The position numbers and the translations under genes are program-made. 64,000 nucleotides of DNA. Origin: Mucilaginibacter xinganensis (GTDB lineage Bacteria > Bacteroidota > Bacteroidia > Sphingobacteriales > Sphingobacteriaceae). Where the stretch lies: NCBI RefSeq assembly GCF_002257585.1, contig NZ_CP022743.1, positions 4,464,001 to 4,528,000 of the forward strand. Reading direction: 5' to 3'. The notes beneath the pieces are model-generated. The model was not told where the DNA came from. It was given only the letters and a program-made list of their open reading frames with translations, and did no database searches. Below, piece by piece: positions 1 through 64,000 of the stretch; position 1 is the first letter of the stretch, and every line of letters begins with the position of its first letter.

Positions 1-363
1 AAAACACAGTTCCTTAATCAGATAAATGAGATTCCCGCCGACCTGGAAAATTACGTGCTAAAACCTTTGTTTTCATTTGCGGGGCAGGGAGTAATTATTG
101 ATGTGTCACAAAATGACATTCGAAATATAAAAGATCCGGAGAACTGGGTACTGCAGCAAAAGGTAAATTATGAACCCGTAGTACAGGCGCCGGATGGCGG
201 CGTAAAGGTTGAGGTAAGATTGCTTTACCTTTGGCCAAATGGCGATAAAAAACCGACACTTGCCATTAACCTTGCCCGCCTGAGCCGGGGAAAAATGATC
301 GGTGTACGTTATAACAAGGATTTTGACTGGGTAGGTGGCACAGTAGCCTTTATGGGACGTTAG
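1..363 (+). CDS. C-terminal part of an unknown protein (5' end outside window)
   Basis: The reading frame is open from base 1 to a TAG at 361-363, giving about 120 residues, so this is the tail of a gene that begins to the left; the GTG at 55 is internal. The piece contains KPLFSFAGQG, then an NWVLQQKV segment, and ends GGTVAFMGR. The alternation of beta-type segments and the KPLFSFAGQGV stretch remind me of the last part of an ATP-grasp fold, but this is only an impression. No function is assigned. Confidence 0.7.
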   Translation, partial: KTQFLNQINEIPADLENYVLKPLFSFAGQGVIIDVSQNDIRNIKDPENWVLQQKVNYEPVVQAPDGGVKVEVRLLYLWPNGDKKPTLAINLARLSRGKMIGVRYNKDFDWVGGTVAFMGR

Positions 364-366
364 CTT

Positions 367-474
367 ATTAGAGACCGGAGATCAGTTGCTTTCAATTACT
401 GTCTAAAAAAATCAAATTCCTACAGCGTTCCGTTATTATATTCCTAACTAATTTCTAACCCTCCGGTCTCTGAT
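367..474. repeat. Imperfect inverted repeat bounding a 108-bp intergenic segment
   Basis: Bases 367-380 (ATTAGAGACCGGAG) are the reverse complement of 461-474 with one mismatch. They enclose an AT-rich spacer without an ORF, between the partial gene and the small Cys-rich protein gene. It could be a short nonautonomous repeat or a long hairpin. The function is unknown. Confidence 0.4.
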
Positions 475-532
475 CCCTAACATTAAACCAAATACTATTA
501 AAGTTGTCTGTTCGTATATATATAAATTGTAG

Positions 533-540
533 TAAATTTG
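533..540 (+). promoter_or_regulatory. Bacteroidota -7 promoter element TAAATTTG
   Basis: TAAATTTG fits the TAnnTTTG -7 consensus exactly and ends four bases before the ATG at 545, so transcription would begin at or next to the start codon (leaderless mRNA). The nearest TTG (504-506) is 26 bases upstream, slightly too far for a good -33 element. Confidence 0.45.
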
Positions 541-544
541 TGAC

Positions 545-706
545 ATGAATATCCAGATAGTAATAATAGCGATACTATTTGCAGCGGCAGTTTTTTACGT
601 TGGCAGACTTATTTATAAAAACCTGTTCACTAAAAAGAGCTGTGGCGGCAACTGCAAATGCGGTGTCGATTTTTCGGCTATTGAGCCAGGCAAATCAGGC
701 AAATAA
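545..706 (+). CDS. FeoB-associated-type small Cys-rich membrane protein (53 aa)
   Basis: This 53-residue ORF starts MNIQIVIIAILFAAAVFY, a single N-terminal membrane helix, followed by a basic linker (YKNLFTKK) and the cluster CGGNCKCG. That layout, one helix then a CGGxCxCG cluster, is the form of the short FeoB-associated Cys-rich membrane protein family (PF12669-like). No feoA or feoB is in view, so a role in iron transport is only suggested by the family. A perfect -7 element directly precedes the ATG, which supports expression. It ends 54 bases before the large glycan fusion gene on the same strand. Confidence 0.7.
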   Translation: MNIQIVIIAILFAAAVFYVGRLIYKNLFTKKSCGGNCKCGVDFSAIEPGKSGK

Positions 707-760
707 ATATACCATTTATATACTTAAAGAGTAAAATTCTATTTTATTTAAAAAACTTCA

Positions 761-3700
761 ATGTCCAATAAACAGGTTTTCCAAACTGATACCCCGAGTA
801 GATGGATCCGTTTTAAATGGCTCAGCCGTGTTATCATAATTGTTTTGGTGGCCAGCGTAGTAGCAGCAGCAATAACGATAACATCAAAACAATATCCAAG
901 TTTACCAAACTTAAACCCGGCTCCTAAAAAACTAACAAAGGAAGAGCTTGACCAGTTAAAAAGGTCAAAAAAATTCAAGGATTTTAAAATTGATAAAAGC
1001 CAGATCCAAAAGCTGGCCATAGCTCGTCATTTACACCAGTTAAAGCGCCCCAATAATAAAGACCGAATAAACGCAGCATTTTACAGACCTTGGGAAGCCC
1101 AGGCTTATAATTCTTTAGTTGAACACATTGGCAAACTGGATATGATTGTGAGTGAAGGCTTTTTCATAAAGCCTAAAACCGATACCATTGTTGCCAATAT
1201 TGACACGGGGCTCATCAATCTTAATAAAAAATATAAAAAGCCTGTTTTAATGACGTTGTCTAACTACGTCAACATTAATAATGCGAGTGGCGGGTATGAC
1301 AGTAAAGACGTTGAAAGAATTATAAAAGACAAAAAACTTAGGGTTGGCTTTATACAAAGTATTGTACGGCAATTACAAAAATATAAATTCCAGGGTGTTA
1401 ACCTTGATTTTGACGAGATAAAAGACCGCAACAGCAAAAATTATATTGCATTTGAAAATGATCTTTACGCAATCTTACATCCTGCCGGCCTTTTAGTAAC
1501 GCAAAACGTGATTCCGGATGATGAACAATTTAACCTGGAACGCCTTCAGCATGTAAATGACTTTTTGTTCGTGATGGCTATTGATCAGCATAATGAAAAC
1601 AGCAACGCGGGCGATCTTTCAAACCAGCATTGGGTTGAAAAAATACTGGACGATGTTTGTTCCCGCATTCCGAGTGAAAAAGTAATATTGACGGTGGCAG
1701 GCGGGGCTTATGACTGGCCGGAGAGCAGTGTAGGAAAAGCGATGGGATACCAACAGGCGATAAGCATTGCGCAGGAGAACAGCAGCAAGATCATCTTCGA
1801 TCCGATGTCGGCAAACCTGCATTACACCTATCTTGACGCCGATAGCCTGGATCACACTGTGTATTTTACTGATGCCGCTACCAACTTCAACATTATCCGC
1901 CAGGCTGATGACTGGGCTACCGGTGGGGTTGCCTTATGGCGATTAGGATCTGAAGACCCCCGGTTATGGACATTCTTTCAAAAGAACCTATCGACCGACT
2001 CCCTGAAAAAAACAGGGATAGACGTTAAGCGTTTAACCTCCGTAGGTTTAAATAACAAGATAAATTATGACGGCGACGGGGAAGTGCTTGACTTGATAAC
2101 TACGCCAACACCCGGACAAATTGATGTGCGGATGGATACAACAAATTTTGTTATAACCAACCAAAACTATATTAAGTTGCCAACCAAATATGTAATAAAA
2201 AAATATGGTTACGCGCCCGGTAAAATTGTTTTAACATTTGATGATGGCCCCGACCCTGATTTTACCCCCCGCATACTGGATATTTTAAGGCGCGAACATG
2301 TACCTGCAGCTTTTTTTGTTGTAGGATCAATGGCTGAAAAGAATATCCCTATTCTTCGCCGGGAATTTGAAGAAGGTTACGAAATTGGGAATCATACTTT
2401 TTTTCATCCGGATATCTCTACTGTTAGCATATCAAGAGTAAACCTTGAGCTGAATGCTACACGTAAGTTGATTGAATCAGTAACGGGCAGAAGTACCATA
2501 CTATTCAGGCCTCCTTTTAATGCAGATGCCGAGCCGCAAACATTGGCTGAAGTTATTCCGGTAGCGGAAAGCCGCAAGCAAAGCTATATTAATATTGGCG
2601 AATCAATTGATCCCTGGGACTGGCAGCCGGGTGTAACAGCCGACAGTATTATTGCGCGTACCATAAGGCAGAAAGATAATGGATCCATGCTGCTGCTGCA
2701 CGATGCAGGCGGCGATACCCGCGAAGAAACTGTTAAGGCTTTACCGGAGATCATTCATTTTTTCAAAAGTCACGGCTATAAGTTTACTACTATAGCGGAT
2801 GTTTTGGGTAAAACCAAGGATGACCTGATGCCGCCCATAAAAGATGATGCAAATTCGGGTGTATTGGGTTCATTGTACAACCTGCTTATCCAATTTTATT
2901 TTTATGGTAACTGGTTCTTGCTGTACCTGTTTCTTTCAGCTATTTTCCTTGCCGTGGGCCGGGTAGTACTGATCGGTATATTGGCGGTAAGGCAATATAC
3001 CGAGGATAAAAAAATAAATCGGGCTGTTGCTGATATAACAACCCTGCCACCGGTAAGCATAATTGTTCCGGGCTATAATGAGGAAGTTACTGCGATAACA
3101 ACTATCCAAAGCCTGCTGAAAACAAACTATAATATATTTGAAATAATTTTTGTTGATGATGGGTCTAAGGATAAAACCTTTGAAATGGTTAATGAGACTT
3201 ATGGCGGGCACCCTTTAGTAAAAGTATTAACAAAGCCCAATGGCGGCAAGGCCTCAGCGTTAAACTTTGGCATAAGCCATGCGCAATATGAATTTGTAGT
3301 GTGTATTGATGCAGATACCCAGCTAAAAAATGACGCCATATATCATTTAATGACCTATTTTACTGATGACGAAATTGGTGCAGTTGCCGGTACAGTAAAG
3401 GTCGGCAACGAAAATAACATGATTACCCGCTGGCAGTCGATAGAGTATATTACATCCCAGAATATGGACCGCCGTGCCTTTGACCTTATCAACAGTATCA
3501 CTGTGGTGCCGGGTGCTATAGGCGCGTTTCGCAAGTCGGCCATATCTACGGCGGGCGGATTTACGTATGATACCCTCGCTGAAGACTGCGACCTTACTAT
3601 GCGCATTTTAAAGCAGGGATACATCGTTAAAAACTGCGCGGAAGCAATTGCCTACACAGAGGCGCCTGAAACGCTTAATGGCTTGCTAAAGCAGCGTTTC

Positions 3701-4135
3701 CGCTGGAGCTTTGGCGTAATACAAAGTTTTTGGAAAAACAAAGACGCACTCTTTAATAAAAAATACAAATATTTCGGGATGGTGGGGATGCCTAACATAC
3801 TCCTTTTCCAGATAGTTTTACCGCTGTTTTCGCCATTGGCCGACCTGATGATGATCTTTGGATTATTTAGTGATAAGCCAGGCAAGATCCTGATCTTTTA
3901 TGTTGCTTTTGTAGTGATAGATTTCTTAGTAGCCATTATTGCTTTCCGGATGGAAAAAGAAGATTACAAAAAGCTGGTTTACATTATTCCCCAACGGTTT
4001 ATATGGCGCCAGTTGATGTACTACGTCCTTTTCAAATCTATCCGTAAAGCACTAAAAGGCGAACTTAGCGGGTGGGGTGCATTAAAACGTACCGGGAGTG
4101 TAATTATTAAGAAGGACGTTCCCGTGGAGCATTAA
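761..4135 (+). CDS. Trifunctional fusion: GH18-like domain, NodB polysaccharide deacetylase, processive GT2
   Basis: This 1124-residue envelope protein has an N-terminal membrane anchor at about 24-40. A GH18/YaaH-like domain follows (about 65-420; GVNLDFDE at 212-219, GGVALWRLGSEDP near its end). A NodB deacetylase domain has TFDDGP at 492-497 and metal-site H545/H549 in HTFFH. After further helices near 705-740, a family 2 glycosyltransferase carries VDDGS, DAD at 850-852, ED at 941-942 and QRFRW at 978-982, then C-terminal helices. QxxRW marks a processive, chitin/hyaluronan/PNAG-type synthase. It probably polymerises and exports a hexosamine glycan that is deacetylated and perhaps trimmed by the same chain; the substrate is unknown. 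The GH18 catalytic Glu position appears to be Asp218, with a Glu next to it, so hydrolase activity is doubtful. Confidence 0.88.
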   Translation: MSNKQVFQTDTPSRWIRFKWLSRVIIIVLVASVVAAAITITSKQYPSLPNLNPAPKKLTKEELDQLKRSKKFKDFKIDKSQIQKLAIARHLHQLKRPNNKDRINAAFYRPWEAQAYNSLVEHIGKLDMIVSEGFFIKPKTDTIVANIDTGLINLNKKYKKPVLMTLSNYVNINNASGGYDSKDVERIIKDKKLRVGFIQSIVRQLQKYKFQGVNLDFDEIKDRNSKNYIAFENDLYAILHPAGLLVTQNVIPDDEQFNLERLQHVNDFLFVMAIDQHNENSNAGDLSNQHWVEKILDDVCSRIPSEKVILTVAGGAYDWPESSVGKAMGYQQAISIAQENSSKIIFDPMSANLHYTYLDADSLDHTVYFTDAATNFNIIRQADDWATGGVALWRLGSEDPRLWTFFQKNLSTDSLKKTGIDVKRLTSVGLNNKINYDGDGEVLDLITTPTPGQIDVRMDTTNFVITNQNYIKLPTKYVIKKYGYAPGKIVLTFDDGPDPDFTPRILDILRREHVPAAFFVVGSMAEKNIPILRREFEEGYEIGNHTFFHPDISTVSISRVNLELNATRKLIESVTGRSTILFRPPFNADAEPQTLAEVIPVAESRKQSYINIGESIDPWDWQPGVTADSIIARTIRQKDNGSMLLLHDAGGDTREETVKALPEIIHFFKSHGYKFTTIADVLGKTKDDLMPPIKDDANSGVLGSLYNLLIQFYFYGNWFLLYLFLSAIFLAVGRVVLIGILAVRQYTEDKKINRAVADITTLPPVSIIVPGYNEEVTAITTIQSLLKTNYNIFEIIFVDDGSKDKTFEMVNETYGGHPLVKVLTKPNGGKASALNFGISHAQYEFVVCIDADTQLKNDAIYHLMTYFTDDEIGAVAGTVKVGNENNMITRWQSIEYITSQNMDRRAFDLINSITVVPGAIGAFRKSAISTAGGFTYDTLAEDCDLTMRILKQGYIVKNCAEAIAYTEAPETLNGLLKQRFRWSFGVIQSFWKNKDALFNKKYKYFGMVGMPNILLFQIVLPLFSPLADLMMIFGLFSDKPGKILIFYVAFVVIDFLVAIIAFRMEKEDYKKLVYIIPQRFIWRQLMYYVLFKSIRKALKGELSGWGALKRTGSVIIKKDVPVEH

Positions 4136-4278
4136 AGGCTGTACATCAAAAGTAAAAATATCCCCATTTTAATCACAGGCCTGAGCAGGCATTGTAAATT
4201 TGAAGTTCTGGCAAAGACAAGTACGTTTTATCCTAGTTTGTTGATTTGGCAAACGCCACTACTATTTTTTTGTCGCAA

Positions 4279-4365
4279 TTACTTACGCGAAAAAAAAGTA
4301 CAAATAACTGTTATTCCGCCTAATAGCAGAAATAGGCCTACGGTTAATGTTTCTCTATAAGACAT
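4279..4365 (-). CDS. Possible 28-aa single-helix membrane peptide overlapping the ispF 3' end
   Basis: An ATG at 4365 opens a frame that overlaps the last 22 bases of ispF in another phase and ends at a TAA at 4279-4281. The product is a short polar start (MSYRETLT), a helix VGLFLLLGGITVICTFF and a basic end SRK, a plausible positive-inside membrane peptide. It could be translationally coupled to ispF. It may also be chance, because AT-rich DNA easily gives hydrophobic short frames. Confidence 0.3.
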   Translation of the reverse strand: MSYRETLTVGLFLLLGGITVICTFFSRK

Positions 4366-4826
4366 ACCGCATAAGCAACAATACCTTCTTCGCGGCCAAT
4401 AAAGCCTAACTGCTCATTGGTGGTGGCTTTAATTGAGATATCATCAGCATCAATCCCGGCCGTTTCGGCAATATTAGCCTGCATAACAGGGATATGCGGG
4501 TTTATTTTTGGAGCTTCGAGGCATACCATTGCATCAATATTGTTTACTTCCCAACCCTTTTCCCTTAATAGTTTCATCACATGCTGCAGCAGTATCAGGC
4601 TGCTTATCCCCTTCCACCTGTCATCCTTATTTGAAAAATGATAACCGATATCGCGGAGGTTTGCAGCCCCCAGCAATGCATCACAAATAGCGTGTAATAA
4701 AACATCTGCATCTGAATGGCCAAAGGCCCCGGCATGGTGATCGAGGTTAACGCCGCCTAAAACAAATGGATGCTGTTCTTTTAACTGATGCACATCAAAA
4801 CCAAATCCTACCCTAATCTTCCCCAT
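4344..4826 (-). CDS. ispF: 2-C-methyl-D-erythritol 2,4-cyclodiphosphate synthase
   Basis: IspF converts 4-diphosphocytidyl-methylerythritol 2-phosphate to the cyclic diphosphate with release of CMP, in the MEP isoprenoid pathway in the cytoplasm. The 160-residue length is standard. The metal-site signature is visible: GFGFDVHQL at the N terminus (Asp and His ligands) and the HSDADVLLHAICDALLGA segment with the third ligand. A later stretch, DDISIKATTNEQLGFIGR, fits the nucleotide-binding end of the family. The start codon shares one base with the stop of porV (TAATG), so the two are probably translated in a coupled manner. Confidence 0.96.
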   Translation of the reverse strand: MGKIRVGFGFDVHQLKEQHPFVLGGVNLDHHAGAFGHSDADVLLHAICDALLGAANLRDIGYHFSNKDDRWKGISSLILLQHVMKLLREKGWEVNNIDAMVCLEAPKINPHIPVMQANIAETAGIDADDISIKATTNEQLGFIGREEGIVAYAVCLIEKH

Positions 4827-6016
4827 TATCTTTTGCGCGCATTTTTATCGCCGCCAAAGCTTGCCGACAGGGTAAAACGTAAAGTGTTGGCTAAAGGGCT
4901 GTTTTGCTGGCTTGCGGCAAGGTATGAAAAATCAAAAGTGTAGCTTTCGTATTTTAAACCAATCCCGGCGGTTAAGTAATGTGCCCCACCTTTGTTGGCA
5001 TTTTGATAAAAATATCCTGCTCTTACCGCAAACAGCTGGTTATACCAATATTCAAAACCAGGAGATATGGTAATTTCCTGTAATTCTTCATGAAAACCTC
5101 CGGGCGCGTCAGCAAACGAGCCAAAGATTCCTGCGGGCACAGATACATTGTCGTCTTTACCCTTAATAATATTGCCATCGGCATCCCTTATTGGTGGGGT
5201 TGGCACCAAAAGTTTATTTAAATCAACAGTAATTGTTATTTGATTATAATCATCGAGATTGATGGTATTGGCTACTCCCAATTTCAAGTTAGCCGGCAAA
5301 AAATATTTGGGCCCTGCATCGCTATAACTGATCTTGGTGCCTATGTTTGATATGTTTGCACCGAAGGCAAAAACACCATCGGTACCAAATTCCTGCATCG
5401 GTTGATTATAATATAATGATACCCCGGCAGACAATGCATTACCTGCTTTAGCCTGCTGGCCAGCACCCGTTGCAAAGTAGGCGTTTGATAAATTGGAGTG
5501 CACAAATCCGGCAGTTAAACCTAATGAAAGTGTTTCACCAAACTTGCGGGCGAAGGATGTACTTACAAAAAATTCGTTAGGCGTATAGGTGCCCTGGTTA
5601 TTCTGGTTATTATCCGTAAGCTGAATGGTGCCGTAGTTAAAGTAGCGAAGCGAAGCACCAATTGTATTACGGTCATCTATTTTATGAGCGTAACTTAAAT
5701 AGGATAAGCTGATATCCGGCACAAGTTGCCGCAGCCAGGGGCTATACGATAAAGAAACATTATCATTATTTTCCAAATAAGCCAGTTTAGCCGGGTTCCA
5801 GTAATTGGCATTCACATCGGGCGTTAAGGCTACGCCGGCGTCACCCATTGCACCGGAACGCGAATCAGGCGTAATATTTAAAAAAGGCACCGCAGTTGGA
5901 ATGGCGGTTGAGTAGTTTGAACCATTGGTGCTGGTTCCCGAGCTTTGCGATAGCGCAACCCCCGGGAGTAAAACCGAAGTACAAATAATAATGGCTTTGC
6001 TGTATAAAAACTTCAT
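4826..6016 (-). CDS. porV: Type IX secretion system outer-membrane protein PorV (LptO)
   Basis: PorV is the outer-membrane shuttle of the type IX secretion system: it takes cargo from the Sov translocon to the PorU sortase for attachment at the surface. The 396-residue protein has a signal peptide (MKFLYSKAIIICTSVLLPGV... cut near ALSQ), followed by the PorV hallmark SRSGAMGDAGVAL and a NANYWNPAKLAYLE segment. Alternating beta-strand pattern continues to the end, as in FadL-like barrels. It is divergent from gldJ, another gliding/secretion gene. The porU gene, next to porV in Flavobacterium johnsoniae, is not here. It overlaps ispF by one base. Confidence 0.92.
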   Translation of the reverse strand: MKFLYSKAIIICTSVLLPGVALSQSSGTSTNGSNYSTAIPTAVPFLNITPDSRSGAMGDAGVALTPDVNANYWNPAKLAYLENNDNVSLSYSPWLRQLVPDISLSYLSYAHKIDDRNTIGASLRYFNYGTIQLTDNNQNNQGTYTPNEFFVSTSFARKFGETLSLGLTAGFVHSNLSNAYFATGAGQQAKAGNALSAGVSLYYNQPMQEFGTDGVFAFGANISNIGTKISYSDAGPKYFLPANLKLGVANTINLDDYNQITITVDLNKLLVPTPPIRDADGNIIKGKDDNVSVPAGIFGSFADAPGGFHEELQEITISPGFEYWYNQLFAVRAGYFYQNANKGGAHYLTAGIGLKYESYTFDFSYLAASQQNSPLANTLRFTLSASFGGDKNARKR

Positions 6017-6248
6017 CTGCTAAATTCACCCTTTTATTTAAGGTAATAAATATATGCTAAATGATGCCTATTACGTATAAGTATCTAAATTAGTTTTCCA
6101 CCGAAATATTTATTGATATTGTAACCAGTAACGCAGGTTCTTCGTTTAACAGCTTATAAAGTTTTAATTTCTTTTAAAGAATAGGGGCAATTAATTAGCA
6201 TTTCAGGCAAAATGTTTTAAATTTACCCTTTATATTAACTGTAAGAAC

Positions 6249-7940
6249 ATGAAAGTACTCTTTACTAAAACTGCAATTATACTGTTGGGCGCAGGCGCGA
6301 TGTTGAGCAGCTGCAGTAAACATCAGCAATCTGAAAAAACCGGAATGGCCTATAACGACAAAACAAATGGTGGTTATGAGCGATTCAGGCAAACACACCC
6401 CTCGCCAGGCCCCGGGCTTATCCCAATTGAAGGCGGTACTTTTGTGGTGGGTGGAAGTGCAGATCAGGATGTTACTTATGATTATAATAATGTACGGCGC
6501 CGGGTAACTATTCCTTCTTTTTACATGGATGAGACTGAAGTTGCCAACCAGGACTGGCTGGACTACCTTCACTGGATAAGCATTACCTATCCGCAGGATC
6601 GTGAATTGTATTACAATGCACTTCCCGACACATTGGTTTGGCGCAAACCCCTATCCTATAATGAGCCCTATGTTGATAACTATTTAAGACACCCTGCCTT
6701 CCAGGACTACCCTGTGGTAGGTGTTACCTGGGACCAGGCACAGGATTATTGCCAGTGGAGAACTGACCGAACCAACGAAAATATTTTACGTGAGCGCGGA
6801 AACCTGGTAGCATGGAAAGATCTTGGAGGCACAGGAAAAGGTAAAAATGCAACCCCTGCACCTGCCAATAAAGAACCATTTAATACTGATGTATATTTGA
6901 ACGGCCAGATAAGAGGTGCCGGAGTTGATGGTAAAAAAATGCTGCCCGACCTTAGCCCTAATGCAAAACCTGCAGCGGGCGCAAACGGAAAAGGCGGCGG
7001 CAAATCTGTAAGGCCCGTGCGTTTGGAAGATGGTATTTTGAAACAAGGCTACCGTTTACCATCTGAAGCTGAATGGGAATATGCCGCTTTAGCTTTGATA
7101 GGCAATACCCAGTTTGAAAACATTGACGATGGTAAAGTATATCCATGGAACGGCTTAGGCGTTAGGTCTGCAAAAAGATCAACCCGTGGTATGATACTGG
7201 CCAACTTTAAACGCGGCGCCGGTGATAATGCCGGTGTTGGCGGATACCTGAATGATAAGGCTGATATTACCGCACCGGTTAGAGGATTTCCGCCAAATGA
7301 TTTTGGCTTATATAATATGGCCGGAAACGTGAATGAGTGGGTACAGGACACCTATCGCCAAACTTCATTTGAAGAGTTTGATGATTTTAACCCTTTCCGC
7401 GGTAATGAGTTTACTAATAAGCGTCTTGCCGATGCTACAAAAGGGCTTTATGCTAAAGATAAATATGGCCGCCCTATCAAGGACCCGTCAAAGTCAAACA
7501 AAAAGATGAAATATAGTGAGTTGGTTGCAATGCAGCAGGCACAAGGTACAGGAGGAACAGATCCGAATGCAGCACCTGGTGCAACAGTTCCCGGAGCTGC
7601 TCCTTCTACCACAGCTTCTGCCGCACCTGGCGCAAAGAATGACCTGGCAGGCAAACCTTATAACGCAGATTACAGGGGTTATAACGACACCGTGAACACT
7701 GTATTATATGGAAAAACCACGCTGGTGAACGACCATTCCAAAGTATATAAAGGCGGATCATGGAATGATATGGCTTTTTGGTTAAACCCGGCAACACGCC
7801 GTTTTATGAACGAGGATGATGCAAGCGCCGAGGTTGGCTTCCGTTGCGCTATGACTTTGGTTGGCGCACCTGAGATCCATCCGGAAGGCAAACCACACTA
7901 CAGCATTAAAAAGCCAAAGCCGTATAAGGCAACAAGGTAA
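6249..7940 (+). CDS. gldJ: Gliding motility lipoprotein GldJ
   Basis: GldJ is an outer-membrane-associated lipoprotein needed for gliding and for stability of other Gld proteins; it is related to GldK and belongs to the formylglycine-generating-enzyme/sulfatase-modifying fold. The 563-residue product begins with a lipoprotein signal ending in LSSC (Cys at about residue 22). FGE-fold landmarks are present: IPIEGGTFVVGGS near 60, FYMDETEVANQDWLDYL, GYRLPSEAEWEYAA, NMAGNVNEWVQDTY and KGGSWND...GFRCAMT near the C terminus. A low-complexity Ala/Pro/Gly insert lies at about 435-470. The gene is divergent from porV and ends at a strong terminator. Confidence 0.9.
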   Translation: MKVLFTKTAIILLGAGAMLSSCSKHQQSEKTGMAYNDKTNGGYERFRQTHPSPGPGLIPIEGGTFVVGGSADQDVTYDYNNVRRRVTIPSFYMDETEVANQDWLDYLHWISITYPQDRELYYNALPDTLVWRKPLSYNEPYVDNYLRHPAFQDYPVVGVTWDQAQDYCQWRTDRTNENILRERGNLVAWKDLGGTGKGKNATPAPANKEPFNTDVYLNGQIRGAGVDGKKMLPDLSPNAKPAAGANGKGGGKSVRPVRLEDGILKQGYRLPSEAEWEYAALALIGNTQFENIDDGKVYPWNGLGVRSAKRSTRGMILANFKRGAGDNAGVGGYLNDKADITAPVRGFPPNDFGLYNMAGNVNEWVQDTYRQTSFEEFDDFNPFRGNEFTNKRLADATKGLYAKDKYGRPIKDPSKSNKKMKYSELVAMQQAQGTGGTDPNAAPGATVPGAAPSTTASAAPGAKNDLAGKPYNADYRGYNDTVNTVLYGKTTLVNDHSKVYKGGSWNDMAFWLNPATRRFMNEDDASAEVGFRCAMTLVGAPEIHPEGKPHYSIKKPKPYKATR

Positions 7941-7953
7941 TTTAAGAAGGAAC

Positions 7954-8000
7954 TATATAAAAAAAATGCGCTTCTAAACGGAGCGCATTTTTTTTATATA
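7954..8000. terminator. Bidirectional intrinsic terminator between gldJ and the biotin carrier gene
   Basis: Bases 7954-7972 and 7982-8000 form a perfect 19-bp inverted repeat: a GC core (TGCGCT/AGCGCA) flanked by eight A on one side and eight T on the other, with a nine-base loop. It gives a hairpin plus U-tract on both strands, fitting the convergent genes on each side. Confidence 0.9.
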
Positions 8001-8016
8001 GTAATTTGAATACCAA

Positions 8017-8514
8017 TCAGAAAAGTAATAACACCTGTCCTTTTTCTACTTTATCTCCTGGTTTTATTTTAACAGTTTTAACTACCGCATCGGCACCTGC
8101 TTTGATGATGTTCTCCATTTTCATCGCCTCAAGCACAAACAAATTATCTCCCTTTTTAATTTCCGTGCCTTCGTTAACAAATACTTTTAATACCATCCCG
8201 GGCATAGGGGCTTTCACCTCGCTAATTTGGGCGGCGTTTAGGTTGCTTAATCCCAATTGGTCAAGCAGTATATCGAACTGATCTTTTGAAGCAAGGATAT
8301 AAGTGTTATTATTTACTTTAATTTCCGCAGTCTTCTCAGCTTCACTAAAGCTTACCACTTCAACATTGTAGGATTTAAGTTCATTGATGACATGAAATGA
8401 CAAAGGATTCAGTTGCCGGATATCAGCCACAATCTTTCCGCCATTTATAAATACCTCATCCCCTTTCTTTTCTATATCGTAGTTGTATTTACGGTTAGCT
8501 TTTACCTTGAGCAT
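8017..8514 (-). CDS. Biotin carboxyl carrier (biotinyl/lipoyl attachment) protein
   Basis: This 165-residue protein carries a C-terminal biotinyl domain (about 95-165) with the biotinylation motif EAMKMEN, where the Lys is modified, and the preceding APMPGMVLKVFVNEGTEIKKGD pattern, of which the APMPGMV part is diagnostic. The N-terminal 80 residues are a poorly conserved carrier extension. It would serve a biotin-dependent acyl-CoA carboxylase (acetyl- or propionyl-CoA type), but the carboxylase and transferase subunits are not adjacent, so the partner is open. It lies downstream of rsmE and the DUF4159 gene on the same strand. Confidence 0.85.
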   Translation of the reverse strand: MLKVKANRKYNYDIEKKGDEVFINGGKIVADIRQLNPLSFHVINELKSYNVEVVSFSEAEKTAEIKVNNNTYILASKDQFDILLDQLGLSNLNAAQISEVKAPMPGMVLKVFVNEGTEIKKGDNLFVLEAMKMENIIKAGADAVVKTVKIKPGDKVEKGQVLLLF

Positions 8515-8598
8515 ATTGCTTTTTATTTGGGAGGATAAGATAGGAGATTATTTATAAAAAACCATAAGTGAGCGACACTTTGCCCAATGAGAAGGGAG

Positions 8599-9261
8599 CT
8601 ATTGGGTTAATACATACTGGATCATGTTGGCGCCCATTTTAAGAGCCTTTACGCGATTTTCCTGTGTGTCATTAGCGTAGGTGCCATAATCTTCCCATCC
8701 GTTGCCTAAATCGCATTCATAGGTATAAAAGCAAACCAGCCTGCCTTTGTAAATCAACCCGAAACCCTGGGCTCTTTTTCCATCGTGTTCGTGTATTTTT
8801 GGCAAGCCATTAGGGAAAGGGAACTTTTGATGATATATGGGGTGATTAAGCGGCAACTCTACAAAATCAAGCTCGGGGAAAACCTTTTTCATTTGCGGGC
8901 GGATAAATTGATCGAGCCCGTAGTTATCATCGATATGTAAAAAGCCACCACCGGTTAAGTACTTCCTTAGGTTGCGCACATCCTGGTCTGAAAAAATAAT
9001 ATTCCCATGGCCGGTCATAAAAATAAAAGGGTAATTAAAGATTTCCGCGCTGCCGGCTTCAACCACTTCGTCTTCCTGCTGAAAATTGGTTTTTAAATTA
9101 TCATTGCAGAATTTGATGAGGTTGGGTAAGGCTGTGCGATCGCCATACCAATCGCCGCCGCCATTGTATTTAAGCTTCGCCATTTTGTAGGTAGGCACGT
9201 TAAAACTGCTGATGGTTACCAGCAACATAAGTGAAACGGCCAGTTTAACAACCTTTTTCAT
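8599..9261 (-). CDS. DUF4159 domain protein, secreted
   Basis: I place the start at the ATG at 9261, because MKKVVKLAVSLMLLVTISSF is a clear signal peptide; a GTG at 9300 would add 13 residues of no evident value that overlap rsmE. The mature part (about 195 residues) has the DUF4159 pattern: KYNGGGDWYGDRTALPNL, then PFIFMTGHGNI, a YLTGGGFLHIDDNYGLD segment, and an HPIYHQKFPF stretch. The fold is glutamine-amidotransferase-like, but the biochemical function of the family is not known to me. It is next to rsmE in a likely transcription unit. Confidence 0.85.
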   Translation of the reverse strand: MKKVVKLAVSLMLLVTISSFNVPTYKMAKLKYNGGGDWYGDRTALPNLIKFCNDNLKTNFQQEDEVVEAGSAEIFNYPFIFMTGHGNIIFSDQDVRNLRKYLTGGGFLHIDDNYGLDQFIRPQMKKVFPELDFVELPLNHPIYHQKFPFPNGLPKIHEHDGKRAQGFGLIYKGRLVCFYTYECDLGNGWEDYGTYANDTQENRVKALKMGANMIQYVLTQ

Positions 9262-9296
9262 ATTTACTTTTAATACTAATTTGCAACTCCTTTCGA

Positions 9297-10010
9297 TCAC
9301 CCCAGCCTATTTAAAAAATTAACCTCAAAACAAGCTTCCAACGCGGCCGTCTCTGTTCTTAACCTACTTTCACCTAATGTTATGGCTTTAAAATTATTAT
9401 TTAAAGCTTCGTTAATTTCAGCAGGCGTAAAATCTCCTTCCGGGCCTATTAATATCAAATAACTGCCGTTAGCTGATAACCCGCTTTTGAGACTCATTTT
9501 TTCGCCTTTATCACAATGGGCAATAAACTTCTGTCCGTTAAATGGCTTTGCTAACAACTGGTTAAAGGTAACCGGTTCGTTCAAGATCGGGTGGTATGCT
9601 TTTATAGATTGTTTTATTGCTGATGTGATTATTTTGTTAAGCCGCTCCACCTTCGCCTCCTTACGTTCCGAACGCTGGCAGATAAATAGCGAAACCTCAT
9701 CTATTCCTATCTCGGTAGCCTTTTCTAAAAACCACTCGGTACGCTCTATATTTTTGGTGGGGGCAATGGCTATATGCAAATAATGATTACGCTTATTAAA
9801 TTCCGGGATAACCGAGTTTATTTGAAGAATGGTTCTTTTGGGATGGGCATCTAAAATACTGGCAGCGTAAAGGCCGCCCCTTCCGTCAACCAATTTTACC
9901 ACATCGCCTTTCTCAAGCCGCATCACCCTAATGGCATGCTTGCTTTCCTCCTCGTTAAGAAAATATTGCGGATGCGTGGGATTGATATCTGGTGTGTAAA
10001 AAAGCTGCAT
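9297..10010 (-). CDS. rsmE: 16S rRNA (uracil1498-N3)-methyltransferase
   Basis: RsmE is a SPOUT-class (knotted) methyltransferase that puts a methyl group on N3 of U1498 of 16S rRNA using S-adenosylmethionine. The 237-residue length is typical. The SAM-binding knot is visible as LIGPEGDFTPAE and LGESRLRTETAALEA near the C terminus, and the N-terminal PUA-like part has HAIRVMRLEKGD. It lies upstream of the DUF4159 gene on the same strand. Confidence 0.95.
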   Translation of the reverse strand: MQLFYTPDINPTHPQYFLNEEESKHAIRVMRLEKGDVVKLVDGRGGLYAASILDAHPKRTILQINSVIPEFNKRNHYLHIAIAPTKNIERTEWFLEKATEIGIDEVSLFICQRSERKEAKVERLNKIITSAIKQSIKAYHPILNEPVTFNQLLAKPFNGQKFIAHCDKGEKMSLKSGLSANGSYLILIGPEGDFTPAEINEALNNNFKAITLGESRLRTETAALEACFEVNFLNRLG

Positions 10011-10084
10011 GGGTGAAAGCTAAAGCCGAACGTATAAAGCTGAAAGCAATAATCAACAATGATTGTTATATTTCAAAGGCCCCT

Positions 10085-11422
10085 TTAATGTAAATCTACA
10101 GTATCTTCTTCATTTATCAACAATTCAAGCTTAACAGCCTCAATATATTGGTCAGACTTTTTAAGTACCGTGATGTTATACCCGTTTGATTCCTTTTGTT
10201 CGCCCACGTCGGGGATCTTTCCAAAGATATCTCCCAACCAGCCGGATACAGTATCAAAGTCGCCATCTTCGGGCAAATCATGCGGCAGATACTCGTTTAC
10301 ATCATATATGGGCGCAAGTGCATTCACAATAAACTCTCTATCGTTTACCTTTTCAACAATTGGCTTTTCTTCATCGTACTCATCCTGGATCTCACCCACC
10401 AATTCTTCAACGATATCTTCCAGAGTAACCATTCCTGCCGTACCGCCAAACTCATCAGATACAATGGCTATCTGGATGCGCTTTTGCTGCAGCTCCGCCA
10501 TCAAATCGTTGATCTTTTTAGTTTCGGGAATAAAGTATGGCTTCCGAATAATGTTCTTTAAAACAATTTCCTCATTACGAGCAAGCAAAGGCAAAATATC
10601 CTTGGCGTGCACAATACCTACTATCTTATCAATAACGTCATCATAAACAGGCATGCGCGAATAACCTTCAGTAATGATTATCTGAACCAGCTCATGCTGC
10701 TCGGTATTAATGTCAACACCCGAGATCTTTGTACGGGGCACCATTATATTTTTAACTACGCGTTCGTTAAAATCAAATACGTTTTGGATCAGTTCGTGCT
10801 CGTTTGAATCCAAAGCCCCGGTTTCCTTGCCCTGTTCCAGCAAATATTGCAGCTCTTCTGAACTGTGGTGTGCTTCTCCCTGTACGGGGTTTATACCAAT
10901 AGCCCTTAGAATTAAATTGGATAAATAATTTAAAACCGAAATAATTGGCCTGAATATAATAAAGAACACCCGTAAAGGTGCCGAAACAGCCAATGCTGTA
11001 CGCATCGACCGTTGTATTGCTAAAGTTTTAGGAGCAAGTTCACCGAAAATTATACTTATAAAAGTTATAAATACAAATGCAAGCACATGGCTTAGATTGA
11101 TAATGAGGTGCGACGTTATTTCGAAGCCGCAAAGCTTAAATAAGTATAAAACAACATTGGTAAATACGCCTTCGCCTATTACACCCAGCGCTAAAGAGGC
11201 TATGGTGATCCCCAATTGTGTTGCAGCAAGGTAACCATCAAGGTTTCCCATAATACTGCGCGTAAGCTTTGCTATTTTGCTGCCGGATTTAGCTTTAAGC
11301 TCAATCTGCGAACCGCGAACTCTTACCATAGCAAATTCAGCAGCTACAAAAAAGCCGTTAAGCAACACCAGGAAAAAGGTAAGTAATATATATAAACCGT
11401 TTATGTCAGACTCGGGGCCCAT
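10085..11422 (-). CDS. Hemolysin-C/CNNM-type membrane protein (DUF21, CBS pair, CorC_HlyC)
   Basis: The 445-residue protein has the standard three-part layout of the UPF0053/CorC family. A DUF21 membrane domain (about 10-190) includes FVAAEFAMVRVR and AATQLGITIASLALG. A CBS domain pair (about 205-335) has MVPRTKISGVD and IVSDEFGGTAGMVTLEDIVEE. The acidic CorC_HlyC domain fills the C terminus. The family is linked to magnesium or cobalt transport or resistance; the hemolysin name is historical. It begins seven bases after ppa, which is itself nine bases after the DedA gene, so the three form an operon. The paralogue GldE has the same layout, but there is no specific reason to choose it. Confidence 0.88.
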   Translation of the reverse strand: MGPESDINGLYILLTFFLVLLNGFFVAAEFAMVRVRGSQIELKAKSGSKIAKLTRSIMGNLDGYLAATQLGITIASLALGVIGEGVFTNVVLYLFKLCGFEITSHLIINLSHVLAFVFITFISIIFGELAPKTLAIQRSMRTALAVSAPLRVFFIIFRPIISVLNYLSNLILRAIGINPVQGEAHHSSEELQYLLEQGKETGALDSNEHELIQNVFDFNERVVKNIMVPRTKISGVDINTEQHELVQIIITEGYSRMPVYDDVIDKIVGIVHAKDILPLLARNEEIVLKNIIRKPYFIPETKKINDLMAELQQKRIQIAIVSDEFGGTAGMVTLEDIVEELVGEIQDEYDEEKPIVEKVNDREFIVNALAPIYDVNEYLPHDLPEDGDFDTVSGWLGDIFGKIPDVGEQKESNGYNITVLKKSDQYIEAVKLELLINEEDTVDLH

Positions 11423-11429
11423 ATATTAA

Positions 11430-11975
11430 TTATTGGTACACTGGAAAAGTAGACTTATACAATTCCAAACTCTCATTTATAACTTTATGCGCATACCGCA
11501 CACCAAGTAAATGTTCAATGGTTACATTTTTATCTTCAAGCTTTTTGTAGTCTTTAAAAAAGCGGACGATCTCAGTCATTGCATGTGGCGGCAATTCAGC
11601 AAGGTCATTGATGTAATTTACCGACATATCATTCTTAGCTACCGCTATGATTTTATCATCCTGCTCGCCATTGTCAACCATGTGCATAACGCCAACTACC
11701 TTAGCTTCTATTATTGACATTGGGAAAACATCAATAGAGCAAAGGACAAGAATATCAAGCGGATCATGGTCATCACAATAGGTTTGAGGGATGAAACCAT
11801 AATTTGCAGGATACATAACCGACGAAAACAAAACACGGTCGAGCTTTAATAGTCCAGACTCTTTATCAATTTCATATTTAGCCTTTGAACCTTTTGGAAT
11901 TTCAATAATAGCGTTAACAATTTCAGGAACATTATCACCAGGTGAGAGCTGGTGCCATGGATGTAGTGTACTCAT
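11430..11975 (-). CDS. ppa: Inorganic pyrophosphatase, family I
   Basis: The soluble cytoplasmic enzyme hydrolyses pyrophosphate to two phosphates and so drives nucleic acid and other syntheses. The 181-residue chain has the family I signature [10 protein letters not shown] with the metal-binding aspartates, plus [14 protein letters not shown] and [14 protein letters not shown]. The family-typical C-terminal [10 protein letters not shown] segment is also present. It is the middle gene of the DedA-ppa-CorC group. Confidence 0.95.
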
Positions 11976-11984
11976 TTATTTATT

Positions 11985-12632
11985 TTATTTTAACTCTTTA
12001 ACACGTCGCTTGTTGGTTACAACTTGTCTTATAAAAGTAATAACAAGCGGAATTGTTGTAATTATTATCAAACCAATAATAATATACTCCATATAATCCT
12101 TTATCTGCGGATACTTTCTTCCCAGGAAATACCCTGCTAAAGTAAAGGTACATACCCAGCCAAAGCTGCCGATAATGTTATAAAAAGTAAATTTTCGCAG
12201 GTCAACTTTAACAACACCTGCAAAGATAGGTGCAAAAGTTCTAATTATTGGGAAAAATCTACCTAAAACCAATGCCATACCTCCATATTTTAGGTAAAAG
12301 TCTTCGGCAAGCTTAACATAACGTTGTTTAAAAAAGATAGAATTGCTTTTACTGAACAGTTTGGGCCCAGCCCGGTAACCAAACCAGTAACCTGTATAAT
12401 TACCTAAAACACCGGCTGCTATAAGCGATAAAACAAGTGTATAGATGGATACATTGAGCTTTCCGGCAGAGCATAACAGGCCAGACATGAACAGGAGATA
12501 GTCGCCCGGTAAAAAAAAACCAAAAAACAGGCCGGTTTCTGCAAATACAACAATAAGCAAAAAGTAAAAACCTAAGCTTATGATGGATTGAGCATCCGTT
12601 AAAGTTTGAAGATGATCCCAAAAATTGTCCAT
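11985..12632 (-). CDS. DedA-family membrane protein
   Basis: DedA/VTT-fold proteins are inner-membrane proteins; several work as flippases that recycle undecaprenyl phosphate or move phospholipids. This 215-residue member has the two diagnostic segments, FFGFFLPGDYLLFMSGLLC (re-entrant loop) and GRFFPIIRTFAPIFAGVVK with its conserved arginines, and four to five predicted helices. It ends in a basic tail (RRVKELK). It is the first gene of the DedA-ppa-CorC operon, and the nuo terminator lies upstream. Confidence 0.9.
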   Translation of the reverse strand: MDNFWDHLQTLTDAQSIISLGFYFLLIVVFAETGLFFGFFLPGDYLLFMSGLLCSAGKLNVSIYTLVLSLIAAGVLGNYTGYWFGYRAGPKLFSKSNSIFFKQRYVKLAEDFYLKYGGMALVLGRFFPIIRTFAPIFAGVVKVDLRKFTFYNIIGSFGWVCTFTLAGYFLGRKYPQIKDYMEYIIIGLIIITTIPLVITFIRQVVTNKRRVKELK

Positions 12633-12762
12633 TTACTATATCGTAAAGTTACGAATATTAAACGACATTTGTAATTCGCATGTTACAAAGCTCCTTCTGA
12701 ATACAGATTGTATTTCAGATCAGCAGTTGCTGATGAACTGTTCCGGAAGACACAAGTTGATC

Positions 12763-12806
12763 AAAAAAAAGATATCCATTGCGAAATAATGATTTCACAA
12801 TGGATA
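12763..12806 (-). terminator. Intrinsic terminator of the nuo operon
   Basis: On the minus strand, bases 12806-12773 form a 15-bp stem (TATCCATTGTGAAAT paired with ATTTCGCAATGGATA, one G-U) with a four-base loop. A run of eight T (complement of 12763-12770) follows after two bases. It lies about 50 bases downstream of the nuoN stop. Confidence 0.9.
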
Positions 12807-12857
12807 CAATTTTCTTTCGAACTATTTAAAACGGATTATAAACTCCCTTTTAACGGC

Positions 12858-14243
12858 TTAAATTAACTGTGAAACAAAGGCAGGATAAATACCGATAACG
12901 ATGGTTACTATAGCAGAAAAACCAAGCACCAATTTATAGTAAACAGGGATATTAAGCTCAGTACGTTCGGCATCACGAAAATACATAGCCACAATTACCC
13001 TGAAGTAGTAGAAAATACTGATGATAGCATTTACAACTGCTAACACAACCAGCCAAACATGGTATTGACTTAACGCAGATGAGAACATATAGAACTTACC
13101 GATAAACCCTGCGGTCAACGGGATTCCCGCTAATGAAAGCATAGCTATCGTTAATACCAGAGCAAGAAATGGATTCTTTTTTGCAAGGCCATTAAAGCTC
13201 TCAAAGTTATCGCTGCCCGATTGTTGCCGCACCAATATCAACGCCCCAAATGCGATAATTGATGCAATTGAATAAGCTGTCGCATAAACCAACACAGAGC
13301 TTGCAGAGCTAGCGCCTAAACCTACTATAGCGAACAAAAGGTAACCTGCATGTGAAATACTGGAGAAGGCTAACATACGTTTAAAGCTTTGCTGATAAAG
13401 CGCCGTTATATTGCCTATAAACAATGTTACAATGGTGATTACGAGTAGTACCGGCACCCAAAAGTCTGACAGCGGTGCAAAGCATGAGGAGAACAGCCGC
13501 AAAAATGCAGCGAAGCCTGCTGTTTTTACTACGGTTGACATAAATGCGGTAATCAACGTTGGCGAGCCTTCGTAAACGTCTGGTGTCCAGAAATGAAAAG
13601 GCGCTGCGCCAACTTTAAAGCAAAGCCCGCAGATGATAAGCAGCACGCCGGTATAAAACATTGGTGTTATATCGTTAGCATGTGGATGATCTAACACCCA
13701 GTTACGGATAACCTCAAGACTAAATGAGCCTGACGCTCCATAAATAAGGGCTATCCCGAACAAGAGAATGCCTGTTGAAAAGGCGCCCATCAGGAAATAT
13801 TTTAAAGCAGCTTCGTTTGATGCGAAATCACTCTTTTTGATACCTGCCAGGATGTATAAGCTTACCGACATGATTTCGATCCCGATAAACAACATAGTTA
13901 AGTTATAGAAAGAAACCATAACGATGATACCTGCAAGCGAGAAAAGAATAATAGCATAGTATTCGGCAACATGGCTGCTGATCCGCTCAAAATAACCCCT
14001 TGATAAAAATATAATCAGGATAGTTGATATAATGGTAAGAGCTGAAAATGCTATGGAAAAATTATCAAACAACATCATGTTGTGATAAATGGGCACAGCG
14101 CTGCTGTTCCATTGTGAAAACGCAAACCCCAAAGCAGCCAGCAAACCTGCTATAGCAACCGGCAACAGAGCTTTCTGAGCTTTGTACAGGCCTAAATACA
14201 AAAGCACTAACGGTAAAACTGATATGATAATTAAAGTACTCAT
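12858..14243 (-). CDS. nuoN: NADH-quinone oxidoreductase subunit N
   Basis: NuoN is one of the three antiporter-like proton-pumping subunits in the membrane arm of complex I. The 461-residue chain is almost entirely hydrophobic, with about 14 helices. It carries the antiporter core GAAPFHFWTPDVYEGSPT, a discontinuous-helix lysine region, and FSSISHAGYLLFA. It is the last gene of the nuo operon; its start overlaps the nuoM stop by one base, and a strong terminator follows. Confidence 0.95.
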   Translation of the reverse strand: MSTLIIISVLPLVLLYLGLYKAQKALLPVAIAGLLAALGFAFSQWNSSAVPIYHNMMLFDNFSIAFSALTIISTILIIFLSRGYFERISSHVAEYYAIILFSLAGIIVMVSFYNLTMLFIGIEIMSVSLYILAGIKKSDFASNEAALKYFLMGAFSTGILLFGIALIYGASGSFSLEVIRNWVLDHPHANDITPMFYTGVLLIICGLCFKVGAAPFHFWTPDVYEGSPTLITAFMSTVVKTAGFAAFLRLFSSCFAPLSDFWVPVLLVITIVTLFIGNITALYQQSFKRMLAFSSISHAGYLLFAIVGLGASSASSVLVYATAYSIASIIAFGALILVRQQSGSDNFESFNGLAKKNPFLALVLTIAMLSLAGIPLTAGFIGKFYMFSSALSQYHVWLVVLAVVNAIISIFYYFRVIVAMYFRDAERTELNIPVYYKLVLGFSAIVTIVIGIYPAFVSQLI

Positions 14244-15706
14244 TATTTTAGTTGCGGAAATTTAGGGTTCACTACATTAAACAAGTGGGTTACCGATGCC
14301 TCGGAGATATGAAGAAGCGGCTGCGGATAAACCCCCATAATTATAATTAAAGCGCAAATGATAGAAAGCACCAGCGTTTCTGAACCGCTTATGTCCGTAA
14401 ACCTAGCAGTAAGCTCATTGGTTGGGCCGTACATCACCTTTTTGTACATGCGCAGCATATAAACGGCGCCAAATATCATAGTTAAGCCGGCGGCGCTAAC
14501 CATCCAGATGTTCCATTGGAAAACGCTGCTGAGTAATAAAAACTCGCCTACAAACCCGTTGGTTAATGGCAGGGCCACTGTACCAAGCACTATAATTAAA
14601 AACGCGATTGAAAATTTTGGTGCATTTTTTGCAATACCGCCTAAATCGCTGATGGTCCTGGTTCCTAAACGCCTGCTGATGATATCCCAGATAAAAAACA
14701 TCCCGATAACGTTGATACCGTGACTCAGCATCTGGATCATAGCGCCCTGTAAGCCTTCTATCGTCCATACAAAGATACCTGCCGCTATAAGGCCAACGTG
14801 CGCTATTGATGAGTAAGCAACCAATCGCTTACCATCGTTTTGTTTAAATGCAATTATAGAGGCATAACCAATACCTATAACAGCTAACATAATACACATG
14901 CTTTGCCACTCAAAAAAGCCAAGGGGCGCATTTGGGATCATCCAGCGGATAACGCCGTAAATACCCATTTTAAGCATAATCCCTGACAGCAGCATGCTAC
15001 CAGCTGATGGCGCCTCGGTATAAGTATCGGGTTGCCAGGTATGCAATGGAAACAAAGGCATTTTAATAGCGAAGGCAAGGAAGAATGCCCAGAACACATA
15101 CACCTGCTGATGTGCATCGAGCCCTAATTTATAAAACTCAAAAATATCGTAGGTTTTTGCAGGTGTATGCAGGTAAAGGTAAATGATACCCAGCAGCATA
15201 AACAAAGAACCTGAAAAAGTGTAGATGAAAAATTTCAGTGTGATCCGAATGCGGTTTTCGCCGCCCCATAATGAACAGATAAAGTAAATAGGGATTAGCG
15301 CAGCTTCCCACCCTACATAAAATAAAAACCCGTCTAACGCAGTGAATACTACCAGCAAGCCGGCCTGCATAAATAAGATCAAAGCATAAAATGCACCGGC
15401 ATTTTTATACTCATGTTTATAGGTTGATAAAATAATCAGGGGCACTAGTACGGTTGTCAATAACACCATCATCATGCTGATACCATCAATACCTGCCGTA
15501 AAGTAAATACCTAATTTAGGGATCCAGGGTAAATCAACACCAAACTGAACATTGGCGTTAGGTACGAAACCTGACAAGAAAAACAGCGCTATCGCCAGCT
15601 CGGCAACAGCAAAAGTTAACGCCGCATGTTTAGCTGCACCGTTTTTAAACAATAAAACAGCAAGGGCCGCAATTACCGGTAAAAAAATTAAAATACTAAC
15701 CGTCAT
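14243..15706 (-). CDS. nuoM: NADH-quinone oxidoreductase subunit M
   Basis: NuoM is a proton-pumping, antiporter-like subunit of complex I. The 487 residues include about 14 helices, the quinone/proton subunit signature KMPLFPLHTWQPDTYTEAPS, the conserved glutamate helix FYVGWEAALIPIYFI and AYSSIAHVGLIAAGIF. Its length fits the family. The gene is tightly coupled to nuoN (one-base overlap) and follows nuoL by 26 bases. Confidence 0.95.
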   Translation of the reverse strand: MTVSILIFLPVIAALAVLLFKNGAAKHAALTFAVAELAIALFFLSGFVPNANVQFGVDLPWIPKLGIYFTAGIDGISMMMVLLTTVLVPLIILSTYKHEYKNAGAFYALILFMQAGLLVVFTALDGFLFYVGWEAALIPIYFICSLWGGENRIRITLKFFIYTFSGSLFMLLGIIYLYLHTPAKTYDIFEFYKLGLDAHQQVYVFWAFFLAFAIKMPLFPLHTWQPDTYTEAPSAGSMLLSGIMLKMGIYGVIRWMIPNAPLGFFEWQSMCIMLAVIGIGYASIIAFKQNDGKRLVAYSSIAHVGLIAAGIFVWTIEGLQGAMIQMLSHGINVIGMFFIWDIISRRLGTRTISDLGGIAKNAPKFSIAFLIIVLGTVALPLTNGFVGEFLLLSSVFQWNIWMVSAAGLTMIFGAVYMLRMYKKVMYGPTNELTARFTDISGSETLVLSIICALIIIMGVYPQPLLHISEASVTHLFNVVNPKFPQLK

Positions 15707-15732
15707 TTTATGTTGTAAACGCTAATCGTTCT

Positions 15733-17637
15733 TTATGCTTTAATTAAAATATACATTAATATAGAGATGATACCTGCTACCATCATAAATATGTAGAACC
15801 CAACATTACCAGTTTGCAGCAAACGCAAGCCTTTGCTGGCTTCAATTGATCCTTTACCTAAGCCATTAACAAAACCGTCAATCCCCATCTTGTCAACCAC
15901 TTTATAGAAGAACACTGATAATGCATCAAGCGGCTTGCGAATGATAGCATCATATAACTCATCTATATAAAACTTGTGGTAAGAGATATCAACCAGCGCC
16001 GGGCGTTCCTCGGTATCCTTAACAGGCACGTGCGCATTTTTGATATATTTAACGTATGCATACAATATAGCCAGCAATGCTGCACCAACAGATATGCACA
16101 TTAAGGTAATTTCTGTACTTTTTGATAATTCAGGCGTTACCAGCAGTAAGGTCGATTTTTGGAAAACCGGTGCCAGGAAATGTTCCAGCCAGTGATGTCC
16201 GCCCAATACTTCAGGAACGCCGATAAAGCCCCCAACGATCGAAAGTATCGCCAATATTACCAGCGGGATTGTCATTGATGATGGAGACTCATGTAAATGA
16301 TGTTCCTGTTCATGCGTACCGCGAAACTTACCAAAAAAGGTAAGGTACATCATCCGGAACATATAAAAAGCAGTGAACATGGCAGTGATAACACCTATAA
16401 TATACATAGGAGTGCTGTGCATAAAAGTATGAGCTAAAATTTCGTCTTTTGAAAAGAAACCTGCAAAAGGCGGGATTCCTGAAATAGCCAGCGTACCAAT
16501 CATCATTGTGATGAAAGTAATTTTAAGCTTACCGCTTAAACCACCCATGTTACGCATATCCTGTTCACCGCTTACCGCGTGAATTACAGAACCTGCACCC
16601 AGGAATAACAAAGCTTTAAAAAATGCGTGCGTTAAAACGTGGAAGAACGCCCCGGTGTAAGCACCAACGCCTAAACCTAAAAACATATATCCCAACTGTG
16701 ATACGGTTGAGTACGCAAGTACCTTTTTTATATCTGTTTGTGTTAACGCGATAAGTGCTGCTATAACTGCTGTTGTTAAGCCAACAACCGCTATAATGTG
16801 CATGGTAACCGGCGCAAGGGTAAACAAGATGTTAGAACGGGCTATCATGTAAACGCCGGCGGTAACCATTGTTGCAGCATGAATAAGCGCGGATACCGGT
16901 GTGGGGCCTGCCATCGCATCCGGCAACCAGGTAAATAACGGCAACTGTGCCGATTTACCTACCGCACCCACAAACAACAGGATGGTGATTATTGTATATG
17001 GAGCAGCAGCATATTCCTTAGTTCCGGCAAGCTTAAAAATGTCGGCAAAGTTGGCGCTTCCAAATATGATCATGATAATAAATATGGCAATGATGAAACC
17101 AAGATCGCCGATACGGTTCATAATGAATGCTTTTTTTGCTGCATCGGCATAATCAGGGTTGGTGTACCAGAAACCGATCAGTAAGTATGAGCAAAGCCCT
17201 ACACCTTCCCAGCCAATGAACATAATAAGGTAATTTGACCCCATTACCAGCAAAAGCATAAAGAAAATAAACAGGTTAAGATAAGCAAAGAATTTACCGT
17301 ATCCGGCATCCTCTTTCATATAACCTGCTGAATAAACGTGAATTAGAAAGCCAACGCCAGTTATAATCAACAGCATTAATGAGCTTAGCTGATCAACCAG
17401 GAATGAAAATGAGATTTTCACGTTGCCTGCTGAGAACCAGTTGAAGATATCTGCATTGATGGGTTTGCCGGTTGCATTAACCTGTAAAAACAAACCTACG
17501 CTTAAACCGAAAGAAAGCAATACCATTAAACTGCCAATAAAGCCGATAACAGCTTTTGGCAATGTATTACGGCCAATGCCGTTAATAATAAAACCGGCTA
17601 ACGGTAAAACAGGAATAAGCCAGATGTATTTGTCCAT
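15733..17637 (-). CDS. nuoL: NADH-quinone oxidoreductase subunit L
   Basis: NuoL is the distal proton-pumping subunit of complex I, with the long lateral helix at its C terminus. The 634-residue length is normal. Key segments are FIGWEGVGLCSYLLIGFWY, LPLFTWLPDAMAGPTPVSAL (about residue 230) and AYSTVSQLGYMFLGLG. After a linker with HEQEHHLHESP, the C-terminal 150 residues contain the amphipathic lateral-helix region (YHKFYIDELYDAIIRKPLD). A 103-base gap to nuoK holds a short GC-rich repeat. Confidence 0.96.
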   Translation of the reverse strand: MDKYIWLIPVLPLAGFIINGIGRNTLPKAVIGFIGSLMVLLSFGLSVGLFLQVNATGKPINADIFNWFSAGNVKISFSFLVDQLSSLMLLIITGVGFLIHVYSAGYMKEDAGYGKFFAYLNLFIFFMLLLVMGSNYLIMFIGWEGVGLCSYLLIGFWYTNPDYADAAKKAFIMNRIGDLGFIIAIFIIMIIFGSANFADIFKLAGTKEYAAAPYTIITILLFVGAVGKSAQLPLFTWLPDAMAGPTPVSALIHAATMVTAGVYMIARSNILFTLAPVTMHIIAVVGLTTAVIAALIALTQTDIKKVLAYSTVSQLGYMFLGLGVGAYTGAFFHVLTHAFFKALLFLGAGSVIHAVSGEQDMRNMGGLSGKLKITFITMMIGTLAISGIPPFAGFFSKDEILAHTFMHSTPMYIIGVITAMFTAFYMFRMMYLTFFGKFRGTHEQEHHLHESPSSMTIPLVILAILSIVGGFIGVPEVLGGHHWLEHFLAPVFQKSTLLLVTPELSKSTEITLMCISVGAALLAILYAYVKYIKNAHVPVKDTEERPALVDISYHKFYIDELYDAIIRKPLDALSVFFYKVVDKMGIDGFVNGLGKGSIEASKGLRLLQTGNVGFYIFMMVAGIISILMYILIKA

Positions 17638-17740
17638 AGTATAATGCTCAGCCCCCTAACTCCCTAAAGGAAGAATGGGGTGTTTTTATTTTTTAGTTTT
17701 ATTTAAACCCGAAATCGAAAATCCGACTTCAGAGATTCTC

Positions 17741-18070
17741 TTACCACTTTAACCTGTTCAGTACGTTAATATCCACCGAGTTTGTATTACGATAGATCAT
17801 TACAATAATGGCCAAACCGACCGCTACTTCAGCTGCAGCCAGCGCCATAATAAAAAACACGAAAACCTGTCCTGTTGCATCGCCTCTGTAAACAGAAAAA
17901 GCAGTTAAAAGCAGGTTTACGGAATTCAGCATCAGCTCAACCGACATGAAGATCACGATAGCATTGCGGCGGATCAATACACCGATAACCCCTATCGAAA
18001 AAATGACAGAACATAGCAAAATGTAGTGATTAAGCGGCACGCCCTGTATAGTATTTGTTAGTGTTTCCAT
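17741..18070 (-). CDS. nuoK: NADH-quinone oxidoreductase subunit K
   Basis: NuoK is a small membrane subunit of complex I with three helices and two buried glutamates that belong to the central proton axis. This 109-residue chain shows them in IVIFMSVELMLNSVNLLL and FIMALAAAEVAVGLAIIV. It overlaps the nuoJ stop by one base, in the usual J-K-L order. Confidence 0.96.
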   Translation of the reverse strand: METLTNTIQGVPLNHYILLCSVIFSIGVIGVLIRRNAIVIFMSVELMLNSVNLLLTAFSVYRGDATGQVFVFFIMALAAAEVAVGLAIIVMIYRNTNSVDINVLNRLKW

Positions 18071-18567
18071 CAGGCAGTTTTGGGGTCTTTAGTTGCCAGT
18101 AAAACCGCGCCCACCATTGCTGACAACAGCAATATCGACGAAACTTCAAATGGCAGCAAATATTCGTTAAACAGTATTTTTCCTAAGTTCTTTACTAAAC
18201 CCAAGTTAGAGTTAGTTAATACTACGGGGTGCGAACCGCCCCATGCTTTTAAAGCAGCAACGATAGTAATTAAAAAACAGGCGCCTCCAATAAATCCTGC
18301 TATTTTAACCAGGTTTGACTTGCGCGGTTCTGACTCTTTATTCAGGTTGATGAGCATTAGCGTATATAGAAACAACACCAGGATAGCACCCATATACACT
18401 ATAAAATTAACTATAGCCAAAAACTGGGCATTCATTAAAATGTAGTGAATGGTAAAAGTAAAAAATGTGAGTATAAGGTATAAAATACTATGTACAGGAT
18501 TTTTTGCAGTAATTACCAGTATTGAAAAAAATACAGACAGAAATGCGATGAAGTAAAATGTACTCAT
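18070..18567 (-). CDS. nuoJ: NADH-quinone oxidoreductase subunit J
   Basis: NuoJ is a five-helix membrane subunit next to NuoK and NuoA in complex I. The 165-residue product has the characteristic start (FYFIAFLSVFFSILVITAKN with PVHSILYLIL) and the central IVYMGAILVLFLYTLML, in which the pi-bulge helix lies. It follows nuoI by 62 bases and is coupled to nuoK. Confidence 0.94.
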   Translation of the reverse strand: MSTFYFIAFLSVFFSILVITAKNPVHSILYLILTFFTFTIHYILMNAQFLAIVNFIVYMGAILVLFLYTLMLINLNKESEPRKSNLVKIAGFIGGACFLITIVAALKAWGGSHPVVLTNSNLGLVKNLGKILFNEYLLPFEVSSILLLSAMVGAVLLATKDPKTA

Positions 18568-18629
18568 GGTTTATATTTCAAAATACCTTTACCCATTTTA
18601 AAAGAGCTGGGCAAAGGTATAAAACTTCT

Positions 18630-19127
18630 TTATTGATTTAAGGGAGCTTCTACTAATTTGTCTTTACCGTAAATAAAATCTTTCCTTAAATAATCAGCCG
18701 GCACAATATCGCCATCTAAATATATGGCTTCCTTAGGGCAGGCTTCTTCACAAAGGCCACAAAAAATGCAACGCAGCATATTTATTTCATAAACGGCAGC
18801 ATATTTTTCTTCGCGATATAAGTGCTCCTCACCTTTCTGGCGTTCAGCAGCAATCATGGTGATCGCTTCCGCAGGGCATGATAACGCGCAAAGGCCACAT
18901 GCGGTGCAGCGTTCTTTACCGTTTTCGTCGCGTTTAAGCGAGTGCATCCCGCGGAAATTTTCAGAAAACTCCCGTTTTTCTTCAGGATAGCTAATTGTTA
19001 CGGGCTTTCTGAAAAAGTGTTTCATGGTAATTGCAAGGCCCTGTGCAATGGCAGGCAGGTAGGCACGCTCCAAAAAATTGAGCGGCTTTGATTCAATTAC
19101 TTTACGTCTATTACTTAACGATTCCAT
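18630..19127 (-). CDS. nuoI: NADH-quinone oxidoreductase subunit I (two 4Fe-4S ferredoxin)
   Basis: NuoI carries clusters N6a and N6b and passes electrons toward NuoB. Both binding motifs are intact: CTACGLCALSCP and CIFCGLCEEACP. I use the ATG at 19127 (MESLSNRRKVIE), which begins ten bases after the nuoH stop and is preceded by AAAGGG. An upstream in-frame start at 19172 would overlap nuoH by 35 bases and has no support. This gives 165 residues. The amphipathic N-terminal helix (NFLERAYLPAIAQGLAITM) fits membrane-arm contact. Confidence 0.94.
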   Translation of the reverse strand: MESLSNRRKVIESKPLNFLERAYLPAIAQGLAITMKHFFRKPVTISYPEEKREFSENFRGMHSLKRDENGKERCTACGLCALSCPAEAITMIAAERQKGEEHLYREEKYAAVYEINMLRCIFCGLCEEACPKEAIYLDGDIVPADYLRKDFIYGKDKLVEAPLNQ

Positions 19128-19137
19128 CGGTATCCCT

Positions 19138-20169
19138 TTATTTGATAAATGTAATCCAAACTCCTGTAACAATTATATTGGCTATAGCCAGTGGTATCAA
19201 AATCTTCCAGCCGAGGTCCATCAACTGATCATAACGGAAACGCGGAATAGTCCAGCGCACCCACATAAAGAAGAAGATAAATAAAAACACCTTGGCAAAC
19301 ATTACCACTACCCCTAGCAACGGAGCGATGGTTGGCCCTGTGTGTGCAAGCACCCAATCCATACCCGGGTAGTTATAACCACCCCAATACAGGGTAGCCA
19401 TCACTGCCGACGAAATAAACATGTTGATGTACTCCGCAAAAAGGTAAAAACCCAATTTCATAGAAGAGTACTCGGTATGATACCCTCCCACCAGTTCCGT
19501 TTCGCACTCAGGCAAATCAAAAGGCGTACGGTTAGTTTCGGCAAAGGCGCATATGATGAATAACAGGAAGCCTACCGGCTGGTAGAGCACATTCCAGTGC
19601 CACCCGTGCTGCTGTTCTGCAATTTCTTTCAGGCTTAACGTGCCGGTTACCATCAATAAAGCGATGATAGAAAGGCCCATTGAAATTTCATAACTGATAT
19701 TCTGTGATGCTGCGCGGATAGCGCCCAACAGTGAATATTTGTTGTTTGATGCCCAGCCGCCTATCATTACGCCATACACACCTAAGGACACTACGCCAAA
19801 AATATAAAGTATCCCCACATTAATATCAGTAACCTGCAATGGCACAACGTGCGTACCGATAATAATGGTTTGACCCCAAGGGATAACTGCCGAGCCTATA
19901 CAGGCGGTAAGAATAGCCAGCGATGGCCCCGCTATGAATAAGAAAGGACTGGCATTGGTTGGGATAATCTCTTCTTTTAAAAACATTTTGCCACCATCTG
20001 CAAGTGGTTGTAAAATACCCCACGGCCCGGCGCGGTTAGGGCCTATCCTGTCCTGGAAAAAAGCCGCAATTTTGCGTTCAGCATAGGTGGAATACATGGC
20101 AATAACCAGGCTGATCAAAAATATAATTATTATCAGTGCAAATTTAATTGCTATGTCTGCTAGTCCCAT
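19138..20169 (-). CDS. nuoH: NADH-quinone oxidoreductase subunit H
   Basis: NuoH forms much of the quinone chamber at the junction of the two arms of complex I. The 343-residue protein has about eight helices and signature stretches: ERKIAAFFQDRIGPNRAGPWG, split here as ERKIAAFFQ and RIGPNRAGPWG, then FAETNRTPFDLPECETELVGG and FLFIFFFMWVRWTIPRFRYD. The start overlaps the nuoG stop by one base. Confidence 0.96.
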   Translation of the reverse strand: MGLADIAIKFALIIIIFLISLVIAMYSTYAERKIAAFFQDRIGPNRAGPWGILQPLADGGKMFLKEEIIPTNASPFLFIAGPSLAILTACIGSAVIPWGQTIIIGTHVVPLQVTDINVGILYIFGVVSLGVYGVMIGGWASNNKYSLLGAIRAASQNISYEISMGLSIIALLMVTGTLSLKEIAEQQHGWHWNVLYQPVGFLLFIICAFAETNRTPFDLPECETELVGGYHTEYSSMKLGFYLFAEYINMFISSAVMATLYWGGYNYPGMDWVLAHTGPTIAPLLGVVVMFAKVFLFIFFFMWVRWTIPRFRYDQLMDLGWKILIPLAIANIIVTGVWITFIK

Positions 20170-21170
20170 TATAAGCGTGTATCTCGTTCAAATTGTTCTT
20201 TATTGGCTTCCATTAGTACCGGGTTGGTTTTAACCACGGGCAATGGCTTAAATTCGTAATGATTGGAGCTGATTACTGAATGATGCGAAATTTTACGCGG
20301 CCCTTCAATTACCCAATCAGAAGTTTGTTTTTTATCAAAACGGCAGGTATTACATATAAATTCCTCTACCTCGCCATATTTGTCCTTACGTGCCGTAACA
20401 CGTAACACTTCCTCGCCTTTGTACCATAGCGTTACCTTGCCATTACATTTTTCGTGGTCGCAATCACGGTGTGCATCAACAGGCTTGGTAAACCAAACGC
20501 GATTTTTAAAACGGAAAGTTTTATCAGTTAATGCCCCTACCGGGCATACATCAATTACATTCCCTGAAAAATCATTATCAACAGCAGCGGTTATGTATGT
20601 GGATATCTCTGAGTGATCTCCCCTGTTCAGGATGCCATGAATGCGATGATCTGTGATCTGATCTGCTGTAAAAACACAGCGATAACACAGGATACAGCGG
20701 GTCATGTGCAGCTGGATCTTATCGCCAATATCTATTTTTTCGAATGTACGGCGGTCAAATTCATAACGGGTTTTGGCTGCGCCGTGCTCATAGCCAAGAT
20801 TTTGCAGATCGCATTCGCCAGCCTGGTCGCAAACAGGGCAATCAAGCGGGTGGTTAAGTAACAGGATCTCTACAATACCTTTACGTGCCTCAATAACTTC
20901 GGGCGAGGTTATATTTTGCACCTCCATGCCATCCATTACTGTAGTACGGCATGATGCTACCAGCTTTGGCATAGGGCGCGGATCTTTTTCAGACCCTTTG
21001 CTTACCTTAACCAAACAAGTACGGCATTTACCGCCACTACCTTCCAGTTTTGAATAATAGCACATAGCAGGCGGAACAATATCGCCCCCTATCTGCCTTG
21101 CGGCATTCAGGATAGTTGTTCCCGGTTCTACTTCAACGGGGATTCCGTCTATGGTTACTTTAACTGACAT
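20169..21170 (-). CDS. nuoG: NADH-quinone oxidoreductase subunit G, short form without the molybdopterin-like domain
   Basis: NuoG carries several Fe-S clusters of the electron wire. This 333-residue protein has the N-terminal 2Fe-2S domain (CYYSKLEGSGGKCRTC, then a further CRT), the His-Cys3 4Fe-4S motif (HPLDCPVCDQAGECDLQ), the ferredoxin-like CILCYRC...CPVGAL, and a fourth Cys group (CDHEKCNG...CNTC). The chain then stops, whereas typical NuoG proteins continue with a large molybdopterin-oxidoreductase-like domain to 680-900 residues. I recall short NuoG as normal for Bacteroidota, so this is probably not a truncation; no remnant of the missing domain lies downstream, where nuoH starts at once. 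Confidence 0.92.
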   Translation of the reverse strand: MSVKVTIDGIPVEVEPGTTILNAARQIGGDIVPPAMCYYSKLEGSGGKCRTCLVKVSKGSEKDPRPMPKLVASCRTTVMDGMEVQNITSPEVIEARKGIVEILLLNHPLDCPVCDQAGECDLQNLGYEHGAAKTRYEFDRRTFEKIDIGDKIQLHMTRCILCYRCVFTADQITDHRIHGILNRGDHSEISTYITAAVDNDFSGNVIDVCPVGALTDKTFRFKNRVWFTKPVDAHRDCDHEKCNGKVTLWYKGEEVLRVTARKDKYGEVEEFICNTCRFDKKQTSDWVIEGPRKISHHSVISSNHYEFKPLPVVKTNPVLMEANKEQFERDTRL

Positions 21171-21275
21171 TCTATATTAGTCAAATATTATCTAATTCTC
21201 TTTTCAATCTTTAACTACAGAAATTTATCTGTTCAGTTTTTGACTGCTTTCTTTCCCTCAACAGCAAACAGGAGT

Positions 21276-22640
21276 TTAAGCTACTGTCTCTTCCTTCTTC
21301 GGTAACGGATCAGCGTAATGTGCCAGTCCAAAATTTCTGGTTACCGCTTCAGCACCATTGGTAACATGCCATTCAAACTCGTCCCTAAAATGGCGGATCG
21401 CACTGGCAACCGGCCATGCAGCCGCGTCACCAAGCGGGCAAATTGTATTACCCTCAATTTTTTTAGATACATCAACCAGCAGGTCCATGTCGCTCATTTT
21501 ACCATGGCCATGTTCCAGGCGGTGCAATACTTTTTCCATCCAACCGGTACCCTCACGGCAAGGAGAACATTGTCCACAGCTTTCGTGGTGATAAAAACGG
21601 GTAAAATTCCAGGTATTACGCACGATGCACTGGTCCTCATCATAAGCGATGAATCCGCCAGAGCCTAACATGGTTCCGCTAACAAAACCACCGTCAGATA
21701 ATGATTCATAGCTCATCAGGCGCGGCTCGTTATTAATAGTTTTAAGGAAAAGGTTAGCCGGAAGAATAGGGACTGATGAACCGCCAGCCACTACAGCCTT
21801 TAATCTTTTGCCGTTGGCAATACCACCGCAAAACTCGTCAGAATATAAAAACTCTTCAACAGGCAAACCAAGGTCAATTTCATAAACACCGGGGTTTTTC
21901 ACATTACCACCAGCAGAGATAAGCTTGGTGCCGGTACTGCGACCGAGCCCTATTTTTGCATACTCTTCGCCACCTTCATTAATAATGGGCACTACAGCAG
22001 CGATTGATTCAACGTTATTTACAACCGTCGGGCAGCCATACAAACCAGCGATGGCCGGGAATGGAGGTTTAATGCGGGGGTTACCGCGTTTACCTTCCAA
22101 TGATTCAAGCAGGGCTGTTTCTTCACCGCAGATATAAGCACCACCACCTGGTTGCACGTAAAGCTCCAGGTCGTATCCTGTGCCTAAAATATTTTTTCCT
22201 AAAAAGCCTGCGTTTTTTGCTTCTGCAATAGCACGTTCCAGAATCCTGATCTGCGGCATCATTTCGCCCCGAACATAGATGTATGAAGTTTTAGCGCCTA
22301 AAGCAAAGCTTGCAACAATCATCCCCTCTATTAATAAGTGAGGGATGTTAGTCATCAGGTAACGGTCTTTAAATGTTCCGGGTTCCGATTCGTCAGCGTT
22401 GCAAACAAGGTAGCGGGCAACACCTTCGGGTTTTGCAAGAAAACTCCACTTCATCCCGGTAGGAAAACCTGCGCCACCACGGCCGCGCAAGCCCGATTTC
22501 TTAACTTCTTCAACAATCTCGTCTGGCGACATGGTTTTCAAAGCCTTTTCAACCGAAGCATAACCACCTTTTGAACGGTAAACATCAAAAGTATTGATGC
22601 CCGGTACATTTATATGTGTTAAGAGTAATTTACGTGCCAT
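21276..22640 (-). CDS. nuoF: NADH-quinone oxidoreductase subunit F (NADH- and FMN-binding)
   Basis: NuoF oxidises NADH with FMN and passes electrons to cluster N3. In this 454-residue chain the NADH/FMN-binding parts are seen: [30 protein letters not shown] and [20 protein letters not shown]. The C-terminal 4Fe-4S site is [13 protein letters not shown] with a later Cys in [13 protein letters not shown]. It starts seven bases after the small 60-aa membrane gene. Confidence 0.96.
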
Positions 22641-22646
22641 TGCTGC

Positions 22647-22829
22647 TTAATATATCTTTTTGGTCAGCTTATAATAGTTAATGTGTCTAATAATGCAGCT
22701 TGCAAAAGCTACAACCACCAGGAGATTTAAAAACACCGGATTTTTATTGAAACCATCGTTACTGTAGCTTATTGTTGTAACAGTGATGGCAAACAATGAA
22801 TCTGATATGATTAAAGATTTCCCGTGCAT
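22647..22829 (-). CDS. Small membrane protein (60 aa) inside the nuo operon
   Basis: This 60-residue ORF lies exactly between nuoE and nuoF: its ATG is one base after the nuoE stop and its own stop is six bases before the nuoF ATG. Such spacing is hard to explain by chance and supports translation. The protein has two hydrophobic segments (SLFAITVTTISYS and NPVFLNLLVVVAFASCII) and a basic tail (YYKLTKKIY). I recognise no family. An accessory or assembly role for complex I is only inferred from its place. Confidence 0.6.
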   Translation of the reverse strand: MHGKSLIISDSLFAITVTTISYSNDGFNKNPVFLNLLVVVAFASCIIRHINYYKLTKKIY

Positions 22830-22830
22830 T

Positions 22831-23355
22831 TTAATTATTGCCTTTTACTTTTAAATCTGCAATCAACTTGTCAACCGACTCGTTGGTTAGGTTCTCATAA
22901 AAAGTATATTCAGGGCCTATCTGTAAAACAGGACCGTAACCGCATGCAGCAAGGCATTCAACACCACGCCAGCTAAACAGGCCGTCGGCAGTAACTTCAC
23001 CTTCCTTAACACCCAGCTTTTGCTCAATGTAATCCATTATTTTACCCGCGCCAACAATTTCGCACGGGCCTGTACGGCAAACCTCCAGTACATATTTGCC
23101 CAAGGGGCGCATAAAGTACATGCTGTAAAATGTGGCCACCTCATACACTTCGATATCCTGTATCTTCAGGTAATCAGCTACTTTATCCATTGCTTTGGAA
23201 CTTAACCAGCCAAACTCCGCCTGCACTAAATGTAAAATAGGCAGCAAGGCAGACTTTTGTTTTCCCGCGGGATAACGGCTCACTATATCATCAAACTTAG
23301 CTATAAGCTCCGGCGAAAATTCAACCGTCGTTTGTGTTTCTTCAACTCTAAGCAT
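22831..23355 (-). CDS. nuoE: NADH-quinone oxidoreductase subunit E (2Fe-2S, thioredoxin-like)
   Basis: NuoE carries cluster N1a next to the FMN of NuoF. The four ligands are present in the form CRTGPC (C-x4-C) and CLAACG (C-x3-C), within a thioredoxin-like fold. The 174-residue length is normal; the N-terminal helical part has the typical KQSALLPILHLVQAEFGWLS. The start overlaps the nuoD stop by eight bases. Confidence 0.96.
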   Translation of the reverse strand: MLRVEETQTTVEFSPELIAKFDDIVSRYPAGKQKSALLPILHLVQAEFGWLSSKAMDKVADYLKIQDIEVYEVATFYSMYFMRPLGKYVLEVCRTGPCEIVGAGKIMDYIEQKLGVKEGEVTADGLFSWRGVECLAACGYGPVLQIGPEYTFYENLTNESVDKLIADLKVKGNN

Positions 23356-24559
23356 CTAACTCTCCGGCTATAACGTTTAAACTACTCATGTTAATAATCG
23401 CATCAGATAATAACATACCCCGGCTCATCGGCGCATACATCTGGTAATTGATAAAACTTGGCCGGCGGAAATGCAGGCGGTAAGGCGATCGTCCGCCATC
23501 ATTTACCAGGTAAAAGCCTAATTCGCCGTTTGCACCCTCAACAGAATGATATACCTCGGTTGTTGGGGTAGGAACCTCGCCCATCACTATTTTAAAGTGA
23601 TAGATCAAAGCTTCCATGTTATTATAAACTTCCTCTTTCGGAGGCAGATAAAATTCAGGAACATCGGCATGGAAAATATCTGCTGGTTCTTTTTCCAGTT
23701 TCACCAAAGCCTGTTCAATTATGCGCAGGCTTTGCCACATTTCTTCGTTACGAACCAAAAAGCGGTTGTAAACGTCGCCGTTGGTGCCAACAGGTACTTC
23801 AAAATCAAACTCTTCGTATGATGAGTATGGGTTCATCGCCCTTACATCGTAATCAACCCCTGCAGCACGCAGTAAAGGGCCGGTCCAGCTGTAGCTTAAC
23901 GCCTCTTCGGCAGTAACAGCTGCAACATCTTTTGTACGGTCAACAAATATGCGGTTACGGTTAAATAATGATTCAAATTCTTTCAGGGTAACCGGGAAAT
24001 CTTTTAAAAATTTACGCAGTTTGCCAAAAGCTATGGCATTAAAGTTACGTTCAAAGCCACCTATGCGGCCAATATTTGTGGTAAGGCGCGAACCGCAAAC
24101 CTCTTCATAAATTTCATAGATCGCCTCCCGGTGTTCCATCATATAAAGAAAACCGGTGAATGCACCTGTATCAACACCAAGTACACCATTGCAGATGATG
24201 TGGTCGCTGATGCGGGCAAGTTCCATTACTATTACCCGAAGGTAATCCACACGTTTAGGGGTTTCAATACCTAAAAGCTTTTCTACCGTCATGTGCCAGC
24301 CCATATTGTTAATAGGCGATGAGCAGTAATTCAGCCTGTCTGTGAGCGGGGTTATCTGGTAAAACGGCCTGTGTTCGGCAATTTTCTCGAAGGCGCGATG
24401 TATGTAGCCTATAGTTGAAACTCCGCTTACAATTCTTTCGCCGTCAAGCTGCAGCACATTCTGGAACACACCATGTGTTGCCGGGTGTGTTGGCCCCAAG
24501 TTAAGGGTCGACAGCTCATTTTGCGGATCGTTATCTGTATATACCGGATGGTTCTGCAT
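23348..24559 (-). CDS. nuoD: NADH-quinone oxidoreductase subunit D
   Basis: NuoD is the 49-kDa-type subunit that forms the quinone-binding site with NuoB. The 403 residues include LGPTHPATHGVFQNVL with the site histidines, and IGYIHRAFEKIAEHR, DRLNYCSSPINNMGW and GVDYDVRAMNPYSSYEEF further along. The C terminus ends in the usual short Asp-containing form (INMSSLNVIAGELDA). It is separate from nuoC, not fused as in E. coli. Confidence 0.96.
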   Translation of the reverse strand: MQNHPVYTDNDPQNELSTLNLGPTHPATHGVFQNVLQLDGERIVSGVSTIGYIHRAFEKIAEHRPFYQITPLTDRLNYCSSPINNMGWHMTVEKLLGIETPKRVDYLRVIVMELARISDHIICNGVLGVDTGAFTGFLYMMEHREAIYEIYEEVCGSRLTTNIGRIGGFERNFNAIAFGKLRKFLKDFPVTLKEFESLFNRNRIFVDRTKDVAAVTAEEALSYSWTGPLLRAAGVDYDVRAMNPYSSYEEFDFEVPVGTNGDVYNRFLVRNEEMWQSLRIIEQALVKLEKEPADIFHADVPEFYLPPKEEVYNNMEALIYHFKIVMGEVPTPTTEVYHSVEGANGELGFYLVNDGGRSPYRLHFRRPSFINYQMYAPMSRGMLLSDAIINMSSLNVIAGELDA

Positions 24560-24564
24560 CTCTG

Positions 24565-25068
24565 TTATCTTCCAAAAAAGTAATCTTTCTTATCAACGCG
24601 GTTGGGGTCTTCCAGCGGGAATTCTTTTCGCATCGGGAAAGCCGTCATATCGTCAACATTTAATATCCTGCGCAAGTCAGGGTGGCCGTCAAACAGCACA
24701 CCGAAAAAATCATAGGTCTCACGTTCCATCCAGTTAGCGCCATTCCATAAAGTGGTGGCAGTAGGGATGTGCACGTCACCATCAGCCAAAAACACCTTAA
24801 TGCGTACGCGCACATTGTTAACAAGGCTATGCAAATGATAAATAACACCAATTTGCTTTTCCTGTTCAGGGTAATGTATAGCGGTAATATCTGTTAAAAA
24901 TATAAACTGCAGGGTAGGATCATTTTTTAAGAAAGCCAACACATCAATAATCTGCTCTCTGCCGGTTTCAAGGGTTAGTAAACCGAAAGGCTCGCCTATA
25001 ACGGAGACCTGGTCGCTAAACTGATCGCTGATCTTTTTTAAAAGCTCTTCGTTTGAAAATTTACCCAT
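24565..25068 (-). CDS. nuoC: NADH-quinone oxidoreductase subunit C
   Basis: NuoC is the 30-kDa-type structural subunit of the peripheral arm. The 167-residue product has the family signature ERETYDFFGVLFDGHPDLRR (WMERETYDFFGV) and MRKEFPLEDPNR near the end. It starts on the nuoB stop (one-base overlap) and ends five bases before nuoD. Confidence 0.95.
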   Translation of the reverse strand: MGKFSNEELLKKISDQFSDQVSVIGEPFGLLTLETGREQIIDVLAFLKNDPTLQFIFLTDITAIHYPEQEKQIGVIYHLHSLVNNVRVRIKVFLADGDVHIPTATTLWNGANWMERETYDFFGVLFDGHPDLRRILNVDDMTAFPMRKEFPLEDPNRVDKKDYFFGR

Positions 25069-25610
25069 TATTGTATTCCGTATGAAGCTAATAGTTTTTG
25101 GTATTGCGGCTCATTTCTGCGGCGCAGGGTCTCGGTTTTTACCAGTTTTTGAATATTTATAAAGCCATCGATGATAGCTTCAGGGCGCGGCGGGCAGCCT
25201 GGTACATAAACGTCAACCGGGATAATCTCGTCGATACCCTGTAAAACAGAATAAGTATCAAAAATACCTCCGCTTGATGCACAGGCACCTACTGCAATAA
25301 CCCAGCGGGGCTCGGCCATTTGTAAATAAACCTGCCTTAAAACTGGTCCCATTTTTTTTGCTATGGTTCCCATAACCATCAAAAGATCGGCCTGGCGTGG
25401 CGAAAAACTTAAGCGCTCGGCCCCAAATCTTGAAAGATCATAGTGGGAAGCCATAGTGGCCATAAACTCTATACCGCAGCATGAGGTAGCAAATGGCAAC
25501 GGCCATAATGAATTTGCGCGCGCTAAACCTATGGCTTTGTCAAGCGAGGTAGCAAAAAAACCTGCTCCTTCTACGCCTGCGGGGGCATCAACTATTTGAA
25601 TATCACTCAT
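25068..25610 (-). CDS. nuoB: NADH-quinone oxidoreductase subunit B (cluster N2)
   Basis: NuoB binds the terminal 4Fe-4S cluster N2, which reduces quinone. The 180-residue chain has the two adjacent cysteines in [12 protein letters not shown], and further ligands in [18 protein letters not shown] and [15 protein letters not shown]. It is separated from nuoA by an unusual 318-base gap, and a -7 element in this gap could give it its own promoter. Confidence 0.96.
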
Positions 25611-25742
25611 GATCTATTTGATACAAAACCCATCCTTAATGAGTTGAAAAGTCTTTAGCAGATCAGCCGGCTCCAAGCTACTTATGCAACGTTTAAGCCG
25701 ACTTAAGAATTAAAGACACTTACAGTTAAACTATAAACATTA

Positions 25743-25750
25743 CAAATTTA
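25743..25750 (-). promoter_or_regulatory. Candidate -7 promoter element for nuoB onward
   Basis: The minus-strand TAAATTTG matches TAnnTTTG exactly, 133 bases upstream of the nuoB ATG. No TTG lies at the usual 17-23-base spacing upstream, so the call is weak. Confidence 0.3.
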
Positions 25751-25836
25751 CAACAATTTATAATGTAAGAGATACACTATGCAATAAGCGGATTATATTT
25801 AGAATCGTTCTAAACACAACTTGTCAAATCTTCATC

Positions 25837-25865
25837 TAAATCTTTCTAAAGGAGGAGACTTTTGC
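25837..25865. repeat. Dispersed palindromic intergenic repeat, copy 1
   Basis: CTAAATC...AAAGGAGGAGACTTTT resembles, with one gap and several substitutions, the minus strand of 39911-39939. The flanking 25894-25932 (TCTCCTTTGGAGAGAACGGG) is a second palindromic piece of the same composition. Such CTAAATC/GACTTT-ended elements look like the short dispersed repeats of Sphingobacteriaceae intergenic regions. Confidence 0.5.
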
Positions 25866-25928
25866 TTTTGTTGGTCTAACATCTTTACTATTCACAACCG
25901 TCTCCTTTGGAGAGAACGGGTGAGAGGT

Positions 25929-26300
25929 CTAATCCCAGTCTAATGCGCCTTTTTTTATCACATAAAAAAAGCCAAGTAACAGGGTACCCATAAAAATAAA
26001 CATCTCTATCATACCATCTTTGCCGAGCTCTCTGAAGTTAACTGCCCACGGATACATAAAAATAACTTCCACATCAAACAGCACAAAAAGGATGGCCACC
26101 AGGAAGTATTTAATGGAGATTGGGGTACGGGCATTACCAATAACCTCAATACCCGATTCAAACGGCGTAAGCTTGTCTTTGGTAGCCCGCTTAGGGCCAA
26201 TTTTATGGGTTACAAACATAGTGGTAACCACAAAACCTAAAGCTACCAGCATTTGAAAAATGATGGGCAAATAATTAACGGGCAAACTTTGTACTTCCAT
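25929..26300 (-). CDS. nuoA: NADH-quinone oxidoreductase subunit A
   Basis: NuoA is a three-helix membrane subunit at the junction of the complex I arms. I take the ATG at 26300 (MEVQSLPVNYLPIIFQ), giving 123 residues. The upstream in-frame TTG at 26315 would put the promoter -7 element inside the gene. The diagnostic loop FESGIEVIGNARTPISIKYF and FDVEVIFMYPWAV are intact. It is the first gene of the nuo operon, with a gap of 318 bases before nuoB. Confidence 0.95.
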   Translation of the reverse strand: MEVQSLPVNYLPIIFQMLVALGFVVTTMFVTHKIGPKRATKDKLTPFESGIEVIGNARTPISIKYFLVAILFVLFDVEVIFMYPWAVNFRELGKDGMIEMFIFMGTLLLGFFYVIKKGALDWD

Positions 26301-26304
26301 GCTG

Positions 26305-26312
26305 CAAATATA
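26305..26312 (-). promoter_or_regulatory. -7 promoter element of the nuo operon
   Basis: The minus-strand TATATTTG is a perfect TAnnTTTG and ends four bases before the nuoA ATG. The first transcribed base would then be at or next to the start codon, implying a leaderless or nearly leaderless nuoA mRNA. A clear -33 TTG at proper spacing is not seen. Confidence 0.5.
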
Positions 26313-26325
26313 CAAATGGGATTAT

Positions 26326-26343
26326 AATAAAAAAGCCTCCTGA
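26326..26343. repeat. Left copy of an 18-bp direct repeat bounding the peptide island
   Basis: AATAAAAAAGCCTCCTGA differs in one base from 27000-27017. The two copies lie 674 bp apart on either side of the GG-leader peptide gene. The right copy is half of an intact terminator palindrome, and the left is an orphan arm. Confidence 0.5.
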
Positions 26344-26756
26344 CAACCATTAGTTAAATAACCAGTTCAAGTATATTAACCATACGAAAACAAGAGCATT
26401 TTAATGGTTACATAATTAATACAATTTATTATTAAATGCTATTAGCTTAAAATTAATATCTTTATGTAATTAAAGCCTAATCCTATGCACCCATCCTCTA
26501 CTATCAAGACTTTCATCCGGCAAATATTAATAATAAACGATTTTCACCAGTTAGGACAGCCAATTTTTTAAAAAGGCATGTGTAATATTTTAACTGCTTT
26601 TAATAGCTATTTGTCCTTATTCTACCTCCATTTCATATTACAAATAACTGATTGAATAAATAGATACTGGTACTTTCAAAAAAGGAGCATGCACTTTGGT
26701 GATACATGCCACAATACCTGGACGTTACCAGGCAAAAAACAAACAAATTAAAATTT

Positions 26757-26933
26757 ATGGAAAATTTAAAAAAACTCAGTAGAGCTGAAATGAAAAATGT
26801 TTTAGGGGGTGATAAACATCCAGTGTGTTCAGGGAAATCTTGTAGTTCAGATTCTGAATGTGGCACAGTATGCAGTTGTGTTACGCTTGACTTTGGAGAT
26901 AGCCCTGCACAAAGCTATTGCTTAGAAGCTTAA
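26757..26933 (+). CDS. Double-glycine-leader Cys-rich peptide precursor (knottin-like core)
   Basis: I start at the ATG at 26757, giving 58 residues. Residues 1-18 (MENLKKLSRAEMKNVLGG) form a double-glycine leader of the Bacteroidota RiPP/bacteriocin-like type, normally cut after GG by a C39 peptidase transporter. The 40-residue core has six cysteines (24, 29, 35, 39, 41, 55), spaced x4, x5, x3, x1, x13. The segment CSSDSECGTVCSC follows the C-x5-C-x3-C-x-C spacing and the internal DS of squash-type cystine-knot peptides; the last loop is longer. Disulfide knotting is inference. No C39 transporter, radical-SAM or other maturation gene is in the window, so the processing machinery must be elsewhere. 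The alternative, a further start at 26706, adds no leader-like sequence. Confidence 0.75.
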   Translation: MENLKKLSRAEMKNVLGGDKHPVCSGKSCSSDSECGTVCSCVTLDFGDSPAQSYCLEA

Positions 26934-26963
26934 ATAAGAGCATATACTTCTTAATGGTGTTCC

Positions 26964-26995
26964 CGTTGAATCGTCCTAAAATAGGTTGACCCAGT
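26964..26995. mobile_element. Possible IS-end remnant
   Basis: The segment with GTCCTAAAATAGGTTGACCC resembles, from memory, terminal sequences of IS3-like elements of Bacteroidota. There is no transposase frame and no matching opposite end was found. This is a weak call, based on likeness only. Confidence 0.2.
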
Positions 26996-27002
26996 GAACA
27001 AT

Positions 27003-27036
27003 AATAAAGCCTCCTGATAAATCAGGAGGCTTTATT
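27003..27036. terminator. Intrinsic terminator, strong on +, between the peptide gene and the TPR gene
   Basis: A perfect 16-bp inverted repeat (ATAAAGCCTCCTGAT and its complement, arms 27003-27018 and 27021-27036) is followed on + by CTTTTTTTT. It lies about 70 bases after the peptide gene and ends 17 bases before the end of the convergent TPR gene, so it can serve both. Confidence 0.88.
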
Positions 27037-27052
27037 TCTTTTTTTTAATTAT

Positions 27053-28789
27053 TTACTTGCTCTTACCGCCAGCTTTTTTCTGGAAGTAATATACCACCTG
27101 GGCGTTAGTAGGATCCATTTCCTTTGCCTTGGTATAAAGATCTAGTGCCTTCGTTGCATCCTTTTCTTTATATTCAGCGTAGCTCCCTAAATATACATAA
27201 GCTTCAGCTAACAATGGCTTCGTTTTATCATCAGGTGCACCTTTTGATGTTACCAATTGAATATATTGCTCAAACAGTGGTTTTGCGTACCCTTTAATAT
27301 TATTCCTGTCACCATCTTCGAAATTTTTAACGGTGGCATGATAATATAAAATTTGGGCATTTGGACTACTTCCCAATTTACGTTCAACATAGGACATAGC
27401 AGTGTCAGCTTTAGCCAGAAGCGTTGAATCAGGCTTTAAAGTCTTATCTGTTTGTTGTTTAATTAACTGGCTTTTGTAGGCCTGGAAATAGCTAAACCCT
27501 TCATTAAAGTGATCAAGAAGTTTGGCCTGCCTTGATTTATTAACAAACACCCCATAAGCCTCAGCTGCTTCAATATATTTACCTGATGCATATAAAGATT
27601 TGGCTATGTCCCCATATATATCAACTTGAGAGGTATCAAGTGTTAAAGCTTTACGTAAATTTTGTACCCCTAACGAATCCTTTTTCTCCTGCAGCTGGGT
27701 TTTTCCCAGGTACAAATAATCGTTAGGAAGCAAGCGCTTTTTATCAGCTTCGTTGATCCATTTGGTTAATGCACCCTCTGCAGCCGGATAATCTTTATTT
27801 TCAAATGCCGCATAACCCAAATAGCGGTAAACCCTTAGGTTGCTTTTAGCAGAAGCGGTAAGATCTGAAGCTACTTTTTGCAACGTAACATAATCTTTTG
27901 CCTTTAGCAAAAAGTCAGCGTAACGCATTTGCGATTCTACCGAATAGTCGGTTAAGCTTACATACTTTTTATAATTCTCGACAGCTTCTTTGTTTTTTGC
28001 GTCGTAACTGGCAGCATCTTTTGTTGCCCAGCGTACATCTAATTCGGCCATCTCGCGATAGGCCGGACCATAGTTAGGGTCGATGGCTAATGCTGCCTGG
28101 AATTGCTTTTGCGAATCTTCGTAGTTTTCAGCATATTTCCATAAAACGCCTTCCGCTACGTTCGCCGCAGCTGATTTCGGATCAATTGCAAGCGCAGTAC
28201 TATATTGTGTATAAGCGTCGGTGCTTTTTAATTGTGAGCGATAAGCATCACCCAAGGCAATTAATACTTCAGCATCTTTAGGATTTACTGCCTTACCTTT
28301 TGTTAAAACAGTTATCGCAGCATCTGCATCAGCTGCAGAAATTTTCGAACCATTTGGCCCCATGCTGCTCCCGTTCACCGGTAATAAGTAAGCTAAGCCT
28401 GCATATAAATAAGGCTTGCTGTTTTTTCCTGCCAGGGTTATTGCCTGGTTAAAATTGGAAGTTGCAGTGGCGTTGTCTTTTTCAACATGCGCGACGGCAC
28501 CTATTCCAACCATATTTAACGGCGATTTTGCATTTACCGCAAGGCCCTTGTTGAATACAGCTTTTGCCGAATCGGCATAGTCCTGTTTTAAATATACCCA
28601 ACCCAGGTAAAAATAGTTCTCATCCTTATCGGCCTGTGTGGTAGTCAGGTTTTTAAGCATCGCCTTTGCTTTCTGATACTGCTCCGCATCAATAGCCTTT
28701 TTGGCATCGGCTAAACTCTGTGCAAAAACCGACGATCCTAAAAACATCAAACCCAGCCCTGCGCCGGCTATTTTACTGATCATTTTCAT
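27053..28789 (-). CDS. Secreted tetratricopeptide-repeat protein
   Basis: This 578-residue protein has a signal peptide (MKMISKIAGAGLGLMFLGSS, cut near VFAQ) and then TPR units over nearly its whole length. Typical TPR pairs are YFYLGWVYLKQDYADSAKAV, AYTQYSTALAIDPKSAAANV, AALAIDPNYGPAYREMAEL and ALDLYTKAKEMDPTNAQVVY. It is likely a periplasmic scaffold, function otherwise unknown. It is the last gene after the exbB-exbD-tonB-binding protein series, 213 bases downstream of the binding protein, so a functional link to energised transport is possible but not shown. Confidence 0.85.
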   Translation of the reverse strand: MKMISKIAGAGLGLMFLGSSVFAQSLADAKKAIDAEQYQKAKAMLKNLTTTQADKDENYFYLGWVYLKQDYADSAKAVFNKGLAVNAKSPLNMVGIGAVAHVEKDNATATSNFNQAITLAGKNSKPYLYAGLAYLLPVNGSSMGPNGSKISAADADAAITVLTKGKAVNPKDAEVLIALGDAYRSQLKSTDAYTQYSTALAIDPKSAAANVAEGVLWKYAENYEDSQKQFQAALAIDPNYGPAYREMAELDVRWATKDAASYDAKNKEAVENYKKYVSLTDYSVESQMRYADFLLKAKDYVTLQKVASDLTASAKSNLRVYRYLGYAAFENKDYPAAEGALTKWINEADKKRLLPNDYLYLGKTQLQEKKDSLGVQNLRKALTLDTSQVDIYGDIAKSLYASGKYIEAAEAYGVFVNKSRQAKLLDHFNEGFSYFQAYKSQLIKQQTDKTLKPDSTLLAKADTAMSYVERKLGSSPNAQILYYHATVKNFEDGDRNNIKGYAKPLFEQYIQLVTSKGAPDDKTKPLLAEAYVYLGSYAEYKEKDATKALDLYTKAKEMDPTNAQVVYYFQKKAGGKSK

Positions 28790-29002
28790 CTTTAGTAAAT
28801 TGTTTTTTAAAGACAGTGAGGTTAAAGCTTGATTAGTTGGTTAAAAAAATCGCCCTTAAAACATCCCACCGGATTAATAATTTATTTAGTTATTTAAATG
28901 CTGCACCTAAAGTGTATCATTTTGTTAGTTTGTTACAAATAGCGATTGCAATAATATAATTTTTTGACTAAAACTACATGTATAAGTTTAAACAACTTTA
29001 TA

Positions 29003-29911
29003 TTAATGCGCAATTTTTGATACAATATTTACTTCCCTTCCGGGTATTTCATCTGGCAACAGGCCGGATTTTAAAATTATCCTTTGTCCCCTGTCACCGG
29101 CAATAAACGCAGCAAATTCCATACCTAAACCCATTTTACCCGAAAAATTCAATATGTACAGGTTTCTTGTAAGCGGGTATTGTTTTAACGCAATAGTTTG
29201 CTGAGATGGCACATAGTAGGATGAAGTTTTTTTGCTGTCGTCTTTCACCGATACTATTTTAACTTTTTTAACAGCCTCCGCGTAATCAGCCTCCGGGTCG
29301 TTAAGCCAGCTAAACCCGGTAATGCCGATGGCATTTGGATGTTCGCTAACATATTTTATGACTTCCTTATTTGATTTAAGCGAATAAATATTTTTCTGTT
29401 TAAAATCCTTATTGCCCGAAAGCTCTTTCAGGTAACGTACCAAACCGGAGTTAGGGTTATCAAAAACGATGTCTTTGTCGGTTTTAGTATTACCATTAAG
29501 CATTTTTTTTATATCGCTCATGGTAATAGTAGTATCAGTGGAGGACTGGTTTACAATCAGCGTTACAGCATCAATAGCAAAACGGTTTACAATCGGCTTT
29601 ATATTTTTTGCCGCAAGCGCCCTATTCTCTTCGGCGTTCATTTCGCGTGCTATTATCAAAACCCGCACACTGTCGGAAAATAAAAGATTTACAGCGTTAT
29701 TCTCCGGGGCGTAAATAACTTTGGGATGGCCGTCTTTGTATAACGCGCCAAAAACATAAAGTTCCTGATCAACAATAGGTTTAAACGATTCATCTACCAC
29801 AAAAATGGTTGAACGGTCAACACCCGCAACCTTTTTGGGACTTTGCTTACAGCTTCCAAAAAGAACAAGCAAAGCAGTGCTGATACATATTACATTTAAA
29901 CTATACTTCAT
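29003..29911 (-). CDS. Periplasmic substrate-binding lipoprotein (PstS-like)
   Basis: The 302-residue protein has a lipoprotein signal ending LFGSC (Cys at about 21). The mature part has the fold pattern of PstS-type binding proteins (PBP-like, PF12849): a start FVVDESFKPIVDQEL, then VNRFAIDAVTLIVNQSS, ITMSDIKKMLNG, a NPNSGLVRYLKEL segment and NAIGITGFSWLND. No phosphate ABC permease or ATPase genes are adjacent; instead it lies in the tonB cluster, overlapping the two-TM gene by 11 bases. It may bind phosphate or another small anion, or work as a sensor; the ligand is unknown. Confidence 0.8.
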   Translation of the reverse strand: MKYSLNVICISTALLVLFGSCKQSPKKVAGVDRSTIFVVDESFKPIVDQELYVFGALYKDGHPKVIYAPENNAVNLLFSDSVRVLIIAREMNAEENRALAAKNIKPIVNRFAIDAVTLIVNQSSTDTTITMSDIKKMLNGNTKTDKDIVFDNPNSGLVRYLKELSGNKDFKQKNIYSLKSNKEVIKYVSEHPNAIGITGFSWLNDPEADYAEAVKKVKIVSVKDDSKKTSSYYVPSQQTIALKQYPLTRNLYILNFSGKMGLGMEFAAFIAGDRGQRIILKSGLLPDEIPGREVNIVSKIAH

Positions 29912-30128
29912 CAGGCTTCTTTTTTAACAATCTGGAAAACCGCAGCACCGCATAAGCGAGTAAAATAAGCCCGAATGTTATCCGCTGTCCTTTTGAGATA
30001 TTCGGCAGCATGGCATCCCAAAAAATAACCATGAGACCTAAAGCGGTCACGCAAACAAAGCCCACTGCTCCTAAAATAAGCAAAAACCGCCTTGCGGGCG
30101 ATTTTTGCTCGTTATTATTGAATAACAT
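29901..30128 (-). CDS. Small two-helix membrane protein in the tonB cluster
   Basis: With the ATG at 30128 (MLFNNNEQKSPARRF) it has 75 residues; an earlier in-frame start at 30179 would lie well inside tonB. Two hydrophobic helices (FLLILGAVGFVCVTALGLMV and ITFGLILLAYAVLRF) are followed by a basic/acidic tail (LLKKKPDEV). It overlaps tonB by nine bases and the binding-protein gene by 11, so it is very probably translated. Function unknown. Confidence 0.7.
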   Translation of the reverse strand: MLFNNNEQKSPARRFLLILGAVGFVCVTALGLMVIFWDAMLPNISKGQRITFGLILLAYAVLRFSRLLKKKPDEV

Positions 30129-30135
30129 TGAATCC

Positions 30136-30951
30136 TTATTCTGAAAGTGCGAATGAAATAGGCACACTGTATGCAACACGAACAGGGCGCCCGTTCTGAA
30201 TACCAGGAGACCATTTTGGTGAGGCTTTAATTACGCGAATTGCTTCCTCATCGCAACCATCACCAATGCCACGTACAACATGTATATCGGTTAATGAACC
30301 GTCGCGCTCGCAAACAAAGCTCACTATAACCCTACCCTGGGTTCCGTTCTCTCTTGCTACAGCAGGATAATGGATATTTTTACCAAGATATTTACCAAAT
30401 CCCGCCATACCGCCCGGAAATTCCGGAACTTTCTCAACCGAGGTAAAGATCTTATTAGGATCTTCTTCCGTCACTTTCTGATCAGAAGTACCCACCGGTT
30501 CATCAATAACTACGGCAGCGTTTTTATCCCCCTTAAGGTTTTTCTGTCCGGGATCGGCCACTTTCAATTCTTCAATGGTTGGTGGTTTTTCCTTCACCTC
30601 GATATCCGGTTTCACTACCATAGGTGGAAACTTAACCTGATCCACTTTTGGTTTCGGTGGTTCAGGCGGAGGTGGCGGAGGTGGTTTCTTCAAATCCGGC
30701 GGCGGCGGCGAAAGCACCACGTTGGTGATCTTTATTTTCTCTTTTCCCTTAGGGATAAATCCAGAGATCATGTCAATGATGGTATTTGCAGATATCGCTA
30801 CAACAAACACTACTACGCCTATTAAAAGAGCCTTACCGGTATTTTTACCGTTACCCTTCCTTAATTCATAAGCGCCGTATGCCTTATTACGACCTGAAAA
30901 AACAACATCAATCCATTCCTGGTTTAATATGTCTAATTTTGATCCAAACAT
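30136..30951 (-). CDS. tonB: TonB energy-transducing protein
   Basis: TonB spans the periplasm and links the ExbB/ExbD motor to outer-membrane receptors. The 271-residue chain has a cytoplasmic N terminus with the AYGAYELRKGNGKNTGKALL segment typical of Bacteroidota TonB proteins, one membrane helix (about 42-62), a Pro-rich spacer (PPPPPDLKKPPPPPPPEPPK) and the C-terminal TonB domain (FPGGMAGFGKYLGKNIHYP, GRVIVSFVCERDGSL, SPKWSPGIQNGRPV). It follows the second exbD by 47 bases in the cluster. Confidence 0.95.
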   Translation of the reverse strand: MFGSKLDILNQEWIDVVFSGRNKAYGAYELRKGNGKNTGKALLIGVVVFVVAISANTIIDMISGFIPKGKEKIKITNVVLSPPPPDLKKPPPPPPPEPPKPKVDQVKFPPMVVKPDIEVKEKPPTIEELKVADPGQKNLKGDKNAAVVIDEPVGTSDQKVTEEDPNKIFTSVEKVPEFPGGMAGFGKYLGKNIHYPAVARENGTQGRVIVSFVCERDGSLTDIHVVRGIGDGCDEEAIRVIKASPKWSPGIQNGRPVRVAYSVPISFALSE

Positions 30952-30998
30952 TTTTTTTGGCTTTAATATTAATTAACGTCTTAGCAATTTCAATATTG

Positions 30999-31538
30999 CT
31001 ACAGTAAATTCTGTGATTTCAAAGCATCCAATTCAACGGGTAGAATTTTCACAATAGCATACGATTTGATAGCGGTAATACTCATCTCATCAAGCGCCGA
31101 AACCAGGTTTTCGTATGTTGATGATTCGCTGGGTTTAATAACAACTATCATGTAACCATCGGGCCCGGGATGCGAAGCAGCCACTGCCTTACCATTTTCA
31201 ATCAAAGCTTTGCGTAAACCATTTGGCCCGTAGCTATCAACTGTAGGGGCCGTTTTTCCCGGCTCACCCATAAACCATGCTACTTTATTATGGCTACCCA
31301 GTAAAATAGTCATTGTACGTGATTCAGGTACAGGCAACTGACTTGTCTTTATACTATTGTCAGGCATGGCCAAATTCATTGCCTTTGGCTTATTAAGCGT
31401 AGTAGTAAGCATAAAGAAAGTGATCAATAAAAACGCAAGATCCACCATAGCCGTTAAATCGACCCGTGTAGATGCCTTTTTGCTCCTTACCTTGCCACCT
31501 TTATGTTTACCCCCGCCGGAGGTATCTAATTCTGCCAT
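30999..31538 (-). CDS. exbD: Biopolymer transport protein ExbD, second copy
   Basis: ExbD is the single-helix partner of ExbB whose buried Asp takes part in proton flow. This 179-residue copy begins with a basic cytoplasmic segment (GGGKHKGGKVRSKKASTR) and has the helix VDLTAMVDLAFLLITFFML with the functional Asp. The periplasmic domain is larger than that of E. coli ExbD. It is six bases after the first exbD. The two copies probably form a heteromeric assembly with ExbB. Confidence 0.92.
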   Translation of the reverse strand: MAELDTSGGGKHKGGKVRSKKASTRVDLTAMVDLAFLLITFFMLTTTLNKPKAMNLAMPDNSIKTSQLPVPESRTMTILLGSHNKVAWFMGEPGKTAPTVDSYGPNGLRKALIENGKAVAASHPGPDGYMIVVIKPSESSTYENLVSALDEMSITAIKSYAIVKILPVELDALKSQNLL

Positions 31539-31544
31539 TTTATT

Positions 31545-32165
31545 TTATTTTTTAGGTGCCGCTCTAAGCGTCGTAATTAAATCAAACTTAAAAAGTTTTT
31601 GCTGTCCTAATATGTTAATAACCGTACTAACAGCCGGATACTTTTCGTTCCTGTCACCTTTTATAGCAATGTTGTAATCCTTACCATGAAGGCCCCTGTC
31701 AGCCTTACGGGCATTAAGGATCCAGTTTGATAACTCGCTGTTATTAGTAGTGTCGGCAGGAATACCTTTTTGATCAAAAGATTTAAGTTCACCGCTTGGC
31801 AAGCTTAAAAATTGCTTCATCTGGTTCATCGGAACACCAAATATCTCCGTGTTAGCAAACTTATTTATTTCAGCAGGTGTAAAAGGTACATTGTACTTTT
31901 CTCCCATTGCTTTTAAGGTTTCTGTACGCACGTCGTTACCACTGAATGATAAGAAGATCTTATTTTGCTGACCGATAGAGATCATCAAAACGTTATCCTC
32001 CGGTATGGTTACTTCCTTTGAAGAAGCAGGCACTTCTGCCTTTGATGGGTCTTCAACTTTTGGTTTTGCCGTTAATATGAAAAAGGTAAGCAACAGGAAC
32101 GCCACATCACACATGGCTGTCATATCAATTGCAGTGCTTTTCCTGGCAACTTTTACTCTGGGCAT
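31545..32165 (-). CDS. exbD: Biopolymer transport protein ExbD, first copy
   Basis: This 206-residue ExbD has the helix IDMTAMCDVAFLLLTFFILT with the conserved Asp, after a basic start (MPRVKVARKS). The periplasmic domain has an insert of about 60 residues (around 100-160: MKQFLSLPSGELKSFDQKGI and so on) not present in the second copy. It ends in DLITTLRAAPKK. It follows exbB by 95 bases. Confidence 0.92.
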   Translation of the reverse strand: MPRVKVARKSTAIDMTAMCDVAFLLLTFFILTAKPKVEDPSKAEVPASSKEVTIPEDNVLMISIGQQNKIFLSFSGNDVRTETLKAMGEKYNVPFTPAEINKFANTEIFGVPMNQMKQFLSLPSGELKSFDQKGIPADTTNNSELSNWILNARKADRGLHGKDYNIAIKGDRNEKYPAVSTVINILGQQKLFKFDLITTLRAAPKK

Positions 32166-32260
32166 AATTTTTTATTTTTTAATGTAAAATGTATAAATTG
32201 ATTATACTATCCCCGGCTATCGTTGATAACCGGGGTAAAAACTAAGCAACAGCGTGTTGA

Positions 32261-33094
32261 TTACTTATTTTTGTGTGATGCCGCAAATGTTTGAACGATG
32301 CTGAAACCAGTTTCGTCAATTGCGTAAGTCAATTTATCAATTTTAGACGTAAATACGTTGTACATTACAATTGAAAGTGCTGATGTACTGATACCCAACG
32401 CAGTGTTTACCAACGCTTCAGAGATAGATGCAGATAAGGCAGTTTGGTTAGTTGCACCTGCAGCAGCTAATTCGCCGAAGGCTTTGATCATACCGAATAC
32501 TGTACCTAACAGACCTGTTAATGTACCGATAGATACCAAAGTAGCAATGATAGTTAAGTTTTGCTCCAGCATAGGCATTTCCAAAGCGGTTGCTTCTTCA
32601 ATATCTTTTTGGATAGCTAATGATTTCTGCTCAACTGTTAGGTTGTCATCAGACTCCATCTCGCGGTATTTTTTTAAACCGGATTTAATTACGTTAGCAA
32701 CAGAACCTTTTTGTTTGTCACACTCGCTTTCTGCACCTGAAATATTACCTGCGTTAAGGGCAGTCTGTACTTTTCTTACAAATACGTCAACGTTACCTGT
32801 TCCGGAAGCTTTTCCAATAACAACTAAACGCTCGATAGAAAATACAATTACCATTAATAAATACGACATGATAACAGGTACTAAATTACCGCCTCTGTGT
32901 ATGGTTCCAAATAAACCGGTCGGAATACCTTTTTCAACATCGCCGTCAGCATAATTACTCGGAGCACCCAGTATAAATATGTAAATTAAAATTGCAACCC
33001 CGATACATACCGGAATAGTTAAAGTTGCAAACATGCCTGAGGATGAGCTTTCTTTTTTAACAGGGCTAGTTGGTTTTGTTGGTGCGTTTGCCAT
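32261..33094 (-). CDS. exbB: MotA/TolQ/ExbB proton channel protein
   Basis: ExbB forms the pentameric channel that converts proton motive force to mechanical work for TonB. The 277 residues have a first helix (about 26-47), a second (VIMSYLLMVIVFSIERLVVI) and the conserved third-helix region LTGLLGTVFGMIKAFGELAA with LSASISEALVNTALGISTSA. A Thr/Pro-rich N terminus precedes the first helix. It is the first gene of the exbB-exbD-exbD-tonB operon; about 580 bases without a complete gene lie upstream. Confidence 0.94.
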   Translation of the reverse strand: MANAPTKPTSPVKKESSSSGMFATLTIPVCIGVAILIYIFILGAPSNYADGDVEKGIPTGLFGTIHRGGNLVPVIMSYLLMVIVFSIERLVVIGKASGTGNVDVFVRKVQTALNAGNISGAESECDKQKGSVANVIKSGLKKYREMESDDNLTVEQKSLAIQKDIEEATALEMPMLEQNLTIIATLVSIGTLTGLLGTVFGMIKAFGELAAAGATNQTALSASISEALVNTALGISTSALSIVMYNVFTSKIDKLTYAIDETGFSIVQTFAASHKNK

Positions 33095-33673
33095 TACTTT
33101 TTGTTTTTAGTTTTAGTTTTTAGTTTATGAATATAAGTTTGTTAAATGCAATATAAAAAGTGAATAACAAAAATAGAATTTAAATGAATTAAAAAAATAT
33201 TTTTAGGTATTCTTTACAAAATTTTAATCTACGCTTCATCTGTTATGCACAATTGGTGCTATACATAACGGTGAAAACTAAAAATTGTGTTTTGTACAAA
33301 TAATATTTTGCAATAAAACCCATTTTTTTTAATAATAGCAAACAATAATTTATAAAAATTATGTTACCCGCACTAATGAAGCCGGTTATTTTGCTTTGTG
33401 AGCGTAAATATAACTAAAACCTTAGGTTAAAAACAAATTTATTTGATTAGCCTATCCGGAGGTTTAAATGTCTGTATTAAATCACATGGTGACTTTATCC
33501 ATCGGTCTTTTTAATCATATAACCATCTGTAATTGATAGTATTAATCCCTGATTTCTCAAATCGGTCATTGTTAATATCTCACCGCACATTTCTGCAAAA
33601 GACAGCTTAATGCGCGAAGCATTTATACCGTATTTTATTCTCAAACCCTAAGTAATTACGCTGTTTATAAAAT
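33095..33673. other. 579-base region between exbB and pckA
   Basis: It contains the SUI1-like remnant (33495-33647) next to pckA. The exbB-proximal part is AT-rich, with the low-complexity TTTTTAGTTTTAGTTTTTAG at about 33107-33124. No clear TAnnTTTG element for exbB was found and no tRNA or other gene is seen. Confidence 0.6.
33495..33647 (-). pseudogene. Remnant of an SUI1/YciH-like translation factor C terminus
   Basis: On the minus strand the frame from 33647 to the TAA at 33495-33497 ends in a 29-residue stretch that aligns without gaps to the last 29 residues of the intact SUI1 protein encoded at 35651-35986. About 15 positions are identical, including GEIL at the start, D-x-R, TDGY, and KK before the final Gly, and both end at the same point. 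The frame is closed by a TAG at 33648-33650, and the residues before GEIL no longer match. I read it as the decayed 3' end of a second SUI1 gene; a short expressed peptide is the less likely alternative. Confidence 0.55.
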
Positions 33674-35287
33674 TCATGTTACCAGGGTAGATTCGGTAAC
33701 TTTTGGAGCAGCATTAATAATCTCAGATTTGCAAAAAGGGGCATAACGTCTAAAATTTTTAATGAATGCTATCGCCAGGTCATTTGCCTTTTCATTGTAA
33801 ATTTCGGCATCGGCCCAAGTATTACTTGGGTTTAGCAGGTTGTCCGGCACATTTGGGCAGCTCTGCGGCATTTGCAGGTTAAATACAGGGTGAACTGTAT
33901 ATTTAACATTATCCAGTTCGCCACTTAACGCAGCCGAGATCATGGCCCTTGTGTATTTTAGCTGCATTCTTTTCCCCGTTCCGTAAGCACCCCCTGTCCA
34001 GCCCGTATTTATTAACCATACTTTAACGTTATGCTTTTTTATTTTATTGCCCAGTAGTTCAGCATAATTTACGGGATTTAGCGGCAGAAATGCTTCCCCG
34101 AAACATGCCGAAAAGGTGGCTTTAGGCTCAGTTATACCTGCTTCTGTACCTGCAACCTTTGCGGTGTAGCCCGAAATGAAGTGATACATAGCTTGTTCGA
34201 CCGTTAACTTTGATACTGGAGGCAGGATACCAAAAGCGTCTGCGGTTAAGAAGAAAATATTTTTTGGCAGATGCCCCGTAGACGGAATCACTGCATTGCT
34301 AATGTAATATAAAGGATATGCAACACGGGTATTTTCCGTTTTACCGATGTTTGAAAAATCAACGGTACGGGTACGTTTTATAAAATTAATATTCTCTAAC
34401 AATGCACCAAATTTAATGGCATTAAATATCTGGGGTTCCTTTTCAGCGGTAAGATCAATACATTTAGCGTAACAGCCGCCTTCAAAGTTAAATATCGTAT
34501 CATCGCACCAGCCGTGTTCATCATCGCCAATCAGGTTACGCTCCGGATCAGCAGAAAGTGTAGTTTTACCGGTGCCTGATAAACCGAAAAATATAGCGGT
34601 ATCGCCTTTTGCACCTATATTAGCAGAACAATGCATGGAGAGTACCTTTTTTTCATGAGGTAATATAAAGTTCAAAACCGAAAAGATGCCCTTCTTAATC
34701 TCGCCTGTATAGGCGGTACCCCCGATAAGAATAATCTTTTTCGTAAAGTTGATGATCGAAAAATTGTGCCTCAGCGTGCCATCAACTTCCGGGTCGGCCT
34801 TAAAACCGGGTGCGGCAATAATGGTCCAACCGGGCACCAAAGTGGCGTCGGGCACTTCAGGCCGCAAAAATAAATGGTGAGCAAACAAATTTTGATAGGC
34901 AGTTTCCGTCACCACCCGGATATCGATGTAATACTTCTCATTGGCACATGCGCAACAGTCGCGAACAAAGATTTCACCTTGCGAAAGATAACCCGTAACC
35001 TTTTGCAATAGTGCATCAAATTTTTCCGCATCAAATTTAAAATTCACCTTTCCCCACCAAACGGTATCACGGGTAATATCGTCCTCCACTATAAAACGAT
35101 CCTTTGGCGACCTGCCTGTAAATTCACCGGTGTCAATAGCAAGCGCGCCCGTATCGGCCAAGACGCCCTCGTTTCTTTTTAACGCTGCACCAACAAGTTC
35201 AGCAGTATTTAACTGGTAAAAAACAGTCATAGCCCCATCAAGCTGTAAATAGCTCAGGTCAGGTACATTGGTAGTATTTTTTCTCAT
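33674..35287 (-). CDS. pckA: Phosphoenolpyruvate carboxykinase (ATP)
   Basis: PckA converts oxaloacetate and ATP to phosphoenolpyruvate, CO2 and ADP, the entry step of gluconeogenesis. From the ATG at 35287 (MRKNTTNVPDL) it has 537 residues, as usual for the ATP-dependent class. The kinase P-loop and metal site are seen in GLSGTGKTTLSADPERNLIG followed by DDEHGW; the substrate site RSPKDRFIVED is near 70. A TTG at 35309-35311 is in frame but is part of the promoter. A full -33/-7 promoter lies directly upstream. Confidence 0.96.
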   Translation of the reverse strand: MRKNTTNVPDLSYLQLDGAMTVFYQLNTAELVGAALKRNEGVLADTGALAIDTGEFTGRSPKDRFIVEDDITRDTVWWGKVNFKFDAEKFDALLQKVTGYLSQGEIFVRDCCACANEKYYIDIRVVTETAYQNLFAHHLFLRPEVPDATLVPGWTIIAAPGFKADPEVDGTLRHNFSIINFTKKIILIGGTAYTGEIKKGIFSVLNFILPHEKKVLSMHCSANIGAKGDTAIFFGLSGTGKTTLSADPERNLIGDDEHGWCDDTIFNFEGGCYAKCIDLTAEKEPQIFNAIKFGALLENINFIKRTRTVDFSNIGKTENTRVAYPLYYISNAVIPSTGHLPKNIFFLTADAFGILPPVSKLTVEQAMYHFISGYTAKVAGTEAGITEPKATFSACFGEAFLPLNPVNYAELLGNKIKKHNVKVWLINTGWTGGAYGTGKRMQLKYTRAMISAALSGELDNVKYTVHPVFNLQMPQSCPNVPDNLLNPSNTWADAEIYNEKANDLAIAFIKNFRRYAPFCKSEIINAAPKVTESTLVT

Positions 35288-35650
35288 TAATAGTAAAATT
35301 GGTTGCAGCAAAATTACTGCTTTTACTACGGCAGAAACAAGAAAATAAAGATACTTATTTACATAATGTACCTTTTACACAATATATAAATATTTTATTA
35401 TCAATTAGTTAAACAAAATAATCTTTTATAATTCAATACACTAAGTGTAAGATTTACAGGGCGTAAATATTGAATTTTTCGGCCATTGTAGGAAAATATC
35501 ACATACACGCTATTCGCGTAACAAGTAGATTCGCGGTTTTAAGATTGATTGGGTAGCGCTGCCTTATGATCAAGGCCTTTCTTGCGCTTATACAGAAAAT
35601 TTGCAACGATATTATCTAATCTCTAATCAATAAAATACTAATTCCTGTAC
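35288..35650. other. 363-base region between pckA and the SUI1 gene
   Basis: It holds the pckA promoter at the left end, an AT-rich middle, and at 35539-35622 (minus) a 27-codon fragment that looks like the C-terminal tail of a lost protein (NFLYKRKKG then DHKAALPNQS and a stop). No complete gene is seen. Confidence 0.5.
35309..35340 (-). promoter_or_regulatory. pckA promoter (TTG -N21- TAATTTTG)
   Basis: On the minus strand, TTG (35340-35338) and TAATTTTG (35316-35309) are separated by 21 bases, within the 17-23 range of Bacteroidota sigma-A promoters. The start of transcription would lie near 35303, giving a leader of about 16 bases to the ATG at 35287. Confidence 0.6.
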
Positions 35651-35986
35651 CTATCCCCCAGCCTTTTTTGCTTTATAACCATCGGTAGTTAATAGCGTTA
35701 AAACCTTATCCCTAAAATCACCCTGGATCAGGATCTCGCCCTCTTTTACCGAGCCTCCAACACCACATTTTGATTTTAACTTTTTGCCTATACTTTCAAG
35801 CTCAGTATCGGGGCCAACAAAACCTGTTATACGGGTAACCAATTTGCTGCCGCCCTTACGCTCAAGGTAAATTTTCAGATTTTGCTGTTGCGGCGGTAAT
35901 GTTTCGCCGGGCCCGCTCCCATCCTCCTGGTATTGAAAATCCGGGTCGGTTGAATACACTACGCCTGTAAAATTCTTTTTTGCCAT
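35651..35986 (-). CDS. SUI1/YciH-family translation initiation factor-like protein
   Basis: The 111-residue protein belongs to the SUI1 (eIF1-like) family, which in bacteria is called YciH. The C-terminal two thirds have the conserved core: [44 protein letters not shown] and TTDGYKAKK at the end. The N terminus (about 35 residues) is a family-variable polar extension. Bacterial SUI1 proteins are thought to influence start-codon choice, but their role is not settled. A decayed second C-terminal copy lies on the other side of pckA. Confidence 0.93.
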
Positions 35987-36027
35987 GATTTTTATTTTAC
36001 CGCAGAGAGTTGTCGCTTCCTGCGAAC

Positions 36028-36912
36028 TTATTTAAAAGTACTTCCCGCAATAACCTTTAATGAGTTCGGCACCAGCACAATTTCGGCATCAGCACCACCC
36101 ATTTGCGGTTCGCCGTCAAGGTGTAATGGGCCCGGGCTATTGCGTTTAACGTTAATGTGCTTGCCTTTAATGATTTCTACATACCTGGAGCTATCGGTTG
36201 TTTTGGTCATCATCCTGATGCTTAGCTCCACAAAGCGCCACAAGGGAAACCTTTTGATCACACATACATCCAGCAAACCGTCCTGCACTGACGCATTGGG
36301 CGAAATGTGCGCGTCGTTACCATATTGCGATGAGTTGGCAAAGCTGAGCATAAAAGCTTCCCGCTCATAGGTTTTACCGTCTATTTCGATATGATAGGTC
36401 TGCGGCTTATATTTAGCTACTTCCTGTATAGATGTTTTTATATAGGAAAAGAAACCGCGTTTTTTGGTATGTGAAAAAACTTCGCTGATGTGGGCGTCAA
36501 AACCCATCCCGGCCATATTAAAAAATGGCTGGCCGTTAAGTTTGCCGGAATCAATGGTAATTGCGTTGCCTGTACCCAGCGTTTCAATAGCTTTTTGAGC
36601 ATCCATGGGGATACCCAGGAACCGAGATAAGCCATTACCTGACCCGAACGGAACTATACCAAGCGTGGTATTACTTCCTACAATTGCAGATGCCACTTCG
36701 TTCACCGTACCATCACCGCCAACAGCCACAATAAGGTCAAATTTATCTACCGCTTCTTTAGCTATTTGCCGGGCGTGAGATACGCCGTCGCTAAAAACAA
36801 TTACCGGCCTAAATAAATTAGTATCAAGGTGTTTCTCGATGAGTTCCGGAACGCCGTCCTTTTTTTTGCCGCCAGATATGGGGTTTATGATAAATAACGC
36901 TTTCCGTTCCAA
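36028..36912 (-). CDS. Diacylglycerol/lipid kinase family protein (YegS/BmrU type)
   Basis: The 294-residue protein has the catalytic-domain signature of lipid kinases: [11 protein letters not shown] at the N terminus, [18 protein letters not shown] with the GGDGT nucleotide motif, and [19 protein letters not shown]-terminal beta domain contains [11 protein letters not shown]. The substrate may be diacylglycerol, sphingosine-like lipids or another lipid alcohol. The start must be the TTG at 36912, because a TAG is directly upstream in frame and no suitable ATG follows near. A -7 element TACTTTTG (36932-36939) lies 20 bases upstream. Confidence 0.9.
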
Positions 36913-36931
36913 CTAAATATGATTTCTCCGG

Positions 36932-36939
36932 CAAAAGTA
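36932..36939 (-). promoter_or_regulatory. -7 promoter element of the lipid kinase gene
   Basis: The minus-strand TACTTTTG fits TAnnTTTG exactly and would give a leader of about 14 bases before the TTG start at 36912. No confident -33 partner is assigned. Confidence 0.45.
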
Positions 36940-36985
36940 AATCTATTTTCGGCTTTGTAAAAATTGTTTTAATTTAGCTGCCTGA

Positions 36986-37056
36986 AAGTGGACTGATTTA
37001 ATGCCTCATTTAACCAGGCCGGATTGCAACCACGTAAAAAAGTGCTAAAACCCTGC
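36986..37056 (+). promoter_or_regulatory. SAM-II-type riboswitch upstream of metK
   Basis: The leader carries the conserved order of the SAM-II pseudoknot: P1 5' strand GTGG (36988-36991), GATTTAA (36995-37001), TTGCA (37024-37028), P1 3' strand CCAC (37030-37033) followed by GT, an A-run (37036-37041) and GTGCTAAAA (37042-37050). The loop between GATTTAA and TTGCA is enlarged and has an additional small hairpin (GCCT 37003-37006 with AGGC 37016-37019). CAGG (37015-37018) could pair instead with CCTG (37052-37055) at the 3' end. The aptamer is 126 bases before the metK ATG, and binding SAM would fit feedback on SAM synthesis. The class is recognised from memory of conserved bases. Confidence 0.8.
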
Positions 37057-37181
37057 TTCTTTTTACTTCAATCCTTTAAAGCTACTCTTTCGTATTTACA
37101 TTGTTACCGGAAAAAATATGGCTAAACACCAATATTTTGCGCACCGGACGGTTTTAATTTAAAATACCATTTAAAAGATTT

Positions 37182-38432
37182 ATGTCATATTTATTCACTT
37201 CAGAATCCGTATCAGAAGGACACCCGGATAAAGTTGCCGACCAGATCTCGGACGCTTTGATAGATCATTTTTTAGCTTTCGACCCTGAGTCGAAGGTTGC
37301 CTGCGAAACCCTTGTAACAACCGGCCAGGTTTTTTTAGCCGGCGAAGTAAAATCAAAAGCATATCTCGATGTGCAAAAAATTGCGCGCGAGGTGATCAAT
37401 AAAATAGGCTATACCAAAGGCGAATATATGTTTGATGGCAGTTCATGTGGTGTGCTTTCAGCCATCCATGAACAATCACCGGACATTAACCAGGGTGTTG
37501 ACCGCACCGCCAAGGAAGAACAAGGTGCCGGCGACCAGGGGATGATGTTTGGCTATGCAACTAAAGAAACCGACAATTACATGCCACTTGCATTGGATAT
37601 TGCCCATGCTTTGTTAATAGAATTGGCTGCCATCCGCCGCGAAAATACCGACATTAAATATCTTCGCCCTGATGCAAAATCGCAGGTTACGCTAGAGTAT
37701 GATGACAATAACCAGCCCGTTAGGATTGATGCTATTGTAATTTCAACCCAGCACGATGATTTTGATGAAGAAAAAGCAATGCTTGAAAAAATCAGCAGCG
37801 ATATCATCAGTACGCTGATCCCTCGCGTAAAGGCAAAATATCCAAAATATGCTCACTTTTTTGGTGATGCTATTAAATATCACATTAACCCTACCGGCAA
37901 GTTTGTTATTGGTGGCCCGCATGGCGATACCGGCTTAACAGGCCGTAAAATTATTGTTGACACCTACGGCGGCAAAGGCGCACACGGTGGTGGTGCCTTC
38001 TCTGGCAAAGATCCTTCAAAGGTTGACCGCTCTGCAGCTTACGCTACCCGTCACATCGCAAAAAACCTGGTTGCTGCCGGCGTGGCCGATGAGGTATTGG
38101 TGCAGGTATCATACGCTATCGGCGTTGCACAGCCAATGGGGATTTACGTAAACACTTACGGAACTGGCAAAGTTGGGCTGCACGACGGCGAGATCGCTAA
38201 AAAAGTAGAAAGCATATTTAACATGACCCCTTATGCTATTGAAACCCGCTTTAAACTGCGCAACCCTATCTATAGCGAAACTGCTGCCTATGGTCACTTT
38301 GGCCGCCCTAATGAAGTGGTAACCAAATCATTTATAGGCCACGATGGTAAAGAAATAAAACGCGAAGTTGAATTGTTTACCTGGGAAAAATTAGATTACG
38401 TTGATAAAGTAAAAGCAGCCTTCGGTTTATAA
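37182..38432 (+). CDS. metK: S-adenosylmethionine synthetase
   Basis: MetK makes S-adenosylmethionine from ATP and methionine. The 416-residue length is normal for Bacteroidota. ATP/metal motifs are present: [18 protein letters not shown] near the N terminus, [12 protein letters not shown] (about 110-121) and [20 protein letters not shown] with RSAAYA (about 265-290). A SAM-II-type riboswitch lies in the leader, and a strong terminator follows the stop, so it is a single-gene unit. Confidence 0.98.
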
Positions 38433-38460
38433 AACCGGTGTGTTTTGAAACAAATACGTT

Positions 38461-38494
38461 AACAGCGTTCGGAAACCCGGGCGCTGTTTTTGTT
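38461..38494 (+). terminator. Intrinsic terminator of metK
   Basis: AACAGCGTTCGG (38461-38472) pairs with CCGGGCGCTGTT (38477-38488, two G-U pairs in RNA) around a four-base loop, and a TTT-G-TTT tract follows. It begins 28 bases after the metK stop. Confidence 0.85.
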
Positions 38495-38550
38495 TAAATC
38501 CAGGCAGTAGGATTATCACGGCTAAGGAGTTTAAACCAAATGCAGAACTT

Positions 38551-39297
38551 CTATTTTACCGCTTTTACTACGATATATGGTGAAAGGGCTTTGCTTTCAA
38601 CAGGAATAATCCTGGTAAAGGCCTTACCTGCTACCCAAATAGCTTTAACCAATGCTTTTGTGAGCAATGTACGTTCTGCTTTATTTTCAAGCCATACAGT
38701 AAAGCGTCCATGATAATAAACTTCAATTTCTTTCAGGCCCAACTTACCGCAACTGTCTTTCAAAAGCTGCAAATCCATGCTATTGATGTTGTGCTTATCG
38801 TAATTCTCCTTATCAAACTTGCGCTGCACCCAACCGTTAATTGCTTTAAAATTTGGCAGCGTTATAAACAATACGCCACCCGGTTTTAAAAACTGCAGGT
38901 GGGTTTCAATAATGGCTTTGGTGTTGTTGAAGTGCTCTATCAATCCAAAGCTAAGTACCAAATCATACAGCTTTTCGGTCTTGTATTTAAAAAGATCAGC
39001 TTCGATGATATTGATATCGCCGGGTTTAAGACCGTTCTTCTCCAGCAATTGGTTAATAAGATCCTGGTGAATGTAGTAATCAAATAAAGTAGTGTCAAGG
39101 TGCTCATACTTTTTAAGATAAGTAGCATAGTACCCGGGAAAGCCTCCCAGCTCAATAGCATTTTTTACACCTTTTTGTTTAATAAGCCCGGCCAGTATGT
39201 TACCAAAAACATAGTTAGGTTTTATATAAAATATCAGCCCGTTGCGTGATTCCCAAAAGGCTTTCCAGAACGAACGGTCGGTTAAATTTTGTTCCAT
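38551..39297 (-). CDS. Class I SAM-dependent methyltransferase
   Basis: The 248-residue protein has a Rossmann-type methyltransferase core. Motif I is ELGGFPGYYATYL (about 45-57), and the post-I acidic and catalytic region is YDLVLSFGLIEHFNN followed by HLQFLKPGGVLFITLPNF. The C-terminal half is hydrophobic/basic (LLTKALVKAIWVAGKAFTR) and may associate with the membrane. The acceptor is unknown; the neighbours (acetyltransferase, glycosyltransferases) suggest polysaccharide or lipid modification. Convergent with metK. Confidence 0.85.
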   Translation of the reverse strand: MEQNLTDRSFWKAFWESRNGLIFYIKPNYVFGNILAGLIKQKGVKNAIELGGFPGYYATYLKKYEHLDTTLFDYYIHQDLINQLLEKNGLKPGDINIIEADLFKYKTEKLYDLVLSFGLIEHFNNTKAIIETHLQFLKPGGVLFITLPNFKAINGWVQRKFDKENYDKHNINSMDLQLLKDSCGKLGLKEIEVYYHGRFTVWLENKAERTLLTKALVKAIWVAGKAFTRIIPVESKALSPYIVVKAVK

Positions 39298-39335
39298 TAA
39301 TAAAATATTCCTTAAACGGCTTTTATCCCTTTTAT

Positions 39336-39839
39336 CTATTTCTTCTCCAATATTCTCGCTGGGTTACCAACAGCCACACTATTAGCAGGCACATCTTTTA
39401 TTACCACTGCGCCGGCGCCTATTATCACATTATCACCAATTGTAACATCGCCAATAATACAAACATTAGCGCCAATATCCACATTATTACCAATCCTGGG
39501 GCAGCGGCTATGCGTACCATCTGCAAGTTTCTTGTGCCCAATGGTGGTGCTGTTCCGCAAAACACAGTTTTCACCTATTACAGTGTCCTTATTAACTACC
39601 AAAGCCTGCCCGTGGTAAAGCGACAAGCCTTTGCCTATGGTTAATTTGCGAGGCAGTTCAATTCCCAAATTCCATTCCACAATAAAGCGGTAAAGCATAA
39701 AGTAGGGAAAGAAGATAATTTTTGTGATGGTATAGCGGTTAAAGGCCTGCACCAAACGGAACATAAACAAAACCAATTGCGCTTTAAAATTTTGCCTGTT
39801 GGCACTCCAATCCTGGAATAAATAAGCAAAAAAAATCAT
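39336..39839 (-). CDS. Hexapeptide-repeat acetyltransferase (serine-acetyltransferase/WcaB-like)
   Basis: The 167-residue chain forms a left-handed beta-helix of hexapeptide repeats: GKGLSLYHGQALVVN, IGENCVLRNSTTIGHK, then IGNNVDIGANVCIIGDVTIG and the end DVPANSVAVGNPARILEKK. This is the CysE-like type, often seen in capsule and exopolysaccharide clusters, where it acetylates sugars, and also in cysteine synthesis. The long N-terminal helical domain of true CysE is reduced, and glycosyltransferases are next to it, so I favour polysaccharide O-acetylation. Confidence 0.83.
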   Translation of the reverse strand: MIFFAYLFQDWSANRQNFKAQLVLFMFRLVQAFNRYTITKIIFFPYFMLYRFIVEWNLGIELPRKLTIGKGLSLYHGQALVVNKDTVIGENCVLRNSTTIGHKKLADGTHSRCPRIGNNVDIGANVCIIGDVTIGDNVIIGAGAVVIKDVPANSVAVGNPARILEKK

Positions 39840-39910
39840 TCGTGCAGCTTTCGTTTTTTATTTGATTGAGGCCGATACCTAAATTAAGCCCAAACTTAAC
39901 CAAATGTATT

Positions 39911-39939
39911 TAAAGTCCTCCCCTTTGCAGAGGATTTAG
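39911..39939. repeat. Dispersed palindromic intergenic repeat, copy 2
   Basis: Read on the minus strand it begins CTAAATCCTC, passes AAAGGGGAGGACTTT, and matches 25837-25865 with one gap and a few substitutions. It lies in the divergent intergenic region between the acetyltransferase and the GT4 gene, about 84 bases upstream of the latter. Confidence 0.5.
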
Positions 39940-40022
39940 GCCGGGCTGTGTATTTGAGCCTTTCAAAAGTAAAGTTTTCATTTTAGAATTGTTATAATTG
40001 CTGCGATAAATAGCGCCACCAC

Positions 40023-41291
40023 ATGAAAGTAACTTTAATAAATACAGCTGATGCCGGGGGTGGTGCACCTGCGGCCTGCATGCGGTTATTAAAGGCGCTG
40101 CAATTACAGCAGGTTGACGTGAAATTATTGGTAACGGAAAAAAAGACCAGCGAGCCGCTAGTGGACACTATTGCCCATAGTTTTACTACCAGGCTTAAGG
40201 CGAAATTTAATTTTTTTTACGAACGGCTGCCTTTCATCTGGTTCAGGGCTAAAGACAAATCAGTAAGATTTGCTTTTTCAATCGCCGACACCGGAACGGA
40301 TATTAGCAACGAAACCGACATTGCAAACGCCGATATCTTGCACCTGCACTGGACAAACTCCGGCTATCTTTCTATAAAAAACCTGCAACAAATTTTAAAA
40401 ACAGGCAAGCCCGTTGTTTGGACGCTGCATGATATGTGGGCCTTCACCGGCGGTTGCCATTACGCGGGCGAGTGTGAAAATTTTATCAGCCAGTGCGGCA
40501 ACTGCTGGATGCTTCGTGATGCCGGCGATGATGACCTTTCGCACGCCGGGTGGCTGCGTAAAAATGAAATGCTTAAAGCTGCTAACAATATTACTTTCGT
40601 AACCTGCAGCAACTGGCTGGCTGGTGTTGCACGAACAAGTAACCTGCTAAATGGCTTTCGCATCCTGGCTATTCCAAATCCTATAGATACTTCGCTGTTT
40701 TACCCGATGAACAAAACAGCGGCAAGGGCTAAATGGAACATTAGTCAAAAGGCAAAAATAATCCTGTTTGGCGCAGCCAATATTATGGACCGGCGTAAAG
40801 GCATCTCTTACCTTGTTGATGCTCTCAGCAACTTTAAAGATAATTACACCGGTACCGACGATATTGAAATTGTAATTTTTGGCAAGAATAAGGCTTTTGA
40901 CACCAGTCTGTTCCCCTTTAAAGTCTATGAGGTGGGGACAATCAGTTCACAAGCCGACCTTGCAGAGCTCTACAGCCTTGCTGACGTGTTTGTTTCGCCA
41001 GCGATAGAAGATAATCTACCAAATACCGTTATGGAAGCCATGGCCTGCGCAACGCCTGTTGTGGCCTTTAATACGGGCGGCATTCCAGACATGGTGGAGC
41101 ATTTACAAAACGGTTATCTCGCTGAATTTAAATCAGCAGATGACTTTGCCGCGGGAATTCATTACGTGTTTGGTACCGGAAATCACAACGCCCTTGCCGA
41201 AAACGCGCGTAATAAGGTACTGACTACTTTTACCAATGAAATAGTTGCGGAACAATACATGGCTGTTTACCAAAATATATTAAATAAATAA
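40023..41291 (+). CDS. Glycosyltransferase family 4 protein
   Basis: The 422-residue enzyme has a GT-B fold. The N-terminal domain starts MKVTLINTADAGGGAPAACM with its Gly-rich loop; the C-terminal domain has FGAANIMDRRKGISYLVDAL, a sugar-nucleotide loop and the retaining-GT4 motif EDNLPNTVMEAMACATPVVA followed by NTGGIPDMVEH. It contains several Cys in the segment CHYAGECENFISQCGNCW, as seen in WcaC-like colanic acid transferases. It likely adds a sugar to a lipid-linked or surface polysaccharide. Its stop overlaps the next GT2 start by one base. Confidence 0.9.
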   Translation: MKVTLINTADAGGGAPAACMRLLKALQLQQVDVKLLVTEKKTSEPLVDTIAHSFTTRLKAKFNFFYERLPFIWFRAKDKSVRFAFSIADTGTDISNETDIANADILHLHWTNSGYLSIKNLQQILKTGKPVVWTLHDMWAFTGGCHYAGECENFISQCGNCWMLRDAGDDDLSHAGWLRKNEMLKAANNITFVTCSNWLAGVARTSNLLNGFRILAIPNPIDTSLFYPMNKTAARAKWNISQKAKIILFGAANIMDRRKGISYLVDALSNFKDNYTGTDDIEIVIFGKNKAFDTSLFPFKVYEVGTISSQADLAELYSLADVFVSPAIEDNLPNTVMEAMACATPVVAFNTGGIPDMVEHLQNGYLAEFKSADDFAAGIHYVFGTGNHNALAENARNKVLTTFTNEIVAEQYMAVYQNILNK

Positions 41292-42046
41292 TGGCTTTTG
41301 AACCCTCATTATCTGTAATTACCATTGTTTACAATAATGTGAGCCATATTGAGCGTACTATGCTATCGGTCCTTAATCAAACTTACCCGAATATTGAATA
41401 CATCCTTATTGACGGCAAATCAACTGACGGAACACTTGAACTTATTGAGCAATACGGCAGCCGGGTTGCAAAACTAATCAGTGAAAAGGATGAGGGTATT
41501 TACGATGCAATGAACAAAGGACTTGCAATTGCTACCGGCGATTACGTGATTTTCATGAACTCGGGCGATGAGTTTTACGAAAGCAGTACCGTTGAAAAAG
41601 TATTTGCTGCGTATCCAGATGCCGACATTTATTACGGTGAAACTGAAATGATCAGCAACAGCGGTGAAAGCCTGGGTCAGCGCCGGCATAAAGTGCCGAA
41701 ACAATTTACCTGGCGCGATTTTAAATACGGCATGAGCATAAGTCACCAGGCTATTTACATCCGGCGGTCATTAACGGAACCCTACAACCATAAATACGAG
41801 CTCAGCGCCGACATTGATTGGATCATCCGCACAGCGAAAAAAGCTAAAACTATAATAAATGTAAACAGTTACGTTGCCAAATACCTGGTGGGGGGCATGT
41901 CAAAAACCAAACACCGTCAAAGCCTGCAGGAACGGTTCAGCATCATGAAGGAATATTATGGCTTCATCCCTACCATATTAAACCACTTTGTGATTTCTTT
42001 TAACCTTGGCTGGTATTGGTTAAAGAACAAGCGGACGAACGATTGA
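41291..42046 (+). CDS. Glycosyltransferase family 2 protein
   Basis: The 251-residue enzyme has a GT-A fold with LSVITIVYNNVSHIERTMLS, LIDGKSTDGTLELIEQYG and SEKDEGIYDAMNKGLAIATG, the last typical of WcaA/WcaE-like transferases; NSGDEFYE holds the likely metal-site Asp. It lacks QxxRW and membrane helices, so it is a single-addition transferase, not a synthase. It is coupled to the GT4 gene by a TAATG overlap; a terminator follows. Confidence 0.9.
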   Translation: MAFEPSLSVITIVYNNVSHIERTMLSVLNQTYPNIEYILIDGKSTDGTLELIEQYGSRVAKLISEKDEGIYDAMNKGLAIATGDYVIFMNSGDEFYESSTVEKVFAAYPDADIYYGETEMISNSGESLGQRRHKVPKQFTWRDFKYGMSISHQAIYIRRSLTEPYNHKYELSADIDWIIRTAKKAKTIINVNSYVAKYLVGGMSKTKHRQSLQERFSIMKEYYGFIPTILNHFVISFNLGWYWLKNKRTND

Positions 42047-42069
42047 TGGTGGTTGGAGATAAAACAAAA

Positions 42070-42105
42070 ATAGCGGCGAATCCTAAAACTCACCGCTATC
42101 TTTTA
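42070..42105. terminator. Terminator between the GT2 gene and the YfhO gene
   Basis: ATAGCGG (42070-42076) pairs with CCGCTAT (42093-42099), with a 16-base loop that can partly close. On + it is followed by CTTTTATTT, and on the minus strand by a T-rich stretch (complement of AAAACAAAAA). It lies between convergent genes. Confidence 0.7.
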
Positions 42106-42121
42106 TTTATATAAAAATGTT

Positions 42122-44674
42122 TTAGGCTTTCTTTGCAGGCGATTTTTTAGTCACCGGCTCTGTTTTTTTTGGCTGATGTGTTTCTTTTCCCGGCTCCTCT
42201 TCCTTCATTTTTTTAACGCCGGCATAAGCCGCACCGCCTAATGCCAGTATCAGGAACAACGAACCTGCAAGCGAGATCTTCTCGCCGGTATAATATGATG
42301 CCGGGTGGAAAACAAACTCTACTTTGTGGTTCCCTACCGGGATTTGCGCGGCACGTAAAACATAGTCAGCGCGAAAGTATGGCTTTTCAACACCGTCTAT
42401 TAGCATTTTCCAGCCTTTTTCGTAGTATATTTCGGAAAATACCGCAATTTTTGAACTTGTAGCACCGCTTTGATACACTAAATGGTCCGGGTTATAACTC
42501 ACCAGTTTAATACTTCCACTGGTATCCGCATTTAATTGTTTTTCATCAATAGATGATTTATAACGCTGATCAACAATGGCTTCATCCTTTGGAGAGAAGC
42601 TGCTGATGGCCTGCATTTCCTGGTCGGCATTTTTTGCATATTTCACGCTCTTCACAAACCAGGCATGTCCGCAGGCAGATGCATTGGACACCATTGTCAC
42701 ATTTTGTGATTTATCAGCAGTAATAACGTATTTGGTATTCAGCATATCCAGCACATCATGATTTGGTGGATTTTGCATGATCTGGCCATCCATTAATTCG
42801 TCATACCTTTTTAAGCGTGCGGCCGAATAGCCACCTATCGACTTATGGAAAAAAGGATTAAAAGTATCCTGTTTTAAATTCTGAAGCTGTGTAGCGTCAA
42901 ACACCCTGAAATCAGGGTCGGTATCCCTGGATATAAAATTATCCACTTCCCGCGGTTTCACCTGGTTATCTTGTTTGTCGGTAAAATTAGCCTCTTTTAA
43001 GTAGCGTTTATCAACCTGCCACATGTCAACTACTATCAGGCCAAATAAAGCCAATGACAATAAAGTAACGCTCAATTTCTGTTTAATGAATGCCCATACA
43101 ATTCCAAATGTTAATACAATAAATATCAACGACCGGATAGCGTCGGCACGTTCAAGACTTATCCTGTCGGCAACAATTGCATTTGCTACGGTATTCGCCA
43201 TTGCGGTATCGCCTTTAAGTGCCTGGGTAAGGTAAGTGATCCCCTGCTGAAAATTAGCAGGCTTAAAGCTAAAAATAACTGTTGGCAACGCGATTAGTAC
43301 AACAATAATACCACCCACAATATATAGCGTGAGCATCAACTTTTTCAATACAGCCTGTTTGTCTGTACTGTTGATTATCTCCTGCACCGCTAAAAAAGCC
43401 AGTATCGGGAAACAAATGCTGGTTACAGCTATTATTGACTCAACCGTACGGAACTTATTATAAAGCGGGAAATAGTTAAAGAAAATATCGGAAACATACG
43501 GCCAATTACCACCGAATGAAAGCAACAAGGTTAAGATAACTGTTCCAAGAATCCACCATTTCAGCCTGCTTTTCACAATCAGCAACCCGAAGATGAAGAG
43601 GAAGCAAATTACGGCGCCAAAATAGAAAGGTCCGCTGGTTGATGATTTTTCGCCCCAATAGGTAAACAATCCCGGGAAACTGTTTGAAATTTGTTGTGCA
43701 TAGGTTCCTGCCTGGTCCGCAGGAAGTCCTTTATCAATAAATACTTTGGCAGTTGCTGAATTTTGATCCAGCAGATCATTGTAAGTTGCACCGCCGTAAG
43801 CATTGGGTATTAAAAATGTAAAGCATTCAGCAACACCCTGACTGTACTGGTAAGCATAAGTTTTATCAAGGCCGTTACTTGGCTCTTTAGTGTTTTGGGT
43901 TAAGTTTGATTTACCGCGGTAGCTGTCTTTGGCATACTCAGCAGTACTCCAAAGCAAAGAAGCGTTTATAGCTACTGCAATTAACCCGGCACCTGCCAGG
44001 TAAGCCAATGCTTTAAAAAACGGCTGGGTATTTTTTGCTTTTACAGCATGGTAAAGTTCAATACCTATAAGTATCACCAATGCAAACAACAGGTAATACG
44101 TCATTTGAATATGGTTGGCCCTTATTTCCATGGCCATAAAAAGAGCTGTTAACGCACCGCCGGTAAAATATTTACCCCGCAGCGTTAATAAAATACTTGC
44201 TATTAAAGGCGCAAAAAAAGCTATGGCAAAGGCCTGGTTGGAGTGCCCCGCTACCAGCAGGATAATATTGTAAGATGAAAATGAAAAAGCAAAAGCGCCC
44301 GCAGCAGCAAGCCAGGGGTTCAGTTTTAAAACTATAAACAAAAAATACGTGCCAAATAACAGCAGCAGTACGGTGTCAATTGGGTTAGGGAAAATTGTTT
44401 TTAAGGCCGATACAACATGCGTGGTGATGTTATCCGGATAAGGTGCCCAGATCTGGAAAACCGGCATCCCGCCGAAAATCTGGTTGGTCCACAAAATAGT
44501 GATCCCTTTATCGCGGTAATCATTAATTTCTTTTTGGGTGGATTGGGCGCCGGTTACATCAACCTGTCCTAATGTTTTACCCTGGAATGCCGGCGTAAAA
44601 TAAATAAAGCATATTACGAAGAAAATTGCACCTACTAAAAAGTGAATACCGTTGCGCTTAAACCAATTGTTCAT
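42122..44674 (-). CDS. YfhO-family polytopic membrane protein
   Basis: This 850-residue protein has about 13 helices and a large periplasmic domain near residues 570-790, then a last helix and a Lys/Pro-rich tail (KKTEPVTKKSPAKKA). The N-terminal half has the GT-C-like start VDVTGAQSTQKEINDYRD and HSNQAFAIAFFAPLIASILL, as in YfhO proteins, which assist glycosylation of lipoteichoic or other surface polymers in Firmicutes and are common in Bacteroidota. The exact role here is unknown. A -7 element TATTTTTG lies at 44708-44715. Confidence 0.85.
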   Translation of the reverse strand: MNNWFKRNGIHFLVGAIFFVICFIYFTPAFQGKTLGQVDVTGAQSTQKEINDYRDKGITILWTNQIFGGMPVFQIWAPYPDNITTHVVSALKTIFPNPIDTVLLLLFGTYFLFIVLKLNPWLAAAGAFAFSFSSYNIILLVAGHSNQAFAIAFFAPLIASILLTLRGKYFTGGALTALFMAMEIRANHIQMTYYLLFALVILIGIELYHAVKAKNTQPFFKALAYLAGAGLIAVAINASLLWSTAEYAKDSYRGKSNLTQNTKEPSNGLDKTYAYQYSQGVAECFTFLIPNAYGGATYNDLLDQNSATAKVFIDKGLPADQAGTYAQQISNSFPGLFTYWGEKSSTSGPFYFGAVICFLFIFGLLIVKSRLKWWILGTVILTLLLSFGGNWPYVSDIFFNYFPLYNKFRTVESIIAVTSICFPILAFLAVQEIINSTDKQAVLKKLMLTLYIVGGIIVVLIALPTVIFSFKPANFQQGITYLTQALKGDTAMANTVANAIVADRISLERADAIRSLIFIVLTFGIVWAFIKQKLSVTLLSLALFGLIVVDMWQVDKRYLKEANFTDKQDNQVKPREVDNFISRDTDPDFRVFDATQLQNLKQDTFNPFFHKSIGGYSAARLKRYDELMDGQIMQNPPNHDVLDMLNTKYVITADKSQNVTMVSNASACGHAWFVKSVKYAKNADQEMQAISSFSPKDEAIVDQRYKSSIDEKQLNADTSGSIKLVSYNPDHLVYQSGATSSKIAVFSEIYYEKGWKMLIDGVEKPYFRADYVLRAAQIPVGNHKVEFVFHPASYYTGEKISLAGSLFLILALGGAAYAGVKKMKEEEPGKETHQPKKTEPVTKKSPAKKA

Positions 44675-44707
44675 CTAAATTTTTTAAAAGGAATAATATT
44701 AATTCCT

Positions 44708-44715
44708 CAAAAATA
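44708..44715 (-). promoter_or_regulatory. -7 promoter element of the YfhO gene
   Basis: The minus-strand TATTTTTG matches TAnnTTTG and lies 34 bases upstream of the ATG at 44674. No TTG at the expected spacing was found. Confidence 0.35.
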
Positions 44716-44768
44716 GAAATTAGTATGAGAAAGTAAATTATATGTTGCTGATTTATTGGGAGGCGTTA

Positions 44769-45047
44769 TTACTGCAAAACAATTACAAGTAGAATGAGCA
44801 CGGGGATGCTTATGGCGTAGGCTATTTTATCGGTCTTATCAAATGCCTCGTAATTTTTACGGATTGTAAGAATGTTATAAAGCACTAACCCCGCTATAAT
44901 AACCCAAAAAAACCAATGTAAATGGTGATGATTGGAAAACAAAGTATCAGCCGCCGCAACAACAATAAAGTTAGCGATGATCAGCAGGATAGATTCAGGG
45001 GTATTATTATGCTGCCGCCTGCGTTTAAATACTTCGTCGGTTATCAT
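44769..45047 (-). CDS. Small three-helix membrane protein, unknown
   Basis: The 92-residue protein has a charged start (MITDEVFKRRRQHNN), then three hydrophobic segments (ILLIIANFIVVAAADTLF, FFWVIIAGLVLYNILTI and IAYAISIPVLILLVIVLQ) with His-rich (NHHHLHW) and charged loops. It begins three bases after the DUF4834 gene stop, so both are likely cotranscribed. I recognise no family. Confidence 0.65.
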   Translation of the reverse strand: MITDEVFKRRRQHNNTPESILLIIANFIVVAAADTLFSNHHHLHWFFWVIIAGLVLYNILTIRKNYEAFDKTDKIAYAISIPVLILLVIVLQ

Positions 45048-45050
45048 TAA

Positions 45051-45308
45051 TTATTTAATTTCTTCGTAATCAATAAACTCACCTTCCGTGTCGGGCACCT
45101 TATTTTTTTGACCCCCAGGAATATAATCCACCGTAACTTTTGCGTCAGGTTTGGGTATGTCCTGGTAATTTTGCCGATGGTTTTGTTGCTGCTGCGCTTT
45201 GCTTATAACACTTTGAAACAGCATTGGCAGTATAAAACGTGCAATCATTTTTATAACGTACAGAACAACTATAGCAATTAACAGAAAATCTAATAACCTA
45301 AATAACAT
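45051..45308 (-). CDS. DUF4834-like small membrane protein
   Basis: With the ATG at 45308 (MLFRLLDFLLIAIVVLYVIK) it has 85 residues: one N-terminal membrane helix, then a cytoplasmic-type Gln/Asp-rich part ending TEGEFIDYEEIK. This matches the pattern of DUF4834 proteins of Bacteroidota. The in-frame start at 45425 would run through AT-rich repeats and the promoter and is rejected. A perfect -7 element lies 20-28 bases upstream. Confidence 0.75.
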   Translation of the reverse strand: MLFRLLDFLLIAIVVLYVIKMIARFILPMLFQSVISKAQQQQNHRQNYQDIPKPDAKVTVDYIPGGQKNKVPDTEGEFIDYEEIK

Positions 45309-45328
45309 AATTATTAAAATTAAGCCTA

Positions 45329-45336
45329 CAAATATA
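45329..45336 (-). promoter_or_regulatory. -7 promoter element of the DUF4834 gene
   Basis: The minus-strand TATATTTG is a perfect TAnnTTTG, 20 bases upstream of the ATG at 45308. The closest TTG (complement of 45349-45351) is only 12 bases further upstream, too close for a -33 element. Confidence 0.45.
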
Positions 45337-45358
45337 ATATTATAACGGCAAAATTGTT

Positions 45359-45400
45359 TTGATATGATTTTGATTTGATATGATTTTGATTTGATGATTT
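45359..45400. repeat. Tandem repeat of a 16-bp unit (TTGATATGATTTTGAT)
   Basis: Two exact copies (45359-45374 and 45375-45390) are followed by a partial third copy. Across the intergenic region, 45463-45499 contains similar sequence in the opposite sense (CAAATCACCAAATCAAAATT), so the uvrB-DUF4834 gap may fold. It resembles imperfect AT-rich repeats between operons. Confidence 0.7.
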
Positions 45401-45496
45401 GAAGATTACAAATCTCAATCCTCAATTATTTCAAACACCCGTATATTCACCTGGCATTTTTCAAATTTCCAAATCACCAAATCAAAATTCTTCAAA

Positions 45497-47521
45497 TTAA
45501 AACTTCTCGTCCATCATTTTTTCCAGAGCAAACATTTCGTCGCGTAATTTTGCCGCCAGTAAAAAATCCATATTTTTTGCAGCGGCAAGCATTTCCTTCT
45601 TGGTATTTTCTATCGACTTCTTCAGATCTGGTTTGGTCATATAGGCAACAATAGGATCGGCGGCGAGTGAAACCATGTCAGCTTCCACGTAAGCTTTTTG
45701 AACACCACCCTTAAAGTCCATTACCGACGTTTGTTCCATTATCTCCTCGCGGGATTTACCGATGGTAGTAGGCGTTATGCCATGTTTGGTGTTGTAGGCT
45801 ATCTGGATGTCGCGCCGACGGCTCGTTTCATCCATTGTGATCTGCATCGAATCTGTGATTTTATCGGCATACATAATCACCCGTCCCCTGTCATTACGCG
45901 CGGCGCGGCCTATGGTTTGGATCAACGATTTCTCCGATCGCAAAAAGCCCTCTTTGTCAGCATCCAAAATGGCCACCAGTGATACTTCGGGCAAGTCGAG
46001 CCCTTCCCTTAACAGGTTAATTCCAATCAATACGTCAAACTCGCCCAGGCGCAACCCGCGAAGTATTTCAACCCGCTCCAGCGTTTTAACTTCAGAATGG
46101 ATGTAGCGGCATTTAATGCCGAGCCTGTCCATATATTTTGCCAGCTCCTCGCTCATGCGTTTGGTGAGCGTAGTCACCAGCACGCGGTCGCCCATTTTTA
46201 TAGTCTTATCTACCTCTTCCAGCAAATCATCAACCTGGTTAATTACCGGGCGCACATCAATTACCGGGTCAAGCAACCCTGTTGGACGAATAACCTGTTC
46301 AACTACCACTCCGCCAGATTTCTCCAGCTCAAAATCTGCCGGAGTGGCACTTACATACAATGTTTGTGGAGCCAGCTTTTCAAATTCCTGGAAATTCAGC
46401 GGGCGGTTATCCAGCGCTGCGGGCAGGCGGAACCCATAATCAACCAGCGAGATCTTCCGCGATCTGTCACCGCCATACATGGCTCTGATCTGCGGCACAG
46501 TAACATGGCTTTCGTCAATTACCATCAGGTAATCATCTGGGAAATAATCCAGTAAACAGAAAGGTCTTGCACCCGGCTGCCGGCCATCAAAAAAGCGGGA
46601 ATAATTTTCAATGCCCGAGCAATAGCCCAACTCACGGATCATCTCCAAATCATAGTTAACCCTTTCTTCCAGGCGCTTGGCCTCTAAAAAACGACCATCA
46701 CCTATAAACTGCTTTTTGCGCGTTTCCAGTTCTTCCTGTATCGCCCAGATGGATTGTGTAAAGCGCTCACGCGGGGCAACATAAAGATTTGCCGGGTACA
46801 CAACCATATGGGTCATTTTTTCAACTGTCTTTCCCGTGCTTACGTCAAAGCTGGTTAACTCTTCAATATCATCTCCAAAAAAAGAGATCCGGTAGGCATA
46901 GTCAAGGTAAGCGGGGAAAATATCCACGGTATCGCCCTTAACCCTGAACGTCCCGCGCTTAAAATCGGCCGTGGTACGTGAATACAGGATCTCTACTAAA
47001 CGGTGTAAAAAAGCGTTCCTGCTAATGCGGGTGCCTACAGCAAACTTAAAAACCGATTCCTTAAAATCTTCCGGGTTACCCATACCGTAAATGCACGATA
47101 TAGAAGAAACCACTATTACATCCCTCCGGCCCGACATGAGTGCCGACGTGGTTCGCAAACGCAACTTCTCTATCTCCTCGTTAATTTGCAGGTCTTTTTC
47201 GATATAAGTATTGGTGGTGGGGATAAATGCCTCCGGCTGGTAATAGTCGTAATAAGATACAAAATAATTTACCGCATTCTCCGGAAAAAACTGCTTAAAT
47301 TCACCATAAAGCTGTGCGGCAAGCGTTTTATTATGGCTCAGTATCAAAGTCGGCTTTTGCGTTTGCGCAATAACATTAGCTACCGTAAATGTTTTGCCCG
47401 AGCCGGTAACACCAAGCAGCGTTTGAAAAGGGTCACCATTATTAACACCTTCAACCAGCTGCCTTATGGCTTCGGGCTGGTCGCCGGTAGGTTTATATTG
47501 AGAAGTTATCTTGAAATCCAT
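45497..47521 (-). CDS. uvrB: Excinuclease ABC subunit B
   Basis: UvrB is the damage-verifying helicase-like subunit of nucleotide excision repair, working with UvrA and UvrC. From the ATG at 47521 (MDFKITSQYKPTGDQPEAI) it has 674 residues. Motifs: Walker A GVTGSGKTFTVAN, beta-hairpin YYDYYQPEAFIP, DESH box VIDESHVT, and helicase VI QTIGRAARNDRGRVIMYAD. The C-terminal UVR motif (AAAKNMDFLLAAKLRDEMFA) binds UvrC. The TTG at 47531-47533 is part of a -7 element, not a start. Confidence 0.97.
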   Translation of the reverse strand: MDFKITSQYKPTGDQPEAIRQLVEGVNNGDPFQTLLGVTGSGKTFTVANVIAQTQKPTLILSHNKTLAAQLYGEFKQFFPENAVNYFVSYYDYYQPEAFIPTTNTYIEKDLQINEEIEKLRLRTTSALMSGRRDVIVVSSISCIYGMGNPEDFKESVFKFAVGTRISRNAFLHRLVEILYSRTTADFKRGTFRVKGDTVDIFPAYLDYAYRISFFGDDIEELTSFDVSTGKTVEKMTHMVVYPANLYVAPRERFTQSIWAIQEELETRKKQFIGDGRFLEAKRLEERVNYDLEMIRELGYCSGIENYSRFFDGRQPGARPFCLLDYFPDDYLMVIDESHVTVPQIRAMYGGDRSRKISLVDYGFRLPAALDNRPLNFQEFEKLAPQTLYVSATPADFELEKSGGVVVEQVIRPTGLLDPVIDVRPVINQVDDLLEEVDKTIKMGDRVLVTTLTKRMSEELAKYMDRLGIKCRYIHSEVKTLERVEILRGLRLGEFDVLIGINLLREGLDLPEVSLVAILDADKEGFLRSEKSLIQTIGRAARNDRGRVIMYADKITDSMQITMDETSRRRDIQIAYNTKHGITPTTIGKSREEIMEQTSVMDFKGGVQKAYVEADMVSLAADPIVAYMTKPDLKKSIENTKKEMLAAAKNMDFLLAAKLRDEMFALEKMMDEKF

Positions 47522-47530
47522 AGTGTTATA

Positions 47531-47538
47531 CAAAGTTA
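47531..47538 (-). promoter_or_regulatory. -7 promoter element of uvrB
   Basis: The minus-strand TAACTTTG fits TAnnTTTG and ends nine bases before the uvrB ATG, implying a very short leader. No good -33 TTG is found. Confidence 0.45.
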
Positions 47539-47652
47539 GTTAATTAGCAGCTGGTTGATTACAGATTAGTTATTTATTGACACAGGATAATTCTTTCACA
47601 ATTGGTTTAACAAGTATTCACTGTGTTTTGTTATCCTGAAAAACAAAGTAAC

Positions 47653-47719
47653 CACTGTATAGTGACAACGTTATGTCAACAGCGATTGTAGAATTAATTT
47701 TCCTTAATTTTATACAGTG
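47653..47719. promoter_or_regulatory. Inverted repeat pair in the uvrB-upp divergent region
   Basis: CACTGTATA (47653-47661) and TATACAGTG (47711-47719) are perfect inverted repeats 49 bases apart. Between them lies a second small palindrome, TGACA (47663-47667) with TGTCA (47674-47678). These may be operators of a dimeric regulator acting on uvrB or upp, but no regulator is known from the sequence. Confidence 0.3.
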
Positions 47720-47744
47720 ATTAACTAACTAATTGCTCCCGCCC

Positions 47745-48389
47745 ATGATCTTTATCCTGAACAAAACCAACACCATCGGCAACCAGTTCCTGGCCGAGCT
47801 GCGCGACGTCATTATCCAGCAGGACAAGGCCCGTTTCAGGCGGAACCTCGAAAAACTCGGCAGCATCCTAGCTTACGAGATCAGCAAAACACTAACCTAT
47901 GCCGCCGGCGAAGTACAAACACCACTTGGCATAGCGGAAATAAATACAATAACCGAACAGCCGGTGCTGTGTGGCATTTTACGCGCGGGGCTGCCATTTC
48001 ACCAGGGCTTTGTCAATTATTTTGATGATGCACCTTCTGCATTTGTAACCGCTTATCGCAAGGTAAAAAAGAACGGCAATTTTGTTATAAACGTTGATCA
48101 TATCTCCACCCCCGACCTGGATGGAAAAACGCTCATTTTGTGTGATACCATGCTGGCTACCGGGCAAACCACCGTGCAGGTTTGCAAAGAATTAATGGCA
48201 CAGTATAACATTAAAGAGCTTCATATTGCTGCCGTTATTGCCAGCACCGAAGGCATTGTGCATGTACGCGCTAATTTACCAAAGGCGAAACTCTGGGTGT
48301 GTGCCATTGATGAGGAGATGACCAGCAAAGCGTACATCGTACCCGGGTTGGGAGATGCGGGCGATCTGGCGTTCGGAGAGAAAGTGTAA
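47745..48389 (+). CDS. upp: Uracil phosphoribosyltransferase
   Basis: Upp salvages uracil with PRPP to give UMP. I start at the ATG at 47745 (MIFILNKTNTIGNQFLAELR), because the in-frame TTG at 47733 adds only four residues. This gives 214 residues. Family motifs are PVLCGILRAGLPFHQGF and the PRPP loop LILCDTMLATGQTTVQV, and the C-terminal YIVPGLGDAGDLAFGEK closes the uracil site. It is a single gene, divergent from uvrB. Confidence 0.94.
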   Translation: MIFILNKTNTIGNQFLAELRDVIIQQDKARFRRNLEKLGSILAYEISKTLTYAAGEVQTPLGIAEINTITEQPVLCGILRAGLPFHQGFVNYFDDAPSAFVTAYRKVKKNGNFVINVDHISTPDLDGKTLILCDTMLATGQTTVQVCKELMAQYNIKELHIAAVIASTEGIVHVRANLPKAKLWVCAIDEEMTSKAYIVPGLGDAGDLAFGEKV

Positions 48390-48487
48390 TAAATAATTTC
48401 GGCTGTCGAAATTTCGATTTCTGGTTTTCGCTACGTCATAATTGTGCAAGTACAGCTATGCTATTAAAGTGCCAATTGATTTATACC

Positions 48488-48495
48488 TAACTTTG
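48488..48495 (+). promoter_or_regulatory. -7 promoter element of the YjjG-type gene
   Basis: TAACTTTG fits TAnnTTTG and lies 24 bases before the ATG at 48519. No TTG at 17-23 bases upstream was found. Confidence 0.4.
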
Positions 48496-48518
48496 GATGC
48501 ACTACAAATCAATCAGCA

Positions 48519-49235
48519 ATGCAAAATTCAATTTTCGAAGTCAAAATATATAAACACATCTTTTTCGATCTTGATCATACTATTTGGGATTTCGATAAAA
48601 ATGCCGAAGAAACCCTTCATGAATTGTATGAGATCTATCGGCTTCACGAGATAGGCCTGCCGGATGCAACGTTGTTTATTGAAACTTATACCCGCAATAA
48701 CCATGAGCTTTGGGCGGAGTACCATACCGGAAAGATCACCAAAACAGAACTGCGTGAAACCCGCTTCAAAAGAACATTTATTGAGTTGGGCGTGCCGCCC
48801 GATGCTTTGCCTGTAGCGTTTGAGGACGATTACGTAAAGCTATGCCCTACAAAAACCAACCTTTTCCCGCACGCGCACGAAACACTGCAATACCTGCAGA
48901 ATAAATACACACTCCACCTGATCTCCAACGGTTTTAAAGAAGCGTCTGAGTTAAAGATTGGCAATACCAATATCGGTCCCTATTTTAACAATATAATTAT
49001 CTCTGAAATTATCGGTGTTAATAAGCCTGACCCCGCAATTTTCCGGCATGCGCTTGATTTAGCCGGAGCTGAAAAGCATGAAAGTATAATGATTGGCGAC
49101 AGCCTGGAAGCCGATATTTACGGCGCTTTAAATTTCGGAATGGATGCCATTTATTTTAACCCGTTTAGTGCGCCGAAACCCAATGATGTGCCTTTACAGG
49201 TTACTCATTTAAAAGAGTTAACTTTATTGTTATAA
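48519..49235 (+). CDS. yjjG: HAD-family noncanonical pyrimidine nucleotidase, YjjG type
   Basis: The 238-residue HAD hydrolase has motif I IFFDLDHTIWDFDKNA (nucleophile Asp in DLDHT), motif II LHLISNGF and motif IV IMIGDSLEADIYGAL. The start HTIWDFDKNA is characteristic of YjjG, which dephosphorylates noncanonical pyrimidine nucleotides and so cleans the pool. Next to upp it fits pyrimidine metabolism, though it has its own -7 element. The next gene begins five bases later. Confidence 0.85.
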   Translation: MQNSIFEVKIYKHIFFDLDHTIWDFDKNAEETLHELYEIYRLHEIGLPDATLFIETYTRNNHELWAEYHTGKITKTELRETRFKRTFIELGVPPDALPVAFEDDYVKLCPTKTNLFPHAHETLQYLQNKYTLHLISNGFKEASELKIGNTNIGPYFNNIIISEIIGVNKPDPAIFRHALDLAGAEKHESIMIGDSLEADIYGALNFGMDAIYFNPFSAPKPNDVPLQVTHLKELTLLL

Positions 49236-49239
49236 AATT

Positions 49240-49908
49240 ATGGATCAAAACATAAAAGTAATAGTTACCGGCGCTACCGGCATGGTGGGCGAGGGCGTAT
49301 TACACGAGTGCCTGCTGCATCCGCGGGTAACTGAAGTTTTGGTGATCAACCGGAAGCCCTGCGGTGTAGTGCACCCTAAACTTAAGGAGATCATCCATGC
49401 TGACTTTTTTGATCTTTCTGCAATTGAAGCGCAGCTTAAGGGGTACAACGCCTGTTACTTTTGCCTTGGGGTTTCGTCAGTTGGGATGAAAGAGCCGGAA
49501 TATTATAAAATGACCTATACGCTAACCATGCACGTTGCCGAGACGTTAAGCAGGTTAAACCCGGAGGTGGTGTTCTGTTACGTGTCGGGCATCGGCACCG
49601 ACAGCACCGGGAAAGGCAGCATAATGTGGGCAAGGGTAAAAGGAAAAACCGAAAATGATTTAATGAAGCTGCCATTTAAGCAGGTATTTAATTTCCGCCC
49701 CGGTTATATGCACCCTACAAAAGGGTTAAAAAACGTATTGCCATATTATAAATATATCACCTGGCTATATCCCCTTTTCCGTGTGATCCTGCCGAATATG
49801 GTAAGCACCCTTGCCGAACTGGGACAGGCAATGATAAACGTTACGCTATTAGGCTATCCGAGAGCCATTTTAGAAGTTAAGGATATTAAAACTGCTGCAC
49901 ACCGGTGA
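49240..49908 (+). CDS. NAD(P)-binding Rossmann protein (epimerase/NmrA-like)
   Basis: The 222-residue protein starts VIVTGATGMVGEGVLHECL, a clear dinucleotide-binding GxTGxxG loop, with VLVINRKP after the second strand. It is of the atypical short-chain dehydrogenase type (HTATIP2-like), about 100 residues shorter than full epimerases, and no YxxxK pair can be confidently placed. The substrate is unknown. It likely shares a transcript with the YjjG-type gene, four bases upstream. Confidence 0.8.
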   Translation: MDQNIKVIVTGATGMVGEGVLHECLLHPRVTEVLVINRKPCGVVHPKLKEIIHADFFDLSAIEAQLKGYNACYFCLGVSSVGMKEPEYYKMTYTLTMHVAETLSRLNPEVVFCYVSGIGTDSTGKGSIMWARVKGKTENDLMKLPFKQVFNFRPGYMHPTKGLKNVLPYYKYITWLYPLFRVILPNMVSTLAELGQAMINVTLLGYPRAILEVKDIKTAAHR

Positions 49909-49917
49909 GATGAGTTA

Positions 49918-50457
49918 CTAACTGATATACTTTTTATCACGTAATTTCTTTAATATAAAATTGGCCTCTGCTTCATACATCGAATCAGCAAATTTTACAG
50001 TTTCTAAACCGTAGTCGAATTTAATTGTACCACTGTCGCCGAGGTTTAATAACCCCCTGGAGTTCCTGTTGCCAAACGGCCCGACTGGTTCAAATTCCTC
50101 GTAAACCCGAAAGTTTTTTGATTCCCTTAAATCATAGACTTTGGGCTTGCTTAATAATGCACCACGTTTATCAATAGTGAGGGTTCCCTGCCCCACAGTT
50201 ATAATCTCTTTACCAAACATCATCCAGTAATATGCCCTTAGCGCCATTGCTCCGCCAAGTGTCCATCCGCAAATCCACACTAATGAAAACAGGTCTGAAC
50301 TGACGCTACGCAAGCCAAATATCTCTCCCAAAACCCATCCGCAAAGCCAAAACCCCAGGAATACGATAAGGAAGGTGTTTTTCTTTGAGGGTACAACTAT
50401 TTCTATTCCGTCAAAATTTTCAACAATTATTGCGCGACCGTTATAAGGAATTTCCAA
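49918..50457 (-). CDS. Membrane protein of unknown function (179 aa)
   Basis: The start is a TTG at 50457 (MEIPYNGRAIIVENF); a stop TAA lies two codons upstream. Two adjacent helices (about 27-47, TFLIVFLGFWLCGWVLGEI, and 57-80, SLVWICGWTLGGAMALRA) are followed by a soluble, beta-rich domain of about 95 residues (TVGQGTLTIDKRGALLSK). The layout, an N-terminal part, two helices, then a PH-like domain, is only a guess. It is convergent with the Rossmann gene, nine bases apart. No family is recognised. Confidence 0.7.
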   Translation of the reverse strand: MEIPYNGRAIIVENFDGIEIVVPSKKNTFLIVFLGFWLCGWVLGEIFGLRSVSSDLFSLVWICGWTLGGAMALRAYYWMMFGKEIITVGQGTLTIDKRGALLSKPKVYDLRESKNFRVYEEFEPVGPFGNRNSRGLLNLGDSGTIKFDYGLETVKFADSMYEAEANFILKKLRDKKYIS

Positions 50458-50544
50458 TTTTTAAGTTTTTCTAAATATCATACTTTTCAAGAGAAATACT
50501 TAGAAATTTCAACAGAAGATTCAAAAAATAACATCAGAAAGCTG

Positions 50545-51108
50545 TTACATCCCGGCAACCTGGTCTTCCAGCTCCTGGTACCACTCCGCTCCGTATTTAC
50601 GGATGAGCGGGGCTTTTAAAAACTCATGAACCCTTACCTTCAATTCATTGCCAAAGGCGCATGCAGGGCTGCAAATGCTCCACCTGTCGTAATTTAAAGC
50701 GTCAAACTCCGGGTACCTGGTAATACGAATGGGATATAAATGACAACTGATGGGTTTTTTCCATTCAATAGCACCCTGCTCGTAAGCTTTTTCAATGGCG
50801 CACTTGGTGATCCCGTTTTCAAATATCACATAAGCACACTCCTTATTTACATCAACACAGGGTGTGGTGTAATCGCCTTCAAAGTCTGTAACATACGTGC
50901 CAACCTTTTCAACCGTAGCAATCCCTTTGGCATTCATAAACGGTTTAACTTTCGGATAAATCTCATCCAAAATATCCAACTCATCAGCATTGAGCGGCGC
51001 ACCACTATCGCCTTCAAGGCAACATGCGCCCTTACACTTATTTAAATTACAAACAAAATTCTCTTTTACTACATCTTCATGCACTAAAACATGGCCAACC
51101 TCTATCAT
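50545..51108 (-). CDS. DUF3109 family Cys-rich protein
   Basis: The 187-residue protein has the DUF3109 pattern: an N-terminal Cys cluster FVCNLNKCKGACCLEGDSGAP, here split as FVCNLNKCKGACC and LEGDSGAPL, and a later SCHLYPIRI and WSICSPACAFG. The six to eight cysteines suggest metal or Fe-S binding, similar to YkgJ-type proteins. The function is unknown. It begins two bases after the DUF3108 gene stop, so both are likely in one transcript. Confidence 0.86.
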   Translation of the reverse strand: MIEVGHVLVHEDVVKENFVCNLNKCKGACCLEGDSGAPLNADELDILDEIYPKVKPFMNAKGIATVEKVGTYVTDFEGDYTTPCVDVNKECAYVIFENGITKCAIEKAYEQGAIEWKKPISCHLYPIRITRYPEFDALNYDRWSICSPACAFGNELKVRVHEFLKAPLIRKYGAEWYQELEDQVAGM

Positions 51109-51110
51109 TA

Positions 51111-51887
51111 TTATTGCTTTAGAGGATTTAACGGGTATTTTAAACTCTTAACGCCTGTTAAATCCATTGTTATACTACCTACCACCAATTCAACATGCGC
51201 CTTAACCGGGATCCTGTTCTTATCATCAGTGATCCACAAATATAGCTTACTGCTTTTTCTAAATACGCGCCCGGGAATAATTGTGGGATTAAATTTTAAA
51301 CAATTAAAGGTCCCCACCGAACAATCCATCTTTTCCTTACCGGCATAGGTTATCTCCATTGAATGAATCCCGTCCTCCAAAAAATATTGTAAAGTAAACT
51401 TATCTCCTATTTTAAGTTTTGATATATCAACACTACGTGCAAAATAATACGCCGATAAAAAGTCAAAAACTTTTCCTTTCATCGGGAATACGCCTTTGTC
51501 TGCTGTTATCTTATCAGTGTTATGATCATAGGTCACGTTATCCGAATGCCGGTAGCTGGCTTCCTTCCGGTTCTCGGTATAAAAATAAGGCTGCAGTGTT
51601 TTTTTGTCAACATAGGTTTCGTACCTGTTCCGTACCTTGTAAAAAATATCGAAAGTGCCGGCCGTTTTAGCGTCCGCTACGATGTGAAAAGCTGAATCAC
51701 CAAACTTCTTATCGCTTTCCATAACCTTGATATGGGCTTCGGCGGCAGTAAAGAAACCATATTTAAGTTTGTAGCTCAGTTCCTCACCAACCTTAAATGA
51801 TGGCTCACCAAGGTAATTCATATCCTGGCTAAAGGATTTTGAGCAGCTAATAGCAATAAGAATAATGATCAGGAAATATTTCTTCAT
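51111..51887 (-). CDS. DUF3108 domain secreted protein
   Basis: From the ATG at 51887 (MKKYFLIIILIAISCSKSFSQ) a signal peptide is clear, and 258 residues are encoded; the in-frame start at 51929 is rejected because it would precede the signal by 14 residues. The mature protein has the beta-barrel-like features of DUF3108: FKVGEELSYKLKYGFFTAAEA, DIFYKVRNRYETYVDKKTLQ and LYLWITDDKNRIPV. Probably a periplasmic protein, function unknown. Confidence 0.84.
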   Translation of the reverse strand: MKKYFLIIILIAISCSKSFSQDMNYLGEPSFKVGEELSYKLKYGFFTAAEAHIKVMESDKKFGDSAFHIVADAKTAGTFDIFYKVRNRYETYVDKKTLQPYFYTENRKEASYRHSDNVTYDHNTDKITADKGVFPMKGKVFDFLSAYYFARSVDISKLKIGDKFTLQYFLEDGIHSMEITYAGKEKMDCSVGTFNCLKFNPTIIPGRVFRKSSKLYLWITDDKNRIPVKAHVELVVGSITMDLTGVKSLKYPLNPLKQ

Positions 51888-52022
51888 TTTTGCTTTTTGC
51901 AGGTTGAAATCTTTAAGTCTAAAGTCCAAAATTTTGTTTTGTTTTAATTATCAATTACGACTCTGACTCTAAATAATGCAAAATGTCAATTGACGGGTAA
52001 TAATTCCTCTTATAAATATCAT

Positions 52023-52538
52023 TTAATCTCTTTTTTTATAGATAGGAACGGTGGAACACGGCTCACCGAACATCAGGCTTTTTACTACCGGGGTAAGCTT
52101 CTTTGTTAGTTCCACATAAGCCGAAACGGGTACCGGCGTATCGCCGCATCCCTTTATAACAATCCGCTGGTCGCGGTATAATTCCACATCCATACCAGCT
52201 ATGCTTTTAACAAATAAAACGGTTTCAAGCACGTCGGCATCGCCAAATACAACCTCTTTGGCGTACGGGGCAAGTCGGTTGGCCAGCAGCATATAGGCCC
52301 AGGCTGGTACAATGGCATCGGCGGTACAGGTTACTGCAACATATTTGCCTTCATACTGCGTCCAATCGTGCCCTTTTACAAACTCCCTGAAATCCTTTTC
52401 CTTCAATATAAGCTCCATAAAAAGGTTATCCTTTATATCGTACACAACCCTTTCCCCTTCGGGATAAAACGCAGCAGGATCCAAAGTAACCAAACCGCTT
52501 TGGGCAACCTTATTTATTATGTTCTCTTGTATTTCCAT
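52023..52538 (-). CDS. DUF2480 family protein
   Basis: The 171-residue soluble protein has the DUF2480 composition: TLDPAAFYPEGERVVYDIKD, FVKGHDWTQYEGKYVAVTC, and a later IVIKGCGDTPVPVSAYVELT with FGEPCSTVPIY. I know of no biochemical function; the family is frequent in Bacteroidota. It is separated from the preceding PpiD-like gene by a strong terminator. Confidence 0.85.
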   Translation of the reverse strand: MEIQENIINKVAQSGLVTLDPAAFYPEGERVVYDIKDNLFMELILKEKDFREFVKGHDWTQYEGKYVAVTCTADAIVPAWAYMLLANRLAPYAKEVVFGDADVLETVLFVKSIAGMDVELYRDQRIVIKGCGDTPVPVSAYVELTKKLTPVVKSLMFGEPCSTVPIYKKRD

Positions 52539-52544
52539 GGTGTT

Positions 52545-52584
52545 AAAACAAAAAATCCGGGAATAGCATAACGCTATCCCGGAT
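52545..52584 (-). terminator. Intrinsic terminator after the PpiD-like gene
   Basis: ATCCGGGAATAGC (52555-52567) pairs with GCTATCCCGGAT (52573-52584) with one bulged A. On the minus strand a T-rich tract TTTTTTGTTTT follows. It ends 22 bases downstream of the gene stop. Confidence 0.88.
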
Positions 52585-52605
52585 ACAAAATTACTTTAAA
52601 AGTTA

Positions 52606-54714
52606 CTATAAAAACTTAGCTCTGTAATCTTTTACATTCGCCTTATCTTTCAGGGCATCAAATAATTGCGGCTCTGCACGCTGTAACAGCGCCTGACCCA
52701 GCTGATCCTTCTCTCTTACTGCGTTGGTAAGCGCTGCCGGATTGATGAAACTATCAACACTAAATACAAATACACCCTGCTGACCTTCAACTGGTTTTGA
52801 TAGTTTATTTGGCTGTGAACCGAATACCGTGCCTATAACTTTATACTCAGCCGATGAACCTGGAATTACAGGGTTGGCAAAAACAATATTCTGTAACGGA
52901 ACAACTTTACTGCCTGCTTTTTGCGCAACCTGGTCAATTGTTGATGAGCCGTTTAATGCTCCCTGTAGTTTATCAACCAGCTGTTTTCCCTTAACTTTAT
53001 TCTTAACAAGCGACTCTATCTGTTTTTTTACAGCATCAAGCGATAGCTGGCCTTTAGGTTTAACTTCAGTTAAATGCGCAACAATGTACTGGTCGCCGGT
53101 TATGTAAACCTTGTCAGAAAAATCACCCTTTTCTGCTCCGAATGCCCATTTAACAATGTCACGTCCACTTTCAACACCTGGGAAAGACGCTGCTATGCCT
53201 GTTACGTCGCTTGCGGTTTTTAATTGCAAACCTTCTTTTTTGGCTGTCGCGTCAAAATTCTCTTTTGTTAAGGTGCCTAAAAAGGCCTGGGCTTTGCTGT
53301 AAGCTGCAGTTTGTGTAGCACTGCTTGACTTCAATGGCACGTCAACTAGCGCAACCTTCACTACTTTTGATGATCCTTTTTGATCTTCAACCTGGAAGAG
53401 GTGAACGCCAAACTGTGATGCTACAATTTTCAGGTCGCCTTTTTTAGCTTCAAACACAGCGTCATCAAAAACAGGGATCATAGCGCCGCGGCCAAAAGTT
53501 CCCAAATCACCGCCTTTTACAGCAGAGTTTTTATCAACCGAATACAAGTTTGCAAGATCAGCAAATGATTTGCCGCCTTCAATCAGTTTTTTAAGTGAAT
53601 CGGCTTTAGCCATTGCTTTATCCAGGCCTATTGATTTGTCGTCAATAAGAATGTGACGCGCTTTTACTGAATCCGGTTCTACACGGGTATCAACCAGCTT
53701 TGCAATTTTATAGCTCGAACCTGAAAGGTACGGACCATACATAAATCCTTTAGATGCGTTAAACATTACTGAGTCCAGCTTTGGTTCAAGGCGTCCTTTG
53801 TGTAAATAAACCAACGGCATTTTTGTTTCAGAATTGATCTGAACAAAAAGTGAATCGTTTGAAGATGCTTTGAACTCTGTCGCTACTTTCTCAGCCTGTT
53901 GTTTAATTGCAGCTGAATCAGCTTTTGACGGCGATGCGTTAAAGCTTACATAATTAAATGTTCTTAATTCCTGTGCCGCTTTAAACTCAGTTTTGTGTTC
54001 GTCATAGTAGCTTTGGTAATCAGCATCAGTAACTGTTATTTTATTATCAGGTACTGAAGCGTAATCCAGTGATACATATTTAAAGTTTGCCAACTTGTTT
54101 TTAGCCGTGTAGTCATCCTTGGCATCAAGCGAATTAACGTATAAGCCATTTGTTACAATAGCAACATACTTTTGGCTTAACTTGCTTTCAATTAGCTGCG
54201 TGGTAAAATCACGCCATTGCTGCCTTAACGGATCATCTGCTTTTGAAGCATTTAGATTAGTTAAGAAAGTATTAAGCTTATTCATGTCAACCTTGCCTGT
54301 TTGCGGGTTGCCAAATGCCTGCACTATCTGCTGATCCGGATTATTTCCACTGATCATTGATTTTGTTTCATCATCGCCTACAACTAAACCCAGCTTATCA
54401 ACTTCCTTGTTCAGGATCATCTGGCTTATTACAGTATTCCAGGTATTTTCCTGTACGTATGCAACTATTTGCGGTGTTAAGTTAGCCTGGCCAGACTGCT
54501 GTTTAAACTGCGCGGTATTTTGTTCATACCTTTTGTTGTACTCGTCATAAGCAACTTTTTCGCCGCCCACTTCGCCCAGCAGGTTCCGGTCATCTCTAAA
54601 AAATGAACCACCCGACCTCACAACCTCGCCTACAATAAACGCAAGCAGTGCCAATCCAATAAAAAATGCGAGAATCTTCCCCATTCGTTCCCGCAAAAAA
54701 CCCATAATACCCAT
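52606..54714 (-). CDS. Peptidyl-prolyl isomerase, SurA/PpiD-like periplasmic chaperone
   Basis: The 702-residue protein has an N-terminal cytoplasmic segment and one helix (ILAFFIGLALLAFIVGEVV, about 13-31), a SurA_N-type chaperone domain (about 45-210) and a parvulin domain (about 345-440: RHILIDDKSIGLDKAMAKAD, FADLANLYSVDKNSAVKGGD, LGTFGRGAMIPVFDDAVF). The rest is a second helical/parvulin-like portion. It likely assists folding of outer-membrane proteins in the periplasm. A second possible start is the ATG three codons further in. It lies 229 bases downstream of lptC. Confidence 0.9.
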   Translation of the reverse strand: MGIMGFLRERMGKILAFFIGLALLAFIVGEVVRSGGSFFRDDRNLLGEVGGEKVAYDEYNKRYEQNTAQFKQQSGQANLTPQIVAYVQENTWNTVISQMILNKEVDKLGLVVGDDETKSMISGNNPDQQIVQAFGNPQTGKVDMNKLNTFLTNLNASKADDPLRQQWRDFTTQLIESKLSQKYVAIVTNGLYVNSLDAKDDYTAKNKLANFKYVSLDYASVPDNKITVTDADYQSYYDEHKTEFKAAQELRTFNYVSFNASPSKADSAAIKQQAEKVATEFKASSNDSLFVQINSETKMPLVYLHKGRLEPKLDSVMFNASKGFMYGPYLSGSSYKIAKLVDTRVEPDSVKARHILIDDKSIGLDKAMAKADSLKKLIEGGKSFADLANLYSVDKNSAVKGGDLGTFGRGAMIPVFDDAVFEAKKGDLKIVASQFGVHLFQVEDQKGSSKVVKVALVDVPLKSSSATQTAAYSKAQAFLGTLTKENFDATAKKEGLQLKTASDVTGIAASFPGVESGRDIVKWAFGAEKGDFSDKVYITGDQYIVAHLTEVKPKGQLSLDAVKKQIESLVKNKVKGKQLVDKLQGALNGSSTIDQVAQKAGSKVVPLQNIVFANPVIPGSSAEYKVIGTVFGSQPNKLSKPVEGQQGVFVFSVDSFINPAALTNAVREKDQLGQALLQRAEPQLFDALKDKANVKDYRAKFL

Positions 54715-54943
54715 ATACCTGTAAAATTATTTTATATTCTCAAAAGAGGGCGCAAGATACAATTTTTAGTAAAATTCTATAACACAATTTTTTGTGTATT
54801 TAATTATAAAAAAAACCTTAAAGTATATCCCCAAATAACCCGCTTTTAAATTTCCGATTTTAAATCAAACCCGAAATTCCCGAACGGCAAACCGTTCTTG
54901 CATCTGTTAAAAAACACTGTTGGTGAAAAATCAAAAGTTCTGC

Positions 54944-55525
54944 TTACTGCACTTCTTTCTCGTTAACATGCCACACTGCTGTTGTTTGTTTAATATGCCA
55001 TGGATAAAAAGATTCATTACTGTCAAAACCAACCCCATCCACCACATCGCCCCCGGGCGATAAGATTTCAACCGCTTTTGTTGAATACATTTTTTTTGTA
55101 TTCATGTCATAGATCAGTTCTTCTGATTTAAAGATCTGGCCCTGCGCATTGGTGGCTACCACATTTTTACGGAATTCTATTATATTTTCTTTGTCGCGCT
55201 GAACGGCATAATCCGAAACAATATTACCCGATTCTTTTAAATCTGCATCATAAAAAATAATTTTAACACCCTTTGGCATTTCCTTATAGGGTTTTGGAGT
55301 ATCGTTAAACTCTATCATTAAAGGAGCCGTCATGTGCGCTTTTACCTTTGCCGAGTCGCTATAAATTACGTCAACTCCGGTGGATCGGGATATAGGTCTA
55401 TTTTCTTCTTTGGATGCTATTTTCTGGATATCGTTCAACGAATTTTCGCAAGCGCTTACCATCAGCATGCATATAAACAGTGCGGGCAAAAACAGGTGTG
55501 ATAACTTAACCGGCCAATTATTCAT
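54944..55525 (-). CDS. lptC: LPS export protein LptC
   Basis: LptC is the membrane-anchored periplasmic link between the LptBFG transporter and the LptA bridge. I take the ATG at 55525 (MNNWPVKLSHLFLPALF), 193 residues. A lipoprotein-like signal ends VSAC (Cys at about residue 26), so here it may be lipid-anchored. The OstA/LptC-type jelly-roll strands are seen: MTAPLMIEFNDTPKPYKEM, PKGVKIIFYDADLKESG, IIEFRKNVVATNAQGQIFKS and EELIYDMNTKKMYSTKAVEI. The in-frame upstream start at 55564 is not used. Confidence 0.86.
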   Translation of the reverse strand: MNNWPVKLSHLFLPALFICMLMVSACENSLNDIQKIASKEENRPISRSTGVDVIYSDSAKVKAHMTAPLMIEFNDTPKPYKEMPKGVKIIFYDADLKESGNIVSDYAVQRDKENIIEFRKNVVATNAQGQIFKSEELIYDMNTKKMYSTKAVEILSPGGDVVDGVGFDSNESFYPWHIKQTTAVWHVNEKEVQ

Positions 55526-55701
55526 AGCTATGTAAATCAGGTGCAGGGGAAAAGTGGTGCGCAAAAACGTAAAAATCAGGATAAAAGAAATGCAAACCGG
55601 TTAATTCTTTATTAGAATAGATGTTTTTCATTTCTTTTCCCCTGATCAACCAATTTTCATGGTGCTGATTCCTGGTTTCCGGAATCTGATAGAATAACGA
55701 C

Positions 55702-57030
55702 TTATTGGAACTTATATTTCTGGAACCACTTATCGTTAAGCGTAAAGCCTAAGTGAATGTTAACGTAGTTTTCTTTAACAAGGCCGTTATCAACCGTACC
55801 GCGTTTACCCACTTCGGCCGAGAGGTTGATCTTGTAAAAAGTTGTAAGCGTTTGCGATGGTGCCAGCGGCAAGCCTAAACCAAAAGTTACAGCATACCTG
55901 TTAATATTGGTATTGTTTAGGTTAAGATAGGTTTGATCATAAATAAAGCCTAAGCGATAATCAACCCTTGCAAAATAATTACGTAACGCATTATTATTTG
56001 GTGTGTACTGGCCACCTATGTTAAAAGTTTTGCTGTTTTGAAAACCGGCATTGGTACCACCAATGGTAAGGTTGCTCCAGTTGCCCATGGTAAAATCTGC
56101 ACCAACCAGGTAATGGTTATCGTATTGGTATGATATCCCGAAGTGATTAATTTGCGGTAATTTTATTTTGCTCTTAGCACTCTGCCGGTTCACTACGGAG
56201 TCGGCAGGGGTATTTTGATTTCCGCTGCTATCATAAGTATACTGGCTTACGATGTATGAAGCTGTACTGTTTATGCTGTTACCTGTTGAGGTTGAGTAGC
56301 CTAAGGTAAGGTGTTTGGTATCATTCTCAAAATCAAACGAGTATTGCAAACCTAAATCATAATTTAAACCGCCTATACTGTTGCTTTGCTCTATCCTTGA
56401 GTTTAAAACGCCATATAGTTTCGGAATTTCAGTTGAACTGGTTTGTACTAAATTACCGAATATGTAAGATATGTTACCGCCCACGTAAAAATGTTTGGTA
56501 AGGCCAATACCGTAGCCAAAGTAAGCTTTTGATAAACCGCCATCGCCTTTATACAAATAATTCACAGTGTTGGTGTCTGTTGGCAGGCCAGAATGAAGAC
56601 TGCTTTCGGATTGCTTGTAGTTGTACCCCATTTCGCTATAAGGCATTAAACCAAAACTTAAAGCAGAACGTCTGCTCACCGGAACAGCAAAGTTAATATG
56701 GCTGAGCCTGAAGTTGGCATTGCTCACACTTGTTTGCCCGGTTTGGCCCAGGCTAACTATATTTCCGTATAAACCTACATCAAAAGTGGTATAATTTATA
56801 AAGCCGTATGATGCCGGGTTTTGTACGTTTATAGTATTATAGTTGTTAATTTTATTAATTGCAGTAGCAATACCGCCCATCCCCCTGCTTTGAGGTAACA
56901 ACGAAGGATCGATATCCCCTAATCCATATCTGGAGTAAGGTGAACTGGTAGTGGCCGTTGATTGAGCCTTTGCTCCGACTGCAGAAACAGCAAGTAAAAT
57001 TATTATAAAAAACCTGGTATATTTAATCAT
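55702..57030 (-). CDS. Outer-membrane beta-barrel protein, unknown (PorV/FadL-like)
   Basis: The 442-residue protein has a signal peptide (MIKYTRFFIIILLAVSAVG, cut near AKAQ) and then SPYSRYGLGDIDPSLLPQSR with GMGGIATAINK, typical of a Bacteroidota barrel family next to coaX. Alternating amphipathic strands continue to a final aromatic residue (KYKFQ), as in outer-membrane barrels. Its role is not known. Its ATG lies inside the end of coaX (eight-base overlap), showing coupled expression. Confidence 0.82.
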   Translation of the reverse strand: MIKYTRFFIIILLAVSAVGAKAQSTATTSSPYSRYGLGDIDPSLLPQSRGMGGIATAINKINNYNTINVQNPASYGFINYTTFDVGLYGNIVSLGQTGQTSVSNANFRLSHINFAVPVSRRSALSFGLMPYSEMGYNYKQSESSLHSGLPTDTNTVNYLYKGDGGLSKAYFGYGIGLTKHFYVGGNISYIFGNLVQTSSTEIPKLYGVLNSRIEQSNSIGGLNYDLGLQYSFDFENDTKHLTLGYSTSTGNSINSTASYIVSQYTYDSSGNQNTPADSVVNRQSAKSKIKLPQINHFGISYQYDNHYLVGADFTMGNWSNLTIGGTNAGFQNSKTFNIGGQYTPNNNALRNYFARVDYRLGFIYDQTYLNLNNTNINRYAVTFGLGLPLAPSQTLTTFYKINLSAEVGKRGTVDNGLVKENYVNIHLGFTLNDKWFQKYKFQ

Positions 57031-57769
57031 TATTAGTTTGTATGGCTGCGTTTAATCCTTTTAGAACCAAGTAAGGCTCGATTTTTATATAGGGGGCAAA
57101 GATGCTATTTTTTAACAGGGTATCAAAAAAAATACTATCGCCCCCGCTAAGTATAACATTCATCTCTTTCCCGTTATTTTTGTAGCTTTCAATAAAGCCT
57201 TCCAATTCATATTTTATTCCGTTTTGCACCCCAGATAATATGGCCGATGTGGTATTGTTTCCGCTTGCGGCGGCAAAATTTTCATCGGCGCTAATTAACG
57301 GTAAACCGGCTGTATAATTATTTAATGCCTTATAACGCATATTTAACCCCGGTGATATACTGCCGCCAAAATAATTCCCTCCGTCGTCAACCCAATCATA
57401 AGTTATACAGGTGCCACCATCAATTACTATATTGCTTTTACCGGGGTATAAGTAATAAGCGCCTATCACCGCTGCCAACCTGTCGAGCCCCAGCGTTTGC
57501 GGGGTTAAATAATGGTTGGTTATTCCGCTCGTCATCCCTGCATTAAAATATATTAACGGCACTTTTGCCGCTAATAGCCCTTGCCACTCCTGGCTATCTT
57601 TTTTTACCGATGAAATTATAGCCCTGGCAACGGGATAATTATCCAGGATATTATTTATGATAGCAGGTACCAGCTGCAGGTATTGCTCATTAAGGAGCAT
57701 TTGGTTATGCTTAAAAACCGCAATCTTTGTGTATGTATTGCCGATATCAATAACAAGTGCTGCTTCCAT
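57023..57769 (-). CDS. coaX: Type III pantothenate kinase
   Basis: CoaX phosphorylates pantothenate, the first step of coenzyme A synthesis, and unlike CoaA it is feedback-resistant. The 248-residue ASKHA-fold chain has the phosphate-1 motif VIDIGNTYTKIAVF, LGLDRLAAVIGAYYLYP and the phosphate-2 motif IVIDGGTCITYDWVD. The second Gly-rich part GGSISPGLNMRYKAL supports the assignment. It overlaps the downstream barrel gene. Confidence 0.93.
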   Translation of the reverse strand: MEAALVIDIGNTYTKIAVFKHNQMLLNEQYLQLVPAIINNILDNYPVARAIISSVKKDSQEWQGLLAAKVPLIYFNAGMTSGITNHYLTPQTLGLDRLAAVIGAYYLYPGKSNIVIDGGTCITYDWVDDGGNYFGGSISPGLNMRYKALNNYTAGLPLISADENFAAASGNNTTSAILSGVQNGIKYELEGFIESYKNNGKEMNVILSGGDSIFFDTLLKNSIFAPYIKIEPYLVLKGLNAAIQTNND

Positions 57770-57846
57770 TATCCTAAGTCTTTAGCTTTAACTTCTAAGT
57801 TCCAGTCAACACGACTAAAAACAATGAGTTTACAACGCCAGACCAA

Positions 57847-58539
57847 TTAAGCTTTAACGAGTGATAATATTGATTCAAAAATGGCAAGTCCGTCCTCATT
57901 GGCCACCAAAGCATCCGCTGCCCGCTCAGGGTGCGGCATAAAGCCAAACACGTTGCGGTTTATATTTGTAATACCGGCTATGTTATCCAATGAACCATTA
58001 GGATTAGCTTCAGGAGTGATCAGGCCTGATTCATCGCAATATTTAAAAATCACCAGGTCATTATCGTATAGTGATTTTAAAACATCTTCTTCAGCAAAGT
58101 AATTGCCTTCCCCATGTGCGATAGGTATTTTTAACGCCCTTTCCAGATCTATCTGTGAGGTAACTAATGAGTTGTTGGTTTGCGCCTTCATATAAATGTT
58201 ACGGCAAATAAACTTACGGTTCTCATTATGTAGCAATGCACCATGTAACAAGCCCGCTTCGGTTAAAACCTGGAAGCCATTGCAAATCCCTAATACGTAT
58301 CCGCCTTTTGCGGCAAACTGAATTACTTCGTTCATAATAGGCGAAAAGCGCGCTATTGCTCCTGAACGAAGGTAATCGCCAAAAGAAAACCCACCTGGCA
58401 ACACAATAAACTCAGCGCCCTGCAGGTCGTGATCTTTGTGCCATAAACGAACCACTTGCTGGCCCATAATTTTCTCTAATACGTAGATGATATCTTCATC
58501 ACAATTAGACCCCGGAAATACAACTACTCCAAACTTCAT
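57847..58539 (-). CDS. purQ: Phosphoribosylformylglycinamidine synthase subunit PurQ
   Basis: PurQ is the glutaminase subunit that supplies ammonia to PurL in purine synthesis. The 230-residue chain is a class I amidotransferase: FPGSNCDEDIIYVLEKIMG at the start, the nucleophile in VLGICNGFQVLTEAGLL, and the catalytic His/Glu in FGFMPHPERAAD. PurL and PurS are not in view. A -7 element TAGTTTTG lies 48-55 bases upstream of the start. Confidence 0.95.
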   Translation of the reverse strand: MKFGVVVFPGSNCDEDIIYVLEKIMGQQVVRLWHKDHDLQGAEFIVLPGGFSFGDYLRSGAIARFSPIMNEVIQFAAKGGYVLGICNGFQVLTEAGLLHGALLHNENRKFICRNIYMKAQTNNSLVTSQIDLERALKIPIAHGEGNYFAEEDVLKSLYDNDLVIFKYCDESGLITPEANPNGSLDNIAGITNINRNVFGFMPHPERAADALVANEDGLAIFESILSLVKA

Positions 58540-58586
58540 TAATCTGATATTTAAATGGCTATCATCAATTCATGATAATTATGATA

Positions 58587-58594
58587 CAAAACTA
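58587..58594 (-). promoter_or_regulatory. -7 promoter element of purQ
   Basis: The minus-strand TAGTTTTG matches TAnnTTTG, with a leader of roughly 40 bases to the ATG at 58539. No -33 partner is assigned. Confidence 0.4.
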
Positions 58595-58627
58595 AGATAA
58601 CAGCCGTGATTTGAACGAATATAAAAG

Positions 58628-59617
58628 TTAAAATTTGTTAAACTGAAAATAGATAATGCTGATTAGCAGCAATAAATACAGTGATTCATAAAACCATTTG
58701 TTTTTAGCATACAGAAAATAATACGAAAAAAATACCGAGCAAGGCACTGCACACAATAAAAAGTGATTCAAATTAAAAGGTGTTTTTACATAAAACGACA
58801 AGGATGCAATTAAAAAAACAACAAACAACAACTGAAACGACTTCCGGATCTGCACATAACTTTTAAAAAAATTTTGCTGCAGCTTAACAAAACAAAGCGA
58901 AAGTATTACTACCACTGGCACCAGCACGAGGAAGCTGTAATAATGAATATTTATGCTATCAGGAAACTTTGTTCCGAGCGGAAGCCAGATGCTGTAAAAC
59001 TGCCCCAGACTTTCGTTCATATAATAATACACCGCAAGAAAAAAGAATATGGTTACATATCCAACAACACCAGCTAAAATTTCGCGCCAGTTCAGTGGCC
59101 TGAAAATGATGAGGGCCACACACAACGCCAAAAAAAAGTATATAAAAGGCAGATATATAATTGTGCCGATAGCTATCATCATTCCCAAATCGAACGCAGC
59201 AGACTTGGCATCGTTGCTTTTATAAAAGCTGAATAACTTAAACAGCATCCATATAATCAAAAAATTACATAGCAACGGTGGGCTCAGCACCAAAAAAGGT
59301 GTAAATAAACCTGATAAAGTAATATACATTAAAGCCGGTAAAAAGGTAGGCTTCCCAAGTAAATTATGATGATTAACCAAATGGTTCAGCAACAATGCCT
59401 GGGCAAATACCACTATGCCTGCAAGTAATATGTTGGTGCCTGTTGAGCCGGGGTTAAGAAAATTTCCCGGCGAGATCAGCAGCCTGGCAACGGGTTCGGC
59501 AAAGGCAAACGTTGTTTTATCCTGAGATACAAGTATAAAACCTATCCGTGAAATGAACAGGATAACTGCAAGCCATAAAATATTAAGCGGATTGAGCGCT
59601 TTAAAAAAACTGATCAT
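58628..59617 (-). CDS. Polytopic membrane protein (DUF6427-like)
   Basis: The 329-residue protein has about 10 helices over its whole length. It starts MISFFKALNPLNILWLAVIL, and has FLVNHHNLLGKPTFLPALMY-like text (LVNHHNLLGKPTFLPAL), YKSNDAKSAAFDLGMMIAIG and IFRPLNWREILAGVVGYVT, features I associate with the DUF6427 family of Bacteroidota. The function is unknown. It lies downstream of a glycosyltransferase gene on the same strand. Confidence 0.75.
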   Translation of the reverse strand: MISFFKALNPLNILWLAVILFISRIGFILVSQDKTTFAFAEPVARLLISPGNFLNPGSTGTNILLAGIVVFAQALLLNHLVNHHNLLGKPTFLPALMYITLSGLFTPFLVLSPPLLCNFLIIWMLFKLFSFYKSNDAKSAAFDLGMMIAIGTIIYLPFIYFFLALCVALIIFRPLNWREILAGVVGYVTIFFFLAVYYYMNESLGQFYSIWLPLGTKFPDSINIHYYSFLVLVPVVVILSLCFVKLQQNFFKSYVQIRKSFQLLFVVFLIASLSFYVKTPFNLNHFLLCAVPCSVFFSYYFLYAKNKWFYESLYLLLLISIIYFQFNKF

Positions 59618-59720
59618 TAAAGCCTTTGTTTGCGCTGCGAAATTAGCACAAATGTGCCAACAAAAGTTTCAAAAAGGTCACTTTTATTATAAATGACGCC
59701 GTAAAGGCTGCAGGAGGGGA

Positions 59721-60704
59721 TTATCTTGCGTATTTTTTTACCATATTTTCCACTATCTGAGCAGTTTCGTCAGGAAAATCAACAACTACCTTTTTATCAT
59801 CATTTATCCAGTTATTTACCCGGTAAACAAACTGGTCGTCAATTTCATGAATTACCGGCACACCAAGCCTTGCTGCCGCAATGGCATTGCATTGCTGTTC
59901 ATACTGCCCTTTCATAGGAATCATCAGCACCTTTTTCTGCAAAAACAGTGCTTCGGCAGGTCCTTCAAAGCCGCCACCTGTTAATAAGCCTTCGCAACTG
60001 GCCAGGCTATTATTAAAATCCTGGTTGTTTACCGGGAAGATCTCCACATTGCCTTTTTTATAATGTGTCTTCTGTCGTTTGGAAAAAATTTGCCAGTTTT
60101 TATTGGTCTTACCCAGTTCCCGGGTTAGCAGTTTATCATCATAGGCAGGCAGATAAACAGTGTAATGCCCTAAATTTGAGGTTTTCAGATTGCGGATCTC
60201 ACTGCGGATAACAGGCGTATGTATAAAGTCATCATACCGCTCAAAGTGAAACCCAATATGGTGGGTAGTTGGGGAATAGTATTTAAGCAACCATTCCGCA
60301 TAACTCCGTTTGGCAGGCCTCGGTGTTTTAGGCGAAACAAATGAGCATTGGTGGCTTAATGATACCGATGGTATTTTTTGCAGTTTGCAGGCCCAGGCAC
60401 TCACTGGTTCAAAATCATTTATTATAAGGTCGTACTGTTTTAAAGGCAGGCTACGGATGTCGCGCCAAAGGCGGGGTAAATTCATCAGCTTAAATGTGGC
60501 CCAGTTGTCAACACCGCCATTGGTTCCAAACACAAAGCTAAAACCGTGAAATTTATATTTAAGGGGTTGGGCCAGCGTCACCTCGGCCTCGGTGCCACTC
60601 ACCAGCAGATCAACTTCGCCATAGTGTTGCAACAAAGGCACAATTTCACGTGCACGGCTTATGTGGCCGTTCCCCGTTCCCTGTATTCCGAAAAGTATTT
60701 TCAT
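59721..60704 (-). CDS. Glycosyltransferase family protein, GT28/MurG-like
   Basis: The 327-residue protein begins KILFGIQGTGNGHISRAREI, a GT-B Gly-rich loop typical of the MJ1255/VC2487 type of predicted glycosyltransferases. In the C-terminal half, GLLTGGGFEGPAEALFLQKK gives the donor-site segment, with KGQYEQQCNAIAAARLGVPV following. The donor and acceptor are unknown. It is 122 bases downstream of the LpxH-like gene, so an envelope glycolipid role is possible. Confidence 0.84.
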   Translation of the reverse strand: MKILFGIQGTGNGHISRAREIVPLLQHYGEVDLLVSGTEAEVTLAQPLKYKFHGFSFVFGTNGGVDNWATFKLMNLPRLWRDIRSLPLKQYDLIINDFEPVSAWACKLQKIPSVSLSHQCSFVSPKTPRPAKRSYAEWLLKYYSPTTHHIGFHFERYDDFIHTPVIRSEIRNLKTSNLGHYTVYLPAYDDKLLTRELGKTNKNWQIFSKRQKTHYKKGNVEIFPVNNQDFNNSLASCEGLLTGGGFEGPAEALFLQKKVLMIPMKGQYEQQCNAIAAARLGVPVIHEIDDQFVYRVNNWINDDKKVVVDFPDETAQIVENMVKKYAR

Positions 60705-60826
60705 GTAGATGGTGAAGCGTTATGAGGTTGAAATGTTGTGAGGCTTATGGCGAAAATGATCATCCCTATATTGTAGCAGCTAACAACATTGCAACTTTAC
60801 AACGTTACAACTTTGCAACTAAATAA

Positions 60827-61681
60827 TCAATCCTGTTCCATTTTAAATCTTTCCAATAAAATCCTCACGTCAAGGCGGGCGTCCAGGTCTTCCGCATCCG
60901 TTTTATCTTCTTCGTCAGCATCGCCGTTAAAATCGGCGGGCTCATATTTAAATATGGTCCAGTTCTTATTGTTGTATTCCAGTGCGGTGAGGCTCTCAAC
61001 CCAATCGCCCGAGTTGAGATAAAGCACAGAGCCCGTTTTTTCTGTCGCTTCCATTTTCCTTATTTCGGCATGATGGATGTGGCCGCAAATTACATACTGG
61101 TAGCCTTTTTCGACAGCCAGATCGGCAGCAGTTTGTTCAAACTGGTTAATAAATTTCACAGCCTCTTTAAACCGGGCCTTAATTTTTTGCGAAAAGCTCA
61201 TTTTCGGCCTGCCTATTGCAGTAAGCAGCCAGTTGGTAAAGCTATTGATCAATATTAGTGTGTCATATCCTACCGCGCCTAACTTTGCCAGCCATTTGGA
61301 ATGCTGCATAGTCACATCAAAAACATCACCATGAAAGATCCATGCTTTTTCGCCATCTATATTTAACACCACTTTATTCAGCAATTGGAACGACCCCATG
61401 TTGAAATCAGCAAACTTGCGCAGCATTTCATCATGGTTGCCGGTTAAATAATAAACAGGGATGCCTTCGGTTACAAACTTTAGGATGCGGCGAACCACCT
61501 TCATGTGGGTTTCTGGCCAGTATGATTTACTGAACTGCCATATATCAATAATATCGCCGTTCAAAATAAGCATCTTCGGCTTTATGCTCTTCAGGTATTT
61601 GAGCAATTCTTTGGCGTGGCATCCATACGTGCCTAAGTGCACGTCAGATATAACAACAATATCAACTTCGCGTTTTGCCAT
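60827..61681 (-). CDS. LpxH-like UDP-2,3-diacylglucosamine diphosphatase family metallophosphoesterase
   Basis: The 284-residue enzyme has the full metallophosphatase set: VISDVHLGT (D-x-H), LNGDIIDIWQF (GD), LTGNHDEML (GNHD), FHGDVFDV and GHIHHAEI (GHxH). The spacing and the WQF segment after GDxxD fit LpxH-type enzymes, which cut UDP-2,3-diacylglucosamine in lipid A synthesis. Bacteroidota carry several such paralogues, and this may act on another lipid-linked diphosphate. The last 40 residues are acidic (GDADEEDKTDAEDLDA), which is unusual. Confidence 0.85.
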   Translation of the reverse strand: MAKREVDIVVISDVHLGTYGCHAKELLKYLKSIKPKMLILNGDIIDIWQFSKSYWPETHMKVVRRILKFVTEGIPVYYLTGNHDEMLRKFADFNMGSFQLLNKVVLNIDGEKAWIFHGDVFDVTMQHSKWLAKLGAVGYDTLILINSFTNWLLTAIGRPKMSFSQKIKARFKEAVKFINQFEQTAADLAVEKGYQYVICGHIHHAEIRKMEATEKTGSVLYLNSGDWVESLTALEYNNKNWTIFKYEPADFNGDADEEDKTDAEDLDARLDVRILLERFKMEQD

Positions 61682-61753
61682 TAAAATTGGGGGGCTGTTT
61701 TTCCATCCGGTATGTTATACCGGCAAAATATAAGAGCGTTGTACTGACAACAA

Positions 61754-61864
61754 TTACTCTTCTTCGTCGTCGTCATTAACTTTTAGTTCAAAAGGGCTCA
61801 GGTAAAATACTACTACTAAAAATAGTAAGCTTCCCACAACCATATAAGCTAACTCAAAATGCAT
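61754..61864 (-). CDS. Very small single-helix membrane protein with an acidic tail (36 aa)
   Basis: An ATG at 61864 begins a 36-residue frame: MHFELAYMVVGSLLFLVVVF then YLSPFELKVN and six acidic residues DDDEEE before the stop. A single helix followed by an acidic tail is a sensible membrane-protein form, and the frame fills the intergenic space between the DinB and LpxH-like genes on the same strand. I recognise no family. Too short for usual annotation, but the clean structure supports it. Confidence 0.5.
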   Translation of the reverse strand: MHFELAYMVVGSLLFLVVVFYLSPFELKVNDDDEEE

Positions 61865-61936
61865 CTTCTACAATTTTTACAAATAACGGCAAAACAGATT
61901 ATTTAATTGTTAAGACTGCGTTAAATGTAAAAGGTT

Positions 61937-62467
61937 TCACATTGCAGGAAATTTATTTTCAATACGCCCCAATTGTTTTAAATGATGGTACAGGTGAATA
62001 CGAATAAATTTAAACCATTGTCCGGCCGTGAGCATGCCAAGCCGCGGGTGTTTACTCCGAAAATTTGGTGATGAATCTTTTATCAAAGGCGCTGTATCAT
62101 CAATACGCTTACGGCACTTCACAATTAAATTCCTGGCATCTTCCTTACTGATCTTTTCGGCTGGCATCTTAGCAGCTAACGCTTCAGACATTTTCACCCT
62201 AACGGGCGGAAAGCTGCCCATCAACATCATATAACACCCAAGTAATGTTAATCCTTTTTTAGTTGGCTCGCAGTTACTGTGCGTGCAGCGCTCCAATGCA
62301 ATTGATGAACCGAGGGTAGCCTTCAGTATATGTGAATACACCTCCGCATATGACCATCCTCCGTCCTCCGGATTTTTGGTAAAAAGCTCATCAGAGATGG
62401 TATCCAGCTTAGCGCGGTAATCATCTAATGCTTTGTCAATCGCGCTGCGCTCTTTGGCAATATTCAT
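61937..62467 (-). CDS. DinB-family protein
   Basis: The 176-residue protein has the DinB/YfiT-like four-helix pattern. An N-terminal helix holds AIDKALDDYRAKLDTISDEL, GGWSYAEVYSHILKA carries a His that is a typical metal ligand, and RIHLYHHLKQLGRIE near the end has the second His group (HLYHH). Family members are often thiol-dependent metalloenzymes, but many have unknown substrates. It lies 40 bases from the GH3 gene in the same direction. Confidence 0.82.
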   Translation of the reverse strand: MNIAKERSAIDKALDDYRAKLDTISDELFTKNPEDGGWSYAEVYSHILKATLGSSIALERCTHSNCEPTKKGLTLLGCYMMLMGSFPPVRVKMSEALAAKMPAEKISKEDARNLIVKCRKRIDDTAPLIKDSSPNFRSKHPRLGMLTAGQWFKFIRIHLYHHLKQLGRIENKFPAM

Positions 62468-62507
62468 GGTAATAAAGGTATAATTTTTTTATGTGCACCG
62501 GATATGC

Positions 62508-64000
62508 TTACAAGCTTCCCCGCATCCCTGTTAAAAAATCTTTATTTATGCTTACGGGCAACCTGCCGGTCGGCACCAACTGCCCGGTGATGGCTTTCGC
62601 TGCCGACTGCTGCAGGGCATCTGTCAATTGGTAACAGGCAATTAATGCGCTGCAATTTTCAATACCAGGCAAATCTGCAATGGTGTAGGCATTGGCAAAA
62701 ACAGTAATTACCGAATTGTTATGCGCCGCCACATTACTTATGAACTGTTTAACATCAGCCGTGTAATCCAATTTACTCGCGGGGCGCAGCCGGGTGTCAT
62801 TTACACTTAAATAAACCTGATCATATCCCTTAAGCGTGATCAAAAGCGCATTTAATTCGGCAGGTGAAGCATTTTTATTGATGGTAAACAAGCTATTATT
62901 CTCGTATTTTTTCGCCAATTCTTTCTGAAAAACAGTTATTTGCGTTACCCCCACACCTACTACAGCTGTTTTTAATAGCGGGTCCATTTTTAATAGTGAG
63001 GCACTACCTTTAACAAGGGTTATTGCAGCATCACTTAACTGCTGAACCAGACTGGTTGCTTCCGGCCGGTTTAAATCATCAGTTAAGGTACCCAGGCTGG
63101 TTTCCGTGTAATTGTTTAGCCCGGCCCAATATTTGGCAGCCAAAACTTTTTTTACGCGTTCCTTAAACTCTTCTTTAGAAATTTCGCCTTTCCTGATCGC
63201 CTTTTTTATTTTTTTTATAGCTCTTTTCGAGTTTTCTGACAGCTCAATAATGTCATTGCCAGCCAAAAAAGCCCTCACGTCCGCTTCGCCGTCCGGAAAA
63301 TATTTTTGTACTGCTTTCATTTCCATCGCGTCTGAAACTACAAGACCCTTAAATCTCAATGAGTCTTTTAAAACACCTGTCACAATTGGCCTGGACAAAG
63401 TGGACGGTAAATTTTTGGTTGTATCTAAAGCCGGGATGTCCATGTGGGCAATCATAACGCCGCTGATGCCAGCATTTATTGCCTCGCGAAAAGGGTATCC
63501 TTCCAGCGAATCGAGCCGAAGCCGGGTAAAAGGCAACAACGGCAGGTCAAGGTGTGAATCAGTATTGGTGTCGCCGTGACCCGGAAAATGTTTGGCGGTT
63601 GTTAAAAGGCCGGCATCCTGCATCCCTTTAAAATAAGCAATACCCTTTGTCGCAACGTTGTATTTGTTATCCCCAAATGAACGGTAGTTGATAACCGGGT
63701 TATTGGGGTTATTGTTAACATCCATATCAGGGCCAAAATTCATTTGCATCCCCAGGCGTTTAAAATCATAAGCTATCTGCTGCCCCATTTTATAAATCAG
63801 CGTATTATCCTGAATAGCTCCCAGTGTCATCTGGTAGGGATATGATATGGTTGAATCGAGCCTCATGCCGGCACCCCATTCGCCGTCCATAGCTATCAGT
63901 AAAGGCACTTTCGCAATTTTCTGGTAACGATTTATCAAACTGGCCTGCCGTACAGGGCCACCCTGGAAAAAGACAAGGCCACCCACCTGCTCTTTTTTAA
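62508..64000 (-). CDS. Glycoside hydrolase family 3 protein (beta-N-acetylhexosaminidase type), N terminus outside window
   Basis: The frame is open to the right edge, so the first residues are missing; about 497 residues are seen. The NagZ-type motif KHFPGHGDTNTDSHLDLP and the catalytic Asp in GLVVSDAMEMKAV identify family 3; MDGEWGAGMRLD precedes them. The C-terminal part (about 340-490) is the second GH3 domain, ending GRLPVSINKDFLTGM. It probably cuts N-acetylhexosamine from cell-wall or glycan fragments in the periplasm. It ends without the C-terminal beta-lactamase domain that some Bacteroidota GH3 proteins have. The start of the protein cannot be fixed here. Confidence 0.9.
   Translation of the reverse strand, partial: KKEQVGGLVFFQGGPVRQASLINRYQKIAKVPLLIAMDGEWGAGMRLDSTISYPYQMTLGAIQDNTLIYKMGQQIAYDFKRLGMQMNFGPDMDVNNNPNNPVINYRSFGDNKYNVATKGIAYFKGMQDAGLLTTAKHFPGHGDTNTDSHLDLPLLPFTRLRLDSLEGYPFREAINAGISGVMIAHMDIPALDTTKNLPSTLSRPIVTGVLKDSLRFKGLVVSDAMEMKAVQKYFPDGEADVRAFLAGNDIIELSENSKRAIKKIKKAIRKGEISKEEFKERVKKVLAAKYWAGLNNYTETSLGTLTDDLNRPEATSLVQQLSDAAITLVKGSASLLKMDPLLKTAVVGVGVTQITVFQKELAKKYENNSLFTINKNASPAELNALLITLKGYDQVYLSVNDTRLRPASKLDYTADVKQFISNVAAHNNSVITVFANAYTIADLPGIENCSALIACYQLTDALQQSAAKAITGQLVPTGRLPVSINKDFLTGMRGSL

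What the first reader, a model, noticed from the sequence alone, without database searches (positions are those of the whole stretch)
26757..26933. Orphan double-glycine-leader peptide with squash-inhibitor-like cysteine spacing
The 58-residue precursor has an 18-residue leader ending in GG and a 40-residue core with six Cys spaced 4-5-3-1-13. The central segment, C-x5-C-x3-C-x-C with an internal DS, is the arrangement of plant squash-type cystine knots; only the last loop is longer. A leader of this type is known for Bacteroidota RiPP and bacteriocin-like precursors, but a knottin-spaced core with no modification or C39 export gene nearby would be an unusual orphan. It may be a secreted disulfide-rich antibacterial or protease-inhibitor-like peptide; that activity is inference.
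Basis: partly seen in the sequence, partly recalled or inferred. Interest (0 to 1): 0.78.

Follow-up and report, generated by a model that had tools for sequence, protein, structure and literature searches.

The report
Knottin-like double-glycine-leader peptide
This small gene probably encodes an exported peptide held by three disulfide bonds, with a predicted shape like plant and venom knottins; it belongs to a diverse bacterial peptide family that shares a leader, a likely disulfide-making enzyme and a folded RNA not yet in the RNA family library.

Summary
The ORF is real: 58 aa, GG leader (NCBIfam "bacteriocin-like"), six Cys spaced 4-5-3-1-13. It is isolated only locally: elsewhere the genome holds two C39 exporters, three C39-like/VKOR/thioredoxin fusions, and a paralogue spaced 3-5-3-1-6 inside such a cluster. 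All 73 GG-leader cores collected from this genus have even Cys counts, arguing for full disulfide pairing. Nine of 52 six-Cys cores fit the inhibitor-cystine-knot spacing (0.74 expected); one congener has three classic-knottin-spaced peptides between the fusion gene and a C39 exporter. AlphaFold gives the window core a knottin-like model (EETI-II, 30 residues, 1.6 Å), but search scores are weak. Squash-inhibitor membership fails: loop lengths differ, and only the paralogue shares the spacing. Before the ATG lies an RNA element with stems and a pseudoknot supported by covariation, in 41 of 149 genomes of the genus and without an Rfam match; the window copy keeps only one of four pseudoknot pairs. 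The gene lies in a 674-bp insertion absent from 13 congeners, within a conserved terminator region. Best reading: a disulfide-locked, C39-exported, probably antibacterial peptide processed in trans. Expression, export and activity are untested.

The parts
26757..26933 (+). Gene for the 58-residue precursor (stop codon included)
26757..26810 (+). Leader, 18 residues ending in GG (NF047798)
   Evidence: 35.4 bits, cut-off 23.5
26811..26930 (+). Core, 40 residues, Cys gaps 4-5-3-1-13
   Evidence: AF2 model pLDDT 83.4
26679..26736 (+). Copy of the structured RNA element, ending 20 nt before the ATG; first stem intact, second stem 4 of 5 model pairs, pseudoknot 1 of 4 pairs
   Evidence: 38.6 bits, E 2.2e-8; pairing read
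26326..26346 (+). Left copy of 21-nt direct repeat at the insertion boundary
   Evidence: 19 of 21 identical
27000..27020 (+). Right copy of the direct repeat (left arm of the terminator hairpin)
27003..27036 (.). Terminator-like hairpin, 16-nt perfect arms, between the peptide gene and the convergent TPR gene
25929..26300 (-). Conserved neighbour, read as nuoA
   Evidence: name from its place in a nuo-like run, recalled
27053..28789 (-). Conserved neighbour, TPR protein
   Evidence: adjacency

Best explanation
The gene makes one of a large, diversifying family of disulfide-rich GG-leader peptides. The leader is recognised and cut after GG by a C39 peptidase-ABC exporter; the six core Cys are oxidised to three disulfides by a membrane enzyme that joins a degenerate C39-like domain, VKOR and a thioredoxin domain. 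In this genome both act in trans from other loci. The core folds as an inhibitor-cystine-knot-like miniprotein. A structured RNA in the 5' leader tunes expression. The mature peptide is most likely an antibacterial weapon against related bacteria. Shown: the ORF, leader family, even-Cys rule, gene neighbourhoods, RNA covariation, a predicted fold. Inferred: cleavage, export, disulfide pattern, processing in trans, regulation by the RNA, function, and that the window copy is expressed.
For: Leader over the curated cut-off. Paralogue with 15 of 18 identical leader residues lies in a cluster with a C39-like/VKOR/Trx fusion, two TlpA-like proteins, a C39-ABC exporter and HlyD. 73 of 73 collected cores have even Cys counts (2:2, 4:7, 6:52, 8:10, 10:2), 46 of 46 after reduction below 40% identity; control ORFs with at least 3 Cys: 196 odd, 78 even. 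Four peptides beside relatives of the fusion on three of seven plasmid records that were looked at all have six Cys (counted by eye). RNA element: 102 matches in 41 of 149 genomes of the genus, own included; 27 of 30 fetched matches precede a Cys-rich GG-type peptide; 38 of 102 lie 0-500 nt after a fusion gene on the same strand, about 0.007 expected; 12 of 14 pairs have two-sided changes, 56 such cells against 15.4 (sd 3.9) shuffled, 0 of 500. Knottin shape: 9 of 52 six-Cys cores fit ICK spacing against 0.74; congener G046 has three C6C5CC3C(9-11)C peptides between the fusion gene and a C39 exporter; the window model superposes on EETI-II over 30 residues at 1.6 A, Z 2.9.
Against: No expression, mass or activity data. 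The window copy is isolated, was found in no other genome, and its RNA element keeps only one of four pseudoknot pairs, so it may be silent. Foldseek E-values are 0.5 or worse and the first rows for the window core are a phospholipase D, not knottins; VIA-align Z is 2.1-4.2. AF2 ran on two sequences and may favour remembered knottins. phmmer gives the window core no knottin match. 43 of the 52 six-Cys cores do not fit the ICK spacing, so the knot is at best one of several folds in the family. 36 of 73 genomes with a fusion match have no detected RNA element, and 63 of 99 fusion matches are not followed by one within 500 nt. No immunity gene was identified. The even-Cys set and the RNA set come from related genomes.
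Confidence: 0.58

Rival explanations
1. A decaying or silent copy: the insertion brought a precursor gene away from its machinery and it is no longer made.
For: Genome-specific insertion; RNA element keeps 1 of 4 pseudoknot pairs; no machinery in the window; no Bacteroidota-type promoter pattern found in 26300-26760.
Against: ORF, leader and all six Cys intact; both RNA stems largely kept, one with a rebuilt 5-bp stem; terminator intact; other element-linked peptides of this genome are also away from the machinery.
Confidence: 0.2
2. A secreted disulfide-rich signal or other non-killing peptide with the same export route.
For: GG-leader peptides exported by C39 transporters include signals (established knowledge); no immunity gene seen; many different peptides per genome.
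Against: Hypervariable cores behind a conserved leader (mean identity 0.27 against 0.55) fit weapons better than a shared signal; nearest tested relatives in architecture kill (PMC6671954, passages).
Confidence: 0.17
3. A squash-type protease inhibitor.
For: C-x5-C-x3-C-x-C with DS; the paralogue's best PDB sequence matches are squash inhibitors, best E 0.065; predicted fold.
Against: Loops 4-5-3-1-13 (squash about 6-5-3-1-5, recalled); no squash match for the window core; spacing confined to two paralogues.
Confidence: 0.04
4. A modified RiPP (thioether or radical-SAM product), not a plain disulfide peptide.
For: Weak similarity to TIGR04149 and lanthipeptide leaders.
Against: Both below cut-off (18.8 of 25; 13.4 of 27 bits); even-Cys rule; neighbours in the paralogue cluster are redox proteins.
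Confidence: 0.05

Closest known systems
Bacteroidetocins, class IIf (PMC6671954, passages read)
   Same: Bacteroidota; GG leader; Cys-containing mature peptide of about 40 residues; [quoted passage not shown]
   Different: Leader 15-16 aa against 18; four Cys in A and B, at least two in others, against six here; the window gene has no cluster; here a C39-like/VKOR/Trx fusion and an RNA element. Sequence similarity was not tested. Killing is shown for bacteroidetocins only.
NCBIfam NF047798 leader_Chryseo, 'bacteriocin-like protein'
   Same: Leader over the cut-off
   Different: A model of the 18-residue leader only; it says nothing about core or function
Squash trypsin inhibitors (e.g. EETI-II)
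   Same: C-x5-C-x3-C-x-C with DS; predicted models superpose
   Different: Loop lengths, leader, kingdom; no sequence match for the window core
ICK peptides with the C-C-CC-C-C framework (venoms, plants)
   Same: Spacing of three peptides of congener G046 and two of G418; best PDB sequence matches of the three G046 cores are venom peptides, E 0.012, 0.0051 and 0.43
   Different: None significant at 0.001; bacterial GG leader and C39 export; the window core has another framework
VKOR family proteins (PF07884) with thioredoxin domains
   Same: VKOR and thioredoxin parts with CxxC motifs
   Different: Extra N-terminal C39-like domain without the exporter's Cys and His (catalytic roles recalled); sits beside GG peptides

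Membership tests
NF047798 bacteriocin-like leader | Leader score over the curated cut-off | tested here: met
   35.4 against 23.5 bits
C39-exported GG peptide | GG leader, and a C39 exporter in the genome | tested here: met
   the exporters are at other loci
C39-exported GG peptide | Cleavage after GG and export | not testable with these tools
   needs mass spectrometry
Inhibitor cystine knot (knottin) | Six Cys within CX3-7CX3-8CX0-7CX1-4CX4-13C (ranges recalled) | tested here: met
   4-5-3-1-13, at the upper limit of the last loop
Inhibitor cystine knot (knottin) | Disulfides I-IV, II-V, III-VI forming a knot | not testable with these tools
Inhibitor cystine knot (knottin) | Fold match to solved knottins | tested here: inconclusive
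   EETI-II 30 residues, 1.6 A, Z 2.9; best row 8g4y_B Z 4.2; Foldseek E 0.5 or worse
Squash trypsin inhibitors | Loop lengths about 6-5-3-1-5 (recalled) | tested here: not met
   4-5-3-1-13; paralogue 3-5-3-1-6
Squash trypsin inhibitors | Sequence homology | tested here: not met
   window core: one PDB match at E <= 10, a cellulase, E 1.3; paralogue core: squash inhibitors first, E 0.065, not significant
Squash trypsin inhibitors | Protease inhibition | not testable with these tools
   assay needed
Bacteroidetocins (class IIf) | Cluster with TM protein, ABC transporter/peptidase and usually thiol oxidoreductase | tested here: not met
   no C39 or VKOR-fusion match in the window; the paralogue's cluster has comparable parts
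Bacteroidetocins (class IIf) | Sequence similarity to bacteroidetocins A and B | not tested
   their sequences were not fetched
TIGR04149 rSAM-modified RiPP | Score over the cut-off | tested here: not met
   18.8 against 25 bits
Class I lanthipeptide leader NF038158 | Score over the cut-off | tested here: not met
   13.4 against 27 bits
Any Rfam 15 family, for the upstream RNA element | Match at the element | tested here: not met
   no match at E <= 1 in 8 loci that carry the element; around the window copy only weak sub-threshold matches, the strongest ones at the terminator

The most novel reading that the evidence does not exclude
Bacteroidota run a bacterial knottin factory: a leader-guided disulfide maturase (degenerate C39 domain fused to VKOR and thioredoxin) ties hypervariable peptides, some of them into cystine knots; a pseudoknotted RNA, possibly a riboswitch, controls the precursors; and single-gene insertions such as the one in this window spread new peptides through genomes.
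Probability: 0.3. Interest if true: 0.9.

Novelty: new variant of a known kind. Interest (0 to 1): 0.73.

Why it matters
A review lists linear knottins from plants, fungi, insects and spiders (PMC4695807, passage). Bacterial, genetically encoded knottin-like peptides with their own exporter and disulfide enzyme would be a new source of stable scaffolds and antibacterials. The even-Cys rule makes a simple prediction: no free thiols in the mature products. The RNA element gives a search handle for such genes and a candidate regulatory RNA whose trigger can now be looked for.

Tried and rejected
Squash family: the genome-contig collection was scanned for a GG leader plus C-x5-C-x3-C-x-C: 32 stretches; in 9 of 32 the match keeps the frame of the leader ATG. 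By eye only one is a plausible Cys-rich GG peptide (L101, Rhodonellum psychrophilum, eight Cys, so the matched Cys are not consecutive); L089 is a run of Cys. The pattern demanded M-[KR]-x-[VIL/F-type codon] before GG and 10-40 nt from GG to the second Cys, and records near the window's own genome may be left out.

Core-only model in 399 family genomes: the two paralogues score E 1e-24 and 2e-18; all others are E 0.0014 or worse; 11 of these loci were read and none shows a GG-leader Cys-rich peptide. Plasmid and phage records: no match to the precursor at E 0.01. Copy of the paralogue cluster: DNA matches in the own genome cover only the leader-side stretch (e.g. query 432-553, 73%), but only three candidate places per genome were scored, so a further copy is not excluded. 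Direct repeats like those at the window insertion were not convincing at two other isolated loci. RNAalifold on the first 27-sequence alignment recovered only the first stem; the second stem and pseudoknot were found by hand and then counted. No Bacteroidota-type promoter pattern in 26300-26760.

Literature, ten searches of open-licence PMC papers, judged from titles and abstract starts: none about the C39-like/VKOR/Trx fusion with GG peptides, this RNA, or GG-leader knottins. Not every hit was listed (20 of 29; 20 of 24; 10 of 265). Searches held no paper. PMC10352776 has no mention of VKOR or vitamin K in its main text (term search).

Selections: of 28 upstream stretches picked, 27 went into (L061 was left out, it lacks the GGAG motif); the model used 13 of these chosen for uniform layout. 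A7 (61 matches, 57 distinct) includes those 13 and is fitted to the two stems, not to the pseudoknot; its sources were 53 of the loci then held. The RNA shuffles do not keep relatedness. Searches use 71 cores with at least 3 Cys (52 with six); one search uses 73 with any number; all came from loci fetched by the precursor, leader, RNA or region calls and pass a leader pattern. The three misses are L154, L170 and L183; L183 has a Cys-rich short frame with GG by eye. In L155, L160 and L173 the start codon picked by the script is not the likely one. Absence of a family from the VIA-align lists is not used as evidence.

Full report
Observation. Window 26757-26933 (+) encodes 58 residues: an 18-residue leader ending in GG and a 40-residue core with six Cys, gaps 4-5-3-1-13. 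The leader matches NCBIfam NF047798 'bacteriocin-like protein' at 35.4 bits (cut-off 23.5); TIGR04149 and a lanthipeptide leader stay below their cut-offs.

Not an orphan in the genome. The leader model finds 23 places in the own genome at E <= 10, seven of them over the cut-off; weak matches also occur in 8 of 14 control genomes, none over the cut-off. One search lists 18 distinct GG-leader precursors from own-genome loci. The closest paralogue (C1:1158701) has 15 of 18 identical leader residues and a core spaced 3-5-3-1-6. It sits in a cluster (L078) with a 529-aa fusion protein, two TlpA-like proteins, another GG peptide, a C39-ABC exporter and HlyD. Pfam reads the fusion as Peptidase_C39 + VKOR + Thioredoxin_4; two further copies lie beside other Cys-rich leader peptides (L079, L080). 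The C39-like match starts at profile position 17 or later, and the Cys and His seen in the exporter are missing, while CxxC motifs stand in the VKOR and thioredoxin parts (catalytic roles recalled). None of these genes lies in the window.

Insertion. In 13 congeners where both neighbours could be read, the genes read as nuoA and TPR are 69-178 bp apart with a terminator-like repeat between them; in the window genome they are 752 bp apart. One further congener locus, L119, had no TPR match in reach. The extra DNA is bounded by a 21-nt direct repeat (19 of 21 identical, spacing 674) that repeats the left arm of the terminator, and has 32% G+C against 41% for the window. How it moved is unknown.

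Disulfides. Among leader-passing cores collected from the fetched loci, 73 of 73 have an even number of Cys (2:2, 4:7, 6:52, 8:10, 10:2); 72 of 72, 70 of 70 and 46 of 46 after reduction at 80, 60 and 40% identity. Other ORFs of 40-110 aa with at least three Cys were 196 odd and 78 even. Seven plasmid records hold a relative of the fusion; in the three that were opened, four neighbouring small peptides (Emticicia two, Parabacteroides one, Spirosoma one) have six Cys each, counted by eye; the Parabacteroides leader ends AG rather than GG. This argues for full pairing of thiols. Leaders are more alike than cores (mean identity 0.55 against 0.27).

Fold. AlphaFold gives the window core pLDDT 83.4 and the paralogue core 85.7, each from a two-sequence alignment. 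Foldseek is weak: best E 0.5 for the window core, to a phospholipase D; E 2.1 for the paralogue, to an EETI-II mutant. In the VIA-align second look the window model aligns with EETI-II over 30 residues at 1.6 A, Z 2.9, best row 8g4y_B at Z 4.2; the paralogue with EETI-II over 29 residues at 1.8 A, Z 3.2. By sequence, the paralogue's best PDB matches are squash inhibitors, E 0.065; the window core has none. Of 52 six-Cys cores, 9 fit the ICK spacing consensus (ranges recalled), shuffle mean 0.74, sd 0.86, 0 of 2000; the nine include paralogues, so independence is overstated, and 43 of 52 do not fit. The clearest case is congener G046: fusion gene, three peptides spaced 6-5-0-3-9 to 11, then a C39 exporter start; their best PDB matches are venom peptides, E 0.012, 0.0051 and 0.43. 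In G418, another genus of the family, two RNA elements each precede an ICK-spaced six-Cys peptide.

RNA element. Many DNA matches to the insert begin about 76 nt before the ATG (query 346-357). Alignment shows two stems and a linker-to-loop pseudoknot. A covariance model from 13 sequences gives 102 matches in 41 of 149 genomes of the genus, own included, and matches in 40 of 399 family genomes: 31 in this genus, nine in four other genera, three of those nine with E below 1e-8. In 57 distinct sequences 93.6% of cells pair; 12 of 14 pairs show two-sided changes, 56 cells against 15.4 (sd 3.9) in shuffles, 0 of 500, and sliding the partners lowers pairing to 18-51%. The pseudoknot helix, which the model did not contain, pairs in 86.9% of cells with two-sided changes at all four pairs, though its outer pair fails in 19 of 54. 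G-U pairs occur, which fits the peptide-coding strand. 27 of 30 fetched matches precede a Cys-rich GG-type peptide. 38 of 102 lie 0-500 nt (35 of them 22-106 nt) after a fusion gene on the same strand, about 0.007 expected for evenly spread places in 5.3-Mb genomes; 37 genomes have both, 4 the RNA only, 36 the fusion only, 72 neither (Fisher p 1.9e-10, not corrected for relatedness). Rfam 15 has no match at E <= 1 in eight loci, and none of the three opened plasmid clusters carries the element. The window copy (26679-26736, 38.6 bits) keeps the first stem, four of five pairs of the second, and one of four pseudoknot pairs (read).

Mechanism. Most likely the precursor is oxidised by a C39-like/VKOR/Trx protein that may hold the leader with its degenerate C39 domain, cut after GG and exported by a C39 ABC transporter encoded elsewhere, and released as a knotted antibacterial peptide; the RNA probably tunes its synthesis. 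Removing the thiol oxidoreductase or the TM protein gene attenuated bacteroidetocin activity (PMC6671954, passages). Processing in trans is plausible because three of the four element-linked loci of this genome lie more than 500 kb from any C39 or fusion match over the cut-off. Function, export, regulation and expression are inferred.

Comparison. It works like a class II-type GG bacteriocin and may fold like a knottin. It is not a squash inhibitor: loop lengths and homology tests fail. Novelty lies in the combination of knottin-like cores, the fusion enzyme and the RNA element; the ten literature searches named under Tried and rejected listed no paper on it. On checking, the best-explanation confidence was set at 0.58 instead of 0.6 and interest at 0.73 instead of 0.74, because the share of family cores that do not fit a knot had been left out.

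Noticed in passing
window 26679-26736; 102 places in 41 genomes of the genus: RNA element with two stems and a pseudoknot upstream of GG-peptide genes, strong covariation, no Rfam 15 match in eight loci; candidate regulatory RNA with unknown trigger.
   Followed up: yes
L073, L064, L037 and others, just 5' of the element: An inverted repeat of the type ACTTTTCGCGAAAGT precedes many copies of the element and is degenerate in the window; a further hairpin or an operator.
   Followed up: no
L078:6250-7836, L079:9485-11050, L080:5439-7115: C39-like/VKOR/thioredoxin fusion proteins beside Cys-rich leader peptides; relatives on plasmids of Emticicia, Spirosoma, Hymenobacter, Parabacteroides and Aureibacter, three of the seven records opened.
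   Followed up: partly
window 26326-27020: 674-bp insertion between two conserved neighbours, flanked by a 21-nt direct repeat made from the terminator arm.
   Followed up: partly
L019, L020 (C1:4563500-4566600), also within L083: Four tandem GG peptides of another subtype (cores beginning KYPGCA or KIEGCA), with a short GCTTTGT-type stretch upstream that differs from the main RNA element.
   Followed up: no
L079:11464-12539: Three tandem, similar GG peptides with three or more adjacent Cys soon after GG, next to a C39 ABC exporter, HlyD-like protein and the fusion gene.
   Followed up: no
L201 (Parabacteroides distasonis plasmid NZ_OY725766.1): VKOR-family protein, six-Cys small peptide, LanC-family protein, two glycosyltransferase-like proteins and a peptidase-domain ABC transporter in one run; possibly a further-modified relative.
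   Followed up: no
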